NCBI GenBank assembly: GCA_032358255.1
Contig: JAULBX010000337.1
Coordinates: forward strand, 62,001 to 126,000
Direction of reading: 5' to 3'
From: Heterotrichella gracilis
Taxonomy: Eukaryota > Sar > Xanthophyceae > Tribonematales > Xanthonemataceae
Length of the DNA stretch: 64,000 nucleotides
The position numbers and the translations under genes are program-made. Under the pieces are notes generated by a model that worked only from the letters and a program-made list of their open reading frames with translations, did not search any database and was not told where the DNA came from. Below, in pieces: positions 1-64,000 of the stretch (the first letter of the stretch is position 1; every line of letters starts with the position of its first letter).

Positions 1-7
1 TGCGCAC

Positions 8-3000
8 CTGTCGGCTTAGCCTTGCATTGGCAGGCACACGCGTGAGGCACTCCAGCACACTCTCTGGCAGCCCGCTTGCCTTGTAGCGGCACATGGCCCA
101 TGCCTCGGGGAACAGGAACTCTGCACACCAGCAGCACCGCTGTCAGTACCCATATACAGCACAATCATGTTGAAATGATGGGATGTTGCAATAGGAAATT
201 GGTCACAGTGAAGGGATGCCTTCAGTAAATAAAGCAGACAATGGACCAGGCCGGAGTAACCGACTCCCGACAGGTTAAGCAGAAAGAACCGCTGCTCCCA
301 AAGACAAGGGGACGACAGGGAAAAGGAGTCAAGCACGCAGGGCTAACACAAATCCAGTATGCAAAGACGACGCGTGCATGGCGCCAAGACTGCACAGGTT
401 GAGATTGCCTTGCATTGCTTATGGCGAGCTTGGCGACTACCTTGCACTGATGTATCAAGTGGGTGGTGGCAGTCGACACATCAAGTCTCAACTGAGGTTC
501 CAATGACCCACTAATCCTGCACTGGCCTGTCAAGTACCCCGTGTAAGTGCACCCACCTGTCAGTAGCCTGTGTATCAACCCGCCATGCTCCTTGGCTCCC
601 ACACTCCGCCTGTCCAGTATCTGCACCAGGCTCAGCAGCACCTGCAGCTTGCCATTCAGGCGCGTGTCTGCCTGGTCGGTGCAGGTGAACGGCTCAGCTT
701 GGTCGGTGGCTGGGTTGCGGTTGTGCACAAGGTCATCCAGCAGCTTTTCCAGCATGGCGGTCTGCCAGGCAAAAATGAACACATTCAACAACTGCAGCTC
801 ACATCCATGGGCAATCGTGTCTCACCATAATCACGTAAATCAATCGAATTTATTTCAGCAGGCGAGGGCGTGCTAGGATCTATGCTTTGCAAGGATGTTC
901 CTGTGAGTGCGAGATGCTGAAAACAACTGCATGCAAGTGTGGGACACCACAGGTGGTGCATGTAAATACAGCCTCATGTGGGCCCGATTGCTGTATGCAT
1001 ATATGGCAAGATGCTTGTTTGTACATTAAGCCTAGGCTGCACTGCCCACTACAGTGTTATTTTTAGGGATTTCAACTCACCATTTCAGGGCTGTGCTGCG
1101 CTGACTGCAACCTGACCGCCGCATTAAACAGCTGCCAGTAGTCTGAGCAGTGCTGCGCAGCCTCAGCCGCCCCCCGCATGGCATTGAGCAGCGACACAAC
1201 CCAGTACTGCCCGATAGCCATGCTGCCAAGGATACTGACAAGCGCTTGGCTGCCCAGGCGTCGCACCTGCAGGGACGCCATCTCAGTAGAGTTTTGCATG
1301 GAATTGGTTGCATAATGAGGCACCACCCAACTGGCCAATAGCCACGCTGCACAGAATATCAACAAACACAAGGTAGCAAAAATAGCATTTCTTCTTCATT
1401 AGAATTTTCACGTTTCTTTCAAAATTTTTAGGGTCCTTTTGCCCAATGGTTGCCTCACTCGTCACAAGCGCTGGCTCCGCCGGCTACAGGGTGGTGGCAA
1501 AACAAGGGTCCAACGATACGCAGAGGTATGCCTAGAAGGGGCAGGACATCGCTCACCATCCTGTGGTAGGGGCTGAGTAGGCAGTCCATCAGCTGGGCAG
1601 GGCAGTCTGGTTGCGCAATGAGCCACGTGAACAGGGTAGGGTGCTGTTCCAGCAGGGCGGTCAAACAGTACGCACACCGCTTGGCTGAGTCCACATCCGC
1701 AGCAGGAAGAGGGTCCTCACTGCCATCAGCCTACAGAAAAATGGTGGATGGCGTCAATGTTACATTCCAGCTCGCTCCCGCCATAACGATGCCAAAATAA
1801 AGTGGCACATACATGTGCCCATATTTGTGCTCTTAGATAATTTACTCTTGCTATCATCACCTGACTCCTGCTGCAATGTCAAACACCCCAGAAGGTCCTC
1901 CATGCCTGTCCTGCTATGCACTCTTCTAGCAGCCTGCTGGCATGCAAGCACATGCTTACCTGTGGGTTGATCTGTACAATGCCCCACCCTCGCCCTGCAT
2001 TCCAAAGCAATGCCACCAGGTCGTGCACAATCTGCTGCTGCACAGCAGGGCTCAATGCATCACTGGAATTGGATGCCAGGTTTTCCGCTGGGCTATCCAC
2101 TGCAGGCACATCCTGGCTGGTGCTAGGGCTTGCTGGAGGGGTTTGGTCGTCATCTGGTACAAGCAGGCGGTGAAGAATCGTGCAGAAGATGCGGCTGGAG
2201 AGGCGCTTGAGAGGCGCCGCTGCAGAGCAACACAGGCACAGATGAGAATCTGAACCTGCAGAACACCTCCATCACCTCAGGGTGGAAGTTACCTGCTTCT
2301 GCTGCAGCAGGCTGCTGGATGCTACCACACCCGTATTAATCTGCACGTTGTGGGCGGCATAAGACGCCATTAAATAACGACAGGTGAACACCCGGGGTTG
2401 GGGCTGGGGCCTATGCGTAGGCCCTAGGTGAACCACAGCTGGTAGGAGACAGACAGCAAATGGCTACCCACTTTAAATGCCACCACCACCGACAGCAGTA
2501 TACTCAAGGTTGGTGGCAGAGCAACACTCCCCGCACCTGCTTGAGGGTTGCGGGTGACCTGCGACACCGCCTGCAGCAGCGGAGCCAGGCAGCTGTCGCT
2601 CATCACCCGCACCCTAGCCACTGTCGCCCATGCATTTGCTGCTTGATCAGCGGCATCAGCGCCAGGAAGATTCTGGGCCCATACCACATCCGGGGCAGAG
2701 TACAGCAGACTGGCGAGCGTCTGCACAGCAGGGAAGGGTAAGCCATGGTAACAAAGTATCTCGTGCGTTGCATACTCTATTCACCTTCTTTAAAGCATTG
2801 ATTTCGATGCCAAGAAATGAAATTGTCTGTTGCTGACTTCTACTTGACTTCTATATATTCCTTCCACATGCTAGCCAAATGCTCAGGTCTGAAAAGCGTC
2901 TGTTGCAAGTGCATCACAACAGAATTTGTATTATTGCTGATACACGCGGGAAGATATGCACCACTGGCGACAACAAGAACTCTCTACTGCACATCATTGA

Positions 3001-6000
3001 CAGCACTCCTGTGTGGTGGTGTAACGGGTGGCACAGGCGGGATGGGTGGGGAGCGCACCAACCTGCAGCATGTACAGCAGCTTTGCAGGGCTCACTGTGG
3101 CTCCGCCACATGGCGCCACCAGCAGGGCCTGCATAGCCTGGGTTGTGTGCAGGCCCATGATGGCGCAGTGCAGCTGGTGGGCCAGCGCCTTGGAGGTGGG
3201 GAGTGTGTCCAGCAGCCGAGCAGATGCCATGCGCACAGCTTGGTGGCTGCTGTCAGCCAGCGCCAGTAGCTGCGTGTAAAACTCCTCCTGCAGCAAACCA
3301 ATGCCATGGCAGGTCATAACCATGCTGCATGTGACGATCTGACAACATCCAACAATTGTGTGGAGCTTTGCCAAGCGATGGACACATTCGGCAAGGGTGA
3401 CTGCTGATTTGACTGTATTGTTGGGATGCGTGTGATTGAATAGCTAACAACCTATGCTCGCAAATTGGCTGTGCATAACCTCGACGCATGTAGTGCATTT
3501 GGCAGGCACATGCAGCAGGGCAAGCCAAGACTTTGCCCACAGCGGCGTTTAGATATGCAAATATGCCTCGAGTCTCACGAGTGTGCGATTCCCCACACCC
3601 CAGCTGATTGCCCTGCGGTGGCACTCACCGACTGTGACAGCAGCACTGCGGGTGAGGAAGCCTGCAACAGGGCCTGCGCCTCGGGAGCCACCACAAAGGC
3701 GGCATTGGGGTTGGGCGTGTGGGAAGCGTGCAGTACAGCACCCCTGTTCACGCCATCCTCGCTCAGCAGGCGCGAATCGGAGTTGAACTCGCGCCCCTAT
3801 GGGAAAAGGTACCAGCACGTGACAAGCTGGCGGAATTTATGCCTTAACACACAAGGTTGAAAATGGAAGATGAGAACATGGATGAACCTCCTCAAAGCTT
3901 CAAGAGTCACAAGCAGATGCACTTCTGTGAGTTCAGCAGCCCCATCACAGAGTTTTGCGGCACTGCATTGCTGGCCAATTGTGCACTGAAAACTTTAGAG
4001 CTGCCACTAGCATTGCACCGCACCTGCAGAATGAGCCTGACGTTCTCCGGTGGGCAATCCAGCTGCTGCGCCACCTGGCGCCTGAGTGCGCCCACATAGC
4101 TGTTGCCAGGGGTGTACTGGGTCAAGCGCCCGGAGTTCTTGAATCCCGAGGCTTGCACCTCAATCCGAAGAATGTCCACGTGGTAAGATGCGGCATGGGC
4201 TGGCACCACTGGCATGGATTTGCCCTGGTGCACAAAAGGGTGTATTGTGTGTCAACAAGGCTGCCGTGAACAGGCATGTTGGGAAAGGGACCAAGCTAGC
4301 CGATGGACACAACCACCCTACAGTTATCCTTGTTTTGCAGCCATTTGTACAAGTGCACTGGTCAAGCAGTGTCAGGACAAACCTGCATGGCGCTGTGTTT
4401 ACAAGGCTGACTCCTGAATCCTCCTATTTGGTGGGAATGCAAGTAACGGACTGACTAAAAGAGTCAGGCCATCAGCTCCCATACCTGGCACGACTCGCAG
4501 AACTCCTGTAGGACCTGGATGCACCGGGCTGCACGCAGGGCAGCGCTGCCACTGGTGCTGGCTTCCTCTGCAACATACCCTTCCGCGTCTTCTTCACGGA
4601 ACAGTGCTGACGCTTCTTGCAGGCGGGACGTGCACTCACCCAGGAACGCTGACCGCACCGCCGTCACATCCTGAGAAGGTGCATGCGGATTGAGTGCCAG
4701 AACATGGCTCAACAGGTGCAAAGGCCCACCGCACAGCCATGCAGAGGCACTCACAATCTAATTGAAACATTCTCTTAGGAGTTTCAGCATCGACATGCAC
4801 CAACCATTCCGCACCTACCACCACACAGAAGCACATGCCACACACAGCACTCCAACATGTCGCAATTGCTCAGCAGGCCTCGCCGTACCTGCCCGATCGC
4901 AGCCACCTGCGTGTGCACGTGCACCAGCAGCGCCCGCGCCTTGTCCGCAATGCCTGCGGACGCCTCTACCGCCACCCGCCACAAGTAGCTCAGCCCCTCC
5001 AGCCTGAGGTCCAGCGTGTAAGTCTTGGCTGGGTCCGGCACCATGGCGCCTTGCTGCTGGTTCAGCAGCTTGTCGGCCCAGCAGTTGACCAGCAGGAAGA
5101 AGCGCTGGAAGCACTCCCAGCCCTGAACGGTGAGCGTGCTGGGGTCCATGGTCATGACCATGTCGGTGAGCACCAGGCCTGCGCACAGCAACTCGCTCAA
5201 ACATATTTTTTGATTAAATATAATTATAAACTATAAAAAAATAGATAATTCACATGCAGATATGCAACAATGCATACATGCACCCACACTGATGGTGAAA
5301 GACTTTTCATGAAAGATCTGTTGCTGTGCAAGGATGGCTGCTGACATGGCTGTGCTGCTGGACAGCATGGGCGTAATGGACTGCACAAGATTGGAACTAC
5401 ACAGGCAAGTTGTGGTGAAGCAAGAAGATGTGCTGCAAGCTGGTTGTGTAATACAATTGCCCCCATGCGATGCAGTGCATCCCAGCCAAGCTACTGCAGT
5501 GCAGACAGCGCTCCCCACGTACGTGCTGTGTCATTGTCGAGCAGCCTGTGCGTGAGCACATCTGTTGCCCAGTTCATGCCCAGGTCTCTGTCAGCCTGCG
5601 CCACCCCGCGGTCCACCATGCATGCCCAGAAGCGGCGCACGAGCGGCAGCGGCAGCTGATCACCCCGCATGGAAGCCACGTGGTACAGGAACTGTACGTA
5701 GTCAAACACAGCGGTAGTGTGCGCCACATTGCCTGCGCCAGAACAAGTGGAAGTCACATTCCACGCTGCCTACGGCACCCAGCACACAGATGCCAAGGCT
5801 ATCCCAGATGCAACTCTGATGCCATGGCTTGCAATGCCAATGCCATTGCCAGTAAATATGTCATGGCCAAGTGCACTATCGTGAGCTTCTGACTGCGCTT
5901 GTGCTCCCTTGAGCAAACCTTGCATTCCCTTCCTTTCATTCTGGCATGGATTTGCAAACAGGAGTCAGTGACTCACCGACTGGGAGCGGAGGCGAGCCCG

Positions 6001-9000
6001 GGTTGGCCTCCATTGCCCTCTCCTGTGCATCCATGATAGCCTCCAGCTTTGACAGGATGAGTGGCGACAGCTGGAACATCTCCTCCAGGCGGTCGATGTA
6101 CGCCTTGCGCTCCAGCTGCGCGGCCTGCACATGATGCGGGTGTGGTGGGGTCAGAGCCATAGGCAAAGTACCCATTAACCGTACTGGATTCCCAATGGCT
6201 TGATGATAAAGGGCGCCACTTAAGTGACAGCGCCGTGTATGTCAGTCCTAATGATGCATGCCAAACTGGCGCAGGAAAATGTGAGGCTGTATGCCATACC
6301 TATAATGGCCAGTAAGGGAGTAGTGTCAGGACATGTGCAGCAGGGAAGCAGGGAACCTGGTGCGCCATGCGGAGCTGTACACCACTGGATTTGATGAGCA
6401 ACATATTCAACTGATATTTCGATGCTAACTTGGCTGCGTTTGCTGCTGAAATGCCTGGAACAGTATGTAAATGTATGGCCATGCTGCACAAGTTTTGTCA
6501 TCAACTCATACCTCTGATCTGTCATCAATTGCAGTGTACATATCGATGACGTCGCGCAGCACATGCAGTGCCGCCAGGGACCCACTGCCCTCAGCCTGGA
6601 TCCCATCCGCACAGTGCTTCAGGTACCGCACCATCACCTTGCCCTCCAGCTCATTGGATGCCGCGTCAGATGTGTAGTGCTTCAGCACCTTCTGGAACAC
6701 GCCGCACTTGATGAGCTCCAGGGGGGCTGAGGGGTCCATGATCAAGGACCATAGGAGGTTCAGCAGGCGCTCCGCCAGGATCCCCTGCAGGAAGGAATTA
6801 GCTCATGCAGTGATTTCAGGCAGGAAACCAATCAGCATACTCAAAAATGGCCACTCAATTGGTTACCGCAATGACATGTACTAAAACAATGGGTGGTTGA
6901 TGCGCAATCCTCACCCATCTTGCTCAGCCATGGCCTAGCAACCTTTTAACCAAGCCTTGACAACAGTGGCAGACATAGGCGGCACTGCTTCTGGCCGGAA
7001 ATTTCACCCCTTCAAGGTGAACAACAGGATGCAGCTGGTATAATTGCCATGCTTCTGAACTGCTAGTCGGTCACCAACGCATGCAAACCGTCGGAGTGGA
7101 ATTTGAGTGCATCTGAATGAGAATTTTTGTGCATTCTCTCATTATTACAAGACCTTGAACCCTACACTTTCAACCCTAGTCAGTGTACATGCGTAGCGGC
7201 CCACCTTGCTGTCGGACTCTGCGAGGCGCTGCAGCAGGTCTACCAGCTTCAGGGAGTCTGCCAGAGGCAGATTCCTGCACTTCTCAAACTTCTGGAACAG
7301 CACATCCAGCTGCTGCCCAGACAGGTGGATGGCCAGGTCGCCCAATATATTGTACACGTTGTTCTTCACAGCTTCAAAGGTATCAGCCTGTGGGCAGCAG
7401 CACAAGTCTTTAGAATCAAGACACACCACCATGCAAAGTACCCTCCATGGGCAGTATGGCGGCATAGGAGCAAGCCTAGAAGGTAAATGCGACATGCAAA
7501 AATAAGAATGCTCCTGTAGCCCCTGTCACAACACTGAGGCCGCAACCACACTCACACTCCAAAAATCGTGGATATTTAGTGAGGAACATGCATATTAATA
7601 CTACAGCCAGATCCTCAGTCGGCCATGCCCATGCGGCCCTCTGCACTTTGGTCTTCGCACTCTATTACTCTTGCTCATGCGATTATCTTGCCCAATCTGA
7701 GGTCCAACGCATGCACCCAAAATAATGGCCAACCCGCCGAATCACTGCGCGAATTGCCGCTCCCCACCTTCTCTGTGACGTTCCACAGAAGGTCCAAATG
7801 CTCCTCCTGCAGGCCCCCCTCGGCCGTGAGATTCTTGAGGATTTTCTGAACCTGATCCACATACTGCTTCTGATGCAAATTGGTGCGCAGCAGGTTCTTG
7901 ACAACCTCATTCTCTCGCAGCCACGCCACAGCAGCCTGCAGAGCCATCCATTCAGTGGGTTAAAACCAATGCATGCCAGCACTGCATGCAAACGTTGCGA
8001 CGGCGCTGGAGCCAACGGTACCCATGCATATGCGCACAATCGGTGGATTCATTACCATGAATCGGTGCACGCATTAGGCACAGGTGTATCCACCTCATGG
8101 AAGCAACATCCTACCCGCATGGATGTAAGGAACCTGGTCAAAGAGCATGCCACCATGTGTGCAAGCTCCGTACCCGCATAGACTCGCCCTTGTCAAACTT
8201 CCGATACTGAGCTGCCTTTTTCAGCAGGTTATTGGTCTCCCGCACTGCACTCAAGTGCTTATTGAAGTTGGAGGAGCGCAGGAGCCTCAGCACAAACCTG
8301 CGCTGCACGTCTGCCACCTGCACGATAAGTACCCAATTTGCTCCTGTGCCAAAACAACAGTGTATGGCATGCAGGATGAAAGAACTTGTGCATGGAGGAT
8401 GGTGCTACTCCTCCAGATGGTCCACCATCTGATTGCTCTGCTCATGAACGCAGAATGAATTGCGATCTGTTTACTCTGTGTGTGCGCTGCTGTTAATGCT
8501 GCCTCCCGCACTCACCGCAGACATGCCCTCCAGCTTGCCGCACAGGTCATACAGCAGTCTGAACATGTTTGACGCGCGCGCAAAGCCTCGATCGTCACTG
8601 AGGTCCTCCACATTTTGATCTACAGCCTCTCCCATCCAAAGAACCACTTTCATGGATATCTGCGCCCAGCAGTCAAGTTGCTCAAACCCTAACGGCACAC
8701 AAGGGAAACCCTTGCTGCCACTTGGACCAGTAACAAAGACACACAGTCCGCGATGGTTGCCGCGTGCATCACATACCTGGTAAACTTCTTCTGTATGCCT
8801 CTGCACCAAGTTGCTCGAAATCTGCAAGGCATACCAATTGCAACTCAGTGAGAGTCAAGCAAGACCGCCATGCCTACAGTTGCAGAACAGCAAGTAGCAA
8901 GTAGCAAGTAGCAAACAATACCTTTTGAAGCACAGTAAGAAGCTGCTCCAGCAAGGGCACACCAATCCTGTCCGGCTGTTCCAGAACCTGCAACCCACCA

Positions 9001-10022
9001 AAACAGAAAAACCAAGGCGTTCAATAGGCTTGCAACAAATACAGTACCAAGTGCCAGGCTAGGTTGCTATCTTCATTCTTTGTGGCGGCATGAAGGCTGT
9101 GCTGTGTCTAAGGGCATGGCCAGGCAAATCCAGCAGCAGTCTAGCCTACCTGGATGATACTGTGAAGGCCTCCTTTCAAACCGAAGTAGTTTATGAGGTT
9201 ACTGAGCCACACAAATACTTCTGACGGTCCAGCGTTGGCCACATTGCTATCGCCGATGCTGTCGCTGTCTGAAGGAGGCTCCTCCTCCATCCAACATGCT
9301 GCAAACTCCTGTTCGTAACGGTTGAGCCCAAAGAGCAGCTGATCCTGTCTGTGCTGAGTATGGAAGTCAGCCTTGTGGTCCAGAACCATTGCCAGAGCTG
9401 GTAGGATATTGAGCAGGTCTTGTTCGTGCTCCACCGTGTCATCCCAGTCGCCCTCTGTGTTCCAAGCCACTACTAGCTGCTCAAGCTTCGCCACACTCAG
9501 GTCAATGAGGCGCTCTGCTGCAAAGTAGCAGTGTCTGTGCATGTCCTCAGGCCACCTGCTCACCCCAAGGTCCTCAAAACACCTTTCAAAGGCCAGATGC
9601 AGTTGGTCCAGCAAGTTCTTCACCAGCTTGCCCTCTTGTGAAGTGGCCCTGCAGTTGCATACACAGCAGGGACACACACAGTCAGATATGCCAACGTCAG
9701 TGGAAATAGTGGAGACATACGATGGAGGAGCCCGGGCTTACCTTTCTGGGTGTTTTGAAAGCTGCGTAGCAGCATGCAGACAGTTGACCAGTGCCAGTGG
9801 GTTCACGACAGCAAAGGGAAGCCTGTTGAGGCCATCAAGGAGCAGATAGAAGTCGCTCATAGGGAAGGACTGCTCATAGGGTGCATAGGGCAGCTCTGAA
9901 TCATCGTGCTGCCTCGGAGACAAATCCTCCAGCTGGTCGTCCTCATCGAGAAAGCTGTCGGATTGCTCATCAAGGGAAGACCCTTCTGTGGAGTTTGAAC
10001 TGTCCTCTGGGCGTTGCGCCAT
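8..10022 (-). CDS. USP9X-like: USP9X/FAF-type ubiquitin carboxyl-terminal hydrolase, N-terminal ~1490 aa (partial)
   Basis: Large deubiquitinase of the fat-facets family. The window holds 23 exons (10022-9742, 9648-9150, 8987-8922, 8821-8777, 8659-8516, 8317-8174, 7935-7768, 7387-7205, 6784-6512, 6124-5977, 5732-5523, 5178-4889, 4670-4485, 4224-4024, 3796-3629, 3287-3063, 2720-2537, 2423-2293, ~2205-1960, 1730-1557, 1266-1081, 761-557, 120-8). All junctions keep phase. Segments recall human USP9X in order: QYVDQVQKILKNLT, GWECFQRFFLLVNCW followed by LEGLSYLWRV, then a ubiquitin-like stretch around 4224-4024 (YVGALRRQV), then HCSDYWQLFNA and EFLFPEAW. These belong to the helical-repeat scaffold. 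The Cys/His peptidase core would lie beyond the left edge, so activity cannot be judged. The start has A at -3 and G at +4, and an acidic Ser-rich N-terminus follows. The least certain boundaries are the exon starts near 2205 and 2423, because the acceptor at 2205 is weak. Confidence 0.88.
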
Positions 10023-11026
10023 TTTGAGCCTATAGTGAACTGTTTTTCACGCAATAAAAGGCACCTTGGGTACTTGCAGGTCCACGCCAACACGTTTTTC
10101 ACGCTCGGCTAATCGATCATCCCGTTCAGATGTTGCAGAAAAGCACTCGAAGTTGCCTCGAAGAAAGCCACCTCGTTCACCAGGCTAAGAGGGTCTGCAA
10201 CAATGTGGCATATATGGTTTCATGGCTGGTAATCACCCCCACACCACCTCAGGGGTGCCACAGCGACACGTGAATAGCACACCAAGTGCTGGAAAGTAAG
10301 CAACATATACCGTCTGTATCGCACCAGTAGTCGGTCTTCAGCTAGACTTTAAAACTATGACGAAACATGCGTTCAAAAAAGCAGCGGAAAAGGAAGGGGA
10401 GCGAGGCAGGAACAAGACGGGGACGAAAAATGAAATTGAATTCATTTAAAATATAGGTTTGCAGAAAAACAAAATTGAAAAAAATTGATTCCATTTACAA
10501 CTACAGCCCGAATGCATCCAACTTGTAGTCGCATACAGCAACTACTGATTAATCCCAGCCCCACACTGTGCAAATGGGCTACACACACTGACCCACCACA
10601 GGGGGCGTGGTGGGTAGGGGAACCATCCATTGTGCACTAAAGCTTGCTGCAATAACTTTGCTGGATGAAAGTTATCTGGTCGGTGAGTCTCCCTGGATCA
10701 CATGTTCTGCATGATATGCTATTACTGTCTCATAGTGTGCACAAACTGGCTGCAGGTAGGCGGCAGTCTCCGCTTGCGCCACAGTCAATACTAATGGCCA
10801 TTCCCAACAATACGCCAGGTCCAAAATCATTATGCTGCCGTTCTGCATGTTGTCCATCGTGTGATGCTCTATTGTTGGGTGGCGGATGCCGCACCGGAGC
10901 AATGGTGATCGTGAACACCGGTACTTGGAACTATCCTGTCCCCAGCATCGTAATACTCTTGCTGACATGCTGCCGGGTAGGCAAAACCACCAAAGGAGCC
11001 AGCCAATCATGCATTACCCTCATGGC
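10023..11026. other. Intergenic spacer upstream of the USP9X-like gene
   Basis: About 1 kb between the USP9X-like start and the TSR2 stop, both on the minus strand. It must hold the promoter and 5' leader of the deubiquitinase and the 3' end of TSR2. The stretch 10360-10500 is AT-rich and purine-biased. No conserved coding segment was recognised on either strand, although short open frames exist. Confidence 0.5.
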
Positions 11027-12689
11027 TCACTTCCGACCTCGTCGCCGAGTCTGCACCAGTTCAAATCCATCATCATCCACCACTGGGCCCCGTGGCCCAG
11101 CCGGTTCTAGCGGTACCGCTGCAGGTGCATCACTTGTGTCCATCTCAACATCCCCGTCATCATCCGCTTCACCATCCTCCCCCTCATCTGAGCTGCTGCT
11201 GTCCATGTCGCCCTCTCCCATACCCTGCACCACACGTGTTGAAGGGAATCAAGTTGCAGTGCAAGATACAGTAGCATTGGGCTCATGCCTGATCGTGCAC
11301 CAGGTAACGGCAGCCCTCTTCTCAGCATGTGTGCAGGTCATTGCAAGCAACCAGTGGATTGTTATGATGCCACCGTTTAGCGCTATGCCCCCCCCTTTTT
11401 CAGGGGCGAGGCAACATGCCGCATATGTGGAGCAACTGTTTAGGGTTTACCTGCTCTCGTACTGACTGTCCTGTGGTTGCCGGCAGTGACTGTAATCGCT
11501 GCAGTGCTGACATGTCACCTTGGAGGAGCTTTGAATAGAGCTCTACTAGGACTTTGGCAACCTGTAGCGGGTGGGCACAAAATGGGACCACAGGATGCCG
11601 GGTCATGTTTCATCAATTCCAGTGTGGGGGCTGGTGGATCTGACATAAAATGGGCTCCATATGAAATTTATACCAGCTTCTAGCCCTTGTTGCATGCTCA
11701 TGCAGGAGTCCTGTGTGCGGAGCCTTGTGGAGGTTTATGTGGGTTTGCTCCACTCACCTCCCTGGGGCTGCCATCCTGAGCCTCCACATGAAAGTCCGTC
11801 TCCATGGCCTCCTCCAGCAACTCCTCCAGGTCATCAACGTAGTGTTCTGCGGTGCAAAGAGTCAATTGATAGGGGGACGCTAACAGGCACCAATCAACTC
11901 TAGACTGCTTGGCGATCTGATGGCTACGAAAAGCATGGCGTTAGCGCTGTCATGACGGTGGGTTGGCGGGCGTTTGTTCAGATCTTGGGTGCCGCATATG
12001 TGCAGCCGCGGTGCCGCAGTGTCAACGCATCGAGCATTCTTTAGGGTTTAGGGTGCAGCAGTGTCGGTGTCGTAGGCGCTATTCAGGGGTACGTGTGCAG
12101 TCGTGTTGATACCAAGAGCGCAGCCAGAACTTATTTTGGTGCATGCATGCTGCAAAAGTCTTGAACAACGGAGTGCAGCGCCCCCCTAGTCGTGACACCC
12201 TCCTCACCTTCAAGGTGGGGCCAGATATGCAAAGCCCTCTGCGAGGCCGCTAAGATGCATCCCACCAGGTACAGGTGCAGAAAGTAAGCAGTGGGAACAT
12301 ATGACTGTGTGACACGCGCCTTGTGCACGCACACTGGAAGGTCGGTCATATACACGAACATGCATCCATGTCAAATGTAGTCGTTTGCAAAAATATGCAT
12401 GCATGCATGCATATAATATATGCATGCAACGCCGACAAACCGCAGCGAGTCAAAGTGTTATAAGTGTTGAATGTTTACCTTTTGAGGTATAGAACCAGTT
12501 CATGACTTCAGCGAACAAGTCGTTTGCTTTTTGTTGGCTGCTGGCGCCGCCCCACTCGTTTTCAACAGCCAGTCGCATTGCCGTCCACCGACTGAAAGCA
12601 ATTCCACCACCCTGTTCAAATAAGGGACGCCGACCTACAGGCAGTGCCCCCAGACTTGGCCCTACTGTAGCCCCATTTCGCAGATACAT
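11027..12689 (-). CDS. TSR2: TSR2-like pre-rRNA processing / eS26 escort protein
   Basis: Complete four-exon gene of 202 aa (12689-12479, 11846-11758, 11561-11451, 11224-11027), close to the ~190-200 aa family size. Exon 1 carries the family signature LAVENEWGG followed by a WF pair. Exon 2 is an acidic helix with VDDLEELLEEAMETDF. Exon 3 has the VAKVLVELYSKLLQGD helix. The tail is Ser/Asp/Glu-rich and ends in DDDGFELVQTRRRGRK, as in TSR2 homologs. TSR2 proteins bind ribosomal protein eS26 and deliver it to pre-40S particles; this role is transferred from yeast. Donors and acceptors are canonical and phases close exactly. Intron 1 (632 bp) contains TGCA runs and a plant-type telomere motif near 12040. 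Confidence 0.88.
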
Positions 12690-13379
12690 GTCTGTGCAGT
12701 GGCTCTAGTCTTCAGCAACTACCAGAATGCAGTCCCGATGCACTTTGACTAGACTTCACACCCAACGAGCTTGCAAGCAAAAACCTCGTACAGCCCTTAC
12801 TATGGAACTGAGCTTGAGTTTGACCCATGTACTGAAAGGCACTTTAAAAGCATTTGTTCGGGTCTTGAACTCCCGTTGCATTGTACCCAGTACTACCCCT
12901 ATTCTGTGGTATTTAGGAAGTTTCCTTCTGTCGACACGGAGCCAAAACCGGGCTGGCAGGCCTGCAGCACAAACAAAATCAGTCCTGCCCCATACGACAT
13001 ATCTCTACCTTTAGAGGCAGGCATCCTGCATGTAAAGAGCTTCTCAAGCTGTAACTTGCACTCCCTTGTGAACCACTGAAACACACAAACCACACAAACT
13101 GGTACGGGATGTCAACGTGCATGCATACGCCACGTAGGTTTTCGCGAGCCCTTGCATACCATCTTCTGTGCCAGGCAATCTTCATGGCCATGGTGTCAAT
13201 CGCTTGGCCAGATTTGTTGAAGTGCACACTTGTCTGCTCCTCGAAGAGTTTAGTTTACTACGACAGGCTGGGCATGCCAATTTTGCCCGTTTTCTCTTTT
13301 TCTCCGAGCCAGGACAGTGACTACCTGTGATTACTGACGAAACCACTTGCCTTTTGTTGCAGAGGTATCTTGAGGCAAG
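12690..13379. promoter_or_regulatory. Divergent spacer between TSR2 and OAS-TL
   Basis: Shared 5' region of two head-to-head genes, 690 bp. It contains an open frame on the plus strand (12771-13079) with no recognisable similarity. A pyrimidine-rich tract plus AG just upstream of the OAS-TL start (near 13361) would suit a 5'-UTR intron acceptor. No TATA box stands out. Confidence 0.4.
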
Positions 13380-16300
13380 ATGCAGCTCCACTGTAGCGGT
13401 CAGCACAGGTCCCAACAACCCCTATTCAGCACTGCCTCACCATTCACTTCATGCACACCTCAAACACGTCCAGTGAACAGCGGCCACGGTGCACGGAGAA
13501 GACAAGGGCATAGAAACCAGCAGCCGCAGACAGTATGCCAGAGCAGTCCCGCTGTTGAGGAGGCAGGCACCAGCCAGATGGGGGCATGGCCAACTGAGAG
13601 GCTGAGCAAGGGTATCAAGGCAGACGCCACGCAGCTCATCGCGCGGACCCCAATGGTAAGCAGCCTGTGAACCGCCCTTTTGCATTGAGGCATTGCCGTG
13701 GCAGGTGTTCAAAGTCCAAAGGACGCTGGTTGGGCAAACTGGTGTGCACCAACCATAGGGTAGCTTGCACTATGGCCTGGTGAGGTGGAAGCGTAGGTGG
13801 CGCAGCAGATGCAGTAGATTCTATCTGGCAGGTCTGTGCAACATTGCGAATATGTGTGATAGCAGACTGCGTGGTGGGTACAATGCTGACGGAATATACG
13901 TTTGGACGTGGCACACATGCGCCTCCAGCGAATACTGCTCACCACATCACGCTGCACTTACAATATCACGCTGCACCTACCTGGCAGGTGTACTTGAAGA
14001 AGGTCAACGAGCGCTGCTTTGCACAAATCGCCTGCAAGCTGGAGTCAATGGAGCCGTGTAGCAGGTGTGCAGAGAGGCTGTCGAGGGGTGGGGATGGAGG
14101 ACCGGGGAATACTGTTGTGTATGCATGTGTCGCTGGCAGTGTGAGATGGGGGCGCTACATGTCAAACATGCTGGCACCTGTATGTGCACTTCCCAATGTA
14201 GCTGTGGTTGCCTGAAGGTGCGAGAGGTGGCACGGGCGTGCGAGGGTTGACTTTGCACAACAATCCGCCGCAAAGCATGCAGCATATGTGGTTTGCTAAG
14301 TGCGCATGCTTGCTGTTTGCTGCAGTGTCAAGGACCGGATTGCCCTCAACATGGTCCAACGGGCAGAGGAGCAGGGGTTGATATCGCCTGGCAACACGAT
14401 ATTGGTGCGGAGCCCAGACAAGTGCATGCGGTTGGAACCTTGTGGTGCCATATGTTCATTGCCGGCATAAGGATATTTATTGAAACACTGCATGGCTGGC
14501 AGCACGTTTGCATCATCATCATCGTCAGCGTTACTGCTTTTGTTGCATGAAATGGCAGCAGCAATTGGTGCACGATCTTGCAAAGCTGCCCCTGCAGTAT
14601 CGTCACAGTGGCGTTGCCAAGCTACTCTCCCATGCGTCCTATACCCTAAATCTTGACTCTACATCACAACCTCCAGGTGGAGCCCACGAGCGGCAACACG
14701 GGGGTTGGCCTGGCCTACATCGCTGCAGCCAAGGGCTACAAGCTCATCCTCACCATGCCAGACACGATGAGCACGGAGCGGCGCATACTGCTGAAGGCAT
14801 TCGGGGCGGAGCTGGTTCTAACCCAGGGCAAGATGGTGCGTGTGGAGTGGGTCGGTCACATGCATTGCCCCATGCATTCGTGAGGGATAGCTACTGCTCA
14901 AAGAATGTGCTGGGTTGGGAGTTACTGAGGTACTTCCAGTGTGGGCATTCTAGTTTGGGCCAGCTGCCTTGTTTTGATGGCGCAACCAGAACCAAGTAGC
15001 ATGCTAATGATTGTGCATCTGTCATGTGGCCCAACCATATGGTACCAAGACTCAACCATGTCGTACCAAGTTTCATTTATTGGCATATAGGGCATGACGG
15101 GTGCCATTCGCAAGGCAGAGTCCATTGTGGCCAGCACCTCCCACGCCTACATGCTGCAGCAGTTTGAAAACCCCGCAAACCCCGAGGTGCATTACAACAC
15201 CACGGGGCCCGAGATCTGGACAGACACAGCAGGCACAGTGGATTTTCTGGTGGCTGGCGTGGGCACAGGGGGGACCATCACAGGTGGGTGTGCTGAGTGA
15301 GGCACTGGTATGCAGGGCGTTTTCGGGGTTGCGCACGTGCAGCCTGCTATTGCTGCAGTCATGCTGCAGGCAGAGCATGTGTGCCGCTGCATCATCCTGA
15401 AACCCTACAACCAATGCCAAACCCCTACTCTCTGTGTGCCAGGCGCTGGTAGGTACCTCAAGGAGCAGGACCCAGAAGTGCAGCTGGTTGCTGTGGAGCC
15501 GGCAGAGAGTGCGGTGCTGTCAGGGGCAAAGCCGGGCTACCATCAGGTAGGCAACGCATCGCATGCTCTGCGTACAAAGACATCCACTGCATGTCATGGC
15601 AAACGCATGGTTTCACGGCTGGTGCGGATTGTACTGGGCAATGTCAGGAAATATCGCCATTGTTCAGGATGTCTGCCTGGCGCTGCTCACGTTGCGTGCA
15701 AGGGTGGCTGCGGATCTGGCTGGCTGCTGAAATCCATATAACAACAGTCCGCAACCCATGGGATCATGCATCTCCCTGTATGATAGTGAATCCCATGCTG
15801 ACCCCACTACTGCGTGCTGGTGCAGATCCAGGGCATTGGCGCTGGCTTTGTGCCCAAAATCCTGGATGTGTCCCTGCTTGACGAGGTGGTCAAGGTGAGC
15901 AGCGGCGAGGCAGTGGACATGGCTCGGCGCCTGGCCAAGGAGGAGGGGCTGCTATGCGGCATCTCGTCGGGGGCAGCGGTGGTGGCGTCAATCAGGTGCG
16001 GGTTGTAGGGTTCGAGTACGGGGTGCCGCGAGGAGGTGCGGTGGTTGGTACATGGTCAATACATGCGCTACGTCTTGGCGGATGGGGTGGTGGCGGTGTC
16101 AATAAGATATGGCTGTAGGTTCAGGGTCGTTGACAGTACCATCTTTCCATGTTAGTGATAAAAGTATTACAGGAGTACTTTTTACAGGTGCACCTGCATG
16201 CATGCCTGTCCAGCAGCCCTAAACCCTGGATCCTAATCCTAAGTTGCACATGCTTGCAGGGTTGCCCAGCGACCAGAGAACAAGGGCAAGCTGGTGGTGT

Positions 16301-16634
16301 GCGTCATACCAAGCTTTGGCGAGCGCTACCTTTCCACAGGTAAGTTGCTGGGGAAACAGGGCCACATGGGCTGACCTGCATATTGGGAAAATGTCAGCAG
16401 GGCTAGATGCATGCCTGCATGGCACATAGCGCGGTGTATGTAAGTACTGCCCGTCTCTGACATGTCAGCTTTTGAAAATTGGGTGGAAAAGCACGGAGCT
16501 GACCAACCTTCCTGTTCGCAGTGCTGTTCAACAACCTGTGGTGCAAGGACGCCGACGACGAGCGCCGCATGCCGCTATCATGGCGGGATGGCAGCGGTGA
16601 GGAGCCACAGGCCAACAGGGAGGCCAAGCTCTGA
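13380..16634 (+). CDS. O-acetylserine (thiol) lyase (cysteine synthase), probably organellar
   Basis: PLP enzyme that makes cysteine from O-acetylserine and sulfide. Nine exons (13380-13655, 13988-14064, 14326-14404, 14677-14835, 15091-15283, 15443-15546, 15826-15995, 16260-16339, 16522-16634) give 416 aa with perfect phase closure. Residues 1 to about 80 form a Ser/Gln/Arg-rich extension without acidic clusters, consistent with a transit peptide. The mature enzyme starts at [11 protein letters not shown]. Motifs include SSVKDRI (PLP lysine about K120), [11 protein letters not shown] (substrate loop), [13 protein letters not shown] (phosphate-binding loop) and CGISSGAA. The C-terminus ends GERYLSTVLFNNL plus about 30 polar residues. 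There is no CBS or heme region, so cysteine synthase is preferred over cystathionine beta-synthase. Chloroplast versus mitochondrial targeting cannot be told from sequence alone. Confidence 0.93.
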
Positions 16635-18665
16635 GCAAGGGGTGCAAGGGGGGGTGCAGTGAAGCAACAGGCATTGCTATTGTGTTGCGGCGCGGGGTGC
16701 CGCTGTGGGATGTGGGGCAAACCTGGGCGGAAGGGAGGGGTGGAGGGGAGGGGGAGGGGAGTGGTGTATTGTTGACCCATGTGGGTCAGCCAAAGTGGCA
16801 AATGTGCACACTTGACGTGCTCAGCAAGAGTACAAAAATTGAGCCACATAGACACAGTACCAGACAAGTACCGGTACTTGCACAGTCCTGCAGCATGTGT
16901 TCTTGAGCTTGTGCACAGCATACAGGTCCACACTGACTAGAGTACTAGGGGAAGGCTGTTTGATAGGTATGCACCCTGGATGTTTGTGGCAGGACTGGCA
17001 ACCAGATGGCAGCATATGTTCACCTTTTGCCCGCCGCGTGTTGTTTGGCGCATGTATTTTTGGGGGCCTCGTGCCCTTGAAATAGACCCACACTATGGCA
17101 CCCAAGCTGGCCGCGACACTGCCAGGTTCACAAGGGCTGCAGCTTGCCTAATAAAGCGTGTGTGAAAACGCGTGGTGGCATGACACGCATGTGGTATTAC
17201 AGAACTGTAAAACAGAATTTTTTCAATACCCTGCCTCTGGGCTTGCACCTCTTGGCATTCTAGTCCCCCTGACACGGCATGGCATGGTGGCCCCCAGTAC
17301 CCCACGATGTACACACCAAAAGGATCCCCGGGCTCAACAACCCCCGGGATTGTTGAGCCTAAGTGGGGTGACGCTTGGAGTTGGGTACCAGACCGAAACA
17401 GCAGGTTGTGCCTTTGGGCCGCGCGGCAGCGCCCGGCGATTGGGATTACTTGTTGCCTTTTCGACGCATCTCGCGATAGCACGTGATTGTACCATTGGGA
17501 CCATGTGGTGTTGACAACCAATAACAGTGTGACACATCACCATCGATTACGAAGGGAGGGTCGTGACTGTTGACGTCTCCCATGGCGAAACGCATTTCGC
17601 ATTCTCGTGCGCCCGGCACAGCTCCCAATGCTGAGGCTTTAACACAGCAGGACACCAACGTTGTCAACCATTGTTGGCTTCTTACTGAAGTCACCTTCTG
17701 CTGCACTTGAACTGAACCTCTTTCAGGTTCAACCTGTGACATTGCTGCAGAACTCTTCCGTGTTTCAACACACAGAACTTGAGGTGCATGCAATTGCGAC
17801 GACCTGCAAAGTACAACCGTTTGCAAGTAGCGTGAACAAGTTAACGAGTTGATACATTGATCTTGATACCAGTATCAGTGTATTGTACACGGTGTGCCTT
17901 CACAACAATCGAGCCCTTGCCTTTGGACTACCCTGTTGGCGACTCCTCTCGGTGAGTGCAAAGAAGCAATGCGAAGTGCAGTTCAGCAGGGAGCTGGAAA
18001 CAATCGGCGCTGAGTTTGCACGTTGCTAGGATCCAAAACTTTCTAGCGATTGTTGTTATTGGCAGTTCATACCACTGTCTACCAGTTTTGACTCGTTGGA
18101 AGTGCGATAGGGAGGTGTGCATGCGAGGTTGGCATGTGGTGCACCCGATGAGAGGACACTTACACCAAGAATGGCTAACGAAGACTTGTGTTTGACAGCT
18201 GCAAGTTTGAACGCGCCTTGTACATGGTTTCTTCAAGTGCGTTGGGTATCAGTTTGGTACCACATTGCACTTCTGCGCTCGTTTACCGGTCCACCTACAC
18301 GAGCGCTCCGCACCAGCATGCCTAGTTTAACCCCTGCATAACTGCGCCTACAAGCCTATCCTCGGAAGTTTACAATACTGGTTTACCTCAGCGTTGGTTC
18401 AGTACCAGGTGGCGTGGTTTTTAAAAGGACTATCGGCTTGTGCCCTGGCATGCTTGGCCATTAGGGTCGGTAGCTAGCTAGCTACGAGCGTTTTCCCCGA
18501 TCGTTCTATGAACCCACGAGTGTTGCACAAGCTTTTGGCTGGCCAACGTGAACTTGGAGTTAACGTGTATCACCGTTAGTACTGTACTGTTTGCATGCGA
18601 CAACCTGACATCCACCCCTCCCTCCTCAGGCAGACACCTCAATCGTGGTGCTGACAGCCGCAGCT
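16635..18665. other. Long spacer between OAS-TL and the wall glycoprotein
   Basis: Two kilobases between two plus-strand genes. It contains the OAS-TL 3' end and the glycoprotein promoter. Two moderately long minus-strand open frames (17093-17521 and 17446-17826) overlap each other in different frames and resemble nothing recognised. A perfect 10-bp inverted repeat lies at 17331-17359. An AT-rich TTTTTAAAAGG element near 18419 is the best candidate core promoter box, about 240 bp before the ATG. Confidence 0.45.
17331..17359. repeat. Perfect 10-bp inverted repeat, 9-nt loop
   Basis: GGCTCAACAA at 17331-17340 pairs exactly with TTGTTGAGCC at 17350-17359 around a C/G-rich loop. It lies in a non-coding spacer. 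Function unknown; it could be a protein-binding palindrome or an RNA hairpin. Confidence 0.7.
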
Positions 18666-21600
18666 ATGGCTCCCACGCCCCGCAGCCCTGAAGGGGCTCG
18701 GCGGCTTGCTGGCCGTGGCTTCTTGGGCCACTGCCAGCCAGCGCTGCTGGTGCTGGCGCTGGTGGTGTGCAACATGCACGTCGCCGATGCGTTCTGGGGC
18801 CTCCATTGGCCGTCCGCTCTTGGCAAGGTTGGCTTCTCGGCTGGCTCTCACAGCAGCGGCAAGAGCACCAGCAGGACCCACGGCAAGGGATACAAGGTCG
18901 CACAACACCACAAAGCCCGCAGAGCCTCGCCTAGCACCAACCCACATGCTTTTGCCGCAGTGGCCAACTCCACGCTGCCCGCCCACGTCAAGGTGAGCAC
19001 CGAACCCTCCTGGTGCACCATGTTCTTTGTTGACCAGTGCGCTGTTGGTGCTTGATGAAATCCACACACTGGGTTTTGGCAAGTTTGTGCATGCATGCTT
19101 ATTGCTCAACCCTGGTTTACCACCTTGTTTGGCTCTGACCAGTCCTCCCCCTTGGTGCAGACCAACGCACCCGTTCGCAGCAGGCGTAGCCTGATTGACG
19201 TCAACACGGACTTCACCAAAGGTACGTACTTCTTCTTCTTCTGTTTCTTTCTGCTCCTTGCACTCCTGCTTGCTCTGATGCAATGCCAGAGGCACCTGCT
19301 GCCTCTCATGCCTGCATTTGCTCCTGGACCCTTGCATGCCAAACCACTCCAAACCCCACCCGCAGTGCTGCACCAGGCACAGCTTGGCCAACTCCGCTCA
19401 CCCTTTCCCCCTCTGCCCCGCAGATGCCACCACCTGCGCTGCGCCCCGCAAGGGCTGCCAGAGCAGCAACAACACCCTCCCAGTTGCCTGGCCCAGCGGC
19501 TACCAGCTGGACAGCAACTATGACAACATTCCCACGTCAGACTTCATGACCAACCAGTGGGCAGCGTGCTGTGACCTGTGCACCCAGGAGACCACCTGCT
19601 GGCAGTTCACACTGACTGTATGGCCCATGTGGTTGCCGGACCCCTACAGTGCCATGTAAGTGCAGCCGGTGTGCAGTGCACTGGTGCAGGGTTTTGCCCA
19701 TAGTGGCTTGGCCTTGATTCTGAAGACTCCATATGTTGTGTGGACACTCTTGACACAACTCCTGCTCACCATTAAGTGTTGATGTTGGGTCTGTATAAGA
19801 TAACCGCCGCATGCATGACAAACGCGCACGCAGGTGCCCACTTGGGGTTGACTGACGTGTGGGTGGGTGCTTGTTGCAGTCCGGTGGATCAGCAGTGGGG
19901 CTTCCCATCCAACGACATGGCATACTGCTACCTGTGGCCCAAGGGGACAGTCATGCAGTGCGACTCCTACGACCCGCTGAACTGGGCTGGAACATACACA
20001 AGTAAGCACACCTGCAGCCAAGAATGCATTGCGGTTGCACACGTCAGCAACTTGCAGCAGCTGTTGCACGTCTGGATGCATGCACCTGTCAAGTTGCATC
20101 ACTGTCAGTTGGCAGCTATGTAACATGCGTTTGTGTGCCTTTGCAGCCTCAACAGAGAAACTGCCACCAGCCATGCCACCTCCACCGATACCACCACCAA
20201 CCCCTCCACCAGCACCGATAAGCCCACCTCTACCCCCACCCCCAAACCCACCATCTCCAAAGCCGCCAAGCCCCAAACCGCCTCCACCAAAACCACCATC
20301 GCCAGGCCCGCCTCCACCCAAGCCACCAAGCCCGACGCCCCCTCCACCAAGCCCAAAGCCGCCGCCACCAAATCCACCACCATCACCAAAGCCGCCGTCA
20401 CCATCCCCTCCTCCACCATTCCCGCCGCCTCCGCCAAAGCCGCCATCTCCAAAACCACCACCGCCGCCATCACCGAGCCCGCCAAGCCCAAAACCCCCAC
20501 CGCCAAGTCCACCGCCAAGTCCACAACCCCCATCCCCTTCGCCGATGCCCCCATCACCAGCCCCGCCACCCCCTCCATCGCCAACTCCTCCTTCACCAAC
20601 ACCGCCTTCACCTACACCACCGTCACCCACGCCGCCACCCCCACCTTCGCCACAACCGCCATCCCCCACGCCCCCATCCCCCACACCTCCTTCGCCTGAG
20701 CCTCCTTCCCCTGAGCCTCCTTCCCCTGAACCGCCTTCGCCCACACCACCTTCGCCACAACCGCCATCGCCCACGCCCCCTTCCCCCACACCTCCTTCGC
20801 CTGAGCCTCCTTCCCCTGAGCCTCCTTCCCCTGAGCCTCCTTCGCCACAACCGCCTTCGCCCACACCACCTTCGCCACAACCGCCTTCGCCCACACCACC
20901 TTCGCCACAACCGCCATCGCCCACGCCACCGTCACCCACACCTCCTTCGCCTGAACCTCCTTCCCCTGAACCTCCTTCGCCACAACCGCCATCTCCCACG
21001 CCCCCTTCCCCAACACCTCCTTCGCCTGAGCCTCCTTCCCCTGAGCCTCCTTCCCCTGAACCGCCTTCGCCTGAGCCTCCTTCCCCTGAGCCTCCTTCCC
21101 CTGAGCCTCCTTCCCCTGAACCACCGTCGCCCACGCCTCCTTTGCCCACACCGCCTTCGCCCACACCGCCTTCACCCGAGCCTCCTTTGCCTACCCCGCC
21201 ATCCCCAGAGCCTCCATCCCCAGTTGTCGACTCCCCACCACCACCCTCTCCAATTGTCAAGTCCCCTCCACCGCCATCGCCTGTGCCGCCATCCCCAATT
21301 GTCGACTCCCCACCACCACCATCCCCAATTGTCGACTCCCCACCACCACCATCCCCGGTTGTTGACTCCCCACCGCCACCCTCCCCAGTGGTTGCCGACT
21401 CCCCACCACCCTCCCCAGTGGTTGTCGCTTCCCCTGCACCAGCACCAGTGGCTGTGGGCTCGCCACCGCCCACCTCAGTCGTGACCTCCACACCCCCTGC
21501 CACAGCTATCGAGTCCCCTCCACCCCCTGCCGATGCCTTGGCGCCAGCTCCTTCCGATGGCAGTACATCAGGAGGTGCCCTGGTTGACTCCCCTCCCCCT

Positions 21601-23146
21601 CCAAGCATTGGCGGAGGTATGTGCACAAACCTTTTCTGAATAGGCATTGGCCATGTGTGACAGGTGCACATGCAATGACAGCTCAGGTGATGATCATGTG
21701 CATGGGCATGCCTGCCTTGCCAACTGATGTTTTATTCCTATTACATGATAATGAGTATCTGCCTTGCCAAGTTACCATGCCAATAGACTCACAGCGATTT
21801 GGTGTGACGACCACATGCATCCTCAATCACCATTGGAAGTCAATGCAAACCCTAACCATCCCCTTGTCAACCCCTGCAGGCGGCTCCCACGGTGACCCCC
21901 ACATCCGCGGCTTTGACGGCTCCTGGTACGAGTTCCCCGGCTACGACGGCGGCATCTTCAACATCCTGTCGGAGCGCCGCTGCAACCTCAACGCACAGCT
22001 GTCCAACCTGGGCAACGAGCGCGTCGAGAACAACTACATGACGCTGGTGGGGCTGGTGTGCGGGCCGCTGCAGGTGGCAGTGGAGGCAAGGGGAGAAGGA
22101 AAAATTGGAGGTAAGCGGGGTAGGATCATGGCACCCTGGTTGCAGTGCACGTCCTTATGCGTTCCCCCAATGGCATGCAGCCAGAATGGCTGTAGTTGCA
22201 CGGGCTGTCGCAATGGTTGAATGGTCTCGTTTTTGCTGGTTAATAGTACGGATCACTCTTGTGAGGGAATGCAAGTTACCCACCGCTTTCCTGCCTGCAG
22301 TTTACCTTCAGGGCAAGGAAGTGACCCCGTACTTGGGATCTAGCGTGCCCTACGCGCTGCGCGGCATGGAAGGAACCTCACTGTTGCTGCGCCAGCGCGG
22401 CATTCGTGGCGGCCAGACGCTGGAAGTGCGCACCCCAGAGTTCATGTTCCAGATCTTCTCTGGCGCAGGTGAGGCTGGTTGGCAAATGGTCTGAAGCTGC
22501 AATCCACTGTTATCGCTGTGTGCTTGATGACATGTACATTGGCAGTCACCTTCTGTTTGCGTTTGTTTGATTAATGCATCAGTTCCAGCTGCATTAAGGG
22601 GAGTGATTGTGAGTGCATGTGGGTGGGTTGGGCGCGTTTCCTGACACGCCTTGCATTGCCCAACCCTTATCTAGGGTTTTCAGTATGTTAACACAATCTG
22701 TGGTTGCTCTTGCAGGCGAAAACTTCGTGGATAATGAGGTGGCAATCCTGAGCAGGGATGTTCAGAATATGCATGGCATCATGGGCCAAACATGGCGGAA
22801 CGGCAAGCCCGCCCCTCTGCCCGTGGACAATGGAACCCTCGTCTGGGAGGGGACAGATGAGGACTATGCTGTCACAGACGGCCTGTTTGGCTCCCACTTC
22901 AAATTCAACCAGTACACGGCCACCAAGGTAGACACAATTGCTCAAAAGCAGACAGCCCAAAAGCAGTCATGGGGTTATTTCAAGGGCGCCAAGAAGGCCA
23001 CACAGCTGCCTACCGCTGGTAGCGGCGCCCCAGCCACAGGCAATGAGGTGGTGCGCAGGAAACTGATTGAGACCCAGCTGGTGGAGATGGAGCATGAACT
23101 GGCCATTGATCCCATCTCAGTGGCTGGTACAAGCTGTAGGCAATGA
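18666..23146 (+). CDS. Secreted Pro-rich (SPP/PPSP) wall glycoprotein with GDPH/VWD-root-cap-like C-terminal domain
   Basis: Eight exons (18666-18992, 19161-19221, 19424-19655, 19880-20001, 20147-21616, 21880-22110, 22301-22468, 22716-23146) encode about 1013 aa. An N-terminal hydrophobic segment (ALLVLALVV) acts as a signal peptide or anchor. Exons 3-4 form a Cys-rich module ([14 protein letters not shown]) resembling PAN/apple domains. Exon 5 is ~490 residues of PPSP/PTPPSP/PEPPSP repeats, the substrate type for prolyl hydroxylation and O-glycosylation. Exon 6 opens with [20 protein letters not shown], typical of VWD-like and plant root-cap domains, and [10 protein letters not shown] later supports this. 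The protein is probably secreted to the wall or extracellular matrix. Every junction keeps phase. Exact partner and glycosylation are inference. Name it pherophorin-like only by composition; true pherophorin domains were not recognised. Confidence 0.85.
20159..21600 (+). repeat. Coding tandem repeat of the Pro/Ser-rich region
   Basis: A degenerate array of 12-15 bp units encoding PPSP, PTPPSP, PEPPSP and PQPPSP motifs, running through exon 5. The unit CCTCCTTCCCCTGAG recurs many times between 20690 and 21180, so the array probably varies in length between strains. The last 300 bp shift to VDSPPPPSP units. Confidence 0.9.
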
Positions 23147-24045
23147 TGATCATCGCTGAATGATTTGAAAGCCACTAGTTATAGAAGCTCCCCATTTTTC
23201 CCGGTTTCTTTTTCCTGGTTTCTACATTATTGGGGGCTTAGGTTTAAGCCAGAGGTGAAGCAAAGTTTACTCCAAGCAGAACGCTACCTACAGCCATCAA
23301 CGCATTCTCTGATGGTTTGCTGCTGACCCTGCTTCTGTCACCCCTTTGCTTTCGAAGAGTTGACGTGTCACATCACTGATTCAGCTTTCAATTTTGCTCA
23401 TCGATTTCCTTGCCTAGACGTAGCTGCTAACTTAGGACCTGGTTAATAAATCTAATTTCATGCATGTGCATAGAATGAGCACAGTGTCAGTTAGGATTCA
23501 ATCTATACAATTTGTTTGTAGACAGCAATGCTATGCCATACCGTACATGAAATTTTAATAGCACGCTGTCTAGGAACAGATGGTATTGAGTGAATAGGAA
23601 ATATTTCAAAATTCACTTCATATCCGTTTAGTCTCGAGTAGAGGAGCAATAATTAGCATACTAGTATCCACCAAATCACTTACGTGGTTACTGTAACATG
23701 CCTCTCAATGGTTACAATTTATGAATCTGAGTCTCATGAGTGCCGCCATAACATAATGCCAGTTGTCACCCATGACTCTGGCAGGCTGCTACCCCCCTGG
23801 CAGGCCCTGGGGTCTTGGGTTGGCCCTACGATACGGCAACTGCACCACTTTGCCCTCTTATTGCTAGAAGCTGACAGCACCACCATGTTCCCCAATCAGT
23901 GTCCTAGGAGCTTGCGCAAGCTGGGGGCATGGCCACGCGCGTCGTGAATTCAAACACGAATAAAAACTCACAGTACTGGAGAAAAGTTTAACCCACTAGT
24001 ATGCAAATTGGTAGTATATTTCCAAGATGAAGCCACTGTAAAACC
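23147..24045. other. Convergent intergenic spacer
   Basis: Nine hundred bp between the 3' ends of the wall glycoprotein and the histidine phosphatase. It is AT-richer than the exons and holds the two 3' UTRs. No coding similarity was seen; an 87-codon open frame at 23684-23947 looks random. Confidence 0.5.
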
Positions 24046-25968
24046 CTATGATAGCTGCGCCACTTCGCCCTGCTGCTGAGCGCTGACGGGCACCCACAGC
24101 TCCCTCTGTCGGTCGGCTTGGCTGTAGCTCTGTGGGCGGGTGAGGAATGAGTCGTCCATGTGCACGCCATAGCGCCACCCGCCCTCCGGCAGCCGCACGC
24201 ACTCAGTCAGGCAGCAGTAGGGGATGTGGGTGCTGCACTTTTGGTTGGTCACCAGTGCGCGCGCCTGCGGGGGAGTGGAAGGGGGTGCAGCTTCATGAAT
24301 CAACTGACTGCGCCCTGGCCGGCCTGCTGCATCCCGCACTAACCCTGATTGTGGCACAGACGTGTGCGGCATAATGAATTTAAAACCCAACACCTGCCAC
24401 AAGCAGTATTTCACAATGCCATATGCACCGCTGCATCTATGTGGTTGCTGGCGACCCAATGGCCAACGGCATTACGTTTTTATTTTTGGGGCAATGTTGA
24501 TGCATATAAGTTATAAGAGGAAGCATGCAGCTAGGTTCCTCAGTGCAAAAAAAATGGTGGAGAGACTGCATGCGCCACGCACCAGGTTTTCTACCGAGAG
24601 GCCATGCCCAACCAGCAGGATGTTCTCATCCGGATGCCGCTCCGCCAGGGCGCGCGCTGTTGCCCGACACCTGCGGTAGGAGGATGAGAGTGAGCAAAAA
24701 ACAATAAAGTATGTACACTGGCATATATACATTCATATAAGACCTAGAGCCCAGTTTACCAGTGAGTTTACGACACCAAGCAGGGTTGGCAGCACTACTG
24801 CTCCTGGAGTGACAAATCCACAGCAATATACTTTTCTACCCCTGCCTGTGCGCGATGTCGCGGTATGACTCTGGGAACTGCGGCGTGACCAGGGTGGTGT
24901 GCGCCATGCTGACACGTGGCAGGGCGCTGGCGTGGGCTGTGGGTGGGGGCCACTCGGGGGCACCGCGCCTGAACAGCTCTGTTGGTGTGTGGGAACTCAG
25001 GGTCAGTTGGAGGGCAGATTATGCAAGGGTGGGTTTGGCATGTATCAAGCACTGGAGTTGTGAAGCGGTCATGCTTTTGGGCACACTGAACAGAGGCGGA
25101 GCTGATGTGCTCTACTGCTGGAAATGCTTTCTAACAATCAAAGGGAGGCTGGATTGGGATACATCCAACGATGTCATTAGGATTTCTGTATTAGTGGCAA
25201 TGTTAAAGCAGCATGGAGCGGCGTGGGTGGGGGATGATTATATAGGCCCCCGCCTCACCAGCTAACGACAGCAGAGCAACACCATGCAACACCCCTGTGA
25301 TTTGCCGCTGACCGCATAAATGCAGGCCTATTTAGATCCAACAGCAACTCCATGCCCACTGTGGAGTCCCATGGTACGCACTTTGGGTCAGCCCTTCACA
25401 CAGCCCTTCCTCCAAAAGCACAGGCTTGTCCAGCACCTCGGCCACTTGGTGGGCTGTTTGGACTGTGCGAGTGAAGGGTGAGGCGTAGATGACGTCTATG
25501 GACTCCGACTGGGGAGGAAACAGCAGTGGTTGACTATGGCAGGCGTTGTGTGAGCACAGGCAGGATGGTGCAACTTTCCAGCGTGCTACCATAATGTACT
25601 TTGGGAGGGCATACTGCCTTGCATACACCAGGCAACAGTGGCAAACAGGTGAAGGCGCAGCAGTATCCTGTCCCCATGCAGTGCTGACTGAGATACGGCA
25701 TGGCCTTATCTGTGCAACCCGACGTACCTTGAGCCGCAAGCCCAGTTCGTAAGCTTGTTGAAGCCCAGTTTGGGACAAGGGTGGGTCGTCAGGGTTCTGC
25801 AGTGGGTGTTCACAGTCAGCCATTTTCCCAGATCACAGCTGGGCATTGCAGAATATGGAATGTGTGCAAACCGTGCAAAAGGCCTCTCACCTCTGCACTC
25901 ACTAACCACTCTGGGGTCACGAAGTCTATGCGCTCTCCGTGCCTCGCGATGTACACTTTCCCACCCAT
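24046..25968 (-). CDS. Histidine phosphatase superfamily protein (phosphoglycerate mutase-like, UBASH3-type)
   Basis: Six exons (25968-25891, 25796-25728, 25508-25382, 24978-24840, 24670-24583, 24264-24046) give 239 aa. The catalytic RHGE motif sits at residues 9-12 (VYIARHGERIDF). The phosphate-pocket arginine lies in IYASPFTRTVQTA, and the second catalytic His in ILLVGHGLSVENL (about residue 160). PLSQTGLQQA is a further family signature. The fold matches two-His phosphatases of the STS/UBASH3 and fungal TFIIIC-tau55 type rather than glycolytic mutases; the substrate is unknown. Residues 97-125, rich in Pro/Arg, are divergent. Codon phase closes throughout. An in-frame extension upstream of 25968 exists but lacks a good start. 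It lies head to head with ISCU. Confidence 0.85.
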
Positions 25969-26509
25969 GACAAAAGCACTTAGCTGACACCTCCCCAAGC
26001 CTTCAACTCGGAATAGCAAACGGCAAAAACTGCAGCTTATAAGAATGTATATGCTAGAGTTATGGGCAAATAGTATTGTTGCACGCGGCCTGTGCAATGG
26101 ATACTAAGTTGTACGCTATAGTTGCAAAGTTTATGTTACAATCCACACCGAACGCATGCATACATGCAGCCCATACACTAATGTTTACAGTGCAGTTTTG
26201 CAGTTTTTGTGAATTGACGCCTTTTATGTCAGTTGATAGACTGCTTGCAAACAATTATAGCTTCTGTTTGGAGAGTTCCTGTGCAATATGCATGCATCGC
26301 TCAAACGGGGAGGGAATCCTGACTATTATACATCACAGTTTCGAGTGGCTGCAAAGCTATTTGTATGGTAGCACTCTGCATGCAAAGCTGTTTTATTCTC
26401 TCGCGTGTCCGCAACTCCGTCCCGTACACAGCGGCAATCATCGTCCTAAGTGCATATCGTAAACGTATCTCCCAGCGAACAGTACAGAGCAGCGTCTACC
26501 GGGTGCGTC
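25969..26509. promoter_or_regulatory. Divergent promoter region, histidine phosphatase / ISCU
   Basis: The 541-bp AT-rich spacer separates two head-to-head starts and must contain both promoters. TGCATGCAT palindromes occur near 26152-26167 and 26288-26297. No other motif could be assigned. Confidence 0.5.
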
Positions 26510-27509
26510 ATGTTATCTGCAACGCTGCAGAGGTCCTTGCAGCAGGGCAGGAGCGCAATAGGGCCTCAGCTTGCAACTGTGGTTCCAACCCTGCAGAGGT
26601 TGTACCACAAGAACGTAAGCGATAAATGAAGTATATGCACGCTGTGTGCTTGTAAACGAGGCTGTGCCAGGTTGCGCCATGCCTTCTGCAAAAGCACCCA
26701 CCTGACCCCAACTGCTTACTACTCCCCTCTAGGTCGTTGAGCACTTTGAGAAGCCAAGGAATGTTGGTTCCTTTGACAAGTTGGATCCAAACGTGGGGAC
26801 AGGGCTAGTTGGGGCTCCTGCTTGCGGAGACGTCATGAAGCTGCAAATCAAGGTATGGCAAACATATTCAATTGCGCCTCCCACTTGTGCACAGCAGGTA
26901 GGAGCTCACGGGCACGGGAATGCTGCTTGGGTCCTCTACTGGATGGCTGTGTTTATTTTACCACAGTGCTGGGTTGGTGGGTAGTGCTCCCATGTCCCTT
27001 GGCGTATCTGTGTCTCCTGGGGTACACTTTGTTCACTGGCTGTGGGTTCCTTCAGGTGGACGAGGAGGGCAATATCGTGGACTCGTGCTTCAAGACATTT
27101 GGATGTGGGTCAGCCATTGCCAGCAGCAGTGTTGCCACTGAATGGTGCGTGATTGTCTGTGTGCGCCTCTTGAGCGCTGGGCTGCTGGTTCCTCTCCTGT
27201 GTGCCTCTTGCAAACCTGGACAGTGGCACCGTGGTGTGTGTTGTCTTTGTGCAAACCTGGCTCGTCTTTGTTAATATATGAGGGCCACCCACACCTCACT
27301 CTGGGTACTTGTGCAGGGTGAAGGGCAAGAGCTTGGATGAGGTGGTGACTATCAAGAACAGTGACATTGCAAAGCACCTGAGCTTGCCTCCAGTCAAGCT
27401 GCACTGCAGCATGCTGGCAGAGGATGCCATCAAGGCAGCCGTCAAGGACATTCAGGCCAAGAGGGCAAAATTGGTTCCAGGGGAGGCAGCACAGGTGGCC
27501 ATGGCGTGA
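26510..27509 (+). CDS. ISCU: Mitochondrial iron-sulfur cluster assembly scaffold ISCU
   Basis: Four exons (26510-26614, 26733-26852, 27056-27144, 27317-27509) encode 168 aa. Residues 1-35 are a basic, Ser/Gln-rich mitochondrial presequence ending near LQRLYHKN. The scaffold core follows: EHFEKPRNVGSFD, GAPACGDVMKLQI (C66, with the D68 that lets clusters transfer), FGCGSAIASSS (C92) and LPPVKLHCSMLAEDA. The last contains the LPPVK chaperone-binding motif (128-132) and cluster ligand C135. All three ligand cysteines are present, so the protein should assemble 2Fe-2S clusters using sulfur from NFS1. The C-terminal ~20 residues (KRAKLVPGEAAQVAMA) extend slightly past the usual end. Phases close exactly. 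Confidence 0.96.
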
Positions 27510-28886
27510 GCAAGTGGGTGTTGAAGAAGCTGTGGGCGATCGTGGAGCACTGCCCGAAGCTGTGTTTGGCCAACCAACCTCAGCCTACGGATAGTTTGTT
27601 GAGACTCAATAGTGCATATACTGGGGCTGGGCACGTTCCAATAGAGCTGTGGTTGTCAGCAGCCACTCGAGGAACTTCAGCACCTTGTGTTATCCGTCGT
27701 GTTTTTGGGCAGGAATTGCATGGCCCTGGGGGGCGGTACTGCAAACAAGTTGTGACGTTATCTTTTGCACCGAATTGACTTTATGCAGGCACTGACCTGT
27801 GCAGTGTTTTGCTGCCAAGCAACAGGGTTGTGTTGTTATTAGCAGCATTGTCCAGTTTGCACCTGTCCTTGTGGGCCTTGCACAGCCCTCTGGACTGCCA
27901 AGAGGGTATTTTTCCACCATTCTGGCGCCGCTGTTATATCGATAACTCATCAACATGCAGGGGAAAAATTCTACTTAGATATTGTTCTTGGCTGGTCACA
28001 GCAAAGACGCATACATTGTGATGTTGTTGCCTTGTATTGCCAACGCGTGCTGGTGGAACCGTGCACTACCAGAGGGTCAGATACAAACTGGCTGAAAATA
28101 TATGTGTAGGTTTTACGAGTGTAGTAGGGCATGGCTGCAGAGGTGGAGGTTGTGGCTGTGGAAGGCCAAGACTAGGTGAAACGGGCTGTTTTGTGTTGTG
28201 AAGGGGTTGGGAGGTGTGTGGTGTGTGCAGGTTAGGAGTGCTTTGCCGATGGTGACTTAGTGCAGGTTCCAACTCCAGATGTTTGTGCAAGCTATGACAC
28301 CGTTCCCCTGAATATTACAGTATGTTGCAGTCACTTGCCATACCGTGACTGTATATATGTGCAATTTTATGCGTAAGCACTCACACTCAACACCAAAATC
28401 CCTGATTCTGGAAAATGAAGTGATGTCCCCTGTCGAGTACATTATCTTTGCCCACCCCTGCCCACTGGGGGGCAGCCCCGCCTGGGAAAAGCCAATGCCA
28501 CAACAGCTGTGCCCCCATAGTGCCTCCTACAGCCCCACACGCGAGCCTGCAACGCAAAACACTTGATTGCTGCCGGCAGCGCCCTCTCCTGCATAGCCAT
28601 GCCAATGCACATGCTGCTGTCACCCCCATCACAGCCTGCTACAGCGCATAGGTGCCTGCAATCACCCACCGCATTCAGCGACTCCTGCAACGCAGCCACA
28701 TGCGTGTGCATGGCGCCATCAGCACCAGTCCCCCTGCCCAATGGCGCCGCCCCGCGCACATGTGCTTTGCCGTCCGGCCCATCACCGCCTCCCTCAATGC
28801 ACCCATGCGCTCGCCGCCGCCAGGTCCATCCCTGCCCTACCCCAACCACAGAGCCATGCGCATGCTCCTTGCAAGCCCCAAGCCCA
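27510..28886. other. Convergent spacer, ISCU / M16 peptidase
   Basis: Holds both 3' UTRs. The right part (28440-28886) is as GC-rich as exons and has a 135-codon minus-strand open frame (28442-28849). It lies just past the M16 stop and has no recognised similarity. It could be a GC-rich 3' UTR or an alternative 3' exon; nothing further can be supported. Confidence 0.45.
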
Positions 28887-31800
28887 TCAGCGCCTCTTGC
28901 AGCGCAGCAACGCGTATGCGCCGGCAGCAGTCAGCGCCACTGCGGTGACACCCAGCGCCGCGTAGCGAGCCGAGGGCGGCATGGCTGCGGCCGCCAGCAC
29001 CGCCCGCTGCCACAGGGGCGGGCGGGGCATGAGCGTAATGGCGGTGTAGCGGGACCTGCGCAGGAAGGTGGGGATTTGTCATTTGGAATTTGAGACAAAG
29101 TTCTGTGGTGGCGGGAAATGCGTCTGGAGGGCATGTATGTGCTGAAACGCAGTGCACATGAGCCCATTAGCAGGCGCGACGAGGAGTGACTGAGCCACAG
29201 GGCATGGTGTCCACTCCTTGATAAAATGCATGTCTACATGTCCCCGCCCTGCATGTGCATTCCCTGATTGATGCTCCACATGTATCCTGAATGGTCCTTG
29301 ATGCGTGCCATGTGAGGCATCGATCAGGGGCCCATGGCGAGCACCTCCCACAGTCCATGCAAGCGCCATGGTGTCGATGATTGCCGCCGCGATTGCCTAG
29401 CGCAGCTCTGACATATGCACCCTGCCCACAAATATCCATTTTCTTTGCTTTACTTGTTGTTTTATTCATAACTATTCCCTTGGTTATTTTATACATTTTG
29501 GTTTTCACGTGTTTATTCCTATCCACCCAACCCGCACCTGCATGGGTATGGCAGCAGCTCCCTCAGCGCCTTGCGCATGTTGTCTGGACCCATCTCGGCG
29601 CTCACCTTGGCGCGGGCAGCCAGCAGCAGGCGGTACACCTCGTCAAGGTCATCAACCTGCGCAGGGTGGGGGATGGTGGGTGAGTGGTAAGGAGGTCAAG
29701 GGGTGGTGGTGGTGAGGAGTCAGTGGCAGGGTGCATGGTGGGAGTAGGGAGTGGGGGGCCTGCATGTGAAGATATACCTGCACTCCTCCCCTAGCCATCT
29801 CCCTGTGGATGTGCTTTAGGTACCCGCCGAGCATCATCGCACAACAACCACAAGCGCCCTTCATACAACCCAGTACCCTCCATCGGCAAGTCTCAAGGGT
29901 ATTGGGCGAACGCGTTTGCAACCGGATGACGTTTGCAACCGGATGAAGGCATAAAAACAGGTTTCCCACCGCACCCACCTTCCTGTAGGTGCGCGACTGG
30001 TAGCTGCTGAGCATGATCTCCTGCCAGAATCCGTTTTCGTGCTGCTGGCTCTCCCACGCCTTCTGCTGCAGGTTCATCACCGTGCGAACCTCCTCGTCAG
30101 CCGGGCCCTCCTCCTGGAAGGGAAAATTCAGGCAAAATTAAGGAGGGGTGCGTGTGCCAAAGTGTATTTGGCAAACAAGAATGCGCTTTCCTAAAAAGAG
30201 CAGGCAACAATTTTGGGGGGTTGCAAAAAGACTTAGGGATTACGGCAAACACTGCTATTTCCACTGTTAGAATATATACTTTTGATGCATATCTCCCCAA
30301 TTCCCCCTCACCTGCAGCCTGGCCAGCTCATCCAGCGCCATCTCCACAAGCCTGTGCGCCTGCATCGAATCAAACAAGATATTTTAGGTAGACTTCAAAG
30401 GTAAACAAATAGACAACCAAGTATGCAGCCTTGAAAAGCATGTTCCTTTCTTAGAAAAAACGAAGGGTGAATCTTGCCTCCTTGTTCACTATGCCCCCAA
30501 CCTGCGCCGGGTCACAGCTGAAGCCAGATCAACCATGTCAGTTTCAGACCTTGTCAGTACATTTCACGAGTCCCATACATAAATATGCAGCCAATGCTTC
30601 AAGAGGCAAGAAGGGCCTTGCCCTCCAGTCCCCTATGTCCCCCAACCACACATGCTCCCCTACAAAAAGTTGCTATGCCCCCCACCATAGGTTCCGTACC
30701 TGCGCCGGGTCACAGCTGAAGCCGATGGCCATGTCTCCCCGGATGGTGCCCTGCCGGGACGGGGCCTCGGCGCCAAAAAATGGGGACACCGCCACCGTGT
30801 ACACCTCCCCAAACTTGAATCGCAGCAGCTGCAGGATCTTTGTCTCCACCAGCTTGCACATGTACTGCACCCACTGCGCCTGCTCCCGCCCCTGCACCAG
30901 GCTGATCTCAAGCGGGAAGGTGATCTGCGCCTGGGTCATGGGCATGATCATGGGCACCCTGCAGGAGGCCGATGAAATGATTGAAAAAGAAACTAGCAAT
31001 CAAATGACAGCCAATCTGCACCTGGGTCGTGGGCAGATCATTAGCACCCCATGAGAAGCCAGAAGAATACGATTACATGAGGAGACAACCTGGCATACAA
31101 CCTGGCCACCATATGAACGCATCCACCACCGCAAATCGCTACAAGAGTTACTGTTTCAAGTAAATAAAAACAATTTGAATTTCCAACTCAATACTTCAGT
31201 ACAAACGCATTCACTGGCACACTAACGTCACTACCAGGGCCACGCATCCCCCACTCACGTGACATCTTCTGACACCACGCCCTCTGGGAAGCTGAAGGGC
31301 AGCGCCGCCACTCCCGCCGGGTCCCTCCTGCCCTCCTCCATGCCTCCAGGGATGGACGCCAGGTATTTCTCCACCAAGGGGAGGAAAGTGGCCTCGTCGA
31401 TCTTGCCGGTGAAAACTAGGGTGAACTCTGCGGGGTTCTGGAAGGCGGCAGAAAAGTGCGCGCAGGCGGCGGCGGGGTCCACTGCGTCCAGCTCCTGGGG
31501 CGTGATGGGCTCAAAGTAGTAGCACCTGCGGAACGGGAAGGAATAGTTTATGGTGTGTTTCAACAGAGATTGTCAGCCAGGACAGAGCTGGTTGGCCCAA
31601 GCTGGGCAAAGCCGGCCTGTTGACCTGGTTCTAATTTGCCAGACTGTAAATTTGAATTGACTAGACTGCGCCATGTTGGCGAAACCATAGGCAATTACCC
31701 TGTTTGGTGGGTCCAAATTTGGAATACAGAGAGGCGCCAGCTCTATATGCACAGTTGAAAGGCAACCTCCCACCAATCCCCACCTGTTGTAGTTGATGAA

Positions 31801-34800
31801 ACGGACGCGGTTGGAAAACTGTGTGATGGGGTCCCGCAGCTGCGAGGCAATGTTATCCTTGGCAATCCTGCAGGTGGAAAGTGGCACGTTGGCATGGACG
31901 GTTAGCAATTTGCCTTAAAACAGCAGCAAACAGAAGTTCACCACGCGCTGAAATGGACAAGACATGAAGATGTATCTCGGCAGGGTGCTTTCTATGGCCT
32001 AGGTTGGTGTGGCCATGATTGATTGCTGTAAGGCCATCACCGTCACTATCGCCGGCAACTGGCACCAGTTGCGTCATCATCCCCGTCACCATGATGCAAT
32101 AATTGACATTGCAATTCCCCTACCTCATACACGTCACCAGCTCCCCTGGCTCTGTGACCTGCACGCTTGTTGTGAACAGCTTGTACACCAGCTGCAGCGC
32201 AGTGTCAAGGTCTGCAGGGGACTGGTCGCCTGCCAGGGTGCGCCAGTAGGCGCCCTCGTGGCACCGCACCTCCACCCGCTTGCCGGCAAGGATGTCCACT
32301 AGGACCTGGGATGACCAGGGAAGTGACTCAAGAAAGGATTGTGGCATACCCAGCATTCACAATATTAAGGGCACGAGGTTGAGGGTTTGGAAATAGTGTT
32401 AAGGGGGATTGTTCACGTTGGACCCAATAGGTGCCATCAGATTGCTAGAGGATGGAATCATGTGACATGACCACACCTCCTCTTCCCGGCAAAGATGCCC
32501 ACCAGAACATGTTGAGGGTAACGCAGGGAAATGCTTCAATAATGGGGTATGGATTCACAGAATAGGGCTTAAAACTGGTGTTGAGGCAGCATTTTGTACT
32601 TCATTTCTTCGTGACAGAACCCCCATCAGTCCAAATTGGTCCACCTTTTCTCACAGTGTCCCATCCCCCCTACCTCTGGCTTGAACCCAAACTGTCCCAG
32701 CTCGTAGGCCAGCATCTCCGCCACCCCGCACGTGCGGAACCTGTCACGGGGGACGTCGCTCAAGCCACCAGTGGCAAACCCACCCATCAGGACCTGCAGG
32801 CAACACGGTGCAAAGGTCAGCAGCGTAAACCCCTAGCTAGGATTCTGGCAGGTTCCTGAGGCGACCGTCCATACCCTTTGCTAGGATTCTGATAAGCTTC
32901 AAGAGTCCAGTTATGGGTATTCCCGGGTGAATCATACAGCTACCCCATGCACAGCCTTGGCTACCTGTACATTGGTAGGACGGTTTGTAGCTGCCAGCAT
33001 GCATGCCATGTAGTGGGTCATGCCCCACCATGCAAGCAATATGTGCGTGTGTACATCAGGGAATATGATCGAGATAATGATCAGACATCTGTGCTCGTGT
33101 ATCTCACCCGCATGCAGCCGCTCAGTACCAGCTTGCGAGCATGCATTCAGCAGGCATGCACCATGGCTCACCTGATCATCCAAAAAGTCCGTGCACTTGT
33201 ACGTCACCCGCATACCGTTGCTCAGCGTCAGCTCGACAGCGCCCAGATCAGCATGCTCCCGCCGCCCCACAATGCTGCCGGGTTCAGGGTCGGTGGTCAG
33301 GACAGACGTTGGTATGTCGCTGCCCTCCCACGGGCCGATCGTCCCTGCCGCCTCCTGAGAAGGGGAAATGACAGAATACGCAAAAGCAAACAACATTTGA
33401 ATCCACTACCCATATATATATACAGTAGTAACTAGTAACAGCAACAAAGGAGAAAATACAAGAAAAGCTTCCAAAGTAAGTGATTTTACCACCTCATCGC
33501 AGGTGAATGAAGACGCATTGACCACTATGCAGCCCGTGCAAGTTGGCAAAAAGAAAGTGAAGGGCAGATAACCCTCCTGGCCGCTATCTCCCCTACCTGT
33601 GAGGCAACCCTAGCTAGGGTTGCGCGTAGTTTTTCCTCGCTCTCCCTCTTCCTGTGCTCCACCACCTTGACCACGCAGCTGCACTGCGTGTGGTAGTCAG
33701 CTGCCAGCTGGCGCAGGTCCTCGGGACTGATTTTGGGGACTAAAGTTTTGGCTAGCCGAGCCTCCATTTCCTGCATGGCCACATTGACAGTGATATATGC
33801 CCAAAGTCAGGGTTTGTGGAACAGAGATTAGGGTAAGGGGTTTAGGGTTTTGGACAGGCGGGCTTCCATTTCTTGGATGGCCGAAGGAGTTGCGGGTTGG
33901 CGTCGCCAACAGGAATGGGCCACCCTTTGGGAGGGTATCATATGATGTCCACACACAAGGGGGCCCGCTCGCTGATTCCATGCCAATGCATGATCCCGCA
34001 TACCAGAATGCAGCACCGCACCCACCTGCCCCACCACCAGCTCCGGTTTGAGGAAGTGCCTCACATACTGATCCCCACACATCCTGCGAGTAGCCCTGGA
34101 CCCGCTCAAGGTACGCTGTCGCAGTACCCTGATCCTAAGCCTCAAACCCTTCTAAGGAATAGTCAGCTACGAGGGCCATGCCCTGGCGACCCAAGCGCCG
34201 CCCCCCAGCACCCACCTGCCCCACCACCAGCTCCTGGTTGAGGAAGTGGCGCACATACTCATCCCGAACATCCTGCGAGTAGCCCTGGTCCCGCTCCAGG
34301 TAAGCAGTCTCCACGTCAGCCATGAGGGTGGAGCGGGCGATGGCCACCTCCCTGTCGCTGAAGCCATGCAGCCGCACCCGGGCCACCTCTGTCAGGAGCG
34401 CCTGTGTGGCGTGTGCAGGCGGAGGTTGACAAGGGACTGGCGGGGAAACAAAGGGGACTGAACCAAATCATGGAACTTTGATGTTGATGATTCTCATGGT
34501 CAGCTGTGACAGTGGAGATGGCCAACACCACCAGCACCCCACCATCACCACCCACCTCCAGCGCCCGCCTCACCGCCCCCGGTGGCGCACTCGCAGACAC
34601 CACCAGCGTTTCCATGGTTGCGCACAGAGGCTCCGAGCCTGCCATGGCCACATAGAAGGGGGGGTCCTGCTGGCGAGCCATCTTGAAGAACCTCGAGTTG
34701 AGGGCGGTGTGGAACAGCTGCGCCTGAAGGAGGACAGGGAATGCGTGATTACCTATCTACAATTACTTTACAGAGAGTTGACATTTATAGATGATTCCAA

Positions 34801-37364
34801 AAAATGGATACCTTTACAGAAAAATGATCCAAAGAAGACTATAAACCCCTTTTCTATTCACTGTTTTTTTACTACCACGCACCTTGAGCATGTTGAGGTA
34901 CTCGTTGGGTGTGCTGACCCGCTGGCGGGGGTGCTTGAAGGACAGGTAGATGGAGCTGCCCTGCGCCTCGCCATCGGTGAAAACGCTGATGCGCGGCTCG
35001 GTGTGTGGGGTGAGGTCGTGGCTGCGGGTGGGTGGGTGGGTGTTAAGGGGCGTCAGTGGCCATGCTGTGGGGATCATGGGCAATGCACATGTTGGGGAAG
35101 GTTCACGCGAGTGGGTGGGGTGCTGTCATGTATTGCCAGTGGTCAGAGACAATGGCAGGATCATTCTACCTAAATAAACTGGGAATAAGAAATGCTCACC
35201 CAGGCGCCTCGGTGACAGGCAAGCCCTGGGAGGGTTTGACCGATTAGGGGACGTGGGTGTTGGCAATGAGGCATGGGGAAGGTGGATGCTTACAAGACCA
35301 GTGGTTGAAGAAGATTGCTCGTTATTTACATCGATGCAACAAAAGGACACATCCCTGTCTCACCTGGGTGCCTTGGGCACAGGCAGCGTGGATCTGCTGG
35401 CCACCGGCTCCATGTGCCGCTGCACCAGGCGGGCCACCTCATCCACATCCTCAAAGTCGCCGGTCACCACAATGGCCATGCGCTCGGGCCGGTACCAGCG
35501 CTCATAGAAGGCCTTCACGGTGGCTGCGGGCACGTGCTGGATGATCTTCTCTAGTCCAATCGGCAGGCGGTCGGCGTACTGCGGGTGGTGGATGGGTATG
35601 GGGGGGGGGATGCGGGCTATGTGTTTGGGTGGGTAATGAGGGCATTCGTGCCAGGGCAGGGCTGGGTGGCGCAAGCCATGTAGGGCTGCTAGTCCTGCTG
35701 CATGGCTGGACTGCAAATAAATGTAACTATTGAAAAAACGACCTCCTTCTACAAAACAAAGAAAGAAAATCCTTGAATCCTTATTGTTTCCTTTCTTTTA
35801 AGTAGACACAATCCCTAACTTTGGGCGTATTAGCTGCCACCAGGCCCAGCAGTACCTTTGTGCCTTGCATCATCAGCTTCCAGTGCGCCTCGCCTGTGCG
35901 TCCACGCGAGTCCTTGCCCATGCGCCACTCCTCCATCACCGCCCCCCGCTCCTTCTGCAAGTCTTCGGGGGCGCACCTAGCAGGAATAGGGTTCAGTCTT
36001 TGGGTTTAGGGTTAATGGCGTAGGTTCCCTTGGGTGCGCACCTAGGGCGCCGCACAGTTGCAATGAACTTCGGTGTGGCAAGGATGTACTGATCAACTCA
36101 TTTTGAAATAACAAATGTCAGTAAACTAGTATACCCCTGGTAGCAGGTGACCTCGGAATGCCACCAGGATTCCCCAATTGCAATTTGAGTGAATTGCAGC
36201 TTGCGGTGGCGATGGGTTGCAGAGAGGGAGGACCGATAGGTGCAATGGGCCCCAACCTGATCTTGCAGGCAAACTCGGCAAGCACTGCCAGTGCTTTATC
36301 CAGAGCTCCATCCTTGTCCAGGGCCCCAGCCTCGTCGATGGGCACCAGCAGCTCATACACTGTCTCATCTGCAGACGTGTATGCGTTCTGACAGGGCCCA
36401 AACTCGGCACCGATGCTCTCCAGGAACTTGACGATGTCATGGTTGCTGTAGGTCTGCATGCGGATGAGTGGGTGGGTGTCGTGTTTGGATGACTACAGAG
36501 CACACCTAGAGTGTGTACATACACGCTGCCTATGATTTAGTATGCGTGCGCGGCCATGTCATTCTCGGTGGCCATGGCCAAGCCAACATGCACTCTGGAC
36601 GTCAGGGTGCTCGCTCGCTTCCAGCGAGGTTGCACGCCACTCCAGAGCGCAAGCCCATGCAGGCAGATGTGCATATGCCCCATGTCAACACTCACTGTTG
36701 CCGTGAAAGGCAAGGCGCTGCACACGATCACTCTCAGTGCCCTTGGCCAAAGCCAACAACCGGAGTGCACCCAACTCTGAATATGACCATGTACATGCAT
36801 GCCCATGCCAACAAGAGTTCACGCCCGGGTGTCACTCAGAGTGCCTCGTGGTGGGTTGCAGGCAGTGCCTTTAGTCATTCTGAGGCCATGTCACATATCA
36901 CCTCTGTTGCGTTGAAGGCCAGATGCTCAACTATGTGCGCCACTCCTCGCTCCTCATCCTCCTCGTACACAGACCCAACCTTCACAGCAAGTGCTATGGC
37001 TGCCCTGGCTTTGGGCCTATGGCACCTCCGAACGTACCACCTGCATGGTACCCCATGGGTGAGTGAATGGGCAAGGCAACAAGATGAATGGTTGGGTGCC
37101 CCATCACATGATACAATGCATAAAACTGCAACCCAATCCTACACGGTTGCTGTCCTTGCGTGCTGGGCGACAACGGCTGTGCAACCTGTGTGCCCACACA
37201 CATCAGACGTTTCGCATGCATGCAACATTGTGTGACACATGTTTGACGTACGTCAACCCGTTGCTGCACACTCCATGTTTCAAGTCGGCGGGTCCAAGTG
37301 GCAGGGGCTCATTGAACTGCTCGTCTGAAAGCTGAACAGGCTCTAACCTATCAAGTACTGGCAT
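28887..37364 (-). CDS. Peptidase M16 family zinc metallopeptidase with C-terminal membrane anchor
   Basis: Nineteen exons (37364-37252, 37040-36902, 36453-36257, 35976-35856, 35578-35364, 35021-34883, 34723-34556, 34401-34216, 33770-33597, 33354-33172, 32793-32674, 32305-32124, 31867-31784, 31525-31259, 30958-30700, 30359-30312, 30113-29979, 29656-29538, 29055-28887) sum to 1005 codons in phase. The zinc-binding HIVEH motif is at about residues 73-77, and the downstream acidic ligand region is KERGAVMEEW (around 158-167). It follows the plant family of Arabidopsis At5g56730 very closely (FLESIGAEFGPCQNA, RLPIGLEKIIQHVPAATVK, ALQLVYKLFTTSV). The second, non-catalytic half is present too. The C-terminus YTAITLMPR is followed by an Ala/Leu-rich helix and a basic end (LLRCKRR), so it is probably tail-anchored in an organelle membrane. 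Substrate unknown. The start is the first ATG of exon 1. Confidence 0.93.
29913..29946. repeat. Two exact 17-bp tandem copies in an M16 intron
   Basis: CGTTTGCAACCGGATGA occurs at 29913-29929 and again at 29930-29946, inside the intron between exons 18 and 17. A recent slippage or duplication event; no function implied. Confidence 0.85.
33738..33890 (-). repeat. Exon 9 5' end duplicated into intron 8 of the M16 gene
   Basis: The acceptor region and first codons of exon 9 (about 33738-33790, EMEARLAKTL) recur at about 33837-33890 (EMEARLSKTL), roughly 99 bp upstream in the transcript. This is a second, separate boundary duplication in the same intron. Confidence 0.75.
34017..34308 (-). repeat. 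Exon 8 3' end and donor duplicated into intron 8 of the M16 gene
   Basis: The stretch 34208-34308, covering the end of real exon 8 and its donor, is repeated with high but imperfect identity at 34017-34117 inside the following intron, 191 bp away. The copy still looks like exon plus donor but is not needed to keep phase. It reads as a decaying tandem duplicate. Confidence 0.8.
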
Positions 37365-37762
37365 TGCACCGAATGACTTGGTGCATGGACAGCTAGTCGA
37401 GGCAGTGCAACCCACACAATGAAAGCTGGTTATTTCGTATATCTCGGTTTATAACTACAAGGTATTGCAAAGGTGTATGTTCAACCTGTGCCCATGTCTT
37501 GCTCCTATAAAGACCGAGTTTGTTTCACGGACGCCACTGCCCTCTTTGGTCTGACTCACGGGGAGTCGAGGCCTTTGCCCTAACCTTGCTGATACAAATA
37601 TCTTAACTGTTGGCAACAGCCTTTCACCTTTATCCTATTGGCTTAGCAAGCTCAAGACCGCTAGTGCACCAACATACCGCATCCTTGCATTCTAAGTTGG
37701 CATCACACCATGCAAGTACCCAAGTCCCTTGTGAGGCGCCACAGTATGTGTAGTCGCACACC
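37365..37762. promoter_or_regulatory. Divergent promoter, M16 peptidase / bromodomain gene
   Basis: Only 398 bp separate the two starts, so the promoters must overlap or abut. AT-rich segments lie at 37430-37460 and 37605-37640. No specific binding motif is assigned. Confidence 0.5.
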
Positions 37763-40700
37763 ATGAGTGGACGAAACTACCGAAAACCCCGAGGAGGAAA
37801 GGGGGCGCCTCCTCCTTGGCTGGTAGCAAATGAGGGCTATGAAGGGCATGGGCATGGCCAGTACGGAGAGTATCGGCCACAGCCACCACCGATGCATTCG
37901 TGAGTCTACGTGCATACCACACACCCTCGAGCTTGGTGCTCAAAGAATTTTTGCAAGAAAACTGTGCTACTTTGGTGGTTGTGGCACTAGTTGTTGCTAG
38001 CTTGTGATCGTCGTTTACAATGCATGCAGATGACACTGCCATAACTGCACGTGCATCAGGAACTCATTGCGCGTCAATTGCCTTGCTTATTGGCTCATTT
38101 GCACGTGCGGATACAGCGACGCGTTGTTTTGTTCACTACCTGCTGCCATTCCCATGCATGCAGTGCCTTGCGACCCCCCATGGGCCCACTGGATCCCCTG
38201 CCAATGTCTGGTGTCATGCTGCCCATGCCGCTCTGGAGACCTTCTCCACCGGGGTATTTCGACCACCACTACCTGGAGGGTCCCCACCCCCCACCCGACG
38301 AGCTAGCCCCCCCACACTACCACCACAGCGCCGCACCTGCGCATCCACAGGAGTATGATCAGCGGGGTCCCCCACCACACTACCCCCCGCAGCCCCACTA
38401 CCCTGGCCCGCGGGGGAGGGACACCACGCGCTGGGGTCCCGACAGGCACGAACAGCCCAATCCCTGGGATACAGGGCGACAACCCAGCCGGGTGCTCAGG
38501 CCAGAATTAGCCAGACCTGCGTACGACTACCCACACCCGCCAGGGGAAACGCCCCCCACGCTGGCACCCTACCCCCCAGCCAGGTCGCAGCAAACCACAC
38601 CCAGGTCAGCACCGCCCCCACTACCCCCTTCCACCAGCCCCCCACCACCGCTCCCTCATGACAGGGGAACACCCACTCCCCCGGGTCCACCTGTCATCAA
38701 CCCCCTACCACTGCCACCGCCACAACTTGCAGCACAGGGATATGCAGCAAGCGCAGCCGCAGTAGTCTGGCAGCCACCTCTGCCAGCATCGCCACCACCA
38801 CCACTCGATGCGCACCCACATACAGCGAGCGCACCCGAGGCAGGTGCCCCCAAAGCGCCATGGGTCCCACACTCTGCCAGTGCACCAGAAGCCTCTGTAC
38901 CAGCGCCACCTGCAGGGGAGGGATGGCAGGAAATGGGTCTACCATCAGTTCAGCAACCTGCAGCAGCCACCCAGGCTTCCAGTGAGGCTGCCAACAGCCA
39001 GGGCGCGGCGGGGGTGGGCACACCTCCGGCATCCACACCGTCTGCATCCAACACGCCCAAGCAGTTCCCGAAAAAGTGGGTGCCCTGGTCGTGCAATGTG
39101 TTATTGTTTTATTCCTGCATGTGGGGCGCTGCATGTATGTTACGATTGCAAAAACCAGTAGCGATTGCGTGTGAATTGTGGTTTGCATATGACAGTCCCT
39201 TGTGTGATGCATGCATATTCAATGTGCTTCACATATGACAACACGTCCCATGCTTGTCTGTGGCACAAATGGGTTGGAACTGTAGGCAATCCTCGTGGCT
39301 TCCTTAGTATTCCAATTACTGCACTGGTCAAATGCATGGGGTGTGCCAATTGGTGGCTTTGCAATGCTGGCTGGTCAGAATGTTGCATTTTTATATGGAA
39401 TTGCATTTACTTGTCCTCAGCCAGCTCGCAATGTGCAGGATTGCTAGCATCAAGGTTCTTAGTTGCGATGTTCATGTTCATGGCCTTATCTTGCAAGTAA
39501 AGAAAATGGGCTGCAGCTTGAGCTGATAACTGACTAGCTAGCTGTAATGTATGTGAAAAACAATCGGCATGCATGTGTGTGCATGCACGGCCTTTTATGC
39601 TGCGAACATGTTTCAAGCGCTGCATTTCCTTGTGCTATGTTATGTGCTTGTAATAGAGTCTACACATGCTTGTAATATAACTACCCACACCCTCAACCGT
39701 AGCATGTCCTTGTGCTCTGCAGGGATGCAGGGCCGGTGTTCGTCAAGGCCAACCGCCGGGCTTGGGTCACTGGCAACCTGGCCCGTGGCAAGGGCTTGGG
39801 GAAGGGCACCCCCGAGAAACCTAGGCAAGGGTTAGCCTCAGCCTCAGGCTCGCAGTCCCTGGACGCAAGCGCGGCTGCTTCTCTAGAGGAGGTTGGCATA
39901 GCTGATCCTGGAGGTGATAGAGGTCAGGCACTACCCACCCACCCATCCCATATAATATGTACCGTATATGTCTCTTGCTTTTGAGCGGGAATGCATCTTA
40001 AAATGTATAGCATGCGTTCCCGCTCAAAAGTGATATTAGAAGTCAAGCCCACCCATCCCACCCAGGCTCTATTCCCCGCATGTGAGCCTATGTATAGTAT
40101 GTTACCGCCATGTGGCTCCCCAGATTGTAGCGGTACATCAGGATGTGGGATTGCCAATGGTGGTCCTCTCCGTGTGCCTGGAGCGTGCATATTATAAGCC
40201 CTTGTGGGGCAAGGTTGAAAGCATTGGAGCGCATGCAGTACATCACATTGGTCCTTAGTCAGGATTGGCCTATTAAACCAGGAGGTATACGACAGTAGAG
40301 ATAGAGCGTCAGGCTAATTACACCCACACGCAAGCCCTAAACCTTAAACCCTAAACCCCCTGCTCCCCCAGGACCCCGTGGATCCAACTCAGGAGCCCTC
40401 CCCGCGTCTGTGCCAAGTGGCGAGGCGGCAGCGATTGCTTCACATGGTGCCAGCATCCTTGATAGCCTGTTGAACGTTGGGGGTGGGGCGGTGGGGAGCG
40501 CTGGAGCGGTGGAGAATGGGGCGGAGCCAAAGTCTGGCAAGGTAGGCACTATGTGCACCCAACGGATAGGCTTGCTGTGGGCTGTCAAGGTACAGCTGCA
40601 ACCATGCCATGCATCTACCATTTGTGGCCACTGGCGCGTGCATTAATGTTGCATATTATCGCAGATATTATTACCCATTGGTAAACGGGTATACCAACGA

Positions 40701-43700
40701 TACCCATTTGGCTGCACAGCTACATAATGCGCCACGATTCCAACATGGCGCTGTGAATCGTGTTACATGCAACTGCATTGCAGGGGCGCAGCGTTGCATG
40801 CCATCCTGGGTGCTGCACCCCACAACCATTGCAGTCAAGTGGTGCAAACACTCTCGCTGGGTACTTGAGAAGGCCACACTGCACTCAGTTCACTCGCCAA
40901 AGCATAGCCCCATCCCTTGCAATCTATACCGAACTCTTAGTGAGCCTCGCCCCCTCTCATTGCACTCTGCTATTGTAAACCCCCCACCCCCGCCCTAAAC
41001 CCAACTCCCCGCCCCTTGCAGCCCAAGCGCAAGAACTCTCGCTGGGTGCCTGAGAAGGCCCAGCCCTCTACCCGCGTGGAGGATACACAGGCCACAGCAG
41101 CAGTGGGTGTAGCGGATACAGAATTGGATGAGGGCGAGATTCCTCCCACCGAAATCATGCCAGCGGGGGGTGATGTGGTGGTTTCTCAAAGTGTGGGGAT
41201 GCGACCCGCTGGGGACGCTGCTGTGGGGATGGAGCAGCCACGCGGGGATTTGGGTGCAGGCAAGGTACAGGATGCAGCAGCGCCCGCAGCTGCCGCCCTT
41301 GCTGTGCTGCCACCTGGCATGGGGAAGCCTAAGGCGGAGCCTGCTCGGAGGGAGCTGGTGGCGCCAAAGCACGACAGACCCCGGGGCGATGACAGGAGGG
41401 ACCGCAGACGAACCCGCAGCAGATCTCGATCCCGCAGCAAATCCAGATCCCGCAGGAGGTCCAGATCGCGCAGGAGATCCAGATCCAAGTCCAGATATAC
41501 TTCCAGCTCTAGGTCGCGATCCAGATCCAGGCAGCGGTACCGCTCTCGGCCAAGGGCCAGGCAGAGCAGCCGGCGCTCCCGCAGCCCTTCACCATCTCAC
41601 AGGCGGGACCGCAGCTCGTACCGGGCTCCCGACAGCCGGCGCGACCGCGGCGATTGGTACGACGGCGGCGGCGGGAGCAGGCGCTCTGATGCCGATCATC
41701 GTCGGGACGGGGGCCACGACCACCCGCCGTCAAAGCCTGGTGGGCACCACCCCGACCGGCGCGTTGAGGGCCCTCCGGTGGGGCGCAGCAGGCGCGCGCC
41801 GCAGCAGTACGGCCGCCGCCCGCCGCCGCCCCCGCACGGCGCGGGGCCCCCCGCCGACGCCCTGCCCGACCACCGCCAGGGGCGCTATCTTCACGGCGAC
41901 GACCGCGCCGCCACGCGCGACAGGGACCATGTCGACCGGGGCGATGCTCGGCGCCGCGACACCACGCGCTCCCCTGTTGGCAAGCGCACCCGCTCCCTGC
42001 CCCGGCGCAGCCCCAGCCGGGATGGCAAGCGGGGCCGATCGGCGCGCAGCGCCACCTACAGCAGCCCCACCAGTAGCAGTGGTCCCTCCAGGTCCCGCAG
42101 CCCTTCGGGTCGCAAGGCATCGGCGCGCGGCAGGCGGCAGGCCTCCAGCCCCCTGTACCCGGTGTCGCCGCTTGGGGATGCGCCCCCGACTGGCAAGGAT
42201 GTCGCGTCACCCAGGTAAGGGCAATTGCTGGAGTGTGGGGCTAGGGGACTGGCAAGGATTGGTTTTGAACCGGGATGTTAAACCCTTGTGTACGGCTGTG
42301 GGTATGAATTATATTGTATGATGCATGGCACATGTGCGGCAGTGGGAAAGCCAGAAGTGTCACCCCGCCATCATTTGCTGCATGCATGCCAGGCTGTACA
42401 TGAACAGACCCCTACAAATCCGCTGACCCTGGCTGTGCCACCCGCAGGTCTACCCCTGGTGCGCCCCTGCGAGGCGGAACCCCCTCCCCTGCCCTGCACA
42501 CCTACCCCCCTGCCGCCCCCCTACGCTCCGTCGACATCAACTCCCCCCCTGCCGCGCCCTTCAACGAGCGAAGCACCCAGTCCCTCCAAAACCTGACCAG
42601 CCCAGGGCTAGGCATGGATGCCGGGGTTGGCATGTTTGATTTTACATATGCGCAGATGTACAGCATCCAGGCGCAGCAGGGCATGGGGGGGTATGGGGCG
42701 CAGTATGCGCCGCCGCTGCCCTCCACGCCGCCCCCTCCTCCCCCGGATTTGGTGCGTTGGCTGGGGGCTGGTGCACCACATGTAGCGAGTGGGCTGAAGC
42801 TAATGGTGGGATTTAGGGTTGGGGCCCTTGACTTTATCATCATCAAAGCATCATCATCGTCACCAGTGAACATTGGATGATAGCTCAATTTAGAAGCATT
42901 GCCCTGCTTGAACCCTCTGCATACCCCTTCCATCATGCACACTACCGGTATGCCATTGCAGTGTGTTTGTGGCACATGTGGACCCACTGACACTGGCCAT
43001 GTGGTGTGTTCACTGTTCAGTGTGTATGGTTCACTACCATACTGTGCCTTGGAAAGCTATCATGGGCATCTGGCCATGAACTTGCAGTGAGCACCCTGCT
43101 CCCACCCCTTCACTCAACCGACACCACACCATCCCCGCTCCCCGCCGCAGCCCCCGCCGCCCCCGCCATCAGAGCCCTGGCCAAACGCCCCGCCCCCCAA
43201 CACGCCGGACCGCGACGGCCACCTGGCCCGCCGCATCCTCCACACCATGGGGGCCTCAGACCCCAAGTATCTCACTGAAACCAACCGCCACGTGCTCACG
43301 TTGCTCATTCATCAGCTCCAGGAGAGGCATGTGCACATGTTTCTGGCTAGTGCCAGCAACGAGTGGGAGGTAGAGGGGGTTGAGCAGCCGCCCACGTTGG
43401 AGCTGCTGAGGGGGCTGCCCCCTGCGGAGGTGCTGCGGCAGGTGGGTGGGGTTGCTGGGATTTGTGGGGAACAGGGGGTGGCGTGGGTTGTAGGGATTGG
43501 GGTGGCGTGGGGGGTAGGAGTGGGCCCTAAGTGGTTCAACACTGCAGCCATTTTGAGGTTGCGCTCTACAAGTCACTGCTGTGTCCCTGGCTTTGGGTTG
43601 TAATGTGGTCGCACAGGTAAGGCCCATGATTTGAGGCCCAGGCGCTTGAGCGAAAACCCTAGCTAAACAACTCTAGCTCAAAAACCCTATGCCACACCCC

Positions 43701-46700
43701 TGCAGGCGCTCCTGCTTGCCCGCCAGCAGCCATCCATCCCCGACCTCTACCTGCGCGCACTGCACCCCACCATTCAGGCAATGACCCAGCTGGACCCCGC
43801 GTCAGCGCCACAGGTGAGCATGAAATGGATGTCAATTTCGGTAAAAAGCAGTAAAGAGTTTATGAATGTCTTCTGCATCCCCCAGCTGGAGCCAACCACA
43901 GACGAGGCTTACAGTGAATTGATATGAAAGAGAGAATAATGATTGTTGTTACTTCCGTTCCAGCTTTCAATATATACCGCACGCCAGATGAACAAACCTC
44001 TTATGTTATTATTCTACGAGCTCCTGCCCCAAATGTTGCCTCCCCTCTTGTCACCCCTTTCTCCCTATTTCATAATCCCTGAGCATACCATCCCTCATCA
44101 TGCAGCTGGAGCCCACTCCCCTTCTCCCTGATACCATTGAGGCCCCCTGGAGCCCCATCGGCGCCCCTGACCCCCGCCCATACAAGGCGCACGCCATGCA
44201 GCGCGGGGGGGCGTCGCCTGCGCCACTTGGCAGCTTCCCAGTGCCCCTGTTCTGCTTCGACATACAACAGAAGGAGGAAGGTAGGGTTTAGGGTTTTGGG
44301 TTTTTTGGGGAGAGGGTGGCGTATGCTTCTGGGCTGTGGTGCCTTGCCACAGCCTTGGCCAATGGTCCTTGGTTAGTTGGTGGCAGCTCTCCCCCCCCCG
44401 CCCCCCCCCCTAGTTTTCTTATTCAATGAGTCACAGCGATCCCTACTTGTCCACTTTAAACTTGTTTGATACATTTGTAATCGGTGCTCACCTCTCCCCC
44501 TGATGTCGCCAGATGCAGTGTATGTTGAGAACAGCGAGGGCAGCTGGGCCAACAGCCCCAGGAGGGAGGACAGGCATGACGAGGTCACGTCAGGAGGTAG
44601 GGTGTTAGGTTTATGGTGCAGGCAAATTGTGTGCAAAGCTTCGCTGCGCAAGTCCTGATCTGCACTACTATCAAGTTTGTTGCTGCGGACGGCGGCAACA
44701 CGCAGTGGCAGCCGTGCAGTGGTCCGAGTTCACCTATCAAGCTCTAAAAGTGTTGATTTTGGCGGCAGGTGCACACCCGGATGAGCGGCAATGGGAGCAC
44801 CAGCAGGCACATGCGAGGGTGAAGCACGTGCTGCTGCCAGGGGAAGGTGGGCAAGACCCCATGCGGTGAAAACCCTAACCCTAGACCCAAATCCCGTTGC
44901 CCAGGCTCCTGACACTTGGTCACCAGCTGTGGCTACATGTCCTCACCCGCATCATGCCGCAATTTCCGCCCCTACTCATAACATCCCCTCCTATCACAAC
45001 TCTGTTCGCTCCCCCTTACCCAGGCTTCTGGTACCTCCTCGTGATCACTAAAGTCCATCCAAATTCCTGTATTGATCCCTCTACATTCCCCCTTTTTCCA
45101 GGCTCCTGGTCATTTGTCACCAGCGAGGGCAGCATGTCCTCACCCGCCCCACTGGCCGAGCTGCAGCAGTCTGCGGAGGCAGGCCTCCTGCCGTGGGGCA
45201 CCGCCATACACCGCCGCGCAGACGACATATGGCTGCCACTCACACAGGTAAGGGTCCAATAAAAATCCTAATCAACCTAGAAATGCATGTGTGTTGTGCA
45301 AATGCTGCACACCATGCCAGGTTTGACACTGCAGCTTGGTTTTCGGCAATTAGTGGTGCCAAGCAGCGCATGTGCTGGAAGAGACTTAGGCGCTGCAGCA
45401 AGCAGCAAGAAGCAATCCATTGTGCTCAGGGGGAAACCCTATCCAAACCATAAATGGGGCCAATATGCAAGTCACTGCAGACCCACTTGATTTTCATATC
45501 ACATCGCTGAGAACCTGTATCATCACCACTTTTGGCGCCTGCAGGAGCCCATGTCGCACGTGCTGGCAGAGTCCCATGCGCGCGCCACCTCCGGCCACGC
45601 CCCTTCCCAGCCGCTGGGCAGCCCCACGCCCCCCCTCCTCGACCAGATAACCGTGGGCTCCACCACCGCCGACGTGGACGCCTGGTTCAACTCGCAGCTG
45701 GAGGCAGCCACCGCCACCCACCGCCACGCGCCGCCTGCCGCCCCACCCAACCACATCCCAAAACCCTCCGACGGTGTTCCCCTGCTGGAACTGGTGGCCA
45801 GGTCCCTTGGGGATGCAGGGCGCTGGTTTGGGGATTTGGACATCGCGGGGATGGAGGAGGCCGCGCGGCGCGAGGCCGAGGAGCGGCGCCAGGTGGCGAC
45901 GCAGCAGCTTGGGGAGGGGTGGCTGGGGGCGCAGCGGGGGCCCGCGCCGCCGCAACACGTGATGGCGCGCGTGCAGGGGGAGCTTGTGCACGCCATCATG
46001 GACCAGCAGCGCAGGAAGCTGTGCGCAGCGGTACGGGCCCCTTGCACCCTGGCACCCCGAACCAAAACCCTGAGAGGTTTTACACAATGGGCAACATACG
46101 ATTGTGGAACATACTATAAACCAGTTGTATTTGATCACGCATGTGGGGCAAATGTGAGGCTGCACAGACCAGATTCAAGTCCTTGCCTTGAAGCCATTGT
46201 GCAACACCATGTGACCGATTCTGTGGTGGCTTGCAGCTTGTGGGCGAGGCTTTCTACGCCCTGGTGCCTGCCAAACAACCACAGCCACAGCCGCAGCCGC
46301 AGCCGCGCCCCCGGCAACAGCCACAGCCACAGGCACGCAGGGTACCGCAGCAGCAGCAGCAGCACCAGCAGCGCACCCCCCCTCCACCAGCCTCAACATC
46401 CACTCCCTTGCGCCCTGTTCGCCAGCCATCAGCCACCACACCAGGTGGCACCCGGCAGCGGCCACAGCCGCCACCGGCTCCACACCCACAGCATGGTAGG
46501 GTTCCTGATGCCATCCCACACCCTAGGGTTTCCGATGCAGCTGTGGCCGCACCGGATGCCATGCCGAAGATGACTGGGGATCCCCACCCCCAACAACAGC
46601 ATCCCCAACAGCAGCCTCGTCGCCATGTGAAGCCCGTCAGTGAGGGTGCGCCAGGTGGCGCGGCGCGTGGTGGCAACTTGGTGCGGCAGGCCGCGGCAGC

Positions 46701-49432
46701 CAAGGCGGTGCATCTGCACACCCAGCCCAGTGCGCAGGGTGAGAGGCATCCGGGGGGCGTGGGCGACAGGGGGAGGAAGCGCCCCGTCGCTCCAGTGGAG
46801 GGGCAGCGCCAGGCAGCTCGGCCTGCCAGGGGTGCTGGCGTTGCAGGTGAGCCAGTGCTGCTCTGGACATTCCATAATCTATTTGCTATTTGAAGTACAG
46901 CAATGTAGCAAAACAAAATATCTCCTTTCTGACCCTAACTCACCTGTAACAATACGCACCACTGCTGCTGATAAAATAAAATAAAATAAAATCTGTTATA
47001 TTCATCGAAGATCGATTCTCAAGAGGCAATTCCTGGAAACGGGTTGCGCCCTGCTAGATAGTTGCCTGCGGTATGTCAGAGCTGTGACGGGCTTTTCACA
47101 TGCGTCTTGTTTCTTTGATTCAGGTGGGCAGGCGAGTGGGAGGCCAGGGGAGCGGACCTCAGAGGCGCAACGGGAGGGCCACGACCGCACGCCCAAGCAC
47201 CGCAGGGTTGTCATGGAGGAGTCGGATTCCGATGGCATGGCCGAGGAGCTGGCGCAGGACCTGGTGCGGGAGAGCACCCTGAGCGGTCCGATGGGAGAGG
47301 GCTCTGGGGGTGTGGCGGAGCCCCAGGGTGGGGTGGAGGGTGCCAACCACCTGTCACCTCCTGCGGCAAAGAGGCAGAAGCAAGCCGCATCCGATGCAGT
47401 GGGTGCAGCAGCAACCCTCCCCCAGCCCCAGCCCCAGTCCCAGCAGGAGAGACCAGTCGGCGCAGAGGCAAACGGCCCCAGTGGGGTGGAGTTGGCGGGG
47501 GATGCAGCGGAGCCTGGTGGTGTGGCTGCGGGGGGTGATGCGGGTGGGGTGGATGCGGCTGCGCAGCCTGTCCATCTCAGGGAGCAGGGGGCTTCCCCAG
47601 CTTGGGAGCAGGAGGATGCGCCACCTGGCAAGCAGCAGCAGGAACAAGTGCAGGAGCAGGCGCCATCTGGCCAAGCTTTGGGGGGTGTGGGCGCACCACA
47701 TGGGGACGTTGGGGATGTGGCAATGGCCTCTGCTGATGATGCGCTCCCTGGGCAGCTGGAGGATGCGCCAAGTGACGAGCCTGCACAGGAGGAGGCGCCA
47801 CCTGGCGAAGCTGCAGGGGTTGAGGGTGCGCCATCTGGCATTGCTGAGGACGCACCACCTGGCGATGCTGTGGGGATTGTGGCTGAGGCACTTGGCGACG
47901 CTGGGGATGTGCCACTTGGGGAGGCCCCAGGGCATGAGACTGGGGTTCCTGGCGGGGCTTTTGATCACGAGGACCCGCCATCTGGTGAGGCTGCTCGTCA
48001 TGCGGCGGAGGCATTTGGCGATGCTGTGGATGCGCCATCTGGCAAGGCTGATGAAGCACCACCTGGGGGTGCTGCGGGGCATGGCACCGAGGCACATGAT
48101 GGGGTTGTCGGGCATGCAGCCGATGCAGTTGGTGATGCTGCGGGGCATGAGGCAGAGGCACCTGGCGATGCTGTGGATGGGCCACCTGGCGAGGCTGAAG
48201 ATGTGCCAGCTGATGAGGGCATGGCGCATGCGGCTGAGGCACCTGCTGATGCTGAGGCTGTGCCACCTGGCAATGCTGTGGGGATGGAGGATGCGCCACC
48301 TGGCAATGCTGGGGATGCAGGGGAGATGAGCGAGGAAGAGGGTGTGGATGTGGATGCCGCAAGCAGCCAGGAGACGCCGCCTGGCTCTGCATGGTGGAAT
48401 GGCCCACGCATCGGGGAGCCGAGCACACCCCAGGAGCTGAAAGACCTGGTGCGCTTGCATTGCAATGCACTAACATGCACAGACTACCAGAGCGACTGCT
48501 CTGGCACAGCCGGAGGGACTACGCGCTTGGGGAGTAAGCCATGCAGCCAAGGTTCCACCTGTAGCGTGCTTGGAGGAGCGATTGGCAGAGGTGTTGCGTG
48601 TATACAAGTTACATCTGGCGAGCGCTTCTCTATGCGTGGACCAACCTGACAAGAACTGTTTAGGGTTTAGGGTTTCCTCCAGCACATGTCACTGGGGTCC
48701 ATGCTCCAGCCTGCTGGCTGAGTACACAAGCGCCCTCCATCATGGCAATGCGGTACAGCAATACAGACGCAATTGTTTCCATTGGGGTACAGCAATACGG
48801 ACGCAATTGTTTCCATTGTGTGTTGCGCAGGCCGCCGATGGTGACATCCCTGCCATCATGCAAGCGCTGTGGCACACGCTGTACTACTTCCAGCTCAAGA
48901 AGTGCGTGGATGTGTTCCTCAAGCCCGTGCCCGATACTGTGGAAGGCTACCATGATCTGATCAAGAAGCCCATGTGCCTAAAGGACATCTGGTGCGTTGA
49001 ATGCATGGGTTGGGCGCAGTGTGTTGGGCTTTGTTTGGGAGTTGTGCATGACGTCCTGTGGCATGGCATGACCCATTATGCTCATCACAATCATGCACTT
49101 TTGGGGATATTTTGCATTTTAGTGGTACATAGCATGACATGCAATCCCTGTACATGGATTGACCTCTGGCATCGCACGCATCCAACCCTCCTGAAGGGTT
49201 GTGGTACTGACACGTGGCGCTTCCACCCAGGTTCAAGATGCAGGCAGGGGAGTACCCGCCTACCAGGAAGGGGCTGCGGGCCTTCAGGGCTGACCTTGAG
49301 CTCATTGCGGCCAACTGCATCAAATTCCACACCGAGAGCCCAATCGGGTCCAAAGGGTACCGCCAGGATGCCAAGAAGTTTGAGGCACAGATAAAAAGGG
49401 TGTTCAAGATTGTGGACGCAGATCTGAAGTAA
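37763..49432 (+). CDS. Giant RS-rich, GYF-like and bromodomain nuclear protein
   Basis: Seventeen exons (37763-37899, 38164-39087, 39723-39922, 40372-40541, 41022-42214, 42448-42751, 43151-43441, 43706-43813, 44106-44280, 44513-44596, 44769-44846, 45102-45247, 45545-46030, 46237-46846, 47124-48448, 48831-48991, 49231-49432) keep phase from ATG to TAA and predict 2197 aa. Regions: Pro/His-rich N-terminus; RS domain near 606-671 (RSRSRSRSKSRSRRRSRSRR); a GYF-like module near 1222-1270 (PLAELQQSAEAGLLPWGT then WLPL); a Gln/Pro-rich linker; an acidic PPGxA repeat region near 1800-2030; and a C-terminal bromodomain near 2078-2197 (VFLKPV, YHDLIKKPM, DLELIAANCIKFH). The bromodomain should read acetyl-lysine, GYF modules bind Pro-rich peptides, and RS regions contact splicing factors, so a chromatin-splicing or transcription role is inferred. 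Two adjacent genes misjoined is the alternative; continuous phase argues against it. No SET domain is present. Confidence 0.8.
39978..40030. repeat. 19-bp inverted repeat (hairpin) in intron 3 of the bromodomain gene
   Basis: Arms at 39978-39996 and 40012-40030 pair with one mismatch around a 15-nt loop; the left arm begins CTTTTGAGCGGGAATG. Flanking CCCACCCATCCC direct repeats (39936-39950 and 40048-40062) bracket it. It may be a small fold-back element or a structured intronic RNA. Confidence 0.75.
40839..41071 (+). repeat. Exon 5 acceptor and 5' end duplicated into intron 4
   Basis: Exon 5 begins near 41022 with SRWVPEKA. A decayed copy including the TTGCAG acceptor lies at about 40830-40885 (SRWVLEKA), 186 bp upstream. 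Skipping the copy keeps phase. Confidence 0.8.
44390..44411. repeat. Poly-C tract
   Basis: A near-homopolymeric C run of about 20 bases interrupted by one G, in intron 9 of the bromodomain gene. Assembly or sequencing error is possible here. Confidence 0.85.
44898..45155 (+). repeat. Exon 12 acceptor and 5' end duplicated into intron 11
   Basis: The CCAGGCTCCTG acceptor and first ~55 bp of exon 12 (45097-45155) recur in degraded form at 44899-44955, about 199 bp upstream. A third, fainter CCAGGCTTCTGG copy lies near 45021. Confidence 0.78.
46972..46992. repeat. (TAAAA)4 microsatellite
   Basis: Four TAAAA units in intron 14 of the bromodomain gene. Confidence 0.9.
48658..48675. repeat. Interstitial telomere-type repeat (TTTAGGG)
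   Basis: GTTTAGGGTTTAGGGTTT in intron 15 of the bromodomain gene. Similar pairs of plant-type heptamers lie at 12040-12053, 40335-40359, 52354-52372 and 54197-54215. Confidence 0.85.
48752..48818. repeat. Two 33-bp tandem copies beside the exon 16 acceptor
   Basis: Copies at 48752-48784 and 48786-48818 differ at one base (GGTACAGCAATACAGACGCA versus ...ACGGACGCA). The second copy ends 12 bp before the first base of exon 16, so the duplication includes the presumed branch-point region. Confidence 0.85.
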
Positions 49433-50270
49433 TGGCGTTATGCTCATTGGTGGGGGTCAACAACCTAATGTAGCAATGGGCGTGCAAATGGTTGCGTGTG
49501 GGGGCCACCGAACATCGCAGGTTTGCTTTTGGAAGTGTACATATGTATTGTATGGGGAACCACTGGGTGATGGTTTCTAGACCCGGATGCAGCCAGATAT
49601 GACTCTACTTGGGAAGTTATTGCCATGCTCACCTGGTAATCACTGGCAAGTGATGGTGGTGTCAGTGGTATGCCCCTATCTTGTTTTCCAATTGTTTCTG
49701 TCTCCCAACAGCCATGGGTATTTCTTGGCAGCATTCCGCTTGTAAATAACATACAGCATCATATCTAGCTAGGGAGGAGTGCCTGCTACTAGCACGGGTT
49801 GGTGACAGATGCGTGCAACGCTGCCAGCACAGGAGGTCCTGAAAAACCCTGTCAGGAAAATAATTCGAAACTCGAGTTTAAAATTTAAATCAATTTCTGC
49901 TCGATTTTGAATTTTGCAAAAAAACACGCAGAAACCTGACCTTCGTCCGATAACAGCTGAAGTAGCGAAAGCAGATGGGCGAACGGCATAAAAGCGCAAG
50001 GTGTCAACCGTCAAATAGACGGAGTGGCTCCTGCCTTTCAACTCCTTCCACATCGCCCTCCCCGGTTTGCCCAGGCATGACGGTTTGGAAGTCTCTCAAC
50101 TAGTACCTCATTACTGCTAGTGCTCTTCAGTCCCACGAGTCGTGTGAACAACGCCTTCCCTTTCCAACCTCCGGTACCTGCTTCAGTACTGTAGTTGCAA
50201 AGACGCAGCTAGCGATAGGGAGCTGTGTGTTGTCAACAGCAGACAGCTCTTCGTAGTACGGGCAACTGCC
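49433..50270. other. Spacer between the bromodomain gene and the RING-SIM gene
   Basis: About 840 bp between two plus-strand genes. It contains an AT-rich patch (49840-49925) and no recognisable coding sequence. It should hold the 3' end of the bromodomain gene and the RING gene promoter. Confidence 0.5.
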
Positions 50271-51676
50271 ATGCAGTCACGAGTCCCAGAGTGCTCTATA
50301 TGTTTGGGCACGTTGGGTCAGGGCGAGGAGGGAGGACCAACGACGTTACCACTTTGCGGTGCGTTGGCAAGGACCTGAATTATCGTATCATGGTGCCAAG
50401 GCGGCACGCCTCTATACCTAGATGCCAATATACCTAGATGCACTGGTCACCTTGTGCATGCATATATTCAAACTCACAGGACGCGCTGTCGCATCCATGG
50501 AGTTGGTTGAAACGTGGTTCTGTAACATGCCACTGCCAGATTGGGTTGGTGTACCTTGCCATGCCACCCTGGTACTAGGCATGCCAGCAGATCCCTAAAC
50601 CCTTTCACCCACCCATCAGCTGGGAAATCTCTGTGCCACCCACCAGTACGTACTAGGCGTGCCAGCAGATCCCACCCACCTCGTGCCTACCCTTGCTTGT
50701 GTGTGGGCTGCGTTGCCAAGCCCACAACCTGCTTTTCAACAACGACTCGCAGTGCTCGCTGTGGCACATGGCATGCACACACCAAAAAGACAGGGGTGTC
50801 CGCCCTGCCTGCAGGCACCTGTGCTGTGTTGTGGGTGCGGGCTTGTCGCTATTATTCTGTTCTTCTACCCTGTGCTGTTTCCACCCTGCTCTGCCTCACC
50901 CTAGTGTTCTGCCCCTAGGCCACAACTTTTGCCTGGCCTGCATCCAAGCAGCCTTCGCCACCAACAGCAACAAGTGCCCGCTGTGCAACCGAAAGTACCA
51001 GAAGCGCCAGAAGCTGGTGGTCAACACCGAGCTGCGGTGCATAGTGGAGACCATGGTGGAGATGGAGCAGAACCTGATGGCGCTGGGGTGGCGGCACGGC
51101 GTCCCGCAAGGCGCTGCTGCTGGCGCTGCGCAGGCCCAGCCTTCTCCTGCCAAAGTGGGTGGGCCATAGGTGTTGGTGGAGGGGTTCAAAAGCGAGATAT
51201 GAGCAATTGAGGAAGCCGCAAAAGCACTGCCCACACTGCGCTGTGTGCTCATGCTTTGCTCCTGTGCGCAGCTGGTGATGTGCATGCATGGCGTGGTGTT
51301 TGAATTCTGGACAGGCTGTTTTCATGCCCACAGTGGGGTAGGCATGACGCAGGTGTTGATTTGTGTGCAGCGCGCTCGCACCACCCCCGGGAGAGCGGGC
51401 CAAAAAGAGGTTGTGGACCTCACACTGGATGACGACGGGAGCCCAGTGCCAACGGGTGCACAGGAAAGGGGGGACCAAGGGGGGCGACAAAGGCTGCTCC
51501 CGGAAGCCACCCTTGTTCAAGGGTTGTTGGGTGGACCACTTCAAGGCGCAGGCGCCACCCCTGTAGCTGCAGATGTGGCTGGGCCCAGCGGGACGGTAGG
51601 GGAGGGGGTTTCGCCTGAGGATGGCTCCCTGGCCACGAATCGTGGGCGGCGGCCGACTGCCCCCAGGCGGTGGTGA
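50271..51676 (+). CDS. RING finger protein with SUMO-interaction motif (STUbL-like E3 ligase)
   Basis: Three exons (50271-50358, 50919-51154, 51371-51676) encode 209 aa. The N-terminal C3HC4 RING has CSIC, LCGHNFCLAC and CPLC metal-binding clusters and is followed by NTELRCIVETM. Intron 1 falls inside the glycine codon of the C-G-H motif. Exon 3 carries KEVVDLTLDDDGSP at about residues 120-133: a hydrophobic VVDLTL core with acidic residues after it, the classic SUMO-interaction motif as in RNF4 (VVDLT). RING plus SIM suggests ubiquitination of SUMO-modified proteins in the nucleus; this is inference from motif pairing. One SIM rather than the usual cluster is visible. The RING-first order differs from RNF4, where SIMs precede the RING. 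The tail ends in basic Arg residues. Confidence 0.8.
50563..50673. repeat. Imperfect direct repeat in intron 1 of the RING-SIM gene
   Basis: TACTAGGC(A/G)TGCCAGCAGATCCC plus a preceding GCCACCC block occurs at 50563-50595 and 50635-50673, about 78 bp apart. A local duplication without assigned function. Confidence 0.7.
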
Positions 51677-53295
51677 GGAGGCACCCCGGGGACACCTGGG
51701 AGCTACAGGGGGACTAAAATATGTCCTATAGGATCCTATCTTAAGTCCCTGTGGGAGCCAGGACCCTGGGGTGTAGGGGGGGCCAGCCACGTGGGGGCAG
51801 AGGGGAGGGCATTGCAGGTGCTGCAGGGGGTGGGGCAGCCCCAGGGGTGTGGTAAGGATGGGCTGCTGCGAATGGGGACCAGAAGGAGCTGAGCAGCAAG
51901 CTAAGGGGCAATGTTTCCCCTTGGTTACCTTCCCCTTCCTCAACTGGGAGTAAGGCTCGTGGCATTTTTGCAACCAAATGCGTCTGTTGAAGGACAGGCG
52001 ATTCAGCTATTCATTATTTCAATTTAGCAGCAAGTTTCTCCTGCTGCTGCTGGGCCATCAACTACCAAAGGGCTGTCGCGGGCGGTGTAAGGGAGTGGGC
52101 AAGAGGCCAGCACAACTGGTAAGCTTGACAGGAGGAGGATGGTGGCTCTCTGACTTGTGGATGAAATGGGGGTGGTTCATGCCCATCATTCAGGCCAGCA
52201 TCGTGCTTGATTGCTAACAGTGCGGTGGCATGGGGCTGCAATGAATGAGACCTCAGCACGTGTTTTAAACCCTGTGCCCAGCTGCATTCTAGCTTCAGCT
52301 TGGTACCTCTTTGCTCAACCTCTTGCTGCTGCTGGTGCCAGTGCGGTCATGACTAAACCCTAAACCCTGAACTCCCTTTCACAACCAGCACTGACACACT
52401 ACCCTCTTGTGCCGCTCACACAACCCTTTTGTGCTGCTCTGCAGGCCTGGTCGGAGACCTGGAATGTCTCCAGTGCGTTGTGGCAGACGTACACTGGGCA
52501 GTGTGCAGTGAGCAAGGCGAATGCCAGTGCACAAGGGCTTGACCCAGCAGGGAGGCTAGCACGCTTGCCCCTGCCCATTTTTTTAGCGGGAGCAGTTTAC
52601 AACTGAGCACACCCCCAAGAGGGCAGCAAGGAACATTGACGCCTATCAGTTGCTTTTTTTATCCCTGTTGCGTTTTCTTTCTCATAATGGTTTCAATGGA
52701 GGCCAGTCACCTGGCAGTATTCCTATATTCTTCAGCCATGTTGTCTCTTCCCCCGCAAATGTTCATGATCAAGGACTGTGAGACTGAGTCTGCAGAGTTG
52801 CCGGATAATTTTGCGGAAGCGCTGCAGCGCCTGTAGATCACTTGCCCAACATGGTTTACGCCAACCAATTGCATGCAAAACCCCAGTCCACCGCCTGCAC
52901 ATAGGTAGTCGACTGGTTTTGTGTCTGACTGGCGATGCAATGGTGCACAGCCATCTGGGTTTGCATATGTCGTGAAGTCAGAGTCATTGCCAAAAACGAT
53001 GGCAACATTTTGCATGTGTAAAAAAATGCTTTTAATTTTAAAATTCAAAATGCTTTGCCTTTTTCCAAAAAAGGTGTGGGGTCTCGGTCCGGCAATGTGG
53101 CCACATTGCAGCGACCAAAAGCTTGTGGCTTATACGTCTGCAAACACATGCTTCGTTTGAAGTCTGGGCAGTTAAGTTCGCTAGCAGTCTGTGCTGCCGC
53201 AGCATATGCCATGATTCAGTGTATGCCGAGTCACGACCATACCCAAACAGCGCTGTCCTGTTGCACTCTTCAAACCTTGGGTTGACAGGTTCAGC
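51677..53295. other. Spacer between the two RING genes
   Basis: Over 1.6 kb containing the RING-SIM 3' end and the double-RING promoter. A 65-codon open frame (52409-52606) sits after a possible acceptor (TCTGCAG near 52442) but matches nothing known. A telomere-type repeat lies at 52354-52372. No remnant of a further RING finger was recognised. Confidence 0.45.
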
Positions 53296-55544
53296 ATGGA
53301 GTCGGTCTTTGTCCCTGACTGCCCTGTGTGCTTCGAGGAGCTGGGCCACAATGGAGGCGCCACCACCTTGACTTGCGGTGCGTGAAATGCATGCCCACGT
53401 TGGGTTTAGCATGGTATGTATTTCTCGGGAACTTCGGCAAGCACTATGAATGGGTCTATTTGCAATGAAACTGCACATCTGCCATTTGTTTTCCCTAGCC
53501 GCGCAGGCCAGAGCAAAGCATGTTCAGTTTGTGGGCACATCCTTTCACACACTCACATGCTTGCACTCTACTCAAGGCTGGACTTTATTGGCACTTTACT
53601 CTCAAATGGGTACCCGCAATATTGCTGCACAGCTTCTGATAGCTGTTGGTGTTGAGGCTCAGCAGTGGGTTGCTGCCTTATCACCATTGTGACACCTGTA
53701 GTGGCATGTAATACACAGCTGCACCACTCCTGTACATCACACCACTTTCTGAAAACCTTCTAAGGCTAAAGCTTGTCACCGCCGCAGGACACAACGGGTG
53801 CCTGGACTGTATGTGCAAAGTGCAGCAGCACAAGCCAGAGTGCCCACTTTGCCGCACCGCATTCAAGAAGAAGGTGCAGCTGACTGTCAACACTGGGCTG
53901 CAAGCACTGGTTTGCCAGGCAAACTCATTGTCAAGGCCGGTCCCCGAGGCGCAACCACCGGCAACGCGCAAGGTATGGGCAGCATGTGGTTGCACGTCAG
54001 GCAAGCGGGATGCCAAACACACATTGCAGGGTTGACTGTTGAATATATAATGCTGTTGTTGTGGATAGCTGGTTGGCCTTGCACGTTGGAGTTGTAACAA
54101 ACTATGAAGCAAGCCTGAAGGGCATACCCTTTGGCTGCTGCTGTTGGATTTTCATATGCATAGGCCCTTGCATTGTTTGAGCCGGGCGCTTCAATCAAAA
54201 CCCTAAACCCTAAACTCCTGTGCGGCTGTGCAGCGCCAGCGTGGTGTAAGAGCGACACAAGGGAGCCAGGCACCCCTCCGGATACAAGTCCCTGACTGCC
54301 CTGTGTGCAGCGAGGAGTTAGGCCATAACGGCGGACCAGCCACCCTGCCCTGCGGTGGGTTAATCCTATGCGTGTCGACCTGGAATTGACCTCGTCATGC
54401 TGCAGCTGCAGCATGACTGCGCCCATGCCCCTTACAATGGACCCATTTCGTGTCTACCTGGTTCCCCAGTACACTTGAATTTGTCGAGCCAACTGTAACG
54501 CCCCTACACTTGACCATGCATTTGCCGCCGACACTGCTTGCCACGACAACCCTCCCCTCCCAGTTACCAGACACATCAATAACTGCACATACTCCTCGCA
54601 ATGTTCCGCCTGCATCAATCCCCACCCACCCTTTTCCAGGCCACAATGGGTGCCTGGCATGCCTCGTGGACAAGCAGGGCTGCTCCCCGCATTGCCCCGA
54701 CTGTGCGCAGCGCTTCAGCCGGCGGCTGATCCTCAGAGTGAACACCGAGCTGCGCACACTGGTGCAGCAGGCAGGCCCCCTGGTGGGGCCACGGCCACCC
54801 TGCACGCGAGCAAGCAAGGTGAGGGTACCTGCTGGGGGTCCATTGGTGGGCAGGGGGGTCTTGCGTTCCTCTTACTCAATCAACTGCCATCGGGTAGCAT
54901 AGAATTTTGTTTATTCGTATTATTTTTGTTGCTTTTGTGTCTCTAAAACACAATACTGAAAAGGTGGAGGGCGCATTTAGGTGCGCATGTAAGCCTTGTA
55001 CTGTGCACATGCCATTGCACCTATCAACACTTCGCACACCCAGGCATGCATGTTGCAACACCTATGATTGCGTGATGCACAAGGCAGTGGGATTGTGTTC
55101 AAAAACAGTACTTGTTGCGTTTTGCAGCGGCGGCGAGGTGCGGCTGGAGCTGCCTTTCCCAACCCCTGCGATCAGCCGCTGGCTTCTTCCGATGAGTCCT
55201 CAGAGTGCCCTGAGATGAATTCAGACGGCGGTGAATCGTTCGACACGGTGGGCAGCTCTGACCTGGATTCAATCATCTCAGGGGGAGACACCGATGGGGA
55301 GTCGAGGAATTCTGAATCAGACTCGGACTCGGACTCAGAGATCGATTCAGACTCAGAGCCAGAGACGGATCTGTCTGGGTATTACGACGAGATTGTAGCA
55401 AGGTCAGCACAGATTCGGGCTGAATACCTTGAGTCAAGCGATGATGCCACCTCAGATGACTTGGACTCGGATGAATCGGACTCAGAATGGGACGAGGAGG
55501 ATGATCTGTATTTCAGCCAAACAGCTTTGCTGGTAAGTTGCTGA
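53296..55544 (+). CDS. Double RING finger protein with acidic Ser/Asp tail
   Basis: Five exons (53296-53377, 53788-53972, 54234-54354, 54640-54818, 55128-55544) give 327 aa. RING 1 (CPVC, TCGHNGCLDC, CPLC) and RING 2 (CPVC, PCGHNGCLAC, CPDC) both have the C3HC4 pattern. Both share the linker style VNTxLxxLV with the RING-SIM neighbour, and both are split by an intron in the same glycine codon, so they arose by duplication. The C-terminal exon encodes a strongly acidic, Ser-rich stretch (SESDSDSDSEIDSDSEPE) that looks like a CK2 target or histone-binding tail. No SIM was seen. E3 ligase activity is inferred. The end is uncertain: a strong GTAAGT donor overlaps the last codons, and skipping to an acceptor near 55589 would add about 37 residues. 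Confidence 0.75.
54197..54215. repeat. Interstitial telomere-type repeat (CCCTAAA)
   Basis: AAAACCCTAAACCCTAAAC just upstream of exon 3 of the double RING gene, inside the intron and near the acceptor. Confidence 0.85.
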
Positions 55545-56565
55545 TGTTTTGTTGCCCTTTCACTCAACGCAGGCATAATATTACCCTGCAGCATCTGTCA
55601 CAGTCCCTTGCAAAATCATCATGGCAGCTTTATAATCTGCCACGATGTCAGATGCTGGTGGGCAGTGGAATGGCAGCAGTGTTGCACGTGCAAGCCACTG
55701 AGTGAATGTACACTTGAGCACTTTACCGCAAATGGTGCCTGCCACCACTCGGCAGGGCCCAGCCCATTTTGTCATTCTGGTCCAGTTTGGCTCATTATGG
55801 CATCTCATGGTCTGGTTGTTTATTTTACATCCATAAAGTGCTCTGGTATGCATCATGCTTTGCAGGCACTCACTCGACTTCTGTGGCTGGCTTGCAGGCA
55901 TACATAATGATGATGACTTAGGTATCACAGACGATGTGCAACCCCAGCATAGAGTTCAATCAGGGCTGGGGTAGGCTTGCTGTCCAACCTTGCTGTAGGA
56001 CGACCCGGGATGAGGCCTCAGAGGAAGAGTGTTGTGCAGAGCAGGGGAGCAAATCAGTTGTAATGTAGGTGATCAGTGGTTTTCATATGTGAAGTAGGGT
56101 GCAGAAGCTGTACTGGGCAGACATGGCCCTTGGAGTAATTGAGAATTCGGCTCAGCTGGTGGGACTTACAGGGAGGGCATTAGGAGGCTGCTTTGTATTT
56201 TATGCACTGCCATGCGAATTGGTGGCCACGCAGGCTATGCCCTGCAAGTTCAGGGCTGTTGCCGATTGTACAACACTTGCAGTGCACGCCTTGAGCACGC
56301 CTTAGGCGCATTGTGCGCCAGTAACATGATTATGCTGTAGTATGCTGCTCAATAGATTTAGGCGTACACTCCAGGGCGGTGCCAATTTACTGACAGTAAA
56401 TGTTCAGCTTTAAGTTTTCAGGAGGTAGAATGTGGAATCACCCAGAATAGAAGGCGACGAGCCATTGGATCATGTTTCATGTTCTCTGCAAGTATTTATT
56501 GGCGCTTTGGGGTCTTTTGTTTGCGTTGGCCTGTGGTGCATTGGCTACTCCTTGGCGCTGGCAGC
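55545..56565. other. Convergent spacer, double RING / TTM3
   Basis: About 1 kb between converging 3' ends. No conserved coding segment was found. It includes a possible extra 3' exon of the double RING gene just after 55589. Confidence 0.45.
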
Positions 56566-58753
56566 TCACAGCAGTGTGCGATTGATGAAATTTGCAAACT
56601 TGGATGTTTTGCTGTAGCTGTACTCCACCCCATGCTCCACCAGCAGGGCCTCGAGCTTGGGCTTGTCGATGTCTGGGTTGGGCTGCACAGGGAAAGGCAC
56701 CTTCAGGCTGAGGTGCATCATATTTCTAAGTGGTTGCCATGTTGGGTTGTCCATAGCTCCTAGTGTGGCTATGCTCCACCAGTTGGTTTTTGTTTTGTAC
56801 TTTTTTCAACACAGATGCTCCTGGGCTTATATACAACGACGTGCTAATCTGACTGTGACAGGTCATGCTGTGCAATTGTCAGTGACCCACAGGTGGCTTT
56901 TGGGCTCACAATTTAACACTCGTGTCATTCAGCATGAGATTGATCGCTGCGCCGCATGCGGCATTAAGCAGTTCTATCTTGGCATTGTTCACACCACTTG
57001 TTGGATGTTGCGCAATAAAAAGAGCACAATTCCATTGTGGAATGTATGTAGCCAGCTACCTAGCTGTCAGCTCACCGTTTCCATCTCCATTTCGTACAGC
57101 GTGCCCCACTCATACTGCGTCTCATCAAGCTCCAGGGTCAGACCGCCGTCCCACCCGTACTCTCGCCGCACGTTGCGGAACCCGCCCAGGCCCATCATGG
57201 AAGTCAAGCCATTTGTACTGCAGTTCATGAATGGGGTTTTAGGAGAATATGACACGCATTGCAGGGTTGCTGGGCAGATGGCTAGATGAGCATGCCATGG
57301 AGTCAAGTCATGCCTGCAGCCTGGACTGAAAATACTGTATTTAGGGATTACTCTACACAGGAATTGTGATTCTACAGCACTGTCACCCAAACTAGCTCTA
57401 TACAGTCACAACTACATGCGAGCCCCATGTAATGCACGCATCCACCCGACAGTGGCCACCCGCCATGCAATCCCGTCCTCCAAAAGTCGCGCAGCCATCC
57501 ATGCCCACCCTCACCTCTTGAGGTGCTGCAACAGCGGTGACTCCTGGTCCAGCAGCAGGTCAGGTGTGTCCAGGAAGGTGCGCGCGGTGGCGGGCGCAAT
57601 GTCCTCCTCCACTTCTGAGGCGGTGCCCACACCATCCTTCAGGATCTGCTCGCCCTGCAAGGGGAGGGAGGTGGGGGGAAGGATGGGTAAGAATACCATT
57701 TTACCAGGTGAAAACGGATTGTAAATTCTTGTTCAATTGCTTTTACCCTAAACCCTAGACAATATAATATTACTAAGTTGTTTTTAACTATTCATTCATA
57801 ATCGAGGCATTTCAAGGAACGTGAGACACAAATGTATGAATGCGGGCAACTCTGTCATGCATGGCGCTGAATGGAACGGCCTATGCATTGCTCTAGCCCA
57901 TGCCCCCCATGCTTGGGGAGTGATGGAGGGAGGATGGGGCAAGTGTGTGCTTGGTGCAGGTGGTCGATGCGGCGGCATAGGCATGTGAGGAGGGCCTGCA
58001 TTGTGATGCAAACCCTTATGCCAAGCCCACACACCATCCTGCCTGAAACCACTTCTATAGGAGGCAATGCACAAATCCACGAATGACATCAGCCCCGCCC
58101 CACCTTGCAGGTGATGACCGCCTTGCGATCCCTGTCGTAGAACCGCACGCGCAACACCACCCGCCTGCTGTTGAGCTCGCGCTGCGCACCGTCGAAGAAG
58201 AAGTTCTCCTGCTGGTGGGTGGCGCGCAGGCGGGGCTCGAGGGCGGCCGCCAGCTTGGCGTGTGCCTCGGCGTTGGGCAGGCGCAGCTTCACCTCAACCT
58301 GAGTGGTTGGGAAAGGAGAGGGATGCAGATGGGTGGTCTGGGAATGGCAAACCTGTCAATGGGTGCTGATGTGCATGTTGGGCAGGCAGCGGGTGGGGTG
58401 GGTGGTGGGGTATGCTGGCCGCGCCAAGTTGGGTGGGCGTACCTCCATGCCACCAGTGGGGGCAGTACTTCCAGGCTGTGCCATGCTGGTTGCTGCACGG
58501 TGCTGGTTTGCGGAGGAAAAGTGGCGCAGTGGATGTGCTTGGCTGTTGTTGCAATGTCTGAGTCGGACTGGGGGTTTGAGTTTGGTGCGGACTGATGCCA
58601 AAGCTGTTGTGGGTGGATGGTGTAGCAGCCGGGTGGCGAGAGACATTCTACAACTGCACAACACCTCCATTGCACTGTCGCATACAAGGTATGAGGGTTG
58701 AAGGCAGAAAGGCATGCGTGGCTCACTGCTAATGTATGTGGCCTTACCTGCAT
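56566..58753 (-). CDS. TTM3: Triphosphate tunnel metalloenzyme (CYTH domain), TTM3 type
   Basis: Five exons (58753-58748, 58298-58104, 57654-57515, 57217-57076, 56682-56566) encode 199 aa, near the ~210 aa of Arabidopsis TTM3. It starts MQVEVKLRLPNAEAH, where plants have MEVEVKLRL. Further tunnel strands are present: HQQENFFFDG, RRVVLRVRFYDRD, ITCKGEQ, GGFRNVRREYGWDG, LELDETQYEWG and SKTSKFANF. The family hydrolyses inorganic tripolyphosphate. The first Glu of the EXEXK signature is Gln here, which may lower activity. The tiny first exon encodes only Met-Gln, so the start could in principle lie upstream at 58810 in the same frame. The gene follows CDC26 on the same strand, as in the plant bicistronic transcript. 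Confidence 0.88.
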
Positions 58754-58860
58754 CACTTTTGCAGGCCAATGCGCTGTGCAACGGTTGGCTTCTTGTCCTA
58801 CAAAGGGCATTTGGAGCAATAGTTAGCCCACTGTAAGATGATGTACGAAAGGATTGGTCC

Positions 58861-59219
58861 CTAAACGGCTGCTAAGATGGGCATAGGCAATGCATACATG
58901 CCTATATGCATGCATATGCACATGCGGGCAGACCAAACCCATACCAGCTGGAAGGACAACGCTCCCTGTGAAGTGGACTGGGTTTCTGCTGCCAAACGGT
59001 CTTGCGCGGCCTTCTTTGCTGCTTCGTACTGCAACAGGGGCAATACTTGTCAACAGCATGCAAGGAACATCGAGCCCTGGGCCACAGAGGTTCAGCCTGG
59101 CGGTTGCTCGGTGTTTATTAAAAACCGCTGTTTAAACACAAGATTTTTCCCAGTGATTTCCGTGCCTCTTCCTTGTCTTCGGGCCTCAGCTCTATTCTCG
59201 TGGGCTTCCTTCTTAGCAT
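58861..59219 (-). CDS. CDC26: CDC26/APC12 subunit of the anaphase-promoting complex
   Basis: Small gene of two clear exons (59219-59166 and 59028-58861) encoding 73 aa as drawn. The N-terminus MLRRKPTRIELRPEDKEE|YE matches human and plant CDC26 (MLRRKPTRLELK...EEFE), the segment that enters the TPR groove of APC6. A Lys/Gln/Ala-rich helix follows (AAKKAAQDRLAAE). The only intron giving this match uses a GC donor (GAG|GCACGG) and a CAG acceptor. The 3' end is uncertain. The frame runs to a stop at 58861, but a GTATGG donor after ...GALSFQL may instead splice to an acceptor near 58875. That would extend the frame to a TGA just past the TTM3 start. The N-terminal identity is strong; the C-terminus is not. 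Confidence 0.8.
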
Positions 59220-59682
59220 GGTGTCGAATTGCTATAGCTCAAGATGCTCTTGCATGTGGCCGCTATTGCAACCCTCCAAGCGCATCGGTGCGAACCCGTA
59301 ACCACCACTTATCAGCTGCCAGTCAGCTGCTACGTTCTGCGAGGATACTTTCGCTTTTACTAAAAGTTTTAGAGAAACCCAGGTCCTTCCCAGAGCCTGG
59401 TCACCAGGCTGGTGTTGGGCTCCTGCAGGGTGAGCCTGGTCACCAGGCTGGTGTTGGGCTCCTCATGAGTTGCAGACCTACTATTCCGAGTTGAGCAGGG
59501 TTGGCATAATGACCAATTAAGCGGTTAGCAACGTGGCACCTATAAGTTCCACCACATAAGCTTCAACCCATATCGTGGCTTTGGCAAGGCCTTGCCATCT
59601 ACCTCCCACGCAGACACCTGCATGCCCATGCATGCATAGCCCGCAGTGCTGAGATAGCTAACTTCCTTCTAGATGCTACTGA
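59220..59682. promoter_or_regulatory. Divergent promoter, CDC26-TTM3 / cobalamin adenosyltransferase
   Basis: A 463-bp spacer between head-to-head starts. It contains two exact 32-bp direct repeats (59393-59424 and 59432-59463), each with a perfect palindrome, which are candidate shared regulatory sites. Confidence 0.6.
59393..59463. repeat. Two identical 32-bp repeats with internal palindrome
   Basis: Copies at 59393-59424 and 59432-59463, period 39 bp. Each begins GAGCCTGGTCACCAGGCTGG, and GCCTGGTCACCAGGC is a palindrome around a central C. Their position in a divergent promoter suggests tandem operator-like sites; inference only. Confidence 0.85.
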
Positions 59683-61682
59683 ATGCTGGTCACAACTAGG
59701 TTCCTGTTCCGTCGCTGTAGACGTGGTGTCTCCTTGTTGCCCCACTGTTCAATTGAGGGCAGTCTAGATCTGGAACGGCAGGCGTCATTTTGTAGTGACA
59801 CCTCGAGTGGGCGAGTTGCTGCAATGGCCGACACACAGAAGAGGTATGCTATGGTCAAGAAGGCTCCACTGCTTGCCCAAACCTCCACGCCTTGCTTGCA
59901 GTGCAACCCAGAAGCACAGCACAATGCATGCATATGCCTCATACCTAGAATTGCCCAGCACAATGCATACACATCCCTCATTTTCTAGAACTGCCCAGCA
60001 CCTTGTACGATTAGGCCTTGGTTGCATCAACCTCTGGCTCAGTTCAGTGGGACATCTGTGTGCGAATAGGTACAAGGTGTACACCAAGACAGGCGACAAG
60101 GGCGAGTCTAGCCTGTACAACGGGCAGCGCAAGCCGAAGCATGACCCAACCTTCCAAGCCCTGGGAGACGTGGATGAGCTGAACTCTGTCATTGGGGTTG
60201 CGCGCGAGTGCTGCCGCGGGCTGGATGCTTCTCTTGAGGAGCAGGTAAGCGTCGCTGAAGTCTGCACAGGCCAACCACAACAGTACCCTACAACCCTAGA
60301 CCCTCATCAAATACAACAGGTGGTGGTCTGTGTAATCAAACGTTTCGCATGCCAGCGTTCTGCAGCATGCATGCCAATGCTATTCCCTGGGCAAGGCGCT
60401 GACCCAACCCGCTGGGGTGTCCACGCCATGAGTGGCTGCACATATGCTCCGGAGTGGATCCATCCATGCCTGCAGCTGGACGAGTTGGCTGTGTAAATCA
60501 TATAATTTGTGTGCATGCCAGCGCCCTGTAGCATGCGTGGCAATACTTAACCCTGTGCAAGACACTGCTCTAACATGCTGTGACACCCATGCCATCCCAC
60601 ATGCAAAGGCTGACAACACACCCCAGCACCTCACCCCATTTTGCGCCCCGGCATGCAGCTTGAAGAGATCCAGTCTCGCCTGCTGGACGTGGGCGCCGCG
60701 GTGGCTACACCCATAGACACCTCCTCCGATGCCAAGGTGCAGCGCACGCAGTTTTCTGAGGAGCACGTATCCAGCCTGGAGGCATGGATTGACGCCATGG
60801 ATGAGCACCTGCCACCCCTGCGCAACTTCATCCTGCCATCAGGTGGGCCATCATGGGGGTAATCATGCCACTGCATTGTGAAGCCCTGCTTGCCTTCTCG
60901 GATTTTCGGGTCCCTTCCTTTCTTGAGGCGTTCTCGTTAAATGTAATTTCTGCATCATCATTGTTTCTGATGCGCTGGCATGATGCCCTGCATGATGGCC
61001 CTGGCATGGGTCACCCCCACCATCACCATGTCTGATGGGTGACGACACAGGTTTATGTCTGTATTTTGCATTATTTCCTGCTTGTTTCTTAATGTAATTA
61101 ATCTGCCCCAGGTGGCCAGGGCGCCTCTTTCCTGCACATGGCGCGCTCAATCTGCAGGCGGGCGGAGCGGGCGGTGGTGGTGCTGGTGCATTCCAACAGC
61201 ACCGATGCAGTTGTGGGCATCTACCTCAACAGGCTCAGCGACTACCTCTTCACCGCTGCACGCTACGCGGTAAGGCCACGTGCACCAAGCAATTGCCAGG
61301 GCTACCCATGACGCATGAAGCGTATATACAAACATAAAAGGCATATACAAACAAACAAACAGATAGGCATGTATACTAGGCCGCATGGTGGTGCACTGGA
61401 AGTGGCGCGAGCACTTTGTAAGGGGGGCTATGTGACAATTAAAACTCTTTGCTGTCAGCAGAGTGGGGTCCCATCGTGCCACACACAGATCATGTACGGC
61501 TGCCATCGCGACTAGCTGTCAAGGGTGCTGCATGCAAAGCTGTACCATGCTTGCATACAATCCCAGGCCAATATTGGCGGCTCATGTTGTGACCCACCAC
61601 AGCCACCAACAGCGGTCCATGTGTCGCGCAGGCAAAGCTAGCAAATCAGCCAGAGACAATATGGAAGAAAGCCACCACCTGA
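59683..61682 (+). CDS. MMAB: Cob(I)alamin adenosyltransferase, PduO/MMAB type
   Basis: Five exons (59683-59843, 60070-60244, 60659-60842, 61112-61269, 61632-61682) encode 242 aa in perfect phase. Residues 1-50 are Arg/Ser-rich ([12 protein letters not shown]), suiting a mitochondrial presequence. The enzyme core shows [15 protein letters not shown] (ATP-binding N-terminus), [41 protein letters not shown] and [16 protein letters not shown]. The Arg/Glu residues of the active site are kept. The last exon is tiny but closes the family C-terminus ([16 protein letters not shown]). The enzyme makes adenosylcobalamin, which points to a B12-dependent methylmalonyl-CoA mutase elsewhere in the genome. 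Confidence 0.93.
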
Positions 61683-62555
61683 ATTGCATATGATGCTGAG
61701 TCAAGACAGGTTGCTGAGTAGGGGTCCAACTTGGTGACAGTCTGATTGGGATTGTGGTGCAGTGAGTGAGCAGAACCATTTGACCCTTTGATGCAGCAAA
61801 CAGTAACTGGTGCCGTGATTGCTCCCTTTTAATTCAATGGATGCAAGTCGTGCGTTTCAAGCTCACCATTACGATGGCCGGGGTCCAATTCCGCAGCATA
61901 TATGTAGTCAGGATCACACAACAGCTCAGCAAGTCTTAGACAGAGAGAAAGAAACGTATCGCCCCCTCAGCAGATCAGATCAGATTGGCTTAAAAAACAA
62001 GGTTACATCATACACTAGCATACAGTTGCTACTAGCTTGAGGTTTGCAGCATGATATATTATGAGTGCATACCATATCAAAATAACGAGCAGCTGCTGAA
62101 CAAGTTGTTGGTAACAAACGACAATGTGATACAACAAATGCCTTATACAGTGCAGCGATCATCATAAATAACAGCTTCGTAAAGAGATGCTGCTACTCAT
62201 CATTACTGGCCGTCACAAAAGAAAGAGGAAAGAAATAAAATGAATGTTGAACGCAGCTTCAAGCTGGATAGAAAGCGGCAAAAGCTGTAAAGCATAGCCA
62301 CTAGGAAAAATTGACATGGAACCGCATTCCTGGGAGAGGTAGCTTGTACTGCCTGCCTCCCCAGCCCATCCCTCCCCACCCTAAGGCTTCCAACGCTGCC
62401 TGCTCTCCCCCGTGCTGCCCACCCCCTGTCAGGAAGGGGTCCCCATCTTATTCAACTCCCATCCAGTGCTCTGAAGCCACTGCAAAGCCTTCTGACCATG
62501 ATGTCCCAACCTCCAATATTCTCCCTTGCACTCAGCTTCGACAGCTGGTGCCGAG
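61683..62555. other. Convergent spacer, MMAB / CHAT protein
   Basis: AT-rich 870 bp with both 3' UTRs. Purine runs and AATAAAATGAATG lie near 62235. No coding similarity seen. Confidence 0.5.
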
Positions 62556-63920
62556 CTACAGCTCAAGGTGTGCAAAGGGGAAGCCATAGGTGCAGAACAC
62601 AGCCCACACAGCCGGGCCCTGCTCCCGATACGCCTCCAGGATCGCCCTCCCCGCCTCGGTGGCGGCAACCGCAATGGTCTCCCCCCTGCCCAACGCGCCG
62701 TACAGCACCTGTGCAAAAACAGGAACATAAGAGATTTCACGGGCCGGCAGCGCCACAGCATCCTCGGGGCAACCATCGCACTCATATCAGAATAGAAGGG
62801 GATTAATACGGGGAGCAGCATCATATGTAGGTTTCCCTGGGCTTTGTTATACTATCTGAGAGGCATAGGCAGGTGCGGCCCACCCTGGGACGCGGCCACC
62901 AGAAGAACAATTAGATGCGGCAGCGCCATAGCCATTCCCAGCGGCCAACCTCATAAGGGTCAAGTGGCCAAAGGCAGATGACGTTAAAAAGAGGAGCTAT
63001 TTTTTGTTGTAATAATAGGTCCAATCACTATCTTATTAACCTTGCAAGTATTAAAGAGTTTTTAAATGATACCCATACTTAAACCAGTTTTCTCAGGATA
63101 CTGACTACAGGAATAAAACAGCTTGGAAATAGGTCTGGGTGTTACAAAGCGCACTCACCTGCGCATGGCGAGCAGCCACCCACGCGTCCGCCTCCCACCG
63201 GGCCACGCAGGCGCACGCCGCCCCCGCCGCAAGCAGCTCATACCCCACGCTCTGCAGCCCCTCAGCCATGCTCACCCCTGACCCCGACAAGCACACATGC
63301 AGCACCACAAGGGAGGCGCACAGTCGCAGGGCGCCCAGGGCAGTTGCCGGCAGCCGCTGCCCATCAATGAAGAGCACCGCGCCCTTTTCCTGCTCCACAA
63401 TGTCCCGCCCGTGGCAGAAGAATTCAACCACGCCGGCCCCCGGCAGGACGCGCAGCAGGAATTCCACCGTCACCTGCTGCTCCCTTGGATTACCCTCCCT
63501 AGGGTTGTGGCACAGGACGTGCAGCAGGGGCGCCATCCCTTCTGTACGCACCGCTGCAGCAAAGGCAGCTATGCACGCATGGGCATGCTGGCCCGCGGCC
63601 AACAATTCCCTGTCTCCACCAGCCACCTGCTCTCCAGAGTCACTCACTCCCCTATCTGATTTGGAATCACTTCTCCCAGCTGCCACCTGCCCTCCTGTTC
63701 CTGGGTCCGTCTTGTTTTGCCCCTGGCTGGGGCCTTGCTGGGGCTCGTTCCGGGGGTCGATCACCGCCAGGACCTGCCTACCCTCAGTGGTGTTGCATGT
63801 GGTGCTGCGCAGGCAGCTCTCCTTGAGTGTGGCCAAGGAGTGCGCCATGTGAATGCTGTGGCGCTGTATCAGGTAGCGGGAGCCATAGTATAGCGCCTCA
63901 AAGGGGACGCCAGCAAGGGC
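62556..63920 (-). CDS. CHAT-domain protein (caspase-like fold), C-terminal part
   Basis: Two exons in the window (63920-63159 and 62708-62556) give the last 304 residues; the gene continues past the right edge. The order of elements fits CHAT domains (caspase HetF associated with TPRs). A YLIQRHSIHMAHSLATL strand precedes a Gly/Ser/Asp linker. EFFCHGRD carries the presumed catalytic His. LRLCASLVVLHVCLSGSG carries the presumed catalytic Cys. AAGAACACVARWEAD follows, and the C-terminus AVWAVFCTYGFPF is the usual last strand. Both catalytic residues are present, so protease activity is possible. The N-terminal region, which in most relatives holds TPR repeats, is outside the window. Confidence 0.8.
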
Positions 63921-64000
63921 CTGCAAAAATATGCAGGGTGCATTAATGGCAATATTGCAAACCTAATGTCAAAGACCTAAATCCTAAACCTAAAACCTTC

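Follow-up and report, generated by a model that had tools for sequence, protein, structure and literature searches.

A CDC26-TTM3 Locus in an Algal Genome: A Likely Bicistron With a Predicted Intron Behind the First Stop Codon

Introduction

Are CDC26 and TTM3, which lie one behind the other on the minus strand of this algal DNA, expressed from a single mRNA, or are they independent genes whose proximity is accidental? In Arabidopsis the two ORFs are reported to share a bicistronic transcript (CDC26-TTM3, At2g11890; Lorenzo-Orts et al., 2019, as cited in PMC7943633, PMC6973038, and PMC11291117). Excerpts of a 2024 preprint (PMC11291117) and of its PNAS version (PMC11892635) give CDC26_TTM3 as a high-confidence bicistron of Chlamydomonas, a class for which ribosome profiling and conservation in field isolates are among the requirements, and state that the pair is conserved in plants and green algae. 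The earlier note on this DNA had pointed out the plant arrangement in an alga, which in light of these publications is not new. From its proposal of a plant-like bicistron, the gene order and, by analogy with the published relatives, the bicistronic reading can be kept, while the drawn TTM3 start, the length of the spacer and the novelty cannot. We put the probability that the two genes form a single bicistronic mRNA, as the green-algal form of a known gene pair, at about 85%.

Gene Identities, Order and Genome

The window, i.e. the whole stretch of 64,000 nucleotides that was analyzed, covers positions 62001-126000 of one contig (C6), and the genome that was searched comprises 68.5 Mb in 903 contigs. 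CDC26 (59219-58753, three exons, 60 amino acids) and the core of TTM3 (58448-56566, five exons, 199 amino acids) are adjacent and colinear on the minus strand, in this order and with a short spacer between them, such that the CDC26 start at 59219 and the TTM3 stop at 56566 mark the exact ends of the pair. Order, strand and adjacency are as previously claimed, and so are the gene identities, both spliced proteins being above their Pfam cut-offs. The spliced CDC26 protein matches PF10471 (ANAPC_CDC26) with an E-value of 2.2e-10 and 41.7 bits (cut-off 24.5), begins with MLRRKPT and in its N-terminal part matches the CDC26 chains of solved APC/C structures (E 1.4e-4 to 4.2e-4). The spliced TTM3 core matches PF01928 (CYTH) with an E-value of 8.4e-18 and 65.3 bits (cut-off 23.2) and, over nearly its full length, four distinct solved sequences (E 2.2e-42 to 3.5e-32), namely 8h92 (TTM3-like), 6yp4 (adenylate cyclase), 3v85 (CYTH-like phosphatase) and 5a5y (TTM3). 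The other families listed for the spliced proteins, SVIP and DnaB_2, are both below their cut-offs.

Within CDC26, exon 1 (MLRRKPTRIELRPEDKEE; 59166..59219) opens with the start codon at 59219 and is delimited by the best-scoring of the enumerated in-frame donor/acceptor pairs, exon 2 (58945..59028) is placed by splice-site scores, and exon 3 (58753..58797) ends with the stop codon TGA at 58755-58753. Intron 1 (59165-59029) is predicted to be of the GC-AG type (GAG/GCACGG). A canonical GT donor was rejected for it: with the end of exon 2 and exon 3 fixed and GC donors penalized by 6 bits, the best GT pair reached -5.9 compared to 5.7 for the GC-AG pair 59165/59028. In its own frame CDC26 has a coding score of +0.27 bits per codon.

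In the profile search of the whole genome (E limit 0.001), CYTH has a single match over the cut-off, which is at this locus. CDC26 likewise has a single match, at the same locus, which in the unspliced search comprises exon 1 only and, with 22.2 bits, is below the cut-off; these searches proceed exon by exon, so that a divergent second copy could escape them. We estimate the chance that two specified genes adjoin in a given order at approximately 1e-4, assuming about 10^4 genes. The nuclear RbcS of this genome scores best with 1ir2, 9hvm, 7jfo and 1gk8 (185-186 bits) and reaches 135 bits with 1ir1. Taking 1gk8 and 7jfo to be from Chlamydomonas and 1ir1 from spinach, these scores fit a chlorophyte genome, the affiliation that the earlier note had suggested.

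Upstream of CDC26, a cobalamin adenosyltransferase gene (PF01923; 59824..60862, plus strand, start at 59824 read from the sequence, end at 60862 provisional) runs in the opposite direction, leaving a divergent spacer of 604 bp. Its predicted first intron contains a two-copy tandem repeat of 39 nt (59917-60001). On the 3' side of TTM3, and convergent with it, lies an acidic Ser/Asp-rich open frame on the plus strand (55068-55544), which has no Pfam match above cut-off. Elsewhere in the window, positions 20579-21467 carry C-rich tandem repeats of the type CCTCCTTCGCC, with periods from 15 to 105 nt and a GC skew near -0.5; at a guess, this is possibly a proline-rich coding region of the cell-wall type.

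The TTM3 Start and the Spacer

TTM3 had been drawn with a start near 58646, which made the spacer about 107 bp long and seemed to leave no room for a promoter. The plant-type start MEVEVKLRL is found instead at ATG 58448, where it aligns with residue 1 of 6yp4 (MEIEIKLRL), and 304 nt of genomic sequence separate this ATG from the CDC26 stop, as opposed to 106 nt for 58646. The start would lie in a predicted exon at 58443..58502, which has candidate acceptors at 58502 and 58492 and in-frame ATGs at 58484 and 58448. It is followed by an exon encoding VEVKLRL...ITCK of the CYTH domain (58104..58298), by exons at 57515..57654 and 57076..57217 (MMGLGGFRNVRREYGW...), and by the last exon (56566..56682), all on the minus strand. 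Acceptor 57217 is the weakest site accepted (-1.5 bits), and was retained because it is the sole AG in 57260-57170 and the protein is continuous across it. Four TTM3 exons were tested for coding potential and score +0.29 to +0.79 bits per codon in their own frames. By contrast, the value for 58646-58503 is -0.42 bits per codon when read in the TTM3 frame and -0.23 in the best other frame; the introns of the same gene range from -0.49 to -0.79 in frame 0. A start near 58646 with an extension resembling a transit peptide, which has neither a coding signal nor a Pfam match, was rejected as the main model. The 20 codons of 58502-58443 are also without coding score (-0.34).

The spacer length alone excludes nothing, because it is 304 nt here and the 604 bp upstream of CDC26 must serve two genes. 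The published median inter-ORF distance of bicistrons is 183 nt in Chlamydomonas and 40 nt in Auxenochlorella, while the medians for colinear monocistronic genes are 3415 and 2518 nt, respectively. The spacer found here, 304 nt in the genome or 49-59 nt after predicted splicing, is near the bicistronic medians and far from the monocistronic ones.

A Predicted Intron Behind the CDC26 Stop

Splice sites were scored with profiles trained on the genome itself, using 41 introns in 11 chaperonin genes. For this purpose 57 of the 67 chaperonin exon matches were used, and a solution was obtained for all 41 eligible exon pairs. The training introns (82-552 nt) are computed rather than transcript-confirmed, each having been chosen by score from 5.7 candidates on average, and yield the consensus CAG/GTGRGT for the donor and GCAG/G for the acceptor. 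With these profiles the top donor of the locus (CAG/GTAAGG, 58742..58750, minus strand, first intron base 58747) sits 5 nt past the CDC26 stop. Its score of 10.47 bits is the best of the 22 GT donors with at least 4 bits on the minus strand between 59300 and 56500, with a narrow lead over 58103 and 57514 (10.5 as against 10.3 and 10.2 bits). The 128 kb of strand contain 37 donors of this strength (0.29 per kb), so that the probability of finding one no more than 10 nt from a given point is about 0.003, for a point that was picked post hoc. The position and strength of donor 58747 suggest that it is the 5' end of an intercistronic intron.

On the acceptor side the scores are 5.4 bits for 58492, 1.2 for 58502 and 9.1 for 58298, such that no acceptor upstream of the exon end at 58443 is both strong and in frame, and 58502 falls below the lowest training acceptor (2.8 bits). 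Splicing to 58492 or 58502 would bring ATG 58448 to 49 or 59 nt from the CDC26 stop, and would remove at least four ATGs (58715, 58683, 58670 and 58646). Counted from 58753 on, six AUGs precede ATG 58448 in the unspliced RNA and two with either acceptor. The first of these overlaps the CDC26 stop (TGATG, ATG at 58753-58751) and is in the TTM3 frame if 58502 or 58298 is used, whereas it is out of frame in the unspliced RNA and with 58492, where it opens an ORF of 21 codons that overlaps the TTM3 start. Splice choice also affects the ExExK motif, which we take to lie at the TTM3 N-terminus: it is complete with the exon ending at 58443, whereas joining 58747 to 58298 replaces the first Glu by Gln and gives the product MQVEVKLRL. 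In 8h92 a Gly is aligned at the position of this first Glu, so that the MQVEVKLRL form is conceivable.

An inter-ORF intron is not mentioned in the published material to the extent of the excerpts at hand, and the main text of PMC11892635 has no word beginning with "intron" or "overlapping." Stop and start codons that overlap are mentioned in PMC11291117 for some Auxenochlorella loci. In Arabidopsis, intergenic splicing is reported to favor read-through transcripts, in which, however, second ORFs are rarely translated and many second genes have separate starts (excerpts of PMC9768141). The post-stop donor thus fits read-through, but read-through alone is no proof that the second ORF is used. 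It is conceivable, if improbable, that the intron acts as a switch in which splice choice decides whether, and in which form, TTM3 is made. If so, retention of the intron would leave several AUGs in front of TTM3, splicing to 58502 or 58492 would make the full enzyme reachable, and splicing to 58298 would let the stop-overlapping AUG start TTM3 as MQVEVKLRL, with Gln in place of the first Glu of the catalytic motif.

From One Transcript to Two Proteins

TGTAA is the usual poly(A) signal of green algae. In this genome, 8.5 kb of sequence behind nine of the 11 chaperonin genes (stops being set at the first in-frame stop past the last exon match) contain 15 TGTAA motifs, where about 5.4 are expected from the frequency in the window (0.64 per kb), and eight of the nine genes have at least one. 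On the coding strand of the CDC26-TTM3 pair there is none from 59300 down to 56170, the first being located at 56166..56170 on the minus strand, approximately 395 nt past the TTM3 stop. At this frequency, the 2.65 kb of the pair would lack the motif by chance with a probability of about 0.18, and its absence was not accepted as proof of co-transcription, for which it is weak on its own. AATAAA occurs once in CDC26 intron 1 (59119) and once just past TTM3 (56500).

In the favored reading, the 604 bp 5' of CDC26 would contain one promoter that drives a single pre-mRNA through both genes, and the intercistronic intron would be spliced out of this pre-mRNA, as the splice-site scores suggest. Most ribosomes would translate CDC26, a subunit of the APC/C, while some would scan past its AUG, which has A at -3 and C at +4, and through the AUG-free ORF behind it, to start TTM3 at AUG 58484 or 58448. 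Both of these combine a purine at -3 with G at +4 (A and G for 58484, G and G for 58448), and AUG 58753 (G at -3, C at +4) would be the alternative start if acceptor 58502 is used; these contexts are read from the sequence, without reference to a genome-wide consensus. The C at +4 of CDC26 may only reflect Leu2, a residue common to the solved CDC26 chains. The CDC26 ORF contains no internal AUG, which was rejected as a sign of selection, zero being expected in 76% of synonymous versions (P = 0.76). Upstream of the CDC26 start, the ATGs at 59255, 59285 and 59466 would precede CDC26 in the mRNA unless the 5' UTR is short. TTM3 itself would be a soluble short-chain polyphosphatase, like the Arabidopsis protein.

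Leaky scanning is the probable route to TTM3, by analogy with in vivo work in Auxenochlorella, where the output of ORF2 in mutants is reported to be inverse to the strength of the ORF1 start, favoring leaky scanning over reinitiation and an IRES (excerpts of PMC11291117). The same result speaks against the strongest rival, in which the mRNA is likewise bicistronic, but TTM3 is translated by termination and reinitiation at the overlapping TGATG. CDC26 is short (60 codons), and the stop-overlapping AUG is brought into the TTM3 frame if 58502 or 58298 serves as the acceptor, both of which would suit such a mechanism; splicing to 58298, however, costs the first Glu of ExExK. We regard reinitiation as unlikely, its probability overlapping the figure given for the single mRNA.

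Less likely still are two independent close genes, with TTM3 transcribed from its own promoter, located between the ORFs or within the CDC26 introns, and CDC26 having a poly(A) site of its own. A promoter could be accommodated in the 304 nt between the ORFs, considering that the 604 bp on the other side of CDC26 serve two divergent genes. Against this reading, the orthologous Chlamydomonas pair is reported to be bicistronic (excerpts of PMC11291117 and PMC11892635), no TGTAA precedes the TTM3 end, and the strong post-stop donor is most easily explained by continuing transcription, although 3' UTR introns also exist. It is very unlikely that the bicistronic mRNA is accompanied by a TTM3-only mRNA that starts in the spacer, uses one of the in-frame AUGs 58715, 58670 or 58646 and encodes a TTM3 with an N-terminal extension (MSLATRLLHH...), possibly for targeting to an organelle. 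No stop interrupts the frame between 58871 and 58356, and the 48 codons from 58646 lack an acidic residue, but 58646-58503 scores negatively in any frame, compared to +0.27 to +0.79 for CDC26 and the four TTM3 exons tested, and TTM3 of Arabidopsis is reported to be cytosolic and nuclear in the literature excerpts.

Comparison With Known Bicistrons

The single bicistronic mRNA preferred here would have close counterparts. With CDC26_TTM3 of Chlamydomonas reinhardtii the locus shares CDC26 as ORF1, TTM3 as ORF2 and the location in the nuclear genome, and with CDC26-TTM3 of Arabidopsis the order, a small CDC26 as ORF1 and a TTM3 with a CYTH domain, the difference being that between an alga and a land plant. 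For the Arabidopsis bicistronic mRNA, NMD is reported to hold the level low, and translation of TTM3 to increase the output of CDC26 (excerpts of PMC11291117 and PMC11892635). The TTM3 junctions past the CDC26 stop would permit the same logic here, provided that NMD in this alga is junction-dependent. OST4-FAM32A, an algal bicistron according to excerpts of PMC11291117, is the one other published pair of which both members were sought, and the two genes are colinear in this genome as well (contig C899, locus L033, 1813-1329, minus strand, OST4 splice sites judged by eye). The pairs have colinearity and a small ORF1 in common, but consist of different genes, and the 16 nt between the OST4 and FAM32A ORFs leave no room for an inter-ORF intron. 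OST4 contains one internal AUG, so that strict freedom from AUGs in ORF1 is no rule. REX1B was also found in this genome, and TOM22 only as a match below the cut-off.

Conclusion

The locus adds one green-algal genome to a gene pair for which a shared mRNA is reported in plants and green algae. The reason for coupling the CDC26 and TTM3 proteins is not answered by the locus itself, but from the reported conservation of CDC26_TTM3 it is plausible that the arrangement is selected. The predicted inter-ORF intron would, by its removal, spare ribosomes that scan toward the second ORF a number of upstream AUGs.
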